A DNA stretch of 45,213 bases from Verrucomicrobiales bacterium (lineage in GTDB: Bacteria; Verrucomicrobiota; Verrucomicrobiia; Verrucomicrobiales; DEV007), in NCBI GenBank assembly GCA_029213065.1, contig JARGPH010000037.1, positions 10,215 to 55,427 of the forward strand, given 5' to 3'. A model generated the notes under the pieces. It was not told where the DNA came from. It searched no databases and worked only from the letters and a program-made list of their open reading frames with translations. Both the position numbers and the translations under genes were made by a program. Shown piece by piece: positions 1 through 45,213 of the stretch; the first letter of the stretch is position 1, and the number at the start of each line of letters is the position of its first letter.

Positions 1-1
1 G

Positions 2-1759
2 ACTTCTCCGCTGCTGATTCCCTCCGTCGACAGTCTCTCAGGAGCTGAGATTCGTGCTTATCAGCACTATGATATCAACGACACCCTCCGCCAATCCGCT
101 GGCGTTTCATTGGTTCAAACAGGTCAGGCAGGAGGCGCCACCTCCCTCTTCATCCGGGGACTTGAGAGCAATCACACGGTTGTTCTTCTCAACGGTCGCC
201 GCCTCCCTCAGGGGCTGGCAGGGGCTTACCAGCTTGAGTTTCTCGACACCTCGACACTCGAATCGGTCCAGCTAGCAAGAGGGCCCGTCAGTTCGCTTTA
301 CGGCTCGGATGCGGTCGCCGGTGCGATCGATCTCCGCTCGACAGACGCCCGCTACGTCGAGTCCAACACCATCTCCTCCTACTTTGAAGGAGGCTCCTTC
401 GACACCTTCCGCTCCGGTCAGAAAGTGACCCTTCGCGACGGAAAAGTAGGCATCACTCTCGATGCGAGCCACTTCGAAACCTCGAACGATCAGCTCAACT
501 CAGCCTTCGAGAACCGGACGATTCGAGGCAACATCGCCTATGAGATCGCAGAAGGCGTTCACTTCGACATCCTCGGTTACATCCAGGATGGAAACGTTGA
601 AGTCCCCGGTTCCACACTCGGCTTCGGATTTCCCTCCAACGAAATCAACGACAACCAATCGGGCCTCTTTTCCCCCCGCTTCTCGATCAAGCGCGATGAC
701 TGGGATTTCTCGACTTTCTACAGCTACACGACCAACGAGCTCAGCGCGACGATGACGCCCTTCGGCAATGACAACGTGCTTGAGCAGACCGGCCACGAAG
801 CCGAAGCGGTTTTCAATTACCACCCGACTGATTCAGCGACCTACACGATTGGTGCCGGATACTACGGCTACGAGTTCGACAAGAACCCGCTCATCCCCGG
901 ATTCTTCAATCAGCCCGCACAATTTGATTACAACTACACAGGCGTTTTCGCCCAGGCCGCAATCGACCTGCCTCATGGATTTCACCTTCTCACCTCGGGG
1001 CGCTACGACGACCACGATTCATTCGAGAGCAAAGGCACCTACTCCGCGCAGCTGAGCCATCACACCGAATCCACCGGAACCACCGTGTTCGGTAAAATCG
1101 CCACCGGCTACCGCGCCCCTTCCGGTCTCGACTTCACGTTTCTCGACCCGAGCGTCGACCCGTCCACACTTCTCCCCGAGGAAAGCGCTACCTGGGAAAT
1201 CGGCGTTCAGCAGGCGATCCTCAACGAGAGAAGCAGCCTCTCACTCACTTATTTCCAGTCCGACATCGATAACCTCGTCGACTCATTCTTTAACGGAAAC
1301 ACCTTCACCTCGTTCCCCGCGATTGTAGATACCGAGACTTCAGGGTTCGAGTCCGAGCTCCGAATCTCACCCCGTGAAGGAATCGATTTCTACACGAACT
1401 ACTCCTACCTCGAGTCCGAGATCATCTCAGGTAACCTCGGCCAGGGATTCTCCGGCGGCCCCGGCGATCGACTCATCCGCCGCCCCCGCCACCACCTTGG
1501 AGCCGGGATTCTCCTCCACGGAGACGACTGGAGCCTCGGAGCGGAAATCACCGGAAATTACGATCGCCTCGACGCCCCCGGCCTCAAACTGGATGACTAC
1601 ACCGTGGCCCGCTTCTTCGGAAGCTACCAGATCTGCGACAACGTCGAAATCTACGGTCGTGTTGAGAATGCCTTCGATCAGGAATATGAAACCACGAGCG
1701 GCTATCGTGCCTCCGGGACCGGAGCCTACGGCGGCGTTCGAATCATCCTTGGAAAATAA
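2..1759 (+). CDS. TonB-dependent outer-membrane receptor, BtuB-like (5' truncated by window edge)
   Basis: The reading frame is open from base 2, so the true start lies outside the window. An in-frame TTG at 110 falls inside the plug domain and is not a start. The visible N-terminal part is a plug domain with the typical order of motifs: NDTLRQSAGVSLVQTG, then SLFIRGLESNHTVVLLNGRR, then ARGPVSSLYGSDAVAGAIDL. The rest has the alternating polar/aromatic pattern of a 22-strand beta-barrel, and the last strand is YGGVRIILGK. Such receptors import cobalamin, siderophores or other large ligands across the outer membrane using energy from TonB-ExbB-ExbD. The plug wording and short loops resemble BtuB. 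The next gene downstream is B12-dependent metH, which makes cobalamin an attractive substrate, but this is inference from context. The signal peptide and TonB box are not visible. Confidence 0.9.
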   Translation, partial: TSPLLIPSVDSLSGAEIRAYQHYDINDTLRQSAGVSLVQTGQAGGATSLFIRGLESNHTVVLLNGRRLPQGLAGAYQLEFLDTSTLESVQLARGPVSSLYGSDAVAGAIDLRSTDARYVESNTISSYFEGGSFDTFRSGQKVTLRDGKVGITLDASHFETSNDQLNSAFENRTIRGNIAYEIAEGVHFDILGYIQDGNVEVPGSTLGFGFPSNEINDNQSGLFSPRFSIKRDDWDFSTFYSYTTNELSATMTPFGNDNVLEQTGHEAEAVFNYHPTDSATYTIGAGYYGYEFDKNPLIPGFFNQPAQFDYNYTGVFAQAAIDLPHGFHLLTSGRYDDHDSFESKGTYSAQLSHHTESTGTTVFGKIATGYRAPSGLDFTFLDPSVDPSTLLPEESATWEIGVQQAILNERSSLSLTYFQSDIDNLVDSFFNGNTFTSFPAIVDTETSGFESELRISPREGIDFYTNYSYLESEIISGNLGQGFSGGPGDRLIRRPRHHLGAGILLHGDDWSLGAEITGNYDRLDAPGLKLDDYTVARFFGSYQICDNVEIYGRVENAFDQEYETTSGYRASGTGAYGGVRIILGK

Positions 1760-1766
1760 CATAACC

Positions 1767-1858
1767 TAACAGGGTATATTCCCTGACATAACCCTGTTAA
1801 GTCGCCCACCTTACCCTGTTTGGCACCGCCCTGTTGAGTCTTTGACCCAACAGGGTTA
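1767..1858. promoter_or_regulatory. Cluster of five CCCTGTT/AACAGGG half-sites upstream of metH
   Basis: The 7-mer occurs as AACAGGG at 1768-1774 and 1849-1855, and as its complement CCCTGTT at 1792-1798, 1814-1820 and 1829-1835. The first two form a 9-bp perfect inverted repeat (TAACAGGGT at 1767-1775, ACCCTGTTA at 1791-1799). The last two form an 8-bp perfect inverted repeat (CCCTGTTG at 1829-1836, CAACAGGG at 1848-1855). There is no T-tract, so these are not obvious terminators. A matching inverted repeat precedes the cystathionine gamma-synthase gene near 26.86 kb, which suggests operator sites of a methionine-related regulator. No regulator gene is visible in the window. Confidence 0.55.
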
Positions 1859-1970
1859 ACGTGTTTTATAAAGCTCTACACTTTCCCACCTTCTTACTTT
1901 ACGACGTTTATACCGCGCAACGCGCCCCCGGAGACTCCCGACCTTTCACCTTTTACATTCAACCTTTTAC

Positions 1971-1983
1971 GGCGCGCAGCGCC
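1971..1983 (+). promoter_or_regulatory. Short GC hairpin just before the metH start
   Basis: GGCGC-GCA-GCGCC can form a 5-bp hairpin ending 8 bases before the metH ATG at 1992. It replaces any visible Shine-Dalgarno sequence. The leader before it repeats CCTTTTAC. A role in translation control is possible but not shown; it may simply be part of a dispersed intergenic repeat. Confidence 0.25.
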
Positions 1984-1991
1984 ACCCAGCC

Positions 1992-4900
1992 ATGTCATCC
2001 GAACTCACTTCCGAACTCCAGAAAGCCCTCAAAGAACGCATCCTCGTCCTCGACGGCGCTATGGGCACCACGATTCGCGGCTACGGTCTCGAAGAATCCG
2101 ATGCCCGCGGTGAACGTTTCGCGAAGAACGAGAAAGATCTTCTCAACAACGGAGACATCCTCTCGCTGACCAAACCCGACGTCATCGGCGACATCCACAA
2201 ACGTTTCCTCGAGGCCGGTTCCGACATCATCGAAACCAATACCTTCTCGGGAACGACACTCGCTCAGAGCGAATTCTTTGTCGAAGATCCCCGCGAAAAA
2301 GGAACCGGACGCAAAGATCCCGAGTTCTTTCAAAGCAAAGTCTGCGAAAACCAGTTCCTCCTCGATCTCGCCTGGGAGATCAACTACGAGTCCGCGAAAC
2401 TCTGCCGCAAGTGGACCGACCGGATCGGAAACGAAACGGGACGCAAACGCTACGTCGCCGGTGCAATCGGACCGATGACCGTTTCCCTGACGAACTCACC
2501 CGACGCCGAAGACCCCGGCTTTCGCGTCATCACCTTTGACCAGGTTCGAGACAGCTACAAACATCAGATTCGCGCCCTCGCCGCCGGCGGAACTGACATC
2601 ATGATGGTTGAAACCATCTTCGATTCGCTCAACGCCAAAGCCGCCCTCGTCGCCCTCCGTGAAGTCTTCGACGAAGACGGCGTCGAATACCCGGTCATCA
2701 TTTCCGCAGCGGTCGGACGTGGCGGGGAAACGATGATCTCCGCTCAAAAAGTGGAGGCGATGTGGAACGCGATGTCCAACATCAAACCGCTCGCGATTGG
2801 ACTTAACTGCTCCCTCGGCCCCGATCTCATTGAGCCGCACCTCGCCGAACTTTCCCGCGTCGCGGAAACTCATATCTCCGTGTATCCCAACGCGGGCCTT
2901 CCCAATCCGCTTGCCCCCACCGGATTCGATCTCAAGCCCGACGACATGGGCAGATTCCTCGGTGAATTCGCAGAGCAGGGCCTCGTCAACCTTGTCGGAG
3001 GTTGCTGCGGGAACACACCCGAGCACGTCGCGGCGATTGCCGAAGCCGCCGCAAAATACGCTCCGCGCGAAATTCCCACCGCTCCCGAAGCGATGCGCCT
3101 CAGCGGATCAGAAGCCTTCAATCAGGACAGCAACAAAGGCTTCCTCATGGTCGGTGAGCGAACCAACGTGGCCGGCTCCCCCCGTTTCGCAAAACTCATC
3201 AAAGAAGGCAAACTCGAAGAGGCCGTCGCGGTGGCGCGACAGCAGGTCGACAACGGCGCACCTGTCATCGACGTCTGCATGGACGAAGGCATGATCGACG
3301 GCGTCGAAATGATGACCCGCTTCCTCAACCTGCTCGCTTCCGAGCCGGACGTCGCCGCCGTTCCCACGATGGTTGACTCCTCAAAATGGGAAGTCATCGA
3401 AGCCGGACTCAAATGCCTCCAGGGCAAAGGCATCGTGAACTCGATCTCGCTCAAGGAAGGCGAAGACGCTTTTCGCGAGAATGCCAAAAAAGTCATGAAG
3501 TACGGCGCCGCCGTCGTCGTTATGGCCTTTGATGAAAAAGGCCAGGCCGCCACTTACGAAGATAAAATCCGGATTTGTGAACGCGCTTACCGCATTCTTG
3601 TCGACGAAGTCGGGTTCAATCCACATGACATCATTTTCGACCCTAACATTCTCACCGTGGCAACGGGAATGGATGAGCATAACAACTATGCCGTCGACTT
3701 CATCAACGCAACCCGCTGGATCAAAGAGAACCTCCCCGGTGCGAAAGTGAGTGGTGGAGTCAGTAATATTTCCTTCAGCTTCCGGGGCAACAACGTCGTC
3801 CGCGAGGCGATGCACTCCGCCTTCCTTCTCCACGCCGGCCAAGCCGGAATGGACATGGGCATCGTCAACGCGGGGATGCTCGAAGTGTATGACGAAATCG
3901 AGCCGGAACTCAAAAAGCTCGTCGAGGACGTCCTCCTCAACAAACATGACGGTGCCACCGAAGCGCTCATTGATTTTGCCGAAGAGCTCAAAAACAAAGG
4001 CGCTCACAAAGTCGAAAAAGGCAGCACTGCCGACCTCGCCTGGCGCGATGCCCCCGTCGGTGATCGCATGACGCACGCTCTCGTCAAAGGGATCACCGAT
4101 TTTATCGAAGAAGACACCGAGGAAGCCCGACTCGCTCTCGGGAAACCGCTCAACGTCATCGAAGGCCCCCTCATGGACGGGATGAAAGTGGTTGGCGAAC
4201 TTTTCGGCGCCGGCAAAATGTTCCTTCCTCAGGTCGTTAAAAGCGCCCGGGTCATGAAAAAGGCCGTCGCCTATCTCGAACCCTTCATGCTCGCCGAGAA
4301 GAAAGAAGGCGAAGAGGACAAGGCTCCCGTTTTCCTCATCGCGACGGTCAAAGGCGACGTCCACGACATCGGGAAGAACATCGTCGGTGTGGTCCTCGGC
4401 TGCAACGGCTACAAGGTCATCGACCTCGGCGTCATGGTCGACTGCGACCGCATTCTCGCCGCGGCCGAAGAACACAAAGCTGACATCATCGGACTGAGCG
4501 GACTTATTACCCCGTCGCTCGACGAGATGATCTACAATGCCAAGGAATTCGAAAAACGCGGGGTCAAGAAGCCGCTCCTCATCGGGGGTGCCACGACCTC
4601 GCGCGCCCACACCGCGATCAAGATCAGCGAACACTATTCCGAACCCGTCGTCCACGTCATCGACGCCTCTCTCGTCGTCGGAGTTTGTAACTCGCTCCTT
4701 TCGGAGAACCTGCGAACCGACTTTGTCGAAGCCCACAAAATCGCCGAACAGGAGGCACGCGACAAGCACGCCAACAAAGGCTCCACCGCCGTCTACCTTC
4801 CTTACGAAGAAGCGAAGCAGGATCACTACAAAGTGGATTGGGCCACCGCCGACATCGCGACGCCGGAGTCGATCGGAGCCCACATCTGGGATCCCGTCCC

Positions 4901-5768
4901 GCTTGAGGAAATCGTCGAGATCTTCGACTGGTCACCGTTTTTCCATGCCTGGCAGTTGCGCGGGGTTTACCCGAAAATCCTGACACACGAAAAACACGGC
5001 GAAGAAGCGACCAAACTCTTCAACGATGCCCAGCGCATCCTCAAAGATCTCGTCGATAACAAACGCGTTCACGCGCGCGCCACCTGGGGTGTCTGGCCCG
5101 CTCATTCCACCGGCGACGACATCGAACTCTACACTTCGGAAGCACGTGACGAAGTCCTCACCACCTTCCATTTCCTCCGCCAGCAAAAGGAGAAAGTGAA
5201 AGCGGGAACGCCGTTCCAGAGCCTTGCTGATTTCGTCGCTCCCAAATCAAGCGGACGTGCCGATTACCTCGGGGCCTTCGCCGTCACTGCCGGAAACGAA
5301 GTCGAGGAATACGCAAAAACCTTCCGCGACGCCGGTGACGACTACACCGCCATCATGATCCAGGCACTGGCCGACCGCTTCGCCGAAGGACTCGCCGAGT
5401 TGATTCACCGCAAGACGCGTCGCTTCATGGGCTTTGGCATCAACGAAGATCTCACCACCGAAGACCTCATCAAAGAGCGCTACCGCGGGATCCGTCCTGC
5501 AGCCGGCTACCCCGCCTCGCCCGATCACACCGAAAAAGGAATCCTCTGGGATCTCCTCGATGTCGAGAAAGCAGTGAACATGGAAATCACGACCAGCTAC
5601 GCAATGTTTCCGCCAAGTTCCGTAAGCGGACTCCTCTTCTTCAACGAAGACGCCCGCTACTTCAACGTCGGCAAAATCGAACGCGACCAGCTCGAAGACT
5701 ACGCCAAGCGCAAAGGCATGACGATAGAGGAAGCCGAGAAATGGATGGCACCGAATCTGGCGGATTGA
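1992..5768 (+). CDS. metH: Cobalamin-dependent methionine synthase
   Basis: This 1258-residue protein has all four MetH modules in order and the usual length. It transfers a methyl group from 5-methyltetrahydrofolate to homocysteine by way of enzyme-bound methylcobalamin, in the cytoplasm. Residues 1-350 are the homocysteine-binding barrel with DGAMGTTI near the start and the zinc-binding [11 protein letters not shown]. Residues about 380-650 are the pterin-binding barrel ([16 protein letters not shown]). Residues about 700-930 hold the cap and the B12-binding domain with the [10 protein letters not shown] motif that supplies the axial histidine. The C-terminus from about 950 is the AdoMet-binding reactivation domain ([15 protein letters not shown]). 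It follows the BtuB-like receptor gene after a 232-bp gap packed with inverted repeats. No Shine-Dalgarno sequence is evident, and the ATG at 1992 gives the expected N-terminus. Confidence 0.98.
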
Positions 5769-5810
5769 TCAATGAGTCATCGGAAAAGGGAGGTCACGGA
5801 GCACCTCGCC

Positions 5811-5879
5811 GTAGGATGGACATTCCTGTCCATCCAGCGCAGCCCATGAAAAGAAGACGGACAGGAATGTCCATCCTAC
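5811..5879. repeat. Perfect 21-bp inverted repeat (REP/MITE-like)
   Basis: Bases 5811-5831 and 5859-5879 are exact reverse complements over 21 bp, separated by 27 bases. The arm starts GTAGGATGGACATTCC. The element lies 42 bp after metH and just before the degraded L,D-transpeptidase copy. It looks like a palindromic intergenic repeat of the REP or short MITE kind. It could also act as a transcription barrier after metH, although it has no T-tract. No partner transposase (RAYT) is in the window. Confidence 0.75.
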
Positions 5880-5944
5880 TTAGATCTAAACAATCTTCAG
5901 CAAGCGAACACCGCGAGGTCTTCCCGCAAAAACGGCCGCGCTCT

Positions 5945-6328
5945 CTAACTCCTCGATTGCACTGCCACTCGGTCATTTAAATCAAGAGCAGCCATCAGTG
6001 CAGCAAGATCAGCCGCCCCCACATTGATACACCCGCCCGTGACGCATTTCCCAATGCGGCTCTGGTCCTGCGTCCCGTGGATGGCATACGAATACCAGCG
6101 GAAGACACCTTTGTATTCGCCAAAATGAAAGGGTTGCTTTGTCGTCGAATTGACCGGCTGCAATCCGATGAAGCAGTCGCCGTATTCCCCACCCTGAAAC
6201 GCTCTTCCCGCGGATAGGAATCCCTTTTTCCCGAAACCGCCAAGAACACCCGCGGCATCCCCTTCCCGCAGATAGGCACGACTTTCACCCGGATTAGCCT
6301 CATCGAGCACAATTCGGATCAGTAGCAT
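5945..6328 (-). pseudogene. Truncated copy of the L,D-transpeptidase-like gene at 6855-7478
   Basis: The 127-residue frame matches the full-length neighbour from LIRIVLDEANPGESR onward but has lost the signal-peptide region. It also carries an exact 55-codon in-frame deletion: the sequence passes straight from AFQGG to EYGDCFIG. The bases CCCT are shared at the two deletion ends, consistent with microhomology-driven loss. The HGT...GGCINV catalytic-type motif is retained, and the C-terminal tail (AADLAALMAALDLNDRV) differs from that of the full copy. The remaining frame starts with an ATG at 6328, so a short cytoplasmic product is possible. Loss of export signal and core makes it most likely a relic. 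Confidence 0.75.
6013..6322 (-). repeat. Direct repeat, copy 1 (310 bp, internally deleted)
   Basis: Nearly identical at DNA level to 6923-7397 except for a 165-bp gap. The two copies have the same orientation and enclose the toxin-antitoxin genes. Homology stops abruptly at both ends, inside the coding frames. Confidence 0.8.
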
Positions 6329-6358
6329 TCCTTTTTCACCTTGGCAGTCGAACTCTTC

Positions 6359-6616
6359 TCATCGGTAGACATCCTTTCGATGCCCAATTTTCACGACGAA
6401 AACAATCAGCTCTTTATCGCGGATTTCATAGATCACCCGATAAACACCAATCCGAATTCGGTATAACTCATCTCCTTTCAGTTTTTTAGCGTTAGGGGGA
6501 AGTGGCTCGTCAGCAAGATTTCCAACCTTCTCGAGGATTGACTCAACATCCTTTTTCGGAAGGCCACGAAGATCCTTACGAACGCGCTTTGAAAATGCGA
6601 CGTTATATTGTGCCAT
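6359..6616 (-). CDS. RelE/ParE-family toxin
   Basis: This 85-residue protein has the compact RelE/ParE fold signature: an N-terminal FSKRVRKDLRGLPKKDVE helix pair, then NAKKLKGDELYRIRIGVYRVIYEI, and a terminal strand VFVVKIGHRKDVYR. Family members are either ribosome-dependent mRNA endonucleases (RelE) or gyrase poisons (ParE). The Y-R-I-R-x-G-x-Y-R-V-I-Y pattern and the GHRKDVYR tail favour the RelE side. Its ATG (6614-6616) lies inside the 3' end of the antitoxin frame, a 14-bp overlap that indicates translational coupling. The pair sits between two copies of the L,D-transpeptidase-like gene, suggesting insertion by recombination. Confidence 0.88.
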   Translation of the reverse strand: MAQYNVAFSKRVRKDLRGLPKKDVESILEKVGNLADEPLPPNAKKLKGDELYRIRIGVYRVIYEIRDKELIVFVVKIGHRKDVYR

Positions 6617-6824
6617 CCTGCATTAGCAACTCGACAAAGGCCTCATAACCGACGGGCTCATCATCTTTTCTCTCCCGCCAGTCTTTTAGGTCCTCCAAAT
6701 CCTCCAGCAGGCTCACCTTTAAGGCCTCATTAACCAATTCCGACATGGACTGATTAGTCTCTGCCGCCTTCAATCTAAGAGCCTTATGAACCGGTTCCTC
6801 CAGATACAGCGTAGCCTTACTCAT
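6603..6824 (-). CDS. Ribbon-helix-helix antitoxin
   Basis: The 73-residue product begins MSKATLYLEEPVHKALRLKA, a short strand followed by helices typical of the ribbon-helix-helix DNA-binding fold, and NQSMSELVNEALK is the second helix. The C-terminal part is acidic (EDLEDLKDWRERKDDEP), as expected for a segment that wraps and neutralises the toxin. I chose the ATG at 6824; a GTG at 6839 would add five residues. The gene precedes and overlaps the toxin gene, the usual antitoxin-first order. Palindromes just upstream are good candidates for its own operator. Confidence 0.85.
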   Translation of the reverse strand: MSKATLYLEEPVHKALRLKAAETNQSMSELVNEALKVSLLEDLEDLKDWRERKDDEPVGYEAFVELLMQDGTI

Positions 6825-6844
6825 ACAGGAATATGACACCTTAG

Positions 6845-6857
6845 CGTCATGACGTCA
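6845..6857. promoter_or_regulatory. Overlapping palindromes upstream of the antitoxin (candidate operator)
   Basis: CGTCATGACG (6845-6854) and TGACGTCA (6850-6857) are both perfect palindromes and overlap by five bases. On the minus strand they follow TTGACG, a possible -35 box, with CATATT about 17 bases further as a weak -10. The site ends 21 bases before the antitoxin ATG. Ribbon-helix-helix antitoxins repress their own promoters by binding such sites. Confidence 0.5.
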
Positions 6858-7478
6858 AGACACCTCATCCACGCGGACCAAACCTCCCATACAAGCTTCT
6901 GAGGCAAGTAGGCGCAACCCCTCCGCCCCCACATTGATACACCCGCCCGTGATGCATTTCCCGATGCGGCTCTGGTCCTGCGTCCCGTGGATGGCATACG
7001 AATACCAGCGGAAGACACCTTTGTATTCGCCGAAGTGAAAGGGTTGCCTTGCCGTCGAGTTGACCGGCTGCAATCCGATGAAGCAGTCGCCGTATTCCCC
7101 ACCCTTTCCGTCGCCATCGAAGTCGATCGAACTCATGTTGGAGAATAGATTTTCGGCGAGCCATTCCCGGGACTTCCCCGATTCCTGAACGAGATCATCC
7201 GTCATTTCAAAGCGGTCGACGGAGAGCACGGCATTAACCTTGAATTCACCGAGGAGGGAGTAGCCTCCCTGAAACGCTCTTCCCGCGGGTAGGAATCCCT
7301 TTTTCCCGAAACCGACAGGAACACCCGCAGCATCCCCTTCCCGCAAATAGGCACGACTTTCACCCGGATTAGCCTCATCGAGCACAATTCGGATCAGAGG
7401 CTTTTCGCCCGCCTCAAGAAGGGATACCGCTCCCATCGACGCAGTCGCGACCGCCGGGAAAAACTCTCTGCGTTTCAT
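6855..7478 (-). CDS. L,D-transpeptidase (YkuD)-like secreted protein
   Basis: The 207-residue protein starts MKRREFFPAVATASMGAVS, a signal-peptide-like leader with a charged N-region, so it is probably exported. The motif YAIHGTQDQSRIG followed by GKCITGGCINVG closely resembles the HGT...S/T-x-GC-x-R/N core of YkuD L,D-transpeptidases, with the cysteine as nucleophile. Those enzymes cross-link peptidoglycan or attach proteins to it. The FDGDGKGGEYGD stretch may be an inserted loop. The ATG at 7478 is preceded by AGAGGTG. The last 20 residues differ from those of the truncated copy, so recombination at the toxin-antitoxin junction may have replaced this C-terminus. The family call rests on the motif alone. 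Confidence 0.6.
   Translation of the reverse strand: MKRREFFPAVATASMGAVSLLEAGEKPLIRIVLDEANPGESRAYLREGDAAGVPVGFGKKGFLPAGRAFQGGYSLLGEFKVNAVLSVDRFEMTDDLVQESGKSREWLAENLFSNMSSIDFDGDGKGGEYGDCFIGLQPVNSTARQPFHFGEYKGVFRWYSYAIHGTQDQSRIGKCITGGCINVGAEGLRLLASEACMGGLVRVDEVS
6923..7397 (-). repeat. Direct repeat, copy 2 (475 bp, full)
   Basis: Full-length partner of the repeat at 6013-6322, in the same orientation. The extra 165 bp (55 codons) lie near 7104-7268. Recombination between the copies would delete the toxin-antitoxin pair. Confidence 0.8.
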
Positions 7479-7530
7479 CACCTCTAAACTAACCCATCAC
7501 GCCGGCAATTCAGGCAAAATAAGAATCGCA

Positions 7531-7560
7531 TTGACTTAGTGTCCAAATTACACTTATAGT
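7531..7560 (+). promoter_or_regulatory. Promoter of the NAD operon with embedded palindrome (candidate NrtR operator)
   Basis: TTGACT (7531-7536) and TTATAG (7554-7559) are separated by 17 bp, a good sigma-70-type promoter. The spacer is almost filled by an imperfect palindrome: TTAGTGT (7536-7542) and ACACTTA (7550-7556), with AGTGT/ACACT exact. Binding here would block RNA polymerase. The gene that starts at 7566 encodes an NrtR-type repressor, so autoregulation is the simplest reading. Confidence 0.6.
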
Positions 7561-7565
7561 TAAGC

Positions 7566-8255
7566 GTGAGTTTTACCTACGAATATCCCAGAGGAGCCCT
7601 GACCGTTGACTGCGTTGTTTTCGGCTTTGACGGTGGCGAGTTGAAGATCCTTCTGATCCAGCGGGGCATCGCACCATTCAAAGGTGAGTGGGCCCTGCCG
7701 GGCGGATTTGTCAGTCCCGACGAATCGCTTGATGAAGCGGCTCTGCGGGAATTAGAAGAGGAAACCGGGCTCAGGAATGTCTTTCTCGAACAGCTCTACA
7801 CCTTCGGGGCGGTGAACCGCGATCCCCGTGAACGCGTCGTCAGCGTCGCCTACTTCGCACTCGTGCAGCCGGATGAGCACACCACCGAGGCGCAAACCGA
7901 CGCCGATGACGCGCGGTGGTTTCAGATCTCTGAGATTCCGGAACTGGCTTTCGATCATTCGGAGATTCTGAAAACGGGCCTGAAAAGACTCCGTGGAAAA
8001 CTGCGCTACGAACCAATCGGGTTCGAACTCCTTCCTGAAAAATTCACCCTGCCACAACTACAACGACTTTACGAAAGCGTCCTCGGCAACGAGCTCGACA
8101 AACGGAACTTCCGAAAAAAAGTTCTCAGTTTCGGTCTTCTCATTCCCCTCGACGAAAAACGACGCGAAGGCCCCCACCGCCCCGCACAACTCTACCGCTT
8201 CGATCCCGCGCGCTATGAGGCACTGAAGAACGAGGGATTTTTATTTGAGATATGA
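7566..8255 (+). CDS. nrtR: NrtR-type Nudix transcriptional regulator of NAD metabolism
   Basis: The 229-residue protein has an N-terminal Nudix domain (about 10-140) and a C-terminal winged-helix region (about 150-229, with [20 protein letters not shown]). This is the architecture of NrtR, which represses NAD-synthesis genes and releases DNA on binding ADP-ribose or related NAD metabolites. The Nudix box at residues 47-69 (GFVSPDE...RELEEETGL) fits G-x5-E-x7-RE-U-x-EE-x-G-U exactly, so hydrolase activity may be kept. Many NrtR proteins have lost it. Translation starts at GTG 7566, seven bases after the -10 box, so the mRNA is nearly leaderless. It overlaps the next gene by ATGA. The downstream pncB and pncA genes support the assignment. 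Confidence 0.88.
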
Positions 8256-8797
8256 CAGAGAAGGAGACGATCCGCGCGAGCAAGTTTATGAGCTTCGTTC
8301 TGCGCCACTCACCGGAGTCAGCCGGGCTGAAGCTCGATTCTGCAGGTTGGGTTGAGGTCACTGATTTACTGTACGGAATCAGCGAGGCGAAAGGCCGATT
8401 CACTTTCGACGACTTGAATCACGTTGTTGAGACCAACAAGAAGAAGCGCTTCGAATTCAACGAAGACAGGACCAAGCTCCGCGCCAGCCAGGGGCACTCA
8501 CTCGAAGTTGACCTCGAATACGAAGCAAAGACTCCGCCCGCATGTCTCTACCACGGAACCGCTATTCGATTCCTTGATTCAATCCGAACGGAAGGGCTCA
8601 AGAAAATGAACCGACATCACGTGCATCTCTCCGACGAAAAAGTGATGACGATGAAAGTCGGCGCCCGTCACGGAAAACCCACCCTCTTAACGATCAAAGC
8701 AAAAGAGATGCACGACGCCGGTCACGCCTTTTGGCTATCGACCAACAACGTCTGGCTCACTGACAAAGTTCCCGTGAATTTCATTGAGTTTTCATGA
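8252..8797 (+). CDS. kptA: RNA 2'-phosphotransferase Tpt1/KptA
   Basis: The 181-residue protein matches the Tpt1/KptA family in length and motifs. [14 protein letters not shown] contains the conserved R-H-x-P (Arg18, His19), KKKRFEF is the conserved basic strand, and LYHGT plus HVHLSDE belong to the ADP-ribosyltransferase-like NAD-binding lobe. Tpt1 removes an internal RNA 2'-phosphate by transferring it to NAD, releasing nicotinamide and ADP-ribose 1'',2''-cyclic phosphate. Its role in bacteria lacking tRNA introns is unsettled; RNA repair or nucleic-acid ADP-ribosylation have been proposed for the family. The start overlaps the nrtR stop and its own stop overlaps the next start, both as ATGA, so it is translationally coupled within the NAD operon. 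Nicotinamide released by it could feed PncA encoded downstream. Confidence 0.92.
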
Positions 8798-9837
8798 GCA
8801 TCCCGGAGAAACATGAAGCCATTCTTGGCTGCCTTTTCGGAACGGCGGTGGGCGACTCAATTGGTCTTCCATTTGAAGGACTTCATCCAGGCCGGGCACA
8901 GAAGATTAACGGCAACCAATCCAAACACCGATTCGTCTTCGGTCGGGGAATGCTGAGTGACGACACGGAACACACTCTCATGGTTGCCAATGCGTTGTGC
9001 CAAAACAGAGGCGATTCCAATGCCTTCCAAAAGCAGCTTGGGAAATCCTTTCGCTGGTGGTTTGCCGCACTTCCAGCTGGTATCGGGCTCGGTACGGCAC
9101 GAGCCATCATCAAACTATGGTGTGGATTTCCAGCGTCGAAATCGGGTGTCTTTACTGCAGGGAATGGCGCGGCAATGCGAAGCGCGATAATAGGAACCTT
9201 CTTCAACGAAGATGAAACCAGACGAAACGAGTATGCGATCACTTCGTGCCGGATCACTCATACAGATCCACGCGCTGAGGAGTCCGCTCTCATCGTCGCT
9301 TGCGCAGCAGCCCTAGCCTCAAAGAAAACTTCCACGGAAGAAGTGATTGCGACAATCAACAGCCTTATCACGAGTGATGAAATGAAAGCGGGAATGAGCA
9401 AGCTTGAAACACATCTAAAAAAGCAAAGCCCGGTTCTTGAATTTGCCTCTTCCATGGGTGACCGCGGAATTAGCGGTTTTGCTCCGCCTACCGTTTCAGC
9501 GGCGCTTTTTGCCTGGCTTCGCTATCGTGGAGATTTCGAGACGATGATTCATGAGCTCGTTTCCTGTGGTGGAGACACCGATACAGTAGCGGCGATAGCC
9601 GGCGGTATCGCAGGTGCTGAATGCGGAGAGTCAGGAATACCACCTGCCTGGATTTCGGGTATTGGCGACTGGCCAAGGTCCGTATCCTACATGCGCGGCG
9701 TTGCCGAATCATTGGCCGACGAAACACTATCCAACTCACTTCCCCGACTTTACTGGCCCGCGATCCCTTTTCGAAATCTATTCTTTCTCATCGTCGTTCT
9801 CCTTCATGGCTTTCGACGACTCCTACCACCTTACTAA
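8794..9837 (+). CDS. ADP-ribosylglycohydrolase (DraG/ARH family)
   Basis: The 347-residue protein begins with the family signature [20 protein letters not shown]. Metal-binding residues appear as SDDTEHT (residues 55-61) and [14 protein letters not shown] near residue 255, the two acidic clusters that hold the dinuclear magnesium centre. Family members remove ADP-ribose from arginine, serine or nucleic acids, or hydrolyse small ADP-ribose derivatives. The last 24 residues include the hydrophobic stretch [17 protein letters not shown], which could be a membrane tail anchor or a buried helix. It overlaps kptA by ATGA. Pairing with a NAD-consuming enzyme that makes ADP-ribose products suggests it handles those products, but the substrate cannot be told from sequence. 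Confidence 0.9.
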
Positions 9838-9838
9838 C

Positions 9839-11284
9839 ATGAATCACAAGACACCACTCCTGACAGACCTCTACCAGCTGACGATGGCGGCTGGATATTG
9901 GAAGACGGGGAAAGCGGAACAGGAATCCGTTTTTCATCTCTTCTTCCGCAAACTTCCGTTCTCAGGAGGCTATGCGATTGCGGCCGGCCTCGGAGACATC
10001 ATCGAATGGCTCAAGGAGTTTCGCTTTTCGCCTGACGATATTGCATTTCTCGCAACCCTCACGGGGAATGACGGGAAGGCTCTCTTCGATGAGGGATTTC
10101 TCGACTACCTTGCGAAGCTCGAATGGACCTGCAGCGTCGATGCCATTCCGGAGGGCAGCGTTGTCTTTCCTCATGAGCCGCTCCTCCGCATTCAGGGTCC
10201 ACTCCTGCAATGCCAACTCGTGGAGACGGCGCTGCTGAACATCGTGAATTTCCAGACTCTCATTGCCACCAAGTCGGCGCGGGTCTGCGATGCCGCGCAG
10301 GGCGATGACGTTCTCGAATTCGGTCTTCGTCGCGCCCAGGGACCGAACGGCGCGGTCATGGCGAGCAGGGCCGCCTTCATCGGTGGCTGCGCCGCGACAT
10401 CGAATGTGCTTGCCGGTAAAGAACTGGGAATTCCGGTTCGCGGCACTCATGCGCACTCATGGATCATGTCTTTCGACACCGAGGGGGAAGCCTTCGACGC
10501 CTACGCCGATGTCATGCCTAACAATTGCATCTTTATCGTCGATACCTACGACACCCTTGATGGGGTTCGCAATGCAGTGAAGACGGGCAGGAGACTTCGT
10601 GACCGTGGTTACGAAGTCGCGGGCATCCGTCTCGACTCGGGCGACCTTGGATGGCTCAGTATTGAGGCCCGGAAAATTCTCGATGAGGGCGGCTTCCCCG
10701 ATGCGAAGATTGTTGCGAGTAACGACCTCGATGAACACCTCATCAAAAGTCTCAAGCAACAGGGCGCAAAAATCACGGTGTGGGGCGTGGGAACACAACT
10801 CGTCACCGGTGGCGACCAGCCGGCACTTGGAGGTGTTTACAAACTCGCCGCGATTCGCGACGAAGAGGGAGCGTGGGAGCCAAAAGTAAAACTGAGCGAG
10901 CAGGCCATCAAAGTGAGCAATCCCGGCTTGCAGCAAGTGAGGCGCTTCCGTCTCGAGGGCAAATTCTGCGGCGATGCGATTTATGATGCGGAACATCCCT
11001 GCCCGGAGCCAACCGAAATCGTTCACCCGACCGATCCCCTGCGAACCAAAATAATGCCTGCAGAGGCAACTGCGACTGACCTCCTCGTTCCCGTTTTTAA
11101 CAAAGGGAACCTGATTTACAAACCCCCTACCCTACCCGAAACACAATCCTACTGTCGCAGCCAACTCGCCGCGATTGATACGAGCACGAAACGCCTCGAT
11201 CACCCGCACGAATACCCTGCCGGTGTTGAGCTGAGCCTTCACCGGAAGAAGCTCGAACTGATTCAGACCTTGAGAGAAAAATGA
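9839..11284 (+). CDS. pncB: Nicotinate phosphoribosyltransferase
   Basis: The 481-residue protein starts [21 protein letters not shown], the family's N-terminal signature. It contains [20 protein letters not shown] (with the histidine that is phosphorylated in ATP-driven turnover), [12 protein letters not shown] and [23 protein letters not shown] for phosphoribosyl binding. It converts nicotinate and PRPP to nicotinate mononucleotide, the Preiss-Handler entry to NAD. The ATG at 9839 follows the previous stop by one base. A frame extension upstream overlaps the glycohydrolase gene and has no family similarity. The gene lies between the regulator and nicotinamidase in one operon. FGLRRAQGP and the lack of a NAMPT-type sequence favour nicotinate over nicotinamide. 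Confidence 0.93.
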
Positions 11285-11631
11285 CAACGACGCTTTATCG
11301 CCCTGTCGGCCCTGAAGAACTGGTTCTGATCAAGAATACTGATTGGACTGCATTCCCTCCCCGCCTGCCTGACCAACCCATTTTCTATCCCGTCATGAAC
11401 GAGGAATACGCGATCCAGATTGCGAGAGACTGGAACGTAAAGGCATCGGGATCAGGCTACGTAACCAAATTCGAAGTGAACACATTCTACTTAAGCCAAT
11501 TTGAAGTCCAACGAGTTGGCGGCAAAACGCACGATGAACTATGGATTCCGGCTGAACAGCTGGAGGAGTTCAACGGCAAAATCGTTGGAAAGATTGAAGT
11601 CACCCAAACCTTCACCTCTGAGAAAAAATGA
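11281..11631 (+). CDS. Small protein of the NAD operon, possibly ADP-ribosylation-related
   Basis: The 116-residue protein begins [17 protein letters not shown] and contains [20 protein letters not shown], then a [10 protein letters not shown] strand and [14 protein letters not shown] near the end. I recall similar short proteins being labelled ADP-ribosylation/crystallin J1 in databases, but I cannot confirm this here, and no catalytic motif is certain. The pattern of strands could fit a small ADP-ribosyltransferase-like fold. It overlaps both pncB and pncA by ATGA, so it is firmly part of the operon. A role in ADP-ribose or NAD metabolism is an inference from position. Confidence 0.7.
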
Positions 11632-12230
11632 ACCCATCCACCCTCCTACTCGTCGACCTGCAGAATGACTTCATGCCCGGAGGAGCGCTCGCGGTGTCCG
11701 GCGCCAATGAAGTCATTCCGATTGCGAATAAGCTCATCGATCAGTTCGACCTCGTTGTCGCGACTCAGGATTGGCACCCGCCGGATCATGGCAGTTTCGC
11801 GGCCAGCCACGAAGGCCACAACGTTTTCGATGAAGTTGGTCTGAACGGACTTCCGCAAACACTTTGGCCGACGCACTGCGTTGAGAACACAGGCGGTGCC
11901 CTCTTTGCGCCCACCTTGAATACGGCGGGAATCGATCGGGTTTTTCCGAAGGGAACTGACGCGTCGATCGACAGCTACAGTGGATTTTACGACAACGGAA
12001 AACGCGCCTCGACAGGTCTGGGAGACTGGCTGCGCGAGAAGGGCGTCACGGCGATCACGGTGCTCGGAGTCGCGACCGATTACTGCGTCAAATTCACCGT
12101 TCTCGATGCGCTCACCGAAGGCTTCGCGGTCACGCTGCACGTTCCCGGTTGCCGGGGCGTTAACTTGCAAGAAGGCGATTGCGAAAGAGCGATTCGGGAA
12201 ATGTCCGGGGCAGGTGCCACACTGACGTGA
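11628..12230 (+). CDS. pncA: Nicotinamidase
   Basis: The 200-residue protein hydrolyses nicotinamide to nicotinate, the substrate of PncB encoded two genes upstream. The catalytic triad is visible: Asp10 in LLLVDLQNDFMPGGAL, Lys108 in RVFPKGTD and Cys153 in GVATDYCVKFT. Metal ligands Asp48, His50 (TQDWHPPDHGSF) and His83 (LWPTHCV) are also present. Length and spacing match characterised PncA enzymes closely. It is the last gene of the six-gene NAD operon. Its stop codon directly abuts the stop codon of hemB on the other strand, leaving no room for a conventional terminator hairpin between them. Confidence 0.96.
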   Translation: MNPSTLLLVDLQNDFMPGGALAVSGANEVIPIANKLIDQFDLVVATQDWHPPDHGSFAASHEGHNVFDEVGLNGLPQTLWPTHCVENTGGALFAPTLNTAGIDRVFPKGTDASIDSYSGFYDNGKRASTGLGDWLREKGVTAITVLGVATDYCVKFTVLDALTEGFAVTLHVPGCRGVNLQEGDCERAIREMSGAGATLT

Positions 12231-13235
12231 TCAAGCCGACGCCAACTGCTTCGCGACATCTTTCGCGAAATAGGTCAGGATCATATCAGCACCGGCACGC
12301 TTGATGCCGATCAAAGACTCCATCGCGACTTTTTCTTCATCAATCCAGCCATCTTTAGCGGCGGATTTGATCATGAGATACTCACCACTGACCTGATAGG
12401 CCGCGACAGGAACATCGACAGCATCCGCGAGCTGCTTGATGATATCGAGATACGGTCCGGCGGGTTTCACCATGACCATATCGGCTCCTTCAGCGATATC
12501 GAGATCCGCCTCGCGAAGCGCCTCGCGGCGATTCGCCGGATCCATCTGATAGGTCTTTTTATCGCCCGCTTTAGGGGCGGAATCCAGCGCCCCGCGGAAC
12601 GGCCCATAGTAGGCCGAGGCATATTTTGCGGTGTAGCTGAGAATGGAAACCTCCTCGTGACCGGCCGCATCAAGCGCATCGCGAATCGCTCCGACACGTC
12701 CATCCATCATGTCACTGGGCGAAATAATGTCTGCTCCTGCATCGGCATGACAAACCGCCTGACGGCAAAGAACCGTTACGGTCTCGTCGTTGAGGATTTT
12801 GAGTTCACCGTTTTCGTCGGCGCGCACAATTCCGTCGTGCCCGTCCGAATTGTAGGGATCAAGGGCGACGTCGGTGATGACAGCAAGATCAGGATAAGCT
12901 TTCTTCAACGCCTTGATCGCCCTTGGAACGAGACCGTCCGCGTTGTAGCACTCGCTTCCTTCCGATGATTTCAGATTCTCTTCGATTTTGGGAAAGAGAA
13001 CCACAGCCCGCACGCCGGCGGCATAGGCCTCACCCACCTCTCCAACAAGACCACTCAAAGTCCACCGGTGGCATCCCGGCATCGACTCGATCGGTTCGTT
13101 TTCCGCTCCTTCGTGAATGAATAGCGGGTAAATCAGGTCCGACGGATTCAGCTGGACTTCGCGAACGAGTCCACGCACCGCCGGGGATTTGCGATTCCGG
13201 CGCGGCCGGATCGGTAGATTTAGCTTTTCGGACAT
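12231..13235 (-). CDS. hemB: Delta-aminolevulinic acid dehydratase (porphobilinogen synthase)
   Basis: The 334-residue protein joins two 5-aminolevulinate molecules into porphobilinogen for haem and cobalamin synthesis. The two active-site lysines are in SYTAKYASAYYGPFR (Lys204) and MVMVKPAGPYLDI (Lys257). The metal loop reads DVALDPYNSDGHDG (122-135). Aspartates stand where zinc enzymes have cysteines, so this is a magnesium-dependent type. I chose the ATG at 13235, giving the usual MSEKLNLPIRPRR start; an upstream start at 13271 would add 12 unrelated residues. The start lies inside the last codons of cysS, a 16-bp overlap, so the two are probably co-transcribed. Confidence 0.97.
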   Translation of the reverse strand: MSEKLNLPIRPRRNRKSPAVRGLVREVQLNPSDLIYPLFIHEGAENEPIESMPGCHRWTLSGLVGEVGEAYAAGVRAVVLFPKIEENLKSSEGSECYNADGLVPRAIKALKKAYPDLAVITDVALDPYNSDGHDGIVRADENGELKILNDETVTVLCRQAVCHADAGADIISPSDMMDGRVGAIRDALDAAGHEEVSILSYTAKYASAYYGPFRGALDSAPKAGDKKTYQMDPANRREALREADLDIAEGADMVMVKPAGPYLDIIKQLADAVDVPVAAYQVSGEYLMIKSAAKDGWIDEEKVAMESLIGIKRAGADMILTYFAKDVAKQLASA

Positions 13236-14674
13236 AAGTCGTATCCTTCCTTGGTATCTTTCAATTCCCAACCCGCTTCTGCGATTTCGTCGCGGAGACG
13301 ATCAGCAGCGGCCCAGTCTTTCGCCTGCTTCGCAGCCAGTCGCTCTTCCGCCATCGCGCGAATGTTTTCGGGAACATCGCCTCCGGCACCTTCCTCTTCA
13401 ACCGGAAGCTCCAATCCGAGCCCCTCGAGTACAAAGCGAAGTCCCTTCCATTCGCGAAGTGCCGCGCCCTCATCGAGTTCAGCGGGTTTGATCGTTTTCA
13501 TCGCCGAAAAGATCTGCCCGAGACAATCCGGTGTGTTGAGATCATTCTGCAAAGCCGCGAAGGCATCCGCAAAGGCGCCGGTATCTTCAAACGTTTTCAC
13601 GGTTTCAAATTCAAGATCTTCGTCAGCAGCGCCCGCCTTTTCAGCAAGAGCCCGCTCAAACCGTGCGATTTTCTGCAAGGCCTGCCGCGCTCCGAGAAGA
13701 GCAGGAAACGTTTCGGCTCCGTCCGCATCCCGCGCGACAAAGTTCATCGATTGCCTATAACTCGCAGAAATCAAAACATAGCGGAGCTCCGCAGCAGAGA
13801 ATCCCTTTTCCGCAAGCTGATCCAGGGTATAAAAGTTGTTCGCGCTCTTCGACATTTTTCCCCCGTCAACGAGCAGGTGCGTGAGGTGAAACCAGTGATC
13901 CGCCATGGTGTGACCGGTGCAGGCCTCGCTTTGCGCGATCTCATTTTCGTGGTGAGGAAACACCAAGTCCACTCCACCGGAATGCAAATCGAAGGTATCG
14001 CCCAAATACTCGCGGCACATTGCCGAGCACTCGAGGTGCCACCCCGGACGCCCCTGACCCCAGGGACTTTCCCAGAAATTCTCACCATCTTCATCGCGAC
14101 GGCCCTTCCAGAGAACGAAATCCGAAGCCGAGTCCTTATCATACTCGTCATCCGACATCACTCCGGAAGCGCCCTCTTTCAGCTCTCTCTGGTCGAGGCG
14201 TGAAAGCCTCCCGTAGCTCTCAAAGCTGGAAATCTTGTAGTAAACCGAACCGTCCTCACTTGCGTAGGCATTTCCCTTGGAAACGAGGTCCTCGATCATC
14301 GCAATCTGGTGCGGAATATGCTCTACCGCACTGGGCTCAACATGAGGGCTCAGCAGATTCAATCGACCACAGTCCTCGTGAAAACGATCCCGCCAGAAAT
14401 TTGTGAAATCAGTGAGCGTCTTACCCTCGCCCTGAGAGTCACGAATCGTCTTATCATCGACATCCGTGAGGTTTCTGACATGAAAAGCCTCCATCCCGGA
14501 AAGCTCAACAACGCGTCGAAAAACGTCCTGAAGAACGAAAGTCCTGAAGTTTCCAATGTGGGCAGGCCCGTAAACCGTGGGGCCACAGCAATAGAAACGG
14601 AAAGTTTTACCGTCCCTGGGAGAAATTTCGCGAATTTCACGGGACATCGTGTCAAAAAGTTTCAAAGCTGACAT
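13220..14674 (-). CDS. cysS: Cysteinyl-tRNA synthetase
   Basis: The 484-residue class I synthetase charges tRNA-Cys. The HIGH-type motif is GPAHIGNFR (residues 37-44), and the KMSKS loop is intact in VDGGKMSKSANNF. Zinc ligands appear at FYCCGPTVYG (Cys30), in GWHLECSAM and in FPHHENEIAQSEA. The C-terminal helical domain and the short tail KEGYDLCPKS complete a normal-length protein. It is divergent from the large FHA coiled-coil gene, with a 199-bp AT-rich gap, and overlaps hemB downstream. Confidence 0.98.
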   Translation of the reverse strand: MSALKLFDTMSREIREISPRDGKTFRFYCCGPTVYGPAHIGNFRTFVLQDVFRRVVELSGMEAFHVRNLTDVDDKTIRDSQGEGKTLTDFTNFWRDRFHEDCGRLNLLSPHVEPSAVEHIPHQIAMIEDLVSKGNAYASEDGSVYYKISSFESYGRLSRLDQRELKEGASGVMSDDEYDKDSASDFVLWKGRRDEDGENFWESPWGQGRPGWHLECSAMCREYLGDTFDLHSGGVDLVFPHHENEIAQSEACTGHTMADHWFHLTHLLVDGGKMSKSANNFYTLDQLAEKGFSAAELRYVLISASYRQSMNFVARDADGAETFPALLGARQALQKIARFERALAEKAGAADEDLEFETVKTFEDTGAFADAFAALQNDLNTPDCLGQIFSAMKTIKPAELDEGAALREWKGLRFVLEGLGLELPVEEEGAGGDVPENIRAMAEERLAAKQAKDWAAADRLRDEIAEAGWELKDTKEGYDLCPKS

Positions 14675-14873
14675 AAGGTATCACCAGACCGTCGGAAGCC
14701 CCGTTTTGCAAGAGTTTCAGAAGAATTATAATCAAATTCAGATACCCTGATACGTCTAAATAACCATAAAATTCGCATAAGTGAGACTCAGTTAATTTAC
14801 TTTTAGTCTTTCCTGAGAAGAAAAAATCGAGTATGTTTCGCCTCCTCTAATTCTTTCCCGACAACAAACAGAG
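14675..14873. other. AT-rich divergent intergenic region
   Basis: This gap separates cysS (leftward) from the FHA coiled-coil gene (rightward). It is clearly richer in A and T than the flanking genes and must hold promoters for both. I see no strong -35/-10 pair, no palindrome and no RNA gene. Confidence 0.4.
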
Positions 14874-17800
14874 ATGACTTTAAAGCTCGTAGTGACAACC
14901 AACGTCAACGGTGACGTATTTGAACTTGTCCTCAAGAACGCAAAATACGGCGTTGGGCGCCGTCATGACAATGATTTGCGCATTAAGGAAACCTATATCT
15001 CGGGATATCATGCAGAGCTGAACCGCAACAGCGATGGAGACTACGAGCTGAGCGATCTCGGTTCGAGTAATGGCACCTTTCTGAACGGCAAGAAGGTAGA
15101 GGGTCGCGAAATCGTCAAAGCAGGCGATTTCGTGAAATTTGGGATTCTCAAAGTTGCGGTAGCAGAACACACCGGAAGAAGTCCCAAGGTGGTTTCGCTG
15201 AAAGACCGGGCAGCATTTTCGAGAAAGTCGGAGGGCGCAACCTCTTCAATCACTCCTGAGAGCAGCACAGGCCTCGTTGGAACTCTGGATTCCCCCGCCC
15301 CCTCGCCAGTGGGAGGCAAAGGTAAGGAAGGCCCGTCCCCCGACGATTCAGCCATTGCAGAACTGAAAGCGCAGCTCAAAAAGACAGAGGAGCGTGCCGA
15401 TAAGCTGGACAAAGAAGTCGCGAAGCGAAACGAAGAAGTTAAATCGCTCAACGCTGAAATCGCCGATGCTAAAGCCACTGCGGAGAATGCCAACTCCGAG
15501 TTGAAAGTATCGGAGAAGGATGGTGACAAAGTGAGCGAGTTAGAGGCGAAACTCGCGGAACTGTCTTCAGAGGTTGAAGAAAATAAGAACAAATCATCTG
15601 ATCTCGCCAAACAGCTCGCCACGGCAACCGCCGCACTCGCAGCCGCCGAGAAACTTTCATCGAAGGAATCTTCAGACAAAGAAGAAACCGCGAAGGAATT
15701 GTCTGAAGCCCGCAGGGAATTGGAAACAATCACAGCGGAGAAGGTCAAACTGGAGGAAAAGCTGGCTTCGAACGAGAACGCTCAGGCGTCTTCCAGCGAA
15801 GCGGCATCGAAAGAGCTGACCAGTGCCAGAGACGAAGCAGAATCACTCCGCAAGCAACTCGCCGAGCGCGAAAAAGCGGAAGCAGACCTCAACAGCAAAC
15901 TTTCCGAGACCGCGAAATCCGGTGAGACCCGGATCGCGGAGCTCGAGTCCAGTCTCAAAGCATCCGAGGCAAAGGCCGATGAACTTGAACAGTCGCTCGA
16001 AAAATCGAAGAGCGAAGTTGGCGACTCCTCAAGCGCTCTCCAAAATCGCGACAAGGAGATCGAGAACTTGAAGTCTCTACTCGCCGAGCGCGAAAAAACG
16101 GAAGCAGACCTCAACAGCAAACTTTCCGACACCGCGAAATCCGGCGAGACCCGTATCGCGGAGCTCGAATCCAGTCTTCAGGCAGCTGAATCAAAGACAA
16201 CTGAACTGGAACAGTCACTGGAGGAAGCGACAGGCGCTCTCAATGACAAACTCGCCAGGGCAGAAGCGGAAGCCGCAAGCAAAGCCGACAGTGAAGCGAA
16301 GGCTCTCGAGCAAATCACTCAACTTACCGCTGAATCCGAGGCGTTGAAGAAGAGCCTCAGCGGAAAGGATTCCGACCTGAAAGCCACTGCAGCCGAAGCA
16401 GCGAAAGTGGCGGCCTTGACGGCGACCATTGCTTCGCTGACGAATGATCGCGACAAGGTAAAAGAGGAAGTAAGAAAGACGACACTTTCACTGAAAGAGT
16501 CAGAGAAGTCCTCCAAAGCAGCGCAAAAGGACCTCGAAGCGAAACTCAAAGCGGTCGAAAAAGAGAATCTCAAACTCAGCAAAGCCGCCGAAAAATCTGA
16601 AGCAACACTCTCCAGTCAGCAGGCCGAGGTCGTCACCTTGAAAGCCGATCTCTCAGAAAAAAGCAAAGTCGCACTGTCTGCATCAAAAGACGCCGCCCGC
16701 CTTACCGCTCTGACAACTGAGTTGGAAGACCTCAAAGGAGAGCTTGAAGCAACCCGCACAAAACTCGACGAGACCACCGCCGCTGAAACATCGGCAAAGG
16801 AGGACGCTCTGGCAAAAGAAGCGGAAGTGGCTGACTTATACGGAAAGCTCGAAACGCTTACTGAAGAGCAGACCACGGAGATCGAGAAACTGAAGACTGA
16901 GCTTGAGGAGGCGAAGTCCGAAAAGGAGCAGACCGTTTCAGCTTTGTCCAAAATCGAAAAGGAGAAAGCAACACTCGAGTCAGGTGCTGAATCTGAAATC
17001 GACGCCCTCCGGAAAGAACTGGACGAAGCACGGGCCGAGCTGAAATCAAAAGACGCGACGGTTTCCTCTGTTGAGAAAGAACTTTCCGAGACACGCGACA
17101 AATTGACGTCCACAGGGACAGAGCACTCGAACACTCTCGCTGAGATTGCCGCACTGACTCTGGCTCTCAAATCAGCAGAGACTGAGCGGGACAATCTCGC
17201 CCGGGTAGAGACTGAGCTCCAATCGACAAGGGATGAGCAAACGAAGCTCCTCGAGGAACGTGATGCTTTGCAGACAGCGCTGAAGGATGCAGAAGCGACC
17301 CGCGCCGAACTTGAGACGACGCAAGAGCGACTCAAACAGATTGAGGAGGAACGAGAATCGCTCTCAGAATCGCTTTCCGAACTGAAAGAAGCCGGTTCGA
17401 ACAGCGAAGAGAAGGCGGCCGAACTTTCCACCAAACTCAGTTCCGTTGAAGGCGATCTGGCGTCTGCAAGAGAGCAACTTGAGAACGATGCCAAGGCACT
17501 TGCCGCAGCAAAATCCGAATCAAACGCACTCAGAGTCGACCTGAAACGCGTAAAAGATTCAGCGAACCAGTCCGCCGAGGAAATTGAGAAAACTCTCACC
17601 TCAGAGCTGGAGGCGTCCACTCGCGAGTTGGCCTTAACAAGGGAAAGAGCGACGAGGGCTGAGGCTGACTTGAAGGCGGTCACCGAAGAGAAAAAAACGC
17701 TGTCCGCTGATGCAGAAAAGACCAGAGAAGAAGCGCTGCGACTCAAAACCCATCACGATGACCTTTCGAGAAACCTCGGCCGACTTCAGGCTGAGTTGAG

Positions 17801-20087
17801 CCAGGAAAGCGTTAGCAAGTCGCAGCTGGAGAAAGATCTCGAAACCGCTCGCGCGAAAAACACCCAGCTCCTCACCGAGTCCGAAAACCTGCAGGAAGCG
17901 CTGGAGGTAAAGAAACGAGAGCTTGCTGAAAAAGATCAGGAACACGCCCGCAACGAGAGCGATACGGTTCAGCAACTGAAACGCCAATTGGGAGATACCG
18001 AAGCGAATCTCAAGAGTATCGAAGAGAAATCTTCTCAGTTACTGAAAGAGAAGCTTTCGCTGAGCGGAGCATTCGAACGGCTCAAAGAGCAACTTTCCAG
18101 CAGTGAGATAGCGGCCGGAGAAAGCGCGGCCAGAGAGGAAGAACTGGTGCACAGCAAAAGCGCACTCGCCCGACGTCTTGAGAAAGCAGAGGCAAGCAAC
18201 AGCGAACTGGCCGCAAGGATCAAAGAGGAAGCGACGGCCTCACTCGCCAATCGGAATCTTGTCGAGAAACTGGAACTTCAAATTCGCGAGGACGAATCCG
18301 AAGCGGTTGCAGAAGAGCAGGCAATCAATCGCGAGCTCGAAAAGGAAATCCGATCTCTGAAACGGGAAGCAAACGAAGACGAAAGAGTCCGCGACGGGCT
18401 TCAGGCTGATTTGAATGCGCTGCAGGAGGAAAAGCGAATCGTGGATGAGAGAATCCTCGCTGCGGACGAACAGATACTCGAGAATGAGAGTGCACTCACT
18501 TCGATGAGATCTCTTCTCGAAGAGAATGAGAAAAAGCGCTCCGAACTCGTGTCTGAACTGGCAGACAGCAGGGCCTTGTCGGCCAATCACGAAAAGATCG
18601 CCGGTGAGTTGCGTGAAGAACTTGCCTCCACGATCACCCGGTTTCAAACCAATGAAGCAGAGCTTCTGCGGAAGCACGGAGCGGAAATTGACGCACTCGT
18701 GGCAGAAGTCCGATCCGAGAAAGACGCAAAAGAAAAACTGGCAACAGAATTGGAAAACACCCGCGTTGGACTTTCCGAGGCACTTCGCCATTCCCGTGAG
18801 GAGAGCGAGCGGGCTCAGACCAAACTGATCGCGGAAGGAAATGCGAAACTCTCCAGGGTCGAAGACGAGCTCAGCGCTGTCATTCAGTCGCGCAGCGAGA
18901 TCGAAAAACTCCGGAACGAACTTGAGGATGCTTTGAATGATCGTGATGAGAACATCGAAAAACTCTCCGAACACATCGAAGATCTGGAGCTGCAACTGAA
19001 AGACGAGCAGGAATCACGCAATGGAGTTCTTACAGATCTCGACACGACACGAGCCGGATTTTCCTCAGCGCTTCAATCAAACTGGAATCACCTGAGCGAA
19101 GCGAGAGCCTTCCTCGACGAAGAGAAAAATTCCAGACTGAATGCTGAAAAAGAGGGCAGTGATTTGCGAAGCAAACTTGAAGCGCTTCGCGAAGAGTCCA
19201 AAGCGAATCGGGAACGCTATGAAGAAGAAATCCGCAATTGGGAAGATCGCTACGATTCGCTTCGCGAAGAGAAACTGACCCTGGCGAGCGAAGATGCGAA
19301 CCTTCAAAAAGTCCGCGAACAGATCCTTGAAGCGACCACTCAAAAACGTGAGATCGAAGACGAACTTACGAAGCTCACCGGGGAAATGTCCACTTACGAG
19401 GAAAGACATCACGATTTAAAATCGCAGACCGAGAAGCTCGTGAGCGAGCGTGAGGAGCTGAAGGCCGGTCTCAATAAGGGTCGCAATGAACTCGAGGCCC
19501 TCCAGAAACGAGCTTCCAATTCCGCACAGCAGGAGAAAAAGCTCACCGACACAATTCGTTCTGCGGAAGGCCGAATTGAGTCCTTGAAGAAGCTGGAAGG
19601 CCAGATGGAGCAAATCGTTGAGAGAAAGCGTCAGGAGAATATTCTCAGCCGCAGTGGCGTCTTCAGCGACAATGCCGAAGCAGTTATCCTGAACGGCGAC
19701 TTCTCACAGGAGGAATTCTATAAAAAGCTCATCGGGAAACTGGATCTACTCGACGATCTCACGAAGCGATACGACAACAAGTGGCGCTATCCTAAAGTGG
19801 CGGATCAGTTGAACCTGTTGAAACGCAGCTTTCTCGACTTTTTGCAGGATCATTCAGTCAATCAATTCGATCTTGAGCCCGGCACGGTGCTCTCTGTGGA
19901 ACAGAGAAAACGCATCAAACTGGTTCCGGTCCACGAAATGATCGGTAAGAAACCGATCACAAACGGAAGCGGTAACGGCAGGAATGGAGGATCTTCCAAA
20001 GTCATCGAAACCGTGAGACCCGGCTACGTTTACCGGATTGGATCGCGCGACGTCGTGATTCGAAAGGCGGAGGTCGTAGTCGCCTAG
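14874..20087 (+). CDS. Giant FHA-coiled-coil protein with GrpE-like C-terminus
   Basis: The 1737-residue protein has three parts. Residues about 5-95 form an FHA domain, which binds phosphothreonine peptides: GVGRR (26-30), YISGYHAEL (41-49), LGSSNGTFLNGKKV (62-75). A Pro/Gly/Ser linker follows, then about 1400 residues of nearly uninterrupted coiled coil rich in E, K, A, L and S. The last 120 residues differ. YKKLIGKLDLLDDL and LLKRSFLDFLQDH resemble the GrpE helix bundle, and the end, IETVRPGYVYRIGSRDVV...AEVVVA, closely resembles the GrpE beta-wing. GrpE is the nucleotide-exchange factor of Hsp70, and an Hsp70 gene follows 107 bp downstream. I infer a chaperone exchange factor on a very long stalk with a phospho-sensing head. 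It has no signal peptide or membrane segment. Confidence 0.85.
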   Translation: MTLKLVVTTNVNGDVFELVLKNAKYGVGRRHDNDLRIKETYISGYHAELNRNSDGDYELSDLGSSNGTFLNGKKVEGREIVKAGDFVKFGILKVAVAEHTGRSPKVVSLKDRAAFSRKSEGATSSITPESSTGLVGTLDSPAPSPVGGKGKEGPSPDDSAIAELKAQLKKTEERADKLDKEVAKRNEEVKSLNAEIADAKATAENANSELKVSEKDGDKVSELEAKLAELSSEVEENKNKSSDLAKQLATATAALAAAEKLSSKESSDKEETAKELSEARRELETITAEKVKLEEKLASNENAQASSSEAASKELTSARDEAESLRKQLAEREKAEADLNSKLSETAKSGETRIAELESSLKASEAKADELEQSLEKSKSEVGDSSSALQNRDKEIENLKSLLAEREKTEADLNSKLSDTAKSGETRIAELESSLQAAESKTTELEQSLEEATGALNDKLARAEAEAASKADSEAKALEQITQLTAESEALKKSLSGKDSDLKATAAEAAKVAALTATIASLTNDRDKVKEEVRKTTLSLKESEKSSKAAQKDLEAKLKAVEKENLKLSKAAEKSEATLSSQQAEVVTLKADLSEKSKVALSASKDAARLTALTTELEDLKGELEATRTKLDETTAAETSAKEDALAKEAEVADLYGKLETLTEEQTTEIEKLKTELEEAKSEKEQTVSALSKIEKEKATLESGAESEIDALRKELDEARAELKSKDATVSSVEKELSETRDKLTSTGTEHSNTLAEIAALTLALKSAETERDNLARVETELQSTRDEQTKLLEERDALQTALKDAEATRAELETTQERLKQIEEERESLSESLSELKEAGSNSEEKAAELSTKLSSVEGDLASAREQLENDAKALAAAKSESNALRVDLKRVKDSANQSAEEIEKTLTSELEASTRELALTRERATRAEADLKAVTEEKKTLSADAEKTREEALRLKTHHDDLSRNLGRLQAELSQESVSKSQLEKDLETARAKNTQLLTESENLQEALEVKKRELAEKDQEHARNESDTVQQLKRQLGDTEANLKSIEEKSSQLLKEKLSLSGAFERLKEQLSSSEIAAGESAAREEELVHSKSALARRLEKAEASNSELAARIKEEATASLANRNLVEKLELQIREDESEAVAEEQAINRELEKEIRSLKREANEDERVRDGLQADLNALQEEKRIVDERILAADEQILENESALTSMRSLLEENEKKRSELVSELADSRALSANHEKIAGELREELASTITRFQTNEAELLRKHGAEIDALVAEVRSEKDAKEKLATELENTRVGLSEALRHSREESERAQTKLIAEGNAKLSRVEDELSAVIQSRSEIEKLRNELEDALNDRDENIEKLSEHIEDLELQLKDEQESRNGVLTDLDTTRAGFSSALQSNWNHLSEARAFLDEEKNSRLNAEKEGSDLRSKLEALREESKANRERYEEEIRNWEDRYDSLREEKLTLASEDANLQKVREQILEATTQKREIEDELTKLTGEMSTYEERHHDLKSQTEKLVSEREELKAGLNKGRNELEALQKRASNSAQQEKKLTDTIRSAEGRIESLKKLEGQMEQIVERKRQENILSRSGVFSDNAEAVILNGDFSQEEFYKKLIGKLDLLDDLTKRYDNKWRYPKVADQLNLLKRSFLDFLQDHSVNQFDLEPGTVLSVEQRKRIKLVPVHEMIGKKPITNGSGNGRNGGSSKVIETVRPGYVYRIGSRDVVIRKAEVVVA
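15858..16177 (+). repeat. Internal 98-bp tandem-spaced repeat in the coiled-coil gene
   Basis: Bases 15858-15955 and 16080-16177 are almost identical with an offset of 222 bp (74 codons). They encode LAEREKAEADLNSKLSETAK and LAEREKTEADLNSKLSDTAK and the residues after them. The few mismatches are scattered and the frame is kept, which points to a fairly recent internal duplication of a coiled-coil segment. Confidence 0.85.
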
Positions 20088-20194
20088 ATTCCCAGATCCG
20101 GCCTAAATACTTAACTACCAAGAGATTACATAATTCCAATCCATAAATTTAATAACTCTTACGTTTATTAAATATTTCCAAATTTACTCCTCTC

Positions 20195-21694
20195 ATGTCA
20201 GACTCTTATCCTAAATATGTCGGAATCGATCTGGGCACAAGTACCTCGGCCCTGGCTCATGTACGCTCCGATGGCAATCCTGAGATCGTCCCCAACGCGG
20301 ACGGCGAACGACTCACTCCCTCAGTCGTCTTCTTCGATCAGTTTGAGGGGGTAAAGCTGATTGGGTCATCGGCAAAGGACGGCGGAGATCCTGAGAGGAC
20401 CGTCCGCCACATCAAAAAGCACATGGATGACCCGTCCTACGTGGTCGAAATCGACGGCGAGAGATGGACTCCAACTGAGATTTCCGCGTTGATTCTTTCG
20501 AAGCTCAGAAAAGAGTGTTCAAAGCTGATCGGAGACATCCAGGATGTGGTCATCACTGTTCCGGCCAACTTCAATGAACTCGCAAGAAAGGCCACTGTGA
20601 CAGCGGGAAAACTCGCAGGGCTGAATGTAAAGAGGATCGTCAACGAACCAACCGCGGCAGCGCTCTACTACGCTCACACCAAGGCGATAAAAGGCCGCGT
20701 TCTCGTCTACGACCTCGGAGGGGGAACGCTTGATATCACGATTCTCGACATCGAGGGCGACGCGGTGGATATCCTTCTCAGCGAAGGGGCGCGCCATTTG
20801 GGAGGTTCCAACTTCGATGACATCCTCATCGATCTCATCGGCCAGAAATACCGGGAGCAGAACGGGAAAGAACTTATTTTAAGCGATGTCCAGAGACGGC
20901 GGCTTCTATCCACGACTGAAGACACGAAAAAGCGTCTCTCCAAACTCAACATGGTGTCGGAGAAAATAGGCGGGGAGGATTTCGGTCTCGCCGAAGTTGA
21001 ACTGACCCGTGACTCATTCGAAGATGCCATTCGCAGACTTCTGACAAGAACGGTCATGCTCGTCGAACAGGCGCTCGAGAACCTTGACCTCCTCCCTTCC
21101 GATATCGATCACGTCGTTCTCGTAGGCGGTTCAACGCGGATCCCCAAAGTTCAAACGCTGCTCGAAAAGCAATTTGGCAGACCACCTATTTCCTGCGGGA
21201 ATGTTGATGAATGCGTCGCCCTTGGAGCGGCACTTTTCGCTCAACGTGCCCGTCGCGTTTCCGAGGTCTGCAATCACAGCTACGGTACACTTGCGATCAT
21301 TGAGGATGCCGCGACCGGTGTCGCCCGGGTCCAAAACTCGGTAGTCATTCCGAAGAACACTCCCATTCCCTGCTCGATGTCCCAAACCTACGTGACATCT
21401 GAAGACAACGAAGAACTCATTGAGGTCGAGATCACTCAGGGCGAAGACCTCGATCCCCGCTACATTGATGTTCTCGGAAAAATTACCCTTCGCGTTCCTC
21501 CCGGCCGACCGGCAGGTTGTGAAATCACCGTAACCTACAGCTACGACGAAAACCAGCGTGTCCGCGCGCAGATCTACGATGAATCCTCCGGACTCCGCAA
21601 AGATATTGCGATTGAATATAAGGGAGAAGGCGTCCTCGGTGAGGAGGCGATTGAACGTAAATCAGCTTATCTTAAACAAGTCAAAATTGCATAA
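20195..21694 (+). CDS. Hsp70-family chaperone lacking the C-terminal lid
   Basis: The 499-residue protein has a full ATPase domain: VGIDLGTSTSALA (phosphate 1, residues 9-21), VYDLGGGTLDITI (phosphate 2, 171-183) and VVLVGGSTRIPKV (adenosine site, about 307-319). NEPTAAALYY is also intact. Residues about 370-480 correspond to the beta-sandwich substrate domain. The protein then stops, where DnaK of about 640 residues would continue with the helical lid and tail. Linker and substrate-loop sequences are divergent. This is therefore a specialised Hsp70 rather than housekeeping DnaK. It follows the GrpE-like fusion gene and precedes a small J-like gene by 12 bp, so all three are probably one transcription unit. 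The 107-bp gap before it is AT-rich and may carry an extra promoter. Confidence 0.93.
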   Translation: MSDSYPKYVGIDLGTSTSALAHVRSDGNPEIVPNADGERLTPSVVFFDQFEGVKLIGSSAKDGGDPERTVRHIKKHMDDPSYVVEIDGERWTPTEISALILSKLRKECSKLIGDIQDVVITVPANFNELARKATVTAGKLAGLNVKRIVNEPTAAALYYAHTKAIKGRVLVYDLGGGTLDITILDIEGDAVDILLSEGARHLGGSNFDDILIDLIGQKYREQNGKELILSDVQRRRLLSTTEDTKKRLSKLNMVSEKIGGEDFGLAEVELTRDSFEDAIRRLLTRTVMLVEQALENLDLLPSDIDHVVLVGGSTRIPKVQTLLEKQFGRPPISCGNVDECVALGAALFAQRARRVSEVCNHSYGTLAIIEDAATGVARVQNSVVIPKNTPIPCSMSQTYVTSEDNEELIEVEITQGEDLDPRYIDVLGKITLRVPPGRPAGCEITVTYSYDENQRVRAQIYDESSGLRKDIAIEYKGEGVLGEEAIERKSAYLKQVKIA

Positions 21695-21706
21695 CCATTT
21701 CAGATT

Positions 21707-21970
21707 ATGATCAAGAAATTCTTTAAATGGCTCGCCCCGTCGGCGAAAGAGATCAATCCCCAGGTAGGCGGGATTTTCGGAAACATGACCCCGGAGGCCT
21801 TGTGCGGAATCGACCCCTCCCAAATGGACAAAGAGGAAATACGCAAGCAACTGGCAATGCTGTATAAAAGACACAACCAGGCGGCGAGTTCCTTAAACGA
21901 AGACCTCCGCGAAGAAGCCGAGGAAATGCTCGATGCCATTGTTCATTGCCGGGAAAAATACGTCGACTGA
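21707..21970 (+). CDS. Small helical protein, degenerate J-domain-like (tentative)
   Basis: The 87-residue protein starts MIKKFFKWLAPSAKEINPQV. Its second half, MDKEEIRKQLAMLYKRHNQA and then REEAEEMLDAIVHCREKYVD, has the spacing of helices II and III of a J-domain. The loop carries His56-Asn57-Gln58 where J-domains have His-Pro-Asp. A protein with this change would not be expected to stimulate Hsp70 in the usual way, but it could still bind it. The gene begins 12 bp after the Hsp70 stop and is almost certainly co-translated. The fold assignment is my inference from pattern and context; it could be an unrelated small helical adaptor. Confidence 0.75.
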   Translation: MIKKFFKWLAPSAKEINPQVGGIFGNMTPEALCGIDPSQMDKEEIRKQLAMLYKRHNQAASSLNEDLREEAEEMLDAIVHCREKYVD

Positions 21971-22085
21971 GACCCCGCCATTCTTTCCGCTACTGAAATG
22001 CGGAACCCCGCTCCCCCCAAAGCAACGACTTAAAAACGCCGCTCGATCCGGCTCGCGCGATTCAGACCGGGAGAAAAGAGCCGAC

Positions 22086-22676
22086 TCAAAATTTTACAGC
22101 TCTCACTTCTTTAAGATATGAAAGGAGAGCTGGATAGAATTCAAAGAAATGAGCCTCCATTTCCTCGATATGAGGAATGACCATTTCACAGGCGCCCCAA
22201 ACCGGGATCAAGACATCCGAACGACGCGAAACCCGGTTGATGGTTTCATCGATCCCCGGGATCGTCTGATAGTTCAAAAGCCATTTTTCTGAGATCATCC
22301 CCGCGATTACTTCACGGGCTTCCTCCGGAGCCTTATAAAGAACACTCTCCAAATCCCTGTGAATGGAATCCACAGCTTTCTCAAGCGACACACCTGAGAA
22401 ATGCTCCCAATGCTTACTCAGGAAGTAATCATAAAAGATGTCGATGATAATCCCTGCAAAACGGCGCAGATCTGCAGGCAGAAGCGCCCGGCTTTTCTGC
22501 CAGACGGGATGATTATCCGTAAAAGCATCGACATAGCGATGCTCCATGACCCCTTTCCACACGGGAATTGAGAAACGGTCATCCCAGGGATTCCCCTTCA
22601 CAAAATCACCGAGGAGATTTCCCAACCGCGAATCAGGCGTCGGTTCGGCGAGATGAAGGTGAGCGAGAAAATTCAT
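22086..22676 (-). CDS. acpH: Acyl carrier protein phosphodiesterase-like protein
   Basis: The 196-residue protein begins MNFLAHLHLAEPTPDSRLGN and continues LLGDFVKG, the N-terminal signature of the AcpH family (COG3124, HD-like fold). VMEHRYVDAFTDNHPVW and IIIDIFYDYFLSKHW contain conserved His and Asp residues that would bind manganese. AcpH removes the 4'-phosphopantetheine group from acyl carrier protein. The length matches the family. It is a single gene with no close partner; the neighbour upstream is a pseudopilin gene in the same direction, 95 bp away. Function beyond family membership is uncertain, since the activity is proven in few species. Confidence 0.85.
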   Translation of the reverse strand: MNFLAHLHLAEPTPDSRLGNLLGDFVKGNPWDDRFSIPVWKGVMEHRYVDAFTDNHPVWQKSRALLPADLRRFAGIIIDIFYDYFLSKHWEHFSGVSLEKAVDSIHRDLESVLYKAPEEAREVIAGMISEKWLLNYQTIPGIDETINRVSRRSDVLIPVWGACEMVIPHIEEMEAHFFEFYPALLSYLKEVRAVKF

Positions 22677-22771
22677 CTTTCAATCCTCGTCTCGTTTTCC
22701 GAATAGCCTAATCCCTCAAAAAAACACAGTAAATTCAGCTTCGCGCGGAGTCAGCCACCCCGCACAATTGA

Positions 22772-23353
22772 TTATCTCCCGTTGAATGGATTCAAACTCT
22801 CCTGAATTGATCCATCGGGCATTAGAACGTGAGGCCCCTTGCCGTGAAAACCGCCGCGTTCAATCACCCATGGCTGATTCCATCGGAACGGAGTGGCAGG
22901 ATGCTCATCAAAGCGCGTTGGAATGTAGGAGCCCATATACTTTCCCTTATCCTTCCCCTTGGCTTTTTCCTCCAACAATCTCCGCTCAAGTGCCCGATCC
23001 GAAGGACAAAGCCAGGTATCCCTGTTCAAACCGTGCTCTTCTGTAGTCGTCACCCAGAACTCGAAAAACTCTTCCTCAGTATGATCCCACTTATCCTCCT
23101 CCATCTGTGGCCAATGCCCCACATCCTGGATATAGCTCATAATACCGGAATGGATCGTCCTCATGTGAGAGAGGCATTTCGCCTTCTTAGCCCTGTTCAC
23201 ATAGGTAGCGGTGAGAGGAACGACAACCCCTAACAACGTCAAGACCAGAGCTACCACCACGATTAGCTCGAGCAGGGTATACCCGCGGACAGCGCGCAGG
23301 CGAAATCCCAATGAACCCTTCCCGCCCCTGGTTTTATTAATTGGAAAAATCAT
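22772..23353 (-). CDS. Prepilin-type pseudopilin
   Basis: The 193-residue protein has a basic leader and the methylation motif RGYTLLELIVVVALVLTLL at about residues 23-41, with cleavage after Gly and Glu at +5. The hydrophobic helix is followed by a globular domain with one likely disulphide pair (AKCLSHMRTI and WLCPSD). It ends HVLMPDGSIQESLNPFNGR, a tail of the kind common in pseudopilin-like proteins of planctomycetes and verrucomicrobia. Such proteins are assembled by type II secretion or type IV pilus machinery, whose core genes are not in this window. GAGGGTG precedes the ATG as a reasonable ribosome-binding site. Confidence 0.88.
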   Translation of the reverse strand: MIFPINKTRGGKGSLGFRLRAVRGYTLLELIVVVALVLTLLGVVVPLTATYVNRAKKAKCLSHMRTIHSGIMSYIQDVGHWPQMEEDKWDHTEEEFFEFWVTTTEEHGLNRDTWLCPSDRALERRLLEEKAKGKDKGKYMGSYIPTRFDEHPATPFRWNQPWVIERGGFHGKGPHVLMPDGSIQESLNPFNGR

Positions 23354-23375
23354 ATTTGCACCCTCTTACGAAAAA

Positions 23376-23411
23376 CAAAAAAAGGGAGGCCGCTTTAAAA
23401 CGCCCTCCCTT
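23376..23411 (-). terminator. Rho-independent terminator after the secreted-protein gene
   Basis: Read on the minus strand, AAGGGAGG (23411-23404) pairs with CCTCCCTT (23389-23382) and is followed by a run of T. It lies 33 bp past the stop of the gene at 23444-24079 and before the pseudopilin gene. Confidence 0.8.
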
Positions 23412-23443
23412 GAAATTAAAAATCCCGTCTCGTTGCCGCGATT

Positions 23444-24079
23444 CTATAAACCGAATGTGATCTGAGAAGAAACTTTCGATCCAAAAATAGTGAAATCAAA
23501 ACTATCGCCTGAGGTTGTTTCACTCGCCTCACCTGTTCCTGTGAAACTGGCTGACGGAAGCAACTCACCGCTGGTCAACAAGCTGCCCTGAAACGATGAA
23601 TCAAGGAAACGGCCACCGCCCCCACGCTCGGGTGCGTTTCCAACTCCAGCTACCAGACCTAAGGCCGAATTCACCGTGCCCGAGGTTCTTCCAAAGTAAG
23701 AAACGCCCTGATAAAACCAAATGTTACTGGCAGGCGTCTCATTCAGGCCAAAACCTCCAATAAAAATGTTACCGGAGTTAATAGCAGGCGTGCTGATATC
23801 GGAGAATGAATTATTACCGAGGTTGATTGAAGTAAAGTTCTCCAGCCCGTCGAGAAGCGTAAGTCCCGTAGCGAGGTCCTGAGATCCTCCGAAATCGTTG
23901 GCTACCGTGATTCTGAAAATGCCAATCGCATTCGGGCCTGTTGCGATACCTTCGTATACGCCGTCATCTCCAGACTCACCGAAATATGAGTTATTACTGA
24001 AGGGACCACCAATCCACGCGTAGGTGTTAAACGTTGGAGCTAGAACCAGAGCACAAAAAACAGCGATGATTTTTTTCAT
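23444..24079 (-). CDS. Secreted protein of unknown function
   Basis: The 211-residue protein starts with a clear signal peptide, MKKIIAVFCALVLAPTFNTYA. A longer frame reaching 24172 adds residues that do not fit an export signal, so I chose the ATG at 24079. The mature part is rich in Gly, Ser, Asn and Thr and opens WIGGPFSNNSYFGESGDDGV. It lacks cysteine and any enzyme motif I recognise. There is no PEP-CTERM or other sorting tail; it ends SSQITFGL. It is monocistronic, with its own terminator downstream. It may be an extracellular or periplasmic structural protein, but function is unknown. Confidence 0.75.
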   Translation of the reverse strand: MKKIIAVFCALVLAPTFNTYAWIGGPFSNNSYFGESGDDGVYEGIATGPNAIGIFRITVANDFGGSQDLATGLTLLDGLENFTSINLGNNSFSDISTPAINSGNIFIGGFGLNETPASNIWFYQGVSYFGRTSGTVNSALGLVAGVGNAPERGGGGRFLDSSFQGSLLTSGELLPSASFTGTGEASETTSGDSFDFTIFGSKVSSQITFGL

Positions 24080-24173
24080 AAGGATTAAAGAGTGAATACT
24101 TTGGGAAGAGGAGACTCTTTTTTGAGATGTTTCGCAAGCAAGAAATAACATTTTTATACTTAAGAAAGCCAAA

Positions 24174-25691
24174 CTATTCAGACTCTTTCATTGCCTCGAA
24201 AGCGCGTTCAAACCGGCCGATCAAATCCTCCGGATCCTCGAGTCCCACCCAAACCCTTATAAGGTCACGTGTCGCCCCGCGCTCTGCGGCCCAATCGAGT
24301 TCATTGTAGTGCGCCAGAAGGGTATAAGGACAGATGAGACTGAAGTCGGTTCCAAGGCTCGGACCTTTCGATATTTCCAACGCATCATAAAACCGCTCAA
24401 GCGCAGCCTGCTCCCCCTTCAGACGCATTGAAAAGAGCGCTCCGTAGCCGCCATCGGTGCGGCGCACCTCGTCATAATTCTCCCTGCAACAATCATCGGG
24501 ATACCAGAGAGCTTTAATTTCAGGCCTTTCACGTAGCCAGCTGACCAGCGAGTGCCCGTTCTCATTCGTCGCTCTGACGCGCTCTTCGAAATGGCGTGAA
24601 TTGATCTCAAGGGTGATCGCATCACGGGTAAAGAGCGGGCTCGCCGCCTCCTCCAGTGCGAGATCCTCTTTCAGCACAGAATAAAAGGGTGAAGCCGGAT
24701 TCAGAATCACAGCCCCGGCCGCGACGTCACCGGCACCGGAGAACAGTTTCGTCAGACTGGTCGTGAGAACATCGGCATAAAGAAAGCCGTTCACATTGAC
24801 CGAGGTCGCTACTGTATCATCGACGATCAGCGGGACTTCCTTCGCTCTCAAAATGGCCGATATCCCTTTGAGATCGGCTGTTTTCAACAATGGATTGCTT
24901 GGCAACTCAGTATAAACGCCGGCTGCCTCGCCGCCCTTTTCAAACCACTGACGGACCTCATCGAGTCCGCCGCTTGTGGTCATTGAAAAATCAACGACGC
25001 CGCCGTCACCAAACTCCTTCTGCATCTTGAACGAATCAAGATAGGGAAATTCGATCTGAATCGTAGACGCTCCCGGCTTCCTCGCGAGAAGGAGGCGATG
25101 CACCGCAAAAATAGCCGCCATCCCAGAGGAGAAGAGAAACACATCCTCCCCTGAGACGCCTTCGTGAAATGAAGCGAGCCGCTCTTTTAAAATCTGAAGC
25201 GCTCTATCGCCGGCCTCTGCCACTTCGTCTGCCAGAGGCTCGTCCGTCAACGCCGACTCAGCGAAACGACTGCTCACGATTTCACCGCCGTGCTGCCAGC
25301 ATTTCCACGCGACTTCGTAAGCATCCTCATCGAGCAGGAGAACGGCCAAGTCCCCCCATCCGTAGGATTCCAACCGACAGGAGGTTTCCTTGCGACGCTT
25401 CACGTAATCGGCACAACGCCAGGCCGCAGCGAGCGAAGGGAAAACAATCGCCACTTCGTCTTTCTTCGCGAATTCCTTTTGAGCAGCAAGAAACAGCTCC
25501 GCCACGAAAGGGTGCAAAACAAAGCGCGGATAACCGCATTCAAACGTCTCAATGACTTCCGGGTCGCCCTCCTCATACCCGATCACATCGCGCCAGCGGG
25601 GCAAACAGACGGACACAGCGTGATCACTGTCGGGGATCGCAAGACCGAGATCTTCGGGCCGGCAGAACGGTTTCGTAAAGGGATCGCGCAT
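24174..25691 (-). CDS. Fungal-type cystathionine gamma-synthase-like PLP enzyme
   Basis: The 505-residue protein belongs to the Cys/Met-metabolism PLP family but has about 150 extra N-terminal residues. The core resembles the long cystathionine gamma-synthases of fungi: VFLFSSGMAAIFAVHRLLL, EFPSNPLLKTADLKGI, PLIVDDTVATSVNV and TTSLTKLFSGAGDVAAG, in which the lysine binds PLP. Cystathionine gamma-synthase joins an activated homoserine ester with cysteine on the way to methionine. The ATG at 25691 lies two bases after the stop of the upstream gene, which encodes a bacterial-type family member, so the two are one operon. A longer frame upstream overlaps that gene and is spurious. Substrate choice, homoserine ester and sulphur donor, cannot be settled from sequence. 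Confidence 0.85.
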   Translation of the reverse strand: MRDPFTKPFCRPEDLGLAIPDSDHAVSVCLPRWRDVIGYEEGDPEVIETFECGYPRFVLHPFVAELFLAAQKEFAKKDEVAIVFPSLAAAWRCADYVKRRKETSCRLESYGWGDLAVLLLDEDAYEVAWKCWQHGGEIVSSRFAESALTDEPLADEVAEAGDRALQILKERLASFHEGVSGEDVFLFSSGMAAIFAVHRLLLARKPGASTIQIEFPYLDSFKMQKEFGDGGVVDFSMTTSGGLDEVRQWFEKGGEAAGVYTELPSNPLLKTADLKGISAILRAKEVPLIVDDTVATSVNVNGFLYADVLTTSLTKLFSGAGDVAAGAVILNPASPFYSVLKEDLALEEAASPLFTRDAITLEINSRHFEERVRATNENGHSLVSWLRERPEIKALWYPDDCCRENYDEVRRTDGGYGALFSMRLKGEQAALERFYDALEISKGPSLGTDFSLICPYTLLAHYNELDWAAERGATRDLIRVWVGLEDPEDLIGRFERAFEAMKESE

Positions 25692-25693
25692 GT

Positions 25694-26842
25694 TCAGGAA
25701 GGAAGAGCGTTTTTCACATCCTCGATGAGATCGGCGACGGTCTCGATTCCGACTGAAAACCGCACCAGCGAATCGGTGATCCCCACCGCTTCCCGCGTTT
25801 CCTTGGGCACACTGGCGTGCGTCATCGAAGCGGGATGGCAACAGAGCGACTCCACCCCGCCGAGACTCTCAGCCTTCGGAAACAGGGTTAAACGATCAAG
25901 AAACGCCTGCGTCTCTTCGAGGCTCATTCCAAAATCCACCGTGACAATGCCCGAGCCGCCGCTCATCTGGCGCTTCGCAATTTCGTACTGGGGATGCGAA
26001 GGAAGAAAAGGATAACGAACCGTGACAGCCCCTGTCTCTGATTCGAGGAACTCGGCGAGAGCGAGGGCATTGGAGCTGTGTCGCTCCATCCGGATCGCCT
26101 CCGTTTTGGCTCCACGCAGGGTAAGCCAACAGTCCATCGGCGAAGGCTGAAGCCCAAGTGCCTTCTGGGCAAAAATCATTTTTTCCTGCCAGGTTTCGTC
26201 GTTGGTGCAAACCGCCCCCACCAATGCGTCGGAATGACCGTTCGTGTATTTCGTGAGCGAGATCAGGGACAGATCAGCCCCCAGTTCGATGGGACGCTGC
26301 AGGTAACTGCTCGAAAATGTGTTGTCGACGATGAGCGGTGCCCCCGCGGCATGCGCGACCTCGGCGACCTCGGCGATGTCGATAATTTTCAAATTAGGAT
26401 TCGTTGGCGACTCGATCCAGACCAGAGCAGGGTTACTCGAAGCGATAACCTCGCGATAGGACGCCTCTGTAAAATCGACGTAGCGAACCTCTACGCCGAA
26501 CTTGGCGAAGACCTGAGCAAAAAGGCGGAAAGTGCAGCCGTAGATATTCTCCTCAGCGACGACGACATCTCCGCTTTTCAGAGTCGAAACCACCGCAGTG
26601 ATTGCGGAAACGCCACTGCCGAATGAGGTGCAGAACTGAGCCGACTCCAGGGTTGCAACAGTGCGCTCGAGGAGGCGAAAATTGGGATTCCCGGAGCGCG
26701 TGTAGTCAAAGCCATTCGGGTTGCCATACTCAAAAGTCGAAGTAAGCCATACCGGAGGTGTTACCGCCCCGGTTTCGCCGACGTAATCTCTTCCCGAATG
26801 AATGGCGCGGGTTTCAAAGCCTTTTGACTCTTTATTGCTCAT
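25694..26842 (-). CDS. metB: Cystathionine gamma-synthase/lyase family PLP enzyme
   Basis: The 382-residue protein has the standard bacterial length. FDYTRSGNPNFRLLERTVA, FGSGVSAITAV, WIESPTNPNLKIIDI, PLIVDNTFSSSYLQRP and LTKYTNGHSD (PLP lysine) identify the MetB/MetC/cystathionine gamma-lyase family. The first reaction, gamma-synthase, is favoured because the gene is in an operon with a second gamma-synthase-like gene and shares an upstream motif with metH. The lyase or O-acetylhomoserine sulfhydrylase alternatives remain open. I chose the ATG at 26842 (MSNKESKGFETRAIH); a TTG at 26857 would overlap the putative operator. Confidence 0.85.
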   Translation of the reverse strand: MSNKESKGFETRAIHSGRDYVGETGAVTPPVWLTSTFEYGNPNGFDYTRSGNPNFRLLERTVATLESAQFCTSFGSGVSAITAVVSTLKSGDVVVAEENIYGCTFRLFAQVFAKFGVEVRYVDFTEASYREVIASSNPALVWIESPTNPNLKIIDIAEVAEVAHAAGAPLIVDNTFSSSYLQRPIELGADLSLISLTKYTNGHSDALVGAVCTNDETWQEKMIFAQKALGLQPSPMDCWLTLRGAKTEAIRMERHSSNALALAEFLESETGAVTVRYPFLPSHPQYEIAKRQMSGGSGIVTVDFGMSLEETQAFLDRLTLFPKAESLGGVESLCCHPASMTHASVPKETREAVGITDSLVRFSVGIETVADLIEDVKNALPS

Positions 26843-26854
26843 GTATTCTCGAAT

Positions 26855-26886
26855 CAACAGGGTTAGGTCTTACAGTCAACCCTCTT
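26855..26886. promoter_or_regulatory. Inverted repeat upstream of metB matching the metH-upstream motif
   Basis: AACAGGGTT (26856-26864) and AACCCTCTT (26878-26886) form an inverted repeat with one mismatch. The half-site starts AACAGGG and CCCTCTT are 24 bases apart, exactly the spacing of the first pair before metH. CAACAGGGTTA (26855-26865) also matches 1848-1858 base for base. The site lies 13 bp before the metB ATG and 62 bp before the divergent hypothetical gene. Confidence 0.55.
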
Positions 26887-26948
26887 AGGTGTCATATTCT
26901 GCAATCCTGCTTGCCATTTTACAACCGCTTCTGGCACACTCCCCTCCC

Positions 26949-27443
26949 GTGAAATTCAACTCCTATCCGACGCCGCCGCATTTGTTCAGACAATACGAGA
27001 ATGGCGAGATCAGCCGCGAAGAGCTTCAGGCTACGATGGCCCTGCACGCCCGCGGCCTCATTGAGGAAATGGAGGAGGCGAACCAAAATCCGAAAACCTC
27101 CTACCTTGAGCGACTGAGGAATCACGCCGCGGTTCGTAAAATCGTGAAGAAACACGGCCGGGCGGTCCTTCGCGAATCGCTCGCGGTTCTCGGAGACATC
27201 GCCGACTTTCCACCCGCACAGATTCTCTGGAACGCCAGTCACGGCAGCGTCCCTCTACACTGTTTTATCCGAAGCCGGATCGAGCCCGTTTTCCGAATCA
27301 CACGCTTCGATGTCCAACCCATGTTCGTGACCATGGAGGTCGAATACGGTGCTCACGCTAAGGACAAGACAGCGCGGGAATCATTCCTCTTGCAGCGGAA
27401 CGCCGCCCTGAAGCTCGAGCTCGCCGAGCGAATTCAGCTCTGA
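26949..27443 (+). CDS. Hypothetical protein
   Basis: The 164-residue product starting at GTG 26949 reads MKFNSYPTPPHLFRQYENGE. A GTG at 26889 would add a short hydrophobic stretch (AILLAILQPLLAHS) and cannot be excluded. The N-terminal half is helical and charged (SREELQATMALHARGLIEEM, LERLRNHAAVRKIVKKHGR); the second half looks beta-rich (PLHCFIRSRIEPVFRITRF). I recognise no domain. It is divergent from metB and converges on the DUF3037 gene with an 8-bp gap. Codon use matches its neighbours. Confidence 0.7.
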   Translation: MKFNSYPTPPHLFRQYENGEISREELQATMALHARGLIEEMEEANQNPKTSYLERLRNHAAVRKIVKKHGRAVLRESLAVLGDIADFPPAQILWNASHGSVPLHCFIRSRIEPVFRITRFDVQPMFVTMEVEYGAHAKDKTARESFLLQRNAALKLELAERIQL

Positions 27444-27451
27444 GGCGGGAC

Positions 27452-28357
27452 TCACTCGAATTCGAGCTTCAGCTCCGGATTCTCCTCAATCTTAGCAAAG
27501 GCGAGAATGGCATCGTGATCTTCAATATCGATGACCTGTGCACCCTCGTTACTGAGTCCCTCACAAATTTCCTCCGCCGCCTGCGCGCACTCGGGGTCGG
27601 GGGATTTTTTCGCGACGAATAGAAATGCCTCCGGCAAACTCCCTATCGACTTGAGGCGTTTCACCTTGGAAATCCACTCGTCGCCGTGCATGTAAATCTT
27701 GGTCGGAGATGAATGCGCAAGGTTGATCGGCTTGATCGCTTTCTCGGGCGTCTCCCGTCCCTTCGGGGTAAACGTGAGAGGAATCCCGACGTGGTAGGCA
27801 TCGGTCCCCACCCAGGAGGACTCTTTATAAAAGCGGTCCATGTTGTTCGCATGAAGAAGGCGTTTAATATCACGCGTCAGCTTTTTCTCCTCATAGTCCG
27901 CCGGGGTCAGATTCCAGTGCTCGACGTATCGCCCGTAGACATCCTTCAAACACTCATCGACGTCATTGGTGAGACGAGTCCCTTGAGAGGCGTAGAAAAA
28001 GGGAGATCCCCGCAGCGAAGTGAGTCGCTTGAAAAGATCGTTATCACCCTCACCGACGAACAAATCGCTCTGCGCGGGATGACTGACCCCGGCCTGCTTC
28101 GCATCATCCGCCCAGAGATTGGTTTCGATGGAAAGCGCAGCCAGCTCGCTCTCGAGCCGCTTCAAACCCGAACGGTAAATGCTCAGATCGATCTCGGGAA
28201 AACACACCGAGATCCGCTTCGTTTTCTGCGGGGAAAGCAGCCGGTAACTGAGATAGCGACTCCGCGCCTCCACCGCGATGACACCGACATTCACGAACTC
28301 GCCAATTTCGGCGTAGGGCCGGAATCCGATCGCTGCGTAATTGATGACTAAATTCAT
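27452..28357 (-). CDS. DUF3037 family protein
   Basis: The 301-residue protein begins MNLVINYAAIGFRPYAEIGE and FVNVGVIAVE, the signature of DUF3037 (R-F-x-P-Y-x-E-x-G-E-F-x-N-V-G-V). The molecular function of the family is not established. It is encoded seven bases after a HipA-like kinase gene on the same strand. I know DUF3037 and HipA-like genes often to be neighbours, so the pair is probably functional together. The C-terminal region here is longer than in the shortest family members and has a final alpha/beta segment (EGAQVIDIEDHDAILAFAK). Confidence 0.85.
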   Translation of the reverse strand: MNLVINYAAIGFRPYAEIGEFVNVGVIAVEARSRYLSYRLLSPQKTKRISVCFPEIDLSIYRSGLKRLESELAALSIETNLWADDAKQAGVSHPAQSDLFVGEGDNDLFKRLTSLRGSPFFYASQGTRLTNDVDECLKDVYGRYVEHWNLTPADYEEKKLTRDIKRLLHANNMDRFYKESSWVGTDAYHVGIPLTFTPKGRETPEKAIKPINLAHSSPTKIYMHGDEWISKVKRLKSIGSLPEAFLFVAKKSPDPECAQAAEEICEGLSNEGAQVIDIEDHDAILAFAKIEENPELKLEFE

Positions 28358-28364
28358 GCCGGTA

Positions 28365-29096
28365 TTAATGAGGAAGGATCCCCTCGATGTCGTGCTCCGG
28401 TTTGATCAGCTGGGCTTCGATCCTTTTGCGATCGAACGAAATGCGGGAACTCCCCTCCTCATCGACGAGCCAGCTTTCCGGAATCTCCTCCCAGAGTTTT
28501 CCGAGATTGTAAATCGTCGACTCGAAGCGGGTTCTCCACTTCTTGAAAAACTTCTTATCAATAAAAGGACGTGAATCGCGAAAGGCGTGCTCCCGCTTGA
28601 AGGCATCACCATCGAACTCCGGATCAAGGCAGTGGCTGTGATCGATGAGATAAACCCCGTTGAGAAGCGGATCCCAAAGCAGATTGGAATCACCGCCGAG
28701 GAGGTCGAGACGACGATTGGAATTCCGGACCCACCAGTCGAAACACAAGCACCGAATCCGGGTTTCCTCCTCGATCAAGCTGACGTGCGAGGCACGGAGA
28801 TCATCCGCGAACGGAATGCGCTGTGATCCGAAAACATCACCGGCCACAAAATCGTCCGGTTCATCCAGAATCGAAAAAGTCGTCAACACTTCCGGCACCG
28901 AAAGAATTTTCACCGGCGCAACCGGAAGCCCGCACTCTTCAGCGAGTCGACTGATGAGAAACTCCCTCACCAAATCATCGGGGGAAAGATTGCCGCTCTT
29001 CACAAAATAGAAATTATCATCGTTGGCCTCGCAAAAAAAAGGACGACTCGATCCGCTATCCGATCTTCCGCAGGCGCTGACAACTTCCACTGACAT
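28365..29096 (-). CDS. HipA-like kinase-fold protein
   Basis: The 243-residue protein resembles the short HipA-like family that is found beside DUF3037. It has the N-terminal lobe FYFVKSGNLSPDDLVREFL, with the lysine at the usual ATP-binding place, then FDWWVRNSNRR, then SNLLWDPLLNGVYLIDHSHCL as the metal-binding loop. In relatives I recall, the segment after the tryptophan reads N-x-D-R; here it is N-S-N-R, so the presumed catalytic aspartate is replaced by asparagine. It might be a weak or inactive kinase. I chose the ATG at 29096; upstream codons to 29177 show no family similarity. No HipB-like antitoxin gene is nearby. Confidence 0.75.
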   Translation of the reverse strand: MSVEVVSACGRSDSGSSRPFFCEANDDNFYFVKSGNLSPDDLVREFLISRLAEECGLPVAPVKILSVPEVLTTFSILDEPDDFVAGDVFGSQRIPFADDLRASHVSLIEEETRIRCLCFDWWVRNSNRRLDLLGGDSNLLWDPLLNGVYLIDHSHCLDPEFDGDAFKREHAFRDSRPFIDKKFFKKWRTRFESTIYNLGKLWEEIPESWLVDEEGSSRISFDRKRIEAQLIKPEHDIEGILPH

Positions 29097-29114
29097 TGTG
29101 GGTATATTTGATGA

Positions 29115-29127
29115 CAGGGTATCCCTG
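29115..29127. promoter_or_regulatory. Palindrome CAGGG-TAT-CCCTG between divergent genes
   Basis: CAGGGTATCCCTG has perfect 5-bp arms. It lies 18 bp before the HipA-like start and 66 bp before the dipeptidase start. It shares CAGGGTAT and TCCCTGACA with bases 1771-1789 before metH, so it may belong to the same motif family. It lacks the AACAGGG half-site proper. Confidence 0.3.
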
Positions 29128-29193
29128 ACACGGCAATCAAATCTTGATTCTTTTTCTGTTTTTCTCAAAATCGGCATTTCAATCCGCTCCCGA

Positions 29194-30246
29194 ATGAATC
29201 CGTATCAATGCACTTCCGCGCTCCTCGGTCTCGCACTCCTCACCGGCTTTTCGACACCCGGACTCGCCTTCGATGTTGAAGCGTTTTTTGCGAAAAACTT
29301 CATCGTTGATGGGCTCGGCACTTACTACAACAACGTGACCGGCCAAAAAGGGCACCCCTATCCCTCGCCCGAAGGTCCGTGGGACTTCGCCGGTCTCAAG
29401 CAGGATTCCGGCTGCAACATGATCGTAATGAGCTTCCGCACCCGGCGAAGTTTCGAGCACCAGGCAAAGTTGCTCTCAGATGGCACCTACCTGAACACAC
29501 GCATTATCCGGAATTTTTCTGATATCGTTGAGATCCGAAACTCGGGCGAGTTCGGGGTCATGATGTATGTGCAGATGCCCTACCCGCTGAACGGGAGCAG
29601 CTCGACAGTTGAAAAATTTCACGCAACCGGCCTTCGCGTTTTCCAACTCGCCTATGGCGCGCAGCATACCGACCAATCTCCGGACGACGTACTCGCCTAC
29701 GGAAATGATCAGGAGGGCGGCGTTACCCCGCTCGGTGAAGAAGTCATCAGTGAACTCAATCGCCTCAACATGGTCGTCGACATTTCCCACTGCAACGAAG
29801 AGAGCACCCTCGACGCCTGTCGACTTTCCACGTCTCCGGTCGTGTGCACCCACGCAGGTGCCAGGGCCATCACAAACCGTGATCGAAACCATACCGACGA
29901 CGCTCTGAAAGCCATCGCTGCAACCGGCGGAGTCATTGGCGTCACCTGCGTGGGTTGGATCATTGAGAATCCGGAAACCAAAGACCGCGGCGTTCCCGCT
30001 TTTTGTGATCATGTCGACTACATTAAAAAGCTCGTGGGAGTCGACCACGTTGGAGTTTCGAGCGACAGCCCGATGCACGGCTGGGACCGGCTTTCGCCTC
30101 ACCGAACCACTCCCGCCCTCTCTGAAATCGGCCGTTGGAAAAATGTCGCCGAAGAGCTCCACCAGCGCGGCTACACTGAAGCAGAGCTGAAAAAGATTCT
30201 CGGACTCAACTTTGTGACGCTTTTTAAGAAAGTGCTGAAGCCCTAG
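29194..30246 (+). CDS. Secreted M19-like (membrane dipeptidase family) protein
   Basis: The 350-residue protein starts with a signal peptide (MNPYQCTSALLGLALLTGFS, cleavage after GLA). The barrel retains renal-dipeptidase-like segments: MVVDISHCNEESTL, VVCTHAGARAI, GGVIGVTCVG and VGVDHVGVSSD. The usual first metal motif D-G-H-N-D is here VDGLGTYYNN, and the bridging glutamate segment (G-V-E-G-G) is here MMYVQMP. So several zinc ligands are missing while the two later histidines and the last aspartate remain. It may bind one metal or have another function. I chose the ATG at 29194 because it opens the signal peptide; the frame upstream runs into the divergent gene. Confidence 0.82.
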   Translation: MNPYQCTSALLGLALLTGFSTPGLAFDVEAFFAKNFIVDGLGTYYNNVTGQKGHPYPSPEGPWDFAGLKQDSGCNMIVMSFRTRRSFEHQAKLLSDGTYLNTRIIRNFSDIVEIRNSGEFGVMMYVQMPYPLNGSSSTVEKFHATGLRVFQLAYGAQHTDQSPDDVLAYGNDQEGGVTPLGEEVISELNRLNMVVDISHCNEESTLDACRLSTSPVVCTHAGARAITNRDRNHTDDALKAIAATGGVIGVTCVGWIIENPETKDRGVPAFCDHVDYIKKLVGVDHVGVSSDSPMHGWDRLSPHRTTPALSEIGRWKNVAEELHQRGYTEAELKKILGLNFVTLFKKVLKP

Positions 30247-30332
30247 AGCGTCTACACGGAGAAAATCCCGCACCAGCTCCCTCTTGCAAGTCAGCGTATT
30301 CTTACGAACGTGGGACGTAATCTATTTTGCCC

Positions 30333-31553
30333 ATGCCGACCTTCGACATCGAATCCATCCGCGCCGATTTCCCTATCCTTTCCCGTAAGGTGGACGGGAA
30401 ACCGCTCAGCTATCTCGACAACGGCGCCACCTCGCAAAAGCCGACAGCAGTGCTCGATGCGGTGGATCGCTTTTACCGCGAGGAAAACGCCAACATCCAC
30501 CGGGGCGTCCACTTTTTGAGTCGCGAGGCCACCGACGCCTACGAGGAATCCCGCGAAGTGATCAAGAAATCACTGAACCTCCCCGAGTCGCACGAACTCA
30601 TCTTTGTTCGCGGTGCGACCGAGGCGATCAACCTCGTCACGCACGGTCTCTCTTTCGAACTGGTCGAGGGGGACGAGATCATTCTCACGATCATGGAGCA
30701 CCACGCGAATTTTGTTCCCTGGCAGATTCTGGCGGAGAAGAACGGGCTCAAGATTCACTACGTCGGGCTTACCGAAAACGGCGAACTCGATCTCGAAGAA
30801 TGGAAGAGCAAATTCAACGACCGGACCAGAGTCGCCTCCTTCACCCACATTTCCAACGTCCTCGGAACGATTAATCCCGTCAACGAGATGGTCGCCTACG
30901 CGAAAGAACGGGGCGTCAAAACGCTCGTCGACGGTGCCCAGTCACTCCCCCACGGTCCCGTTGACCTCAGCGCGATCGGGTCAGACTTCTACGTCTTTTC
31001 CGGCCACAAAATCTACGGTCCCGACGGGATCGGTGCTCTTTGCGGTCCCCGCGACCTCCTCAATGCCTTCCCCCCCTACCAGAGCGGTGGCGACATGATC
31101 GTCAAGGTATCGATCGAAGAAACGACCTTTCGCGAGGTGCCGGAGCGTTTCGAGGCAGGTACACCGAACATCTCCGGCGCGATCGGACTCGCTGAAGCCT
31201 TCCGCTACATGGAGAAAATCGACTGGACCGCCGCGAGAGCGCACGAGCACGCCCTCGCCCGGCGCGCCACGGAGGAACTCGAAGCTCTCGGCGATATCAC
31301 CATTTTCGGACGCTCCGAAGGGAAGGCGCCCATCGTCTCCTTCCTCTACAAGCCGGCTCATCCTCACGACGTGGGAACGATTCTCGACACCGAAGGGGTC
31401 GCGATCCGGGTTGGCCATCACTGCGCCCAGCCACTCATGAGCTACCTTAAGGTGCCGGCCACAGCCCGGGCCTCGTTTACTTTCTACAACAACGATACCG
31501 AGGTGGATGCCTTTATCATGGCAATGAAAAAGGTCGCGAAATACTTTGGCTAA
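30333..31553 (+). CDS. sufS: Cysteine desulfurase SufS
   Basis: The 406-residue class V aminotransferase-fold enzyme takes sulphur from cysteine for Fe-S cluster assembly. YLDNGATSQKP near the N-terminus, FSGHKIYGPDG with the PLP lysine at 226, and VGHHCAQPLMSYL with the catalytic cysteine at 364 all match SufS. The short loop around the cysteine places it in the SufS/CsdA group rather than IscS. Residue numbers coincide with E. coli SufS. No other suf gene is present here, and no SufE-like partner is next to it. The ATG at 30333 was chosen; a TTG two codons upstream is less likely. Confidence 0.95.
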   Translation: MPTFDIESIRADFPILSRKVDGKPLSYLDNGATSQKPTAVLDAVDRFYREENANIHRGVHFLSREATDAYEESREVIKKSLNLPESHELIFVRGATEAINLVTHGLSFELVEGDEIILTIMEHHANFVPWQILAEKNGLKIHYVGLTENGELDLEEWKSKFNDRTRVASFTHISNVLGTINPVNEMVAYAKERGVKTLVDGAQSLPHGPVDLSAIGSDFYVFSGHKIYGPDGIGALCGPRDLLNAFPPYQSGGDMIVKVSIEETTFREVPERFEAGTPNISGAIGLAEAFRYMEKIDWTAARAHEHALARRATEELEALGDITIFGRSEGKAPIVSFLYKPAHPHDVGTILDTEGVAIRVGHHCAQPLMSYLKVPATARASFTFYNNDTEVDAFIMAMKKVAKYFG

Positions 31554-31560
31554 GGCCGCT

Positions 31561-31591
31561 GCAAGCGCTTGCGTTCATCGCCCTATCGGGC
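31561..31591 (+). other. Two small hairpins between sufS and ilvE
   Basis: GCAAGCGCTTGC (31561-31572) is a perfect 12-bp palindrome, and GCCC-TATC-GGGC (31580-31591) is a 4-bp stem. They lie in the 67-bp gap before the aminotransferase. Neither has a T-tract, so they are weak evidence for attenuation or RNA processing at best. Confidence 0.25.
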
Positions 31592-31620
31592 ACAGTAGCT
31601 CCCGACTTAAAAAGTGACTC

Positions 31621-32505
31621 ATGAGTGATACCCCTTTGCAGATCTACATCGACGGCGAATTTTATTCGAAGGAGAACGCGAAGATTTCCGTCTTTGATCA
31701 CGGCTTGCTCTATGGCGACGGTGTATTCGAGGGCATTCGTTTTTACAACGGCCGGGTGTTTCAGCACGACGAGCACATCGAGCGCATCTTCGATTCAGCT
31801 AAAGCGATCCATCTTGAGATCCCTGTTTCAAAGCAGGAGCTGGGTGACATCGTTCTTGCCACAATCAAAGAAAACAAGCTCCAGGATGGCTACGTTCGCC
31901 TCATCGTCACCCGCGGAGCAGGTGAGCTCGGCCTGAGTCCCTATCGCTGCGAAAAAGCGTCCATCATCGTGATTGCTTCGACCATTTCACTCTACCCTGA
32001 GGAAAAATACGAAAAAGGCCTCATTCTCGCGACCTGCGCGACCCGCCGCCCCACTCACGATTCCCTCTCTCCCGCGGTGAAGTCGCTCAATTACCTGAGC
32101 AACGTCATGGCCAAGGTCGAGTGCATGGCCGCCGGAGCCGAAGAAGGCGTCATGCTGAATTCGGAAGGCTACGTCGCGGAATGCACCGGCGATAACATTT
32201 TCATCGTCAAAAACGGGATCATTTACACTCCGACGGTGGCCTCGGGCTCACTTTACGGAATCACCCGCACCGTCGTCATTAATCTGGTCCGCGAAGCCGG
32301 CTATGAACTGCGTGAAGTTCAAATGACGCGTTACGATCTTTACACCGCTGATGAGCTCTTCCTCACTGGAACTGCCGCAGAAGTGGTGCCCGTGGCCGAG
32401 TACGACAAGCGCAAAATCGGCACCGGAACGACCGGGCCGATCACAAAAGAACTCATCGGCGCTTTCAGAAATCTCGTAGAAACCACAGGCACTGCGATTT
32501 ACTAA
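31621..32505 (+). CDS. ilvE: Branched-chain amino acid aminotransferase
   Basis: The 294-residue class IV (fold type IV) PLP enzyme interconverts valine, leucine and isoleucine with their 2-oxo acids. FDHGLLYGDGVFEGIR near the N-terminus, SPAVKSLNYLSNVMAK with the PLP lysine at 154, EGYVAECTGDNIFIV and FLTGTAAEVVPV all match IlvE. D-amino-acid aminotransferase and aminodeoxychorismate lyase share the fold, but FEGIR, the length and the TGTAAEV motif favour IlvE. It stands alone, 67 bp after sufS and 77 bp before mcsA. Confidence 0.93.
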   Translation: MSDTPLQIYIDGEFYSKENAKISVFDHGLLYGDGVFEGIRFYNGRVFQHDEHIERIFDSAKAIHLEIPVSKQELGDIVLATIKENKLQDGYVRLIVTRGAGELGLSPYRCEKASIIVIASTISLYPEEKYEKGLILATCATRRPTHDSLSPAVKSLNYLSNVMAKVECMAAGAEEGVMLNSEGYVAECTGDNIFIVKNGIIYTPTVASGSLYGITRTVVINLVREAGYELREVQMTRYDLYTADELFLTGTAAEVVPVAEYDKRKIGTGTTGPITKELIGAFRNLVETTGTAIY

Positions 32506-32582
32506 TCCCGTTTCCTGTCGTAACCTATTCCTGAGAATGAACGGCGGGCAATCCAAAGCCTGTTCTACTCCTCAAGGAATCA

Positions 32583-33125
32583 ATGAATTGCGACGTTTGT
32601 CAGACCGAAAAGGCCACCGTTTTCTTTAGCCAGATGGCTGAGGGAAAACTGCAGAAAGTCAACCTGTGTAAGGGATGCGCCGATGAAAAGGGAGTCACCG
32701 ACCCGACAGGATTCGCGCTTGCAGACATGCTCGAAGGGATGGGTGAAGAATCCGCCCCCGACACCGGTTTTGCCCCGGATGAGCTGATCTGTGACAGCTG
32801 TGGCTTTTCCCAAACAGATTTCAAAAAAACCGGCCGATTCGGTTGCGCGGACTGCTACCACGTTTTTGACGAAGGTTTTGAAGGCCTTCTCGAGGCGATG
32901 CACAAGCACACCCAGCACACCGGAAAATCACCGGCCTCTTTTCCCGACCTTCCCGCCGCACCGGAATCGATAGATCCCGACGCACCAATGGAAGCGAGCC
33001 CTTTAGATGAATTGAGCGAATTGAAGCAATCGTTGTCTAAATCCGTAGAAGATGAAGATTATGAGGAGGCGGCGCGACTTCGCGATGCTATTTCCCAGCT
33101 GGAATCTCAAATCGGCGACTCCTGA
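32583..33125 (+). CDS. mcsA: McsA-like activator of protein arginine kinase (UVR domain)
   Basis: The 180-residue protein has four CxxC pairs (Cys3/6, 29/32, 70/73, 88/91) forming zinc-binding modules. The C-terminal UVR helix pair reads ELKQSLSKSVEDEDYEEAAR followed by LRDAISQLE. This is the McsA architecture known from Firmicutes, where McsA activates the arginine kinase McsB and modulates ClpC. The next two genes are mcsB and clpC, which confirms the call. The gap to mcsB is 27 bp. The ctsR repressor gene that begins this operon in Bacillus is missing here. Confidence 0.93.
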   Translation: MNCDVCQTEKATVFFSQMAEGKLQKVNLCKGCADEKGVTDPTGFALADMLEGMGEESAPDTGFAPDELICDSCGFSQTDFKKTGRFGCADCYHVFDEGFEGLLEAMHKHTQHTGKSPASFPDLPAAPESIDPDAPMEASPLDELSELKQSLSKSVEDEDYEEAARLRDAISQLESQIGDS

Positions 33126-33152
33126 TCTTTCCTTCCTCCCTCAAATTTCAAG

Positions 33153-34248
33153 ATGCGATTTTCGACTCTATTAAAGAATCCAGCCGAGTGGATGAGAACT
33201 CCCGGCCCGCAAAGCGATATTGTGATAACAAGTCGCGTCCGGCTCGCGCGGAATCTCACGTCGCATCCCTTCCCCGGATGGGCCCGGAAGGAGGATAGAG
33301 CCATCATCATGGACGAAATCAGGCCGGCTCTCGAGGACCTTTCCGAGATGAACGACTCGTTTTCCGAGGAAATGACGAAACTTTCCGCGATCGAAAAACA
33401 GGTCCTCGTCGAGCGCCACCTCATCAGCCGGGAACACGCCGCGAAAGGCCCCGGTTGCGGCACGGTCATGAACCGCAATCAGACCATCAGCGTGATGATC
33501 AACGAAGAGGATCATCTCCGCATGCAGGCGATCCGCCCCGGACTGCAGCTGAACTCAGCATACCAGTCGCTCGATCGAATCGACTCAAGCCTCGAGGAAT
33601 CCCTGCCTTTCGCTTTCGATCACAAATACGGCTACCTCACCGCCTGCCCCACGAATCTCGGGACGGGAATGAGAGCGTCCGCAATGCTGCACCTGCCCGG
33701 GCTTGTCCTCAGTGAGCAGATTAATCAGACGATTCAGGGAGCCAATAAAATCGGTCTTGCCGTCCGCGGTCTCTACGGGGAAGGCACGGAAGCGCTTGCC
33801 AATCTTTTCCAGATCTCCAATCAGAACACCCTCGGCAGCAAGGAAGAGGAGATTATCGAGCACCTCGACCGTGTCATTACACAGCTCATTGAGAATGAGA
33901 AAAATGCGCGACTGAAAATGCTTGAGGATAAACCGACTGCCATTCAGGATCAAGTTGGCAGGGCCTATGCTGTATTGAAGTTTGCCCACATTATCAGTTC
34001 CAAGGAGGCGCTGAACCATCTTTCCATGATTCGATTGGGCTGTGACCTCGGTTTTGTACCGGAGGAAGAGCGCGAAACGATCAATGTTTTATTAACCGAA
34101 ATTCAACCAGCACACCTTCAGATTTCCGCTAAGCGTAAGCTTTCACCTGATGAGCGCGACATTTTACGTGCCGACATCATACGAAGCAGCTTAAATGGCC
34201 TGACGGCACCCGATTTTAGCACTATATTAACCGAAAGGGACGACGACG

Positions 34249-34256
<8 letters not shown>
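33153..34256 (+). CDS. mcsB: Protein arginine kinase McsB
   Basis: The 367-residue protein belongs to the ATP:guanido phosphotransferases. VITSRVRLARNL (24-35) binds ATP, NEEDHLR (residues 117-123) holds the catalytic glutamates, and ACPTNLGTGMRAS (164-176) carries the signature cysteine at 165. McsB phosphorylates arginines on proteins, marking them for ClpC-ClpP. The C-terminal ERDILRADI contains the RDxxRA motif that binds phosphoarginine allosterically in McsB, which separates it from metabolic arginine kinases. Its stop overlaps the clpC start by 8 bp, so the two are translationally coupled. Confidence 0.95.
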
Positions 34257-36771
<2,515 letters not shown>

Positions 36772-36800
36772 TATTTCAGCAAGCTCAATCCGATTTAATC

Positions 36801-36845
36801 AACACCGATTCCGCGAGCAAACCGCTCGCAGGATCGGTGTTTTTC
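36801..36845 (+). terminator. Strong Rho-independent terminator after clpC
   Basis: AACACCGAT (36801-36809) pairs with ATCGGTGTT (36833-36841), with an inner stem GCGAGC/GCTCGC. A T run (36840-36844) follows. It lies 29 bp after the clpC stop. Confidence 0.9.
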
Positions 36846-37161
36846 GTGGAAGCTTCGACCCTGGACTCAGAACCCACCCCATCCGCTTGCTGCGCTCGGA
36901 GCCGGGGTGACTGCCACCCAGATCATTCTCTTAGGAGTTTGGATATCCTATTTTTGCCTGATTGCACAGGTATCTGACGACGCGAGACTTGCAGGATTCC
37001 AGCGAAATCTGAATGCGATCCTTTCCCCCTCCCACTCGCTTGCCGCTCGCCGCCACTCAAGGTTCCGGAGAATCTTCCAGGTCGGAAATCCGTATCCTCA
37101 CTTCGTCGATTTTTTCGCCAATTTTCGGACGACGCGATACGTTCCAGTAGAATTCTTTTGC
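36846..37161. other. Non-coding gap before the sulfatase gene
   Basis: About 315 bp without a credible gene. The sulfatase reading frame stays open upstream to 36907, but those residues show no family similarity and would bury the signal peptide. I see no palindrome, RNA gene or clear promoter here; TTTCGG-rich segments are present but not convincing. Confidence 0.4.
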
Positions 37162-38607
37162 ATGATATTTCGCTTAACTATCCTCTTTTGCATCCTTGCT
37201 CTGCTCGTTTGTCTATCCGCCGCTGTTTCGGCTGAGGAATCCAAAACGCCGACGCGCCCCAATATCATTCTCGTGATGTCGGACGATCAGGGCGTGGGTG
37301 ATGTCGGATACGCTGGACACCCTGTCCTTCAAACGCCCCACCTCGACGCAGGAGCAGCCTCCGGGCTCAGGCTCGACTCCTTTTACGCGGCGGCACCTTC
37401 CTGCTCGCCGACTCGTGCCAGCGTTCTCACAGGACGCCACCCCAATCGCATGGGCGTCTTCAGCTGGGGTCATTCGATTCGGCCTCAGGAAATCACCCTC
37501 GCTGAAGTACTAAAACAGGAAGGATACGTAACGGGACATTTTGGAAAATGGCACCTTGGATCGGTCCGCGCCGACAGTCCTGTCAATCCCGGCAGAAACG
37601 GATTCGACCGTTGGGTCAGTTCAGAGAACTTTTTCGATCAGGATGCGAAACTCAGTGATCAGGGAGTCGAAACGAAAATGAAAGGCGAGAGTAGCGCCGT
37701 TGCCGCCAATGCTGCGATAGAGTGGATCAGTGAAATGGCGACGCAGGACAGTCCCATTTTTGCGGTGATCTGGTTTGGCTCCCCGCATCTCCCCCACCGC
37801 GCGGACCCTGAGGATTCTCAGCTCTACGAAGGGGAATCGAAACGCATGCGCGAGTATCTCGGAGAAGTCACGGGAGTCGACCGGGCCTTCGGTCGCATCC
37901 GCGAAACCCTTGCCGAACTCTCGATCAAGGACAACACGCTTCTCTGGTTTACGAGTGACAACGGCGCGATCAAAAAGGTCAAGGGCAACGCGGGCTACCG
38001 CGGCAGCAAACACAAGCTCTACGAAGGCGGTCTCCGCGTTCCGGCCTTCATCGAATGGCCGAACGGCATCCCCCAAGCCACAGCCTCGGATGTGCGCTGC
38101 ACCACGAGCGATATTTTCCCCACGGTTCTCGAGCTCATCGGCAGCAACACTTCAGAACTCCCTCCACTCGACGGAATCAGCCTGACTCATCTCTTTTCCG
38201 GTGAGATGACAAGTCGTCCCACTCCTATCGGTTTCTGGAATGCCGGAATTCCCGGAAAATTCACCAATCCGGCAGGCCCGATCTCCAAGGCACTCCCCAC
38301 CAAACTTCACTGGAGCGAGGGTCGCATTGAACGCTCCACGAAACGCGCTGAAAAATTGCCCGATTCGAATCGCTTTGCGAAACGGTTCAAAGGACATTCC
38401 GCCTGGATTTCAGGAGACTGGAAACTGCACCGAATTTCCAACGGCGAAGGTGAAAGGGCGAATTTCGAACTCTACAATCTGAAAAATGATCCCGGAGAGA
38501 GAAGCGAACTTTCCGGAAACTATCCGGAGATGGTGAAAGATCTCAATTCGGAATTACAGGTCTGGCTCGAGAGCGTCGCCACGAGCTACGAAGGGCAGGA
38601 CTACTGA
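37162..38607 (+). CDS. Secreted type I sulfatase
   Basis: The 481-residue protein opens with a signal peptide (MIFRLTILFCILALLVCLSA, cleavage near AVSA). NIILVMSDDQGVGDVGY supplies the calcium-binding aspartates (41, 42). SCSPTRASVLTGR carries Cys81 of the C-x-P-x-R motif that becomes formylglycine. GHFGKWHLGS and WFTSDNGA hold further active-site residues. Such enzymes remove sulfate from polysaccharides or other sulfated compounds outside the cytoplasm and are abundant in marine verrucomicrobia. No sugar-utilisation partners or formylglycine-generating enzyme lie in the window, so the substrate is unknown. The ATG at 37162 was chosen because the signal peptide begins there; no Shine-Dalgarno sequence is seen. 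Confidence 0.93.
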   Translation: MIFRLTILFCILALLVCLSAAVSAEESKTPTRPNIILVMSDDQGVGDVGYAGHPVLQTPHLDAGAASGLRLDSFYAAAPSCSPTRASVLTGRHPNRMGVFSWGHSIRPQEITLAEVLKQEGYVTGHFGKWHLGSVRADSPVNPGRNGFDRWVSSENFFDQDAKLSDQGVETKMKGESSAVAANAAIEWISEMATQDSPIFAVIWFGSPHLPHRADPEDSQLYEGESKRMREYLGEVTGVDRAFGRIRETLAELSIKDNTLLWFTSDNGAIKKVKGNAGYRGSKHKLYEGGLRVPAFIEWPNGIPQATASDVRCTTSDIFPTVLELIGSNTSELPPLDGISLTHLFSGEMTSRPTPIGFWNAGIPGKFTNPAGPISKALPTKLHWSEGRIERSTKRAEKLPDSNRFAKRFKGHSAWISGDWKLHRISNGEGERANFELYNLKNDPGERSELSGNYPEMVKDLNSELQVWLESVATSYEGQDY

Positions 38608-38618
38608 GAGCTGAAAAA

Positions 38619-38972
38619 TCAGGCAATAGCCTCGAGCCCGGCCTGCTCCTCAGACTCAACGAGGCAGCCACAAAGCGCACCGATCGACCCGCAACCTCCG
38701 CAGAGATCGAATCGACCGCTACCGCATTTAGCAGGCATTCCGCGGAGAACGCGCTGAATTCGCACATGACAGGCGCCACAGCCTCCGCCGGCGCCACAGC
38801 CCGCAGTGACTTCAGCGATAGAGTCAGCTCCCTGCTCCACCACCTCGCGAACCGTCGATTCGCGAACATCGAAACAACTGCAGACGAGGAGATCATCCCC
38901 GCTCTGCTGCAACTCTTTTGCCACGGAACAATCTCCGCAGGCTGAATGGCTGTTGTTCGATTCAAAGCTCAT
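38619..38972 (-). CDS. bfd: Bacterioferritin-associated ferredoxin with extra cysteine-rich tail
   Basis: The 117-residue protein contains the BFD-type [2Fe-2S] domain: LLVCSCFDV (Cys31, Cys33), then GAGGGCGACH (Cys65, Cys68), the CxC-x31-CxxC spacing. Bfd donates electrons that release iron from bacterioferritin. The gene begins five bases after the stop of the bacterioferritin gene on the same strand, which supports the role. Unusual parts are an N-terminal CGDC pair and a C-terminal tail with five more cysteines (KCGSGRFDLCGGCGSIGALC and GC), so it may hold a second metal site. Ordinary Bfd is about 64 residues long. Confidence 0.88.
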   Translation of the reverse strand: MSFESNNSHSACGDCSVAKELQQSGDDLLVCSCFDVRESTVREVVEQGADSIAEVTAGCGAGGGCGACHVRIQRVLRGMPAKCGSGRFDLCGGCGSIGALCGCLVESEEQAGLEAIA

Positions 38973-38977
38973 TGTCT

Positions 38978-39457
38978 CTATTCGGCACTCGCGCCCATTT
39001 GCTGAGCGAGATATTTTTCAATCCCAATCATCTTGATGAGATCGAACTGAGTCTCAGCCCAGTCGATGCTCTCCTCGGATTCAACGACCATGCGCTCCAT
39101 AAGGTCACTGGTGCCGGCATCTTTAGCGTCTCTGCAGAGAGCGATGCCTTCGTTATAAGTCGCAACCCCTTTCACCTCGAGGGTGTGGCTGTCACGGATC
39201 TGCTGCTCAGGAGTGTCTCCAACTAAAATCGTATCATATCGCGCGATCTCAGGTTTGCCTTCGAGATAGAGAATGCGGTCGATCACTTCCTCCGCATGCT
39301 TCATTTCCTCGATCGACTCATCGTAAAAATGCTTCGCGAGCGTGTTCAAACCCCAGTCCGAACACATTTTTGAGCAGATGAAATACTGATTGATTGCAGT
39401 GAGCTCAATTGTAAGACCGGCATTGAGCGCATTGATGACTTCTTCGTTTCCTTTCAT
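38978..39457 (-). CDS. bfr: Bacterioferritin with altered ferroxidase site
   Basis: The 159-residue protein aligns with E. coli Bfr almost without gaps. MKGNEEVINALNAGLTIELT starts the four-helix bundle, Met52 in EEMKHAEEV is the haem ligand, and Glu18, Glu51, His54 and Glu94 of the diiron site are present. The last two ligands differ: where E. coli has Glu127 and His130 (DEEGHIDW), this protein has Ser127 and Ser130 (ESEESIDW). The ferroxidase centre is therefore probably incomplete, unless Glu126, 128 or 129 takes over. It stores iron as a 24-mer. It is followed by bfd and preceded by a double Fur-like box. Confidence 0.94.
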   Translation of the reverse strand: MKGNEEVINALNAGLTIELTAINQYFICSKMCSDWGLNTLAKHFYDESIEEMKHAEEVIDRILYLEGKPEIARYDTILVGDTPEQQIRDSHTLEVKGVATYNEGIALCRDAKDAGTSDLMERMVVESEESIDWAETQFDLIKMIGIEKYLAQQMGASAE

Positions 39458-39525
39458 AAGATAATTGGTATAGGCGACGAGCGTGAACTTAGATTATGCA
39501 ACGATCAATCTATTTAACCTCCGCT

Positions 39526-39550
39526 AATGAGACTCATTCTCAAGAGAATG
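39526..39550. promoter_or_regulatory. Overlapping Fur-like boxes upstream of bfr
   Basis: AATGAGACTCATT (39526-39538) and CATTCTCAAGAGAATG (39535-39550) are perfect palindromes around their centres and overlap by four bases. GAGAATG and CTCATT match the classic Fur-box half-sites. The site is 69 bp upstream of the bfr ATG. Iron control of bfr-bfd fits this well. Confidence 0.7.
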
Positions 39551-39626
39551 CAAATCAAAATGCTACCGTGATTGCGACAGGGCGTGGAGACGGGGAACCG
39601 GAATCGTTTCTCTCCCCGGAGAAAAT

Positions 39627-41405
39627 TCAGTCATTGAAATCGAGGGAACCGATTTCAACGAGGGTTCCATAAACCTTGGTTGAAGCTTCTTTCCCCTCGA
39701 GGACGTAGAACTCGTCGAAGTATGAGAGGCCGTCGCTGGTGGTTTCTCCAAACTCAATGCGAAACTGAAACTCTACTCCATTCAGGACGATCGTATTGTC
39801 AGCTACCGGATTGGCCAACTTCACATAGTCAGCGTCTGCCCAGAGGTCTGAGGAATTGAAGGCATTGGGGACGTTGATCAAATCTAAATTAAAATCAAAT
39901 GATGTCGTGGCCGCTAATCCATCAATATCAAGATTCAAATCCACACCCAGCTTAATCGCAGTCGCGCCGGTATTGGCGACGATGGTGCCGTTGTGATATT
40001 CAAGTGAGCCGACTTCAAATCGCGTTCCGCCGGAGACAGATTCAAACGAATTGCCTGAGTAATTCAACCAGGCTTTATCCAGCGCAGGGGCGGATGACGC
40101 GTTGCCATAGTACCAGTTATTGATCTCCGAAGAGGTAAAATAATCGCGCCCCCATTCGAAATAATCACTCGCTTGGCCTGTCACGAGATTTGTCGTCAAT
40201 AAGGATTCCCCTGTCGGATCACTGAATGAGCCCACACTACCTCCGTCAATTTCAGCCGTTTCCAGCGACAGCGTTCTGAGAGAAGTGGTACTCGACAGGT
40301 AGTAGGGATTCAATGATACAGATCGCGCCTGAATCAAAACTCCTGAAGGATAGTCGGAACGATTGACTTTGAATTCGCCCTCGTAACTTTGCCACGGGTC
40401 TCCCCCAATTCGATATTCAAGAACAGAGATTCCGGGATCATTCGGCTCGATCAAGGTCACGTTGATCGTTCTACCGAAAAAGAATCCAAAAGTCGTTCGA
40501 TCAGGGGAAATAATCGGAGCTCTCAACTGCTCAATTTTTGCCTCATAAGATTTATCGACACGGGGGCTGCTTTCGTAATTGGTGGTTTTCGCGATGGCCT
40601 GAGCCGATACCCTGCTTCCGGGAGAGACGAGAAAAGGGGCCGTATAAAGCTGCCAGTTTGCGTAATCCACCGAATAGAATACATCCGATGCCCCGGAGAT
40701 ATTTGGATTGGTCAAGGTCACTGGCTGATTAAATTCAGCGTAGGAATAGGTGCCCGACTCCCTCGAAACCTCAGGCGGCTGGAGAGTTGATATGACCTCC
40801 GGACCGGGGTTGGTCGGGCCGACCGGGTCAGGTGGTGTCGTCGACTCGGGAACGGTCTTTACGGCAAGCGTGGCAGCAGCCCGGGTGGGAGCTCGTGTTT
40901 CTTCAAAATCCCAAATCCAGGAATCCTCGCTCGCGTACTTGAATAGATAAGATTGCTTCTGCTCGCCAAAATCAACCTCAGCGAGTGACTCATCCAGAAA
41001 AAACCGTTTAATCCCCGGAGCATCTCCTTCCGAAGTCGTATAAAACCGGTTCGTCGTTGAACTCCAATAGACACGCAGATCGTCGGATTTGGCATCTGCC
41101 GCGCTCTGGGTTTCAATATTTATCCGGGGATCCAGCTTCGCTCCCACCAATCCGACCGCATTGGAATTGTTCACTCGGTTGGCCTTCAGTGCATTCAGAA
41201 CTGACGCGGGATCCTTCAGTGAGGAAGGGTCACCGCCAGAGGCAATGTAAGCATCGATGCTTCGGTTTAACGTCGAAACGTCACTTACGAGCTTCTGATT
41301 TTTTGACGACGAAACAATTTCGCTGGTACCGACATATCCGACCGCCGCCAATATCGAGATCACTGAAATGACAATGAGAACCTCAAGCAGGGAAAACGCC
41401 CTCAG
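39627..41405 (-). CDS. Large prepilin-type protein with anchor-like C-terminal domain
   Basis: The N-terminal segment SLRAFSLLEVLIVISVIS is a type IV prepilin methylation motif and helix with Glu at +5. It lies upstream of the first standard start (GTG at 41363), so the true start must be earlier. The frame is open to a stop at 41442-41444 and contains no ATG, GTG or TTG there; CTG at 41405 is used here as a guess, and ATT codons are alternatives. The protein is about 592 residues, very large for a pilin. After a pilin-like region (to about 170) come a Pro/Gly/Thr linker and two segments like chitobiase C-terminal repeats (VFYSVDYANWQLYTAPFLV). The last 200 residues resemble a choice-of-anchor K type domain (SLEYHNGTI, TGATAIKLGVDL). 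Function is unknown; surface display or adhesion is likely. Confidence 0.75.
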   Translation of the reverse strand: MRAFSLLEVLIVISVISILAAVGYVGTSEIVSSSKNQKLVSDVSTLNRSIDAYIASGGDPSSLKDPASVLNALKANRVNNSNAVGLVGAKLDPRINIETQSAADAKSDDLRVYWSSTTNRFYTTSEGDAPGIKRFFLDESLAEVDFGEQKQSYLFKYASEDSWIWDFEETRAPTRAAATLAVKTVPESTTPPDPVGPTNPGPEVISTLQPPEVSRESGTYSYAEFNQPVTLTNPNISGASDVFYSVDYANWQLYTAPFLVSPGSRVSAQAIAKTTNYESSPRVDKSYEAKIEQLRAPIISPDRTTFGFFFGRTINVTLIEPNDPGISVLEYRIGGDPWQSYEGEFKVNRSDYPSGVLIQARSVSLNPYYLSSTTSLRTLSLETAEIDGGSVGSFSDPTGESLLTTNLVTGQASDYFEWGRDYFTSSEINNWYYGNASSAPALDKAWLNYSGNSFESVSGGTRFEVGSLEYHNGTIVANTGATAIKLGVDLNLDIDGLAATTSFDFNLDLINVPNAFNSSDLWADADYVKLANPVADNTIVLNGVEFQFRIEFGETTSDGLSYFDEFYVLEGKEASTKVYGTLVEIGSLDFND

Positions 41406-41488
41406 ACTGTAATTATCGCAATTTATAATAATTAATATAAATTAAAATGCAGCGCTAACAAACTGATTTTTTACGGAAAATCTCAGCT

Positions 41489-41519
41489 TGAACCACCTGG
41501 TCCAAGGCCACCGGTTCAA
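41489..41519. other. Inverted repeat TTGAACC/GGTTCAA
   Basis: TTGAACC (41489-41495) and GGTTCAA (41513-41519) are exact reverse complements, 17 bases apart. GGTTCAA recurs near 42222, 43889 and 43993 in other gaps. The meaning is unknown; a tRNA was considered and rejected. Confidence 0.3.
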
Positions 41520-41537
41520 CTGGAGGTATGATAATTT

Positions 41538-41563
41538 GCGGAAGCTGAAATTCTGCCTTCCGC
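41538..41563 (-). terminator. Possible hairpin terminator after pgsA
   Basis: GCGGAAG (41538-41544) and CTTCCGC (41557-41563) form a perfect 7-bp stem, 33 bp past the pgsA stop on the minus strand. The T content after it is modest, so it may be a weak terminator. Confidence 0.45.
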
Positions 41564-41595
41564 TTATCGCTCAGCGGAGAATTGTCCTGAATTAC

Positions 41596-42180
41596 CTAAT
41601 AATCCCCGAGAATCTTCCGATTCTTCCACACATAACTAACCCCTGACCACAGGGTTAGAACGAGACTGATCCAGATCAAAGCCCGCCCGAGATAGTCTGC
41701 ACTGAGAACCGTCACTTGAAAAAGCGGGCTGATCCATGCAAAGGCAGGCTCGGAGGCGGCGAGAAACAGGAGGAAATAGATCACCGTCACAATTTGGAAG
41801 ACTGTCTTATATTTTCCAAGATTCTCTGCAGCGAGAACGACGCCTTCAGCGGAAGCGAGGAGTCGGAGCCCCGTAACGAGAAACTCCCGTGAAAGAATCA
41901 CGACAACAATCCAGGCGGGAATCAATTCAAGCCGCGTCAGAAGGACAAATCCCGCACACATGAGGATTTTATCTGCGAGCGGATCCATGAGCTTACCGAA
42001 ATTGGTAACCAGATCGTGCTTCCTCGCGAGGTAGCCGTCGAGAAAATCAGTGATCGCAGCAATACAGAATGCAATTAAAGCGGCGGTCTTTCCATACCCG
42101 ACACCATCGATCGAGAGAAACGCGACAAAGACAAAAGAGAGGACCAGTCGTGCGACGGTAAGCTTATTCGGCAAATTCAT
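41596..42180 (-). CDS. pgsA: CDP-diacylglycerol--glycerol-3-phosphate 3-phosphatidyltransferase
   Basis: The 194-residue membrane protein has the CDP-alcohol phosphotransferase signature: DGYLARKH...GKLMDPLAD, fitting D-G-x2-A-R-x8-G-x3-D-x3-D. It starts MNLPNKLTVARLVLSFVFVA, typical of PgsA, and has five or six hydrophobic segments. It makes phosphatidylglycerol phosphate in the inner membrane, the committed step to phosphatidylglycerol. The length fits the family. It stands between the large prepilin and the TonB-like gene, with no functional partner next to it. Confidence 0.94.
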   Translation of the reverse strand: MNLPNKLTVARLVLSFVFVAFLSIDGVGYGKTAALIAFCIAAITDFLDGYLARKHDLVTNFGKLMDPLADKILMCAGFVLLTRLELIPAWIVVVILSREFLVTGLRLLASAEGVVLAAENLGKYKTVFQIVTVIYFLLFLAASEPAFAWISPLFQVTVLSADYLGRALIWISLVLTLWSGVSYVWKNRKILGDY

Positions 42181-42296
42181 AGAAGGGAGGGAAGGATAGC
42201 GTCCTACCCGCCCTGCGGCAACCGGTTCAATTCATCAATATTGATTCATTGAGTCGATCCGGGGAAAAGCCACCCCTTCTTGAAACAGCTGAGGCC

Positions 42297-42908
42297 CTAG
42301 GAACCGGGAATCGGGGAGAATGAACGAGCGCGACGGGCAGGTTCGCCGGATGAGCTCCCAATGCCGGTTTTGAGAACGGATTCAGTCTTGTTCTCAGCCA
42401 ATTTTTTAGACTTCTTTCCAGGTATCCCATCCAGAGCCGGATACTGAACCCGCTTCGAAAAATCACTGTCTTCCCAGCGTTCCGCCGAAATCTCCTTAAA
42501 AACTTCAGCGGCCACCACTCCCTCGCTCACGGGTTTACGCGGAACAACTTCAGTGCCTGCCCCCTCTTGAGTTGCCACGCCATCGTCTTTCTGTTCTGAC
42601 ACTTCTGTCTTCACCGCATCACCGCTTTCTTCAGTCGTGACCTCTTTCTTACCCGGTGAGCCACCACTTTCAATTTCCGCAGCAGCCTCATTTCCCGCCG
42701 GGTTTTCAATCACCTTATCATCCTTTGAGTTTGATAATTCGCCCACGAGCTGCTCCGGCATCACCTCCAGAGATTCCACGTCCGGTATCTCAATTGCCCT
42801 TTGAACAGTCGTCGTCGGCAATGACTTCGATGAATAGACCGCAATCCCAACGACGTGGACAATCGTTACGAAAAAGGTGATTCCAACATTTTGAAAAGGC
42901 GCGTTCAT
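42297..42908 (-). CDS. TonB-like membrane-anchored protein without recognisable C-terminal domain
   Basis: The 203-residue protein has one N-terminal membrane segment (VGITFFVTIVHVVGIAVYSS) and then a long, charged, low-complexity region rich in Glu, Lys, Val and Gly, like the periplasmic spacer of TonB or TolA. The end reads RARSFSPIPGS, and I see no TonB C-terminal domain. It starts 18 bp after the ExbB-like gene, so the two are an operon. It might contact a separate partner, or it might be the accessory anchor of an ExbB-type motor. Function is inferred from architecture and neighbour only. Confidence 0.7.
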   Translation of the reverse strand: MNAPFQNVGITFFVTIVHVVGIAVYSSKSLPTTTVQRAIEIPDVESLEVMPEQLVGELSNSKDDKVIENPAGNEAAAEIESGGSPGKKEVTTEESGDAVKTEVSEQKDDGVATQEGAGTEVVPRKPVSEGVVAAEVFKEISAERWEDSDFSKRVQYPALDGIPGKKSKKLAENKTESVLKTGIGSSSGEPARRARSFSPIPGS

Positions 42909-42926
42909 TGAGATCCTGTGGGTGTT

Positions 42927-43862
42927 CTATTTAGCACGCAAAACAGCGGTCTGACGGGCGATAGGATTGAGGGACATTGATTCCACTTCCGGTTTCGGAG
43001 TGAGCTTATCCCGGATCGAGTGGTATTGCTTTTTGACTCCCGAATCGGAACCTGCCGCACTTGAAACGAGATTCTCCTGACGGCCTGCACGGTCGGAAGA
43101 TCTCGCCACACTCTCCCTTGCAGCGGGAATTTCGCTCTGACTTTCCCGCAATGCGAAACTCCTCTCAAAAAGCCTGGAGATATCATCCCGGAACTGCTGC
43201 AACTGGCGCCGACGGGTTTTCGCGATCATTCCGAAAGCAAGACGGGCCAATTTCGAAGGAACAATGATCAAGAAGGAAACGACGATAAACCCGAGACCGG
43301 CACCCACCTCAGGGGCGATTTCCTCAAACGTTTTCGCGCTGTCAAAACCAACCATGACCACCCAGATACATCCAAAGATCCCCAGCAGAGAGGCCGCCAC
43401 ACCGAAAATCTTGAGCATCGAAATACCGGACTCCAGTTTCAGCAAAGCAGAGCGATACCCCGTTTGAAACGCGAGACTCAGATAGTCCATTTTCCGCGAA
43501 GAAAGTCGCCCCGCCTCTTTCACCCGGGTCTGAAGCATTTCAGATGGCTCCCGACTGCCGAGAAGCTGGTAGGCCGCTTCTCGAGCCCCGGCGAGGTAAA
43601 TCTGATACTGAAGCGCATCCGAATCATCCCATCCCTCTTCGAAGACCTCCAGAGTCGTCTTGGACTTTCTCAAACGGTCTGAGAACTTTTTCCCCGCCCG
43701 GTTCATCCGATGGAGCTGAGTCGCCTTCGAAAGGATTACGACCCATGAAGCAATCGACAGCATAAAAAGCACCCACATCACCAGCTTCCCCGGGACGAGA
43801 GACTGATTCAAGGCGTGGGAAATGCTTCCCATCAGTTGAATTGAAGAAAATTGAATAATCAT
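42927..43862 (-). CDS. exbB: ExbB/TolQ/MotA-family proton channel
   Basis: The 311-residue protein has three hydrophobic segments: VMWVLFMLSIASWVVILSKA near residue 30, MLKIFGVAASLLGIFGCIWV near 150 and GLGFIVVSFLIIVPSKLARL near 190. The spacing, with a large cytoplasmic loop after the first, is that of ExbB and TolQ. Such proteins use the proton gradient to drive TonB or TolA. After the third segment there is a charged tail of about 100 residues, longer than in E. coli ExbB. The usual ExbD partner is absent; a TonB-like gene follows directly. The start at ATG 43862 faces the lemA gene on the other strand. Confidence 0.88.
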   Translation of the reverse strand: MIIQFSSIQLMGSISHALNQSLVPGKLVMWVLFMLSIASWVVILSKATQLHRMNRAGKKFSDRLRKSKTTLEVFEEGWDDSDALQYQIYLAGAREAAYQLLGSREPSEMLQTRVKEAGRLSSRKMDYLSLAFQTGYRSALLKLESGISMLKIFGVAASLLGIFGCIWVVMVGFDSAKTFEEIAPEVGAGLGFIVVSFLIIVPSKLARLAFGMIAKTRRRQLQQFRDDISRLFERSFALRESQSEIPAARESVARSSDRAGRQENLVSSAAGSDSGVKKQYHSIRDKLTPKPEVESMSLNPIARQTAVLRAK

Positions 43863-44095
43863 ACCGTGACAAAACCGACCTCAATCGGTTCAAAAATTTA
43901 GTTAACTTTTTTAAAATATCTTGAATACCGTAATAAAACAAGCCATTTACTCTGAAAACTTTTTATATTCGATCTGAAATCACCGTAGCGGTTCAAAAAA
44001 CTTTCAATTTTGTAATCGAGAAAATTCAGCGAAGCGCTCAAATTATTTTGCGATAGGCACTCACGCCGTATCGTCTAACCTTCAGTCATCCATTT
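43863..44095. other. AT-rich divergent promoter region between exbB and lemA
   Basis: The 233-bp gap is AT-rich (TTTAGTTAACTTTTTTAAAA) and carries promoters for both directions. AACCGA-CCTCAA-TCGGTT (43875-43892) is a 6-bp inverted repeat just upstream of exbB. I see no RNA gene in it. Confidence 0.4.
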
Positions 44096-44686
44096 ATGAA
44101 CACGCTTATCATCATCCTGGTCATCGCAGCGGTTATCCTCCTGCCGGTAATTTTTGTCATCGGGCTTTACAACGGCCTTGTGAAGCTTCGCAACCGCTAC
44201 AAAAACGCGTTTGCTCAGATCGACGTGCAGTTGAAGCGACGCCACGATCTCATCCCCAATCTCGTCGAGACCGTTAAAACCTACATGACGCACGAACGCG
44301 AAACGCTCGAAGCCGTCATCACCGCGAGAAACGCAGCCACTTCCGCCCGCGAAGGGGCCAATCCCGGAGATGCCGCCTCGATGTCAAATCTCGCCGAAGC
44401 GGAGAACGGCCTCGGTGGCGTTCTCGGTCGACTCTTTGCCCTTTCGGAAAATTACCCGGACCTTCGCAGCAACCAGAACATGCTGCAATTGCAGGAGGAA
44501 CTGACCTCAACCGAATCGAAAGTCGCTTTTTCGCGCCAGTCCTACAACGACGCCGTAATGCACTTCAACAACAAGCTCGAGATGTTCCCATCGAACCTCA
44601 TCGCGAACATGTTCAACTTCGTCCCAGCGACAATGTTCGAAGTCTCGGACGAAAGCGAACGCGAGAGTGTTAAAGTAAAATTCTAA
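44096..44686 (+). CDS. lemA: LemA family membrane protein
   Basis: The 196-residue protein has one N-terminal membrane segment (TLIIILVIAAVILLPVIFVI) followed by the family signature YNGLVKLRNRYKNAFAQIDV and QLKRRHDLIPNLVETVK. The rest is helical with AFSRQSYNDAVMHFNNKLEM and FPSNLIANMF, conserved near the end of LemA. Its molecular role is unclear; LemA is often encoded beside an M48 (HtpX-like) membrane protease, as is the case here 46 bp downstream. It probably acts as an adaptor or structural protein of the inner membrane. The ATG at 44096 has no visible Shine-Dalgarno sequence. Confidence 0.93.
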   Translation: MNTLIIILVIAAVILLPVIFVIGLYNGLVKLRNRYKNAFAQIDVQLKRRHDLIPNLVETVKTYMTHERETLEAVITARNAATSAREGANPGDAASMSNLAEAENGLGGVLGRLFALSENYPDLRSNQNMLQLQEELTSTESKVAFSRQSYNDAVMHFNNKLEMFPSNLIANMFNFVPATMFEVSDESERESVKVKF

Positions 44687-44732
44687 TTCGTCTCCCGGAT
44701 TCCCCGCCACTCCCCTGTGGCGGGCCAGCCCT

Positions 44733-45213
44733 ATGGATTTCTTCGAACACCAGGAGGTAGCAAGAAAGAAGAGCCACGTTCTCATCTTCTACTTCATTCT
44801 CGCTCTCGCGGGCATCATCGCCGCCGTCTACGGTCTCGCCATCGCGATTGAGATGTTCACCGGATCAGGGGATCTCACCTGGTGGCAACCCGAACTTTTC
44901 ATGATGACAGCGGGAGGCACCGCGGTCGTGGTATTCCTCGCGTCGACCTTCAAGACGATGCAGCTCTCCGGCGGCGGGGAAGTGGTCGCGCGGGAGCTGG
45001 GAGGACGCGAAGTCGACATCCACACGACCGACTATCACGAACGTCGACTCATCAATATCGTTGAGGAAATGGCGATTGCCTCCGGGGTTCCGGTTCCCAC
45101 CGTCTACGTGATGGACTCGGAAGACTCAATCAATGCTTTTGCCGCCGGCAGAACCACAAGCGATGCCGTCGTCGGCGTCACCCGTGGATGCATGACGCTT
45201 CTGACCCGCGACG
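44733..45213 (+). CDS. M48-family membrane metalloprotease (HtpX-like), 3' truncated by window edge
   Basis: The reading frame starts at ATG 44733 and stays open to the end of the window, giving the first 160 residues. Two hydrophobic segments (LIFYFILALAGIIAAVYGLA and ELFMMTAGGTAVVVFLAS) precede a cytoplasmic part with LINIVEEMAIASGVPVPTVY and SINAFAAGRTTSDAVVGVTR, which are the conserved segments before the HExxH zinc motif of M48 proteases. The HExxH motif itself lies beyond the edge. Position after lemA supports the call. Such proteases cut damaged inner-membrane proteins. Confidence 0.9.
   Translation, partial: MDFFEHQEVARKKSHVLIFYFILALAGIIAAVYGLAIAIEMFTGSGDLTWWQPELFMMTAGGTAVVVFLASTFKTMQLSGGGEVVARELGGREVDIHTTDYHERRLINIVEEMAIASGVPVPTVYVMDSEDSINAFAAGRTTSDAVVGVTRGCMTLLTRD

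Follow-up and report, generated by a model that had tools for sequence, protein, structure and literature searches.

Bacterial GrpE is commonly regarded as a small soluble housekeeping factor. In the window analysed here, i.e., the whole stretch of 45,213 nucleotides from a Verrucomicrobiales bacterium, a GrpE-like sequence instead ends a giant protein that begins with an FHA domain, and a gene encoding an Hsp70 follows directly downstream. This locus raises the question of whether the tail is a genuine GrpE domain, whether the arrangement is kept in other genomes, and what such a protein could do. Our preferred reading, to which we assign a probability of about 0.6, is that the long protein acts as a phospho-addressed nucleotide-exchange factor and serves a dedicated Hsp70 machine specific to this lineage.

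The open reading frame and its FHA head

The open reading frame (positions 14874–20087, forward strand) starts with ATG, contains no internal stops and encodes a product of 1737 amino acids. Its description as an FHA–coiled coil–GrpE protein is based on Pfam matches and on an order of domains that is kept in the orthologues. The FHA domain occupies residues 27–90 (14952–15143, forward strand), where Pfam PF00498 matched with an E value of 1.5e-16 in the whole protein and of 2.2e-18 (66.9 bits) in the head alone. The FHA signature residues (GR, SxxH, and NG) are present in the window protein. In an alignment of 24 FHA heads, from which paralogues and heads truncated by contig ends were left out, G28, R29, S43, H46, D61, S64, G67, and N71 were invariant in all 24. 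These residues include the phosphothreonine-binding positions known for FHA domains, among them G28, R29, S43, H46, and N71. The complete FHA signature reported in the initial annotation was therefore confirmed, both by the PF00498 match and by the invariance of G28, R29, S43, H46, and N71 in the 24 heads. The head also matched the FhaB and OdhI families, with scores below both family cut-offs. We infer from these sequence features that the head binds phosphothreonine. The nearest relatives fall in Verrucomicrobiales and Akkermansiaceae.

A divergent GrpE domain at the C-terminus

The GrpE domain, assigned from profiles and a predicted fold, spans residues 1552–1737 (19527–20084, forward strand) and comprises a helix, the two-helix part of a four-helix bundle, and the beta-wing. 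Pfam PF01025 scored 28.0 bits on the last 244 amino acids (profile positions 4–164 of 165) and 28.2 bits on the last 185 residues, both above the cut-off of 25.8 bits, and 21.5 bits on the whole protein, which is under this cut-off. Coils weakly match many coil families in Pfam, as they would in a chance coil-rich open reading frame with a spurious GrpE match. However, GrpE was the sole Pfam family at E ≤ 0.1 on the coil-free last 130 amino acids of the window protein (24.8 bits, E 2e-5, slightly under the cut-off), the predicted structure agrees with GrpE, and the arrangement has been kept across the order. These results refute a chance origin, which we consider negligibly probable.

The same family was found at E ≤ 0.01 in 24 of 26 tails. 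Among seven coil-free tails, one scored above the Pfam GrpE cut-off and five scored 21.5–25.5 bits; GrpE was only the fourth match, with 15.3 bits, for the coil-free tail of locus L062. A profile of the 26 tails matched E. coli GrpE (1dkg) in the PDB with an E value of 3e-8, mainly over the helical part, and the next chain had an E value of 0.15. When compared by hhalign with 19 canonical GrpEs of the order (19 rows from 22 loci, with L085, L092, and L094 left out), the tails aligned over the last helix and the beta-wing with a probability of 92 and an E value of 5.9e-7, while the FHA alignment, used as a negative control, gave a probability of 0.1. The beta-wing itself covers residues 1709–1737 (RPGY ... 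RKAEV; 19998–20084, forward strand); it was assigned from strands in the AlphaFold model (model residues 220–247) and from a G and an R that are invariant in this segment of the tails and align with their invariant counterparts in the canonical GrpEs. It should be noted that the single sequence of the last 130 residues had no phmmer match in the PDB at E ≤ 1. Together with the score of the whole protein under the Pfam cut-off, this indicates that the GrpE domain is divergent, and its exchange activity could be lost.

The AlphaFold model of the tail showed a helix followed by two helices and a beta-wing, which is the GrpE topology, in a prediction of moderate confidence (mean pLDDT 78.8, with 59–79 across the five models, and pTM 0.40, for a single chain modelled from a five-sequence alignment). 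All of the best 12 Foldseek rows were GrpE or GrpE–Hsp70 complexes, of which three had E ≤ 0.001 and the twelfth had an E value of 0.25. In the VIA comparison the model matched 1dkg with a Z score of 11.5 (2.7 Å over 98 residues), compared to 6.3 for the best unrelated row and 5.8 for Thermus GrpE. The tail is thus a divergent GrpE domain. Its proposal in the initial annotation was upheld by Pfam, 1dkg, hhalign, Foldseek, and VIA, and the stretch quoted there as the beta-wing corresponds to residues 1711–1737. By its sequence, the tail would bind Hsp70 and promote ADP release, and the heptad coil suggests that the protein forms a homodimer via its long helix.

A long coil of variable length

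The long coiled coil at residues 164–1590 (15363–19643, forward strand) was recognized by its heptad periodicity and by the absence of proline in all of its ~1427 residues. Its power at the heptad period (3.5 residues) was 0.843, versus 0.155 ± 0.025 in 200 shuffles. A simple, custom-made register fit yielded 23 breaks, and Leu was the most frequent residue at each of the two core positions. As a single continuous helix the coil would measure 212 nm (1427 × 0.1485 nm). With 23 breaks in this fit, the coil need not be straight, and we picture a jointed stalk of at most about 212 nm. The initial annotation had estimated 1400 residues and about 200 nm, which holds as arithmetic.

The 61 intact orthologues ranged from 276 to 2317 amino acids in length (median 1698), and the stretch from FHA to the tail was at least 700 residues in 56 of them. 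The shortest two (276 and 294 amino acids, same genus) kept FHA and GrpE with practically no coil, so the FHA–GrpE core exists without the stalk. Most lineages maintain a long coil whose length is not fixed. We considered whether the stalk could be a ruler of fixed length, but the range of 276–2317 amino acids across the 61 intact orthologues does not support this idea; nor do the same range and the two practically coil-free proteins support the defined reach that had been attributed to the stalk. The stalk looks like a means of reach rather than a ruler, and its exact length does not look to be under selection. Recent growth of the coil by tandem repeats at the DNA level was also considered and dismissed, as only two arrays were found, each with a period of 10 and about two copies.

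Averaged over 12 orthologues from the genus of the window, identity to the window protein was 75% in FHA, 23% in the N-terminal half of the coil, 42% in its C-terminal half, and 64% in the tail. The two ends are therefore the best-kept parts, and the coil may, in its C-terminal half, do more than act as a spacer.

The length of the coil bears on the main rival to an exchange factor, a non-exchanging structural scaffold. The protein would then be a long filament or tether on which GrpE docks Hsp70 without nucleotide exchange, and Hsp70 would act as an ATP-dependent switch or as cargo. The FHA-to-tail stretch of at least 700 residues in 56 of 61 orthologues and the divergence of the GrpE domain are in line with a scaffold. 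However, the orthologues of 276 and 294 amino acids drop the coil and retain FHA and GrpE, the tail is more conserved than the coil, and the beta-wing still has the G and R that are invariant in canonical GrpE. On balance, we regard the scaffold as unlikely. A specifically cytoskeletal scaffold, as raised in the initial annotation, is conjectural.

The partner Hsp70 and a small third gene

The gene encoding the partner Hsp70 (499 amino acids; 20195–21694, forward strand) starts 107 bases downstream of the FHA–GrpE open reading frame and was identified by Pfam HSP70, by alignment with DnaK of the same genome, and by a PDB match. The Pfam HSP70 score was 333 bits over profile positions 2–509 of 599. 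The protein consists of the actin-like nucleotide-binding domain, with its phosphate loops, followed by the beta portion of the substrate-binding domain. The helical lid is absent, as the Pfam match stops at 509 of 599. Compared to the genome's own DnaK, a stretch of about 20 residues is missing, and in the alignment the VLLLDV linker is absent, with EVCNHSYGTLAI replacing the DVVLLDVTPLSL of DnaK. Both the missing lid and the missing classical linker would also suit the scaffold introduced above. Among PDB entries the protein is closest to bacterial DnaKs, with Geobacillus DnaK (2v7y) as the best match; at 345 bits versus a cut-off of 648, the protein falls outside the DnaK equivalog. Elsewhere the genome encodes a canonical GrpE with DnaJ, a DnaK, a further Hsp70, and a second J-protein. 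With a separate canonical GrpE, DnaK, and DnaJ in place, the FHA–GrpE protein and its Hsp70 represent an extra set.

A third gene follows (21707–21967, forward strand), which encodes a protein of 86 amino acids predicted to form a helical hairpin; it was delineated from its presence in 85 of 89 Hsp70 loci and from the model. Neither this gene nor the threonine motif described below was part of the initial annotation. The 14 aligned members are 86–131 amino acids long and have L49, L52, Y53, R55, N57, S62, and L63, among others, as invariant residues. The layout of the helices suggested a J-domain, and we rejected this assignment because the profile comparison was negative (hhalign of the family versus 20 J-domains, probability 0.3) and no convincing sequence match was found in Pfam or the PDB. 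The HPD motif is absent, with RHN, RYN, or RFN at the expected place, and PF00226 (J-domain) was absent at E ≤ 10 from all 14 members. The five best VIA rows of the model were J-domains, led by 6rzy (Z 6.8, 2.2 Å over 60 residues). The Tim14–Tim16 complex 2guz had a Z score of 5.4 for its chain B, with unrelated proteins reaching up to 5.8; Z scores under 8 may reflect no more than a common arrangement. The Foldseek comparison of the model with J-domains was not significant (E 0.79). We take the possible J-likeness of the predicted hairpin, a weak resemblance in fold, as a lead only.

A three-gene cassette conserved across much of the order

Orthologues of the partner Hsp70 (E ≤ 1e-90) were found in 89 of 189 genomes and in 24 of 43 genera of the order, and the gene was single-copy in 88 of the 89 genomes having it. 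Gene order was examined at 89 Hsp70 loci from 88 genomes (G029 has two); the window was left out, G008 and G012 were included, partial Hsp70 matches in G306 and G253 were left out, and three loci with an FHA–GrpE open reading frame without Hsp70 (L057, L065, and L069) stood outside the count. An intact FHA...GrpE open reading frame lay directly upstream of Hsp70 on the same strand at 61 of the 89 loci, with 29–241 nt from the stop of the tail to the start of Hsp70 similarity. The tail-bearing open reading frame was truncated by the contig end at eight loci and split at three, and none was found upstream at 15, of which four had less than 3.6 kb of upstream sequence. At two further loci (two genomes of one genus, with a Pfam check on L122 only), FHA and coil were recognizable without a GrpE tail, which would again fit a scaffold. 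The small third gene was present at 85 of the 89 loci, and the four misses had at most 416 nt of downstream sequence.

Across the 189 genomes, Hsp70 occurred in 89, a strong tail (at least 100 bits) in 91, and the small gene in 92, and all three occurred together in 81. Strong tails were found in 82 of the 89 genomes with Hsp70 versus nine of the 100 without, leaving seven Hsp70-bearing genomes without a strong tail and nine strong-tail genomes without Hsp70. The 100-bit cut-off was chosen after the scores were seen and excludes 11 of the 102 genomes that match at E ≤ 1e-10. Without a bit cut-off, tails at E ≤ 1e-10 were found in 82 of the 89 genomes with Hsp70 and in 20 of the 100 without, the extra matches being shorter paralogues or weak matches. 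Among the genomes with nothing found beside Hsp70, the tail was on another contig in nine (G037, G052, G246, G264, G276, G281, G304, G317, and G330); in G264 the contig with Hsp70 stops at that gene. Five genomes with Hsp70 and nothing adjoining it (G251, G254, G257, G261, and G263) had no tail match at E ≤ 1e-10. Since the genomes share kinship, counts of loci and genomes are not independent, and we claim no probability for the co-occurrence.

At the level of the phylum, the tail profile had four matches among 194 genomes at E ≤ 1e-5, namely the window's own genome and three others of the order. At E ≤ 0.5, 13 genomes outside the order were added, and their matches were short, partial, and no higher than 18.8 bits. 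Within this 194-genome sample, the tail is confined to the order. With the gene order conserved at 61 of 89 loci and all three genes present in 81 of 189 genomes, the FHA–coil–GrpE protein, the lidless DnaK-like Hsp70, and the small helical protein form a lineage-specific three-gene cassette. Two expectations of the initial annotation agree with these results: the order from FHA to GrpE recurs at 61 other loci, and the role of the neighbouring Hsp70 as the partner is backed by conserved linkage (61 of 89 loci) and co-occurrence (82 of 89 genomes).

An Hsp70 encoded next to a GrpE domain could also belong to a conflict or defence system akin to the GAP1-N2 GTPase neighbourhoods. According to the accessible part of the source, these neighbourhoods bring HSP70 and GrpE together with DnaJ or TPR proteins, and some of them add a second HSP70 without the peptide-binding domain (PMC7159879). 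However, in PADLOC the small protein and the FHA head had no match, Hsp70 had one match of 13 bits, and the tail gave coil-type matches only, at 20.7 bits or less. Furthermore, the recurrent neighbours outside the cassette vary by lineage, Hsp70 is single-copy in nearly all genomes that carry it, and the tail had no match among plasmids. A conflict system is accordingly very improbable. A mobile or defence origin of the cassette was discarded on two of these grounds, the lack of a plasmid match for the tail and the weakness of the PADLOC matches.

A recurrent threonine motif behind the FHA domain

The linker right behind the FHA domain contains the motif T123-S-S-I (15240–15251, forward strand), which recurs in the family and could be a phosphorylation switch. 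In the window protein and its genus it reads T-S/A-S/A-I at residue 123, and in another large family it reads GDTES-I/V-P. The pattern T-x-[SATL]-[IVL], a loose motif defined after the alignment had been seen, occurred in 49 of 60 linkers (the window included) versus 15.5 expected when each linker was shuffled. Two of the 62 proteins (L132 and L133) were skipped because the FHA anchor was not found, and L128 was scored at the wrong place and entered as a miss. In OdhI/GarA, as far as the accessible text of the source goes, a phosphorylated ETTS motif adjoins the FHA domain (PMC8546545). The T123 motif is, on this pattern of sequence, a candidate phosphorylation switch.

Such a motif might also serve phospho-regulated assembly, in which the FHA domain of one molecule recognises the linker threonine of the next, so that phosphorylation builds head-to-head chains or bundles that carry Hsp70; outside targets would be secondary. 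The frequency of the motif in the linkers, the sub-threshold matches of the head to the FhaB and OdhI families, and the position of the ETTS motif next to FHA in the accessible account of OdhI/GarA (PMC8546545) all agree with such assembly. However, the motif is loose and post hoc and is missing in 11 of the 60 linkers (one of them, L128, misread), and the genomes in which it recurs are related. We judge assembly to be improbable, slightly more so than the scaffold.

A probable phospho-addressed exchange factor

The computation shows one protein in which a long heptad coil joins an FHA head to a C-terminal GrpE domain; its gene lies directly upstream of those for the lidless Hsp70 and the small helical protein. 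For this protein as a phospho-addressed exchange factor, we envisage the following mechanism. The GrpE helices would run on from the coil, which implies a parallel dimer that carries two FHA heads on one side of the stalk and a single GrpE dimer on the opposite side. On a target protein that a Ser/Thr kinase has marked, the heads would bind phosphothreonine. Alternatively, they may bind a threonine phosphorylated in their own linker (around T123), as in OdhI/GarA, and would then alternate between a closed and a recruiting state. Capture of the partner Hsp70 and the driving of ADP release would fall to the GrpE end, so that Hsp70 cycling would be concentrated where the mark lies or within reach of it. 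The missing lid suggests that client binding by this Hsp70 would be fast and weak, and the small protein could be a J-like modulator. The coil would provide reach and perhaps, in its better-conserved C-terminal half, further binding sites.

A broader proposal is more tentative, and we hold it at somewhat less than even odds: Verrucomicrobiales might possess a second Hsp70 system whose exchange factor is itself the addressing device. The FHA heads, on a stalk that may reach ~200 nm or more, would read threonine phosphorylation and deliver a dedicated lidless Hsp70 with its J-like accessory there, linking Ser/Thr kinase signalling directly to chaperone cycling. The GrpE domain is the end of a giant protein with a putative phospho-reader, which is conserved over much of the order and provided with a lidless Hsp70 of its own. 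If the protein works in this way, kinase signalling could determine where in the cell chaperones act, and chaperone control could be carried to chosen sites. The natural short versions of 276–294 amino acids offer inexpensive testing of the idea in vitro.

Comparison with known systems

With GrpE (PF01025, E. coli 1dkg, human GrpEL1 9bls) the tail has the topology of helix, bundle, and beta-wing in common; the invariant beta-wing G and R are shared with canonical GrpE, and an Hsp70 gene adjoins. Unlike canonical GrpE, the protein has an FHA head fused on, mostly via a coil that spans 700 to ~2000 residues, is divergent in sequence, and occurs alongside a separate canonical GrpE. The head resembles OdhI/GarA and FhaB in its FHA signature residues and in the threonine-containing motif that adjoins the FHA domain. 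However, the motif is N-terminal of FHA in OdhI/GarA, according to the accessible text (PMC8546545), and behind it in the window protein; unlike in OdhI/GarA and FhaB, a coil and GrpE are attached, and the scores are under the family cut-offs.

A survey of the open-access literature, with most subscription papers and bioRxiv preprints outside its coverage, returned no description of an FHA–GrpE fusion or of the three-gene set, in agreement with the earlier suggestion that the arrangement had not been described. The nearest described case is that of HSP70 and GrpE in GAP1-N2 neighbourhoods; as there, the two occur together here, and the accessible part of that paper describes a second HSP70 without the peptide-binding domain and no FHA–GrpE fusion (PMC7159879). 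Neither the GTPase nor the FNIII partners of GAP1-N2 were noticed among the recurrent neighbours at our loci, which were clustered without profile annotation. To our knowledge, the parts of the cassette are known and their combination is apparently new.

In the mitochondrial import motor, tethering is provided by other subunits and not by the exchange factor. Mge1 is a part of this motor (PMC9695410) and Pam16 is described as a J-like protein (PMC11349236), in the accessible portions of these sources. The motor (Mge1, Hsp70, Pam18/Tim14, and Pam16/Tim16) and the cassette would accordingly share a localised Hsp70, a GrpE-type factor, and a J-like protein that lacks the HPD motif. Unlike in the motor, the exchange factor itself would tether in the cassette, and the J-likeness of the small gene is weak. 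Among eukaryotes, BAG-domain proteins join an exchange factor to diverse targeting modules and thereby steer Hsp70 to particular places. The FHA–GrpE protein resembles them in this principle, an exchange factor with a targeting module, although the folds are unrelated and BAG is eukaryotic. If our reading is true, bacteria would have reached the steering of Hsp70 through an exchange factor and a targeting module independently of BAG proteins.

Neighbouring genes and partial forms of the cassette

Among the 61 loci with an intact FHA-to-GrpE ORF directly upstream of Hsp70 (the window excluded), 24 carry an ORF for a protein of ~281 aa oriented divergently to the FHA-GrpE gene, from which it is separated by 77-166 nt. 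Locus L063 (9756-10601) provides an example, and the 23 further loci are similar. Nine loci (L140, L142, L144, L145, L148, L151, L154, L160, and L165) encode an additional FHA protein on the same strand, at a distance of ~1 kb on the upstream side, with a size of ~215-240 aa in those that were read.

Two loci of one genus, L122 (2647-5874) and L123 (2630-5764), have an Hsp70-adjoining gene in which FHA and coil are kept and no GrpE tail is recognisable (for L122, by Pfam as well). The lidless Hsp70 is present in two copies in G029, one genome of the genus to which the window belongs. The second copy (L127, 898-2406) is accompanied by its own small gene and lacks an FHA-GrpE neighbour. The upstream position is taken instead by an ORF of 489 aa.

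The genome containing the window encodes two further proteins with GrpE-like tails. On contig C58, a 196-aa protein (L071, 4320-4910) has a hydrophobic N-terminal segment, no FHA, and a tail of the same family as those of the FHA-coil-GrpE proteins; it scored 94 bits with the profile of these tails and had no Pfam match at E <= 0.01. On contig C1, a second FHA-coil-GrpE protein, of 544 aa (L070, 3931-5565), is shorter than that of the window. No Hsp70 match was found around its gene within the stretch fetched. The next protein, of 287 aa, had no Pfam match; in the clustering of loci, four had a relative of it adjoining an FHA-coil-GrpE protein.
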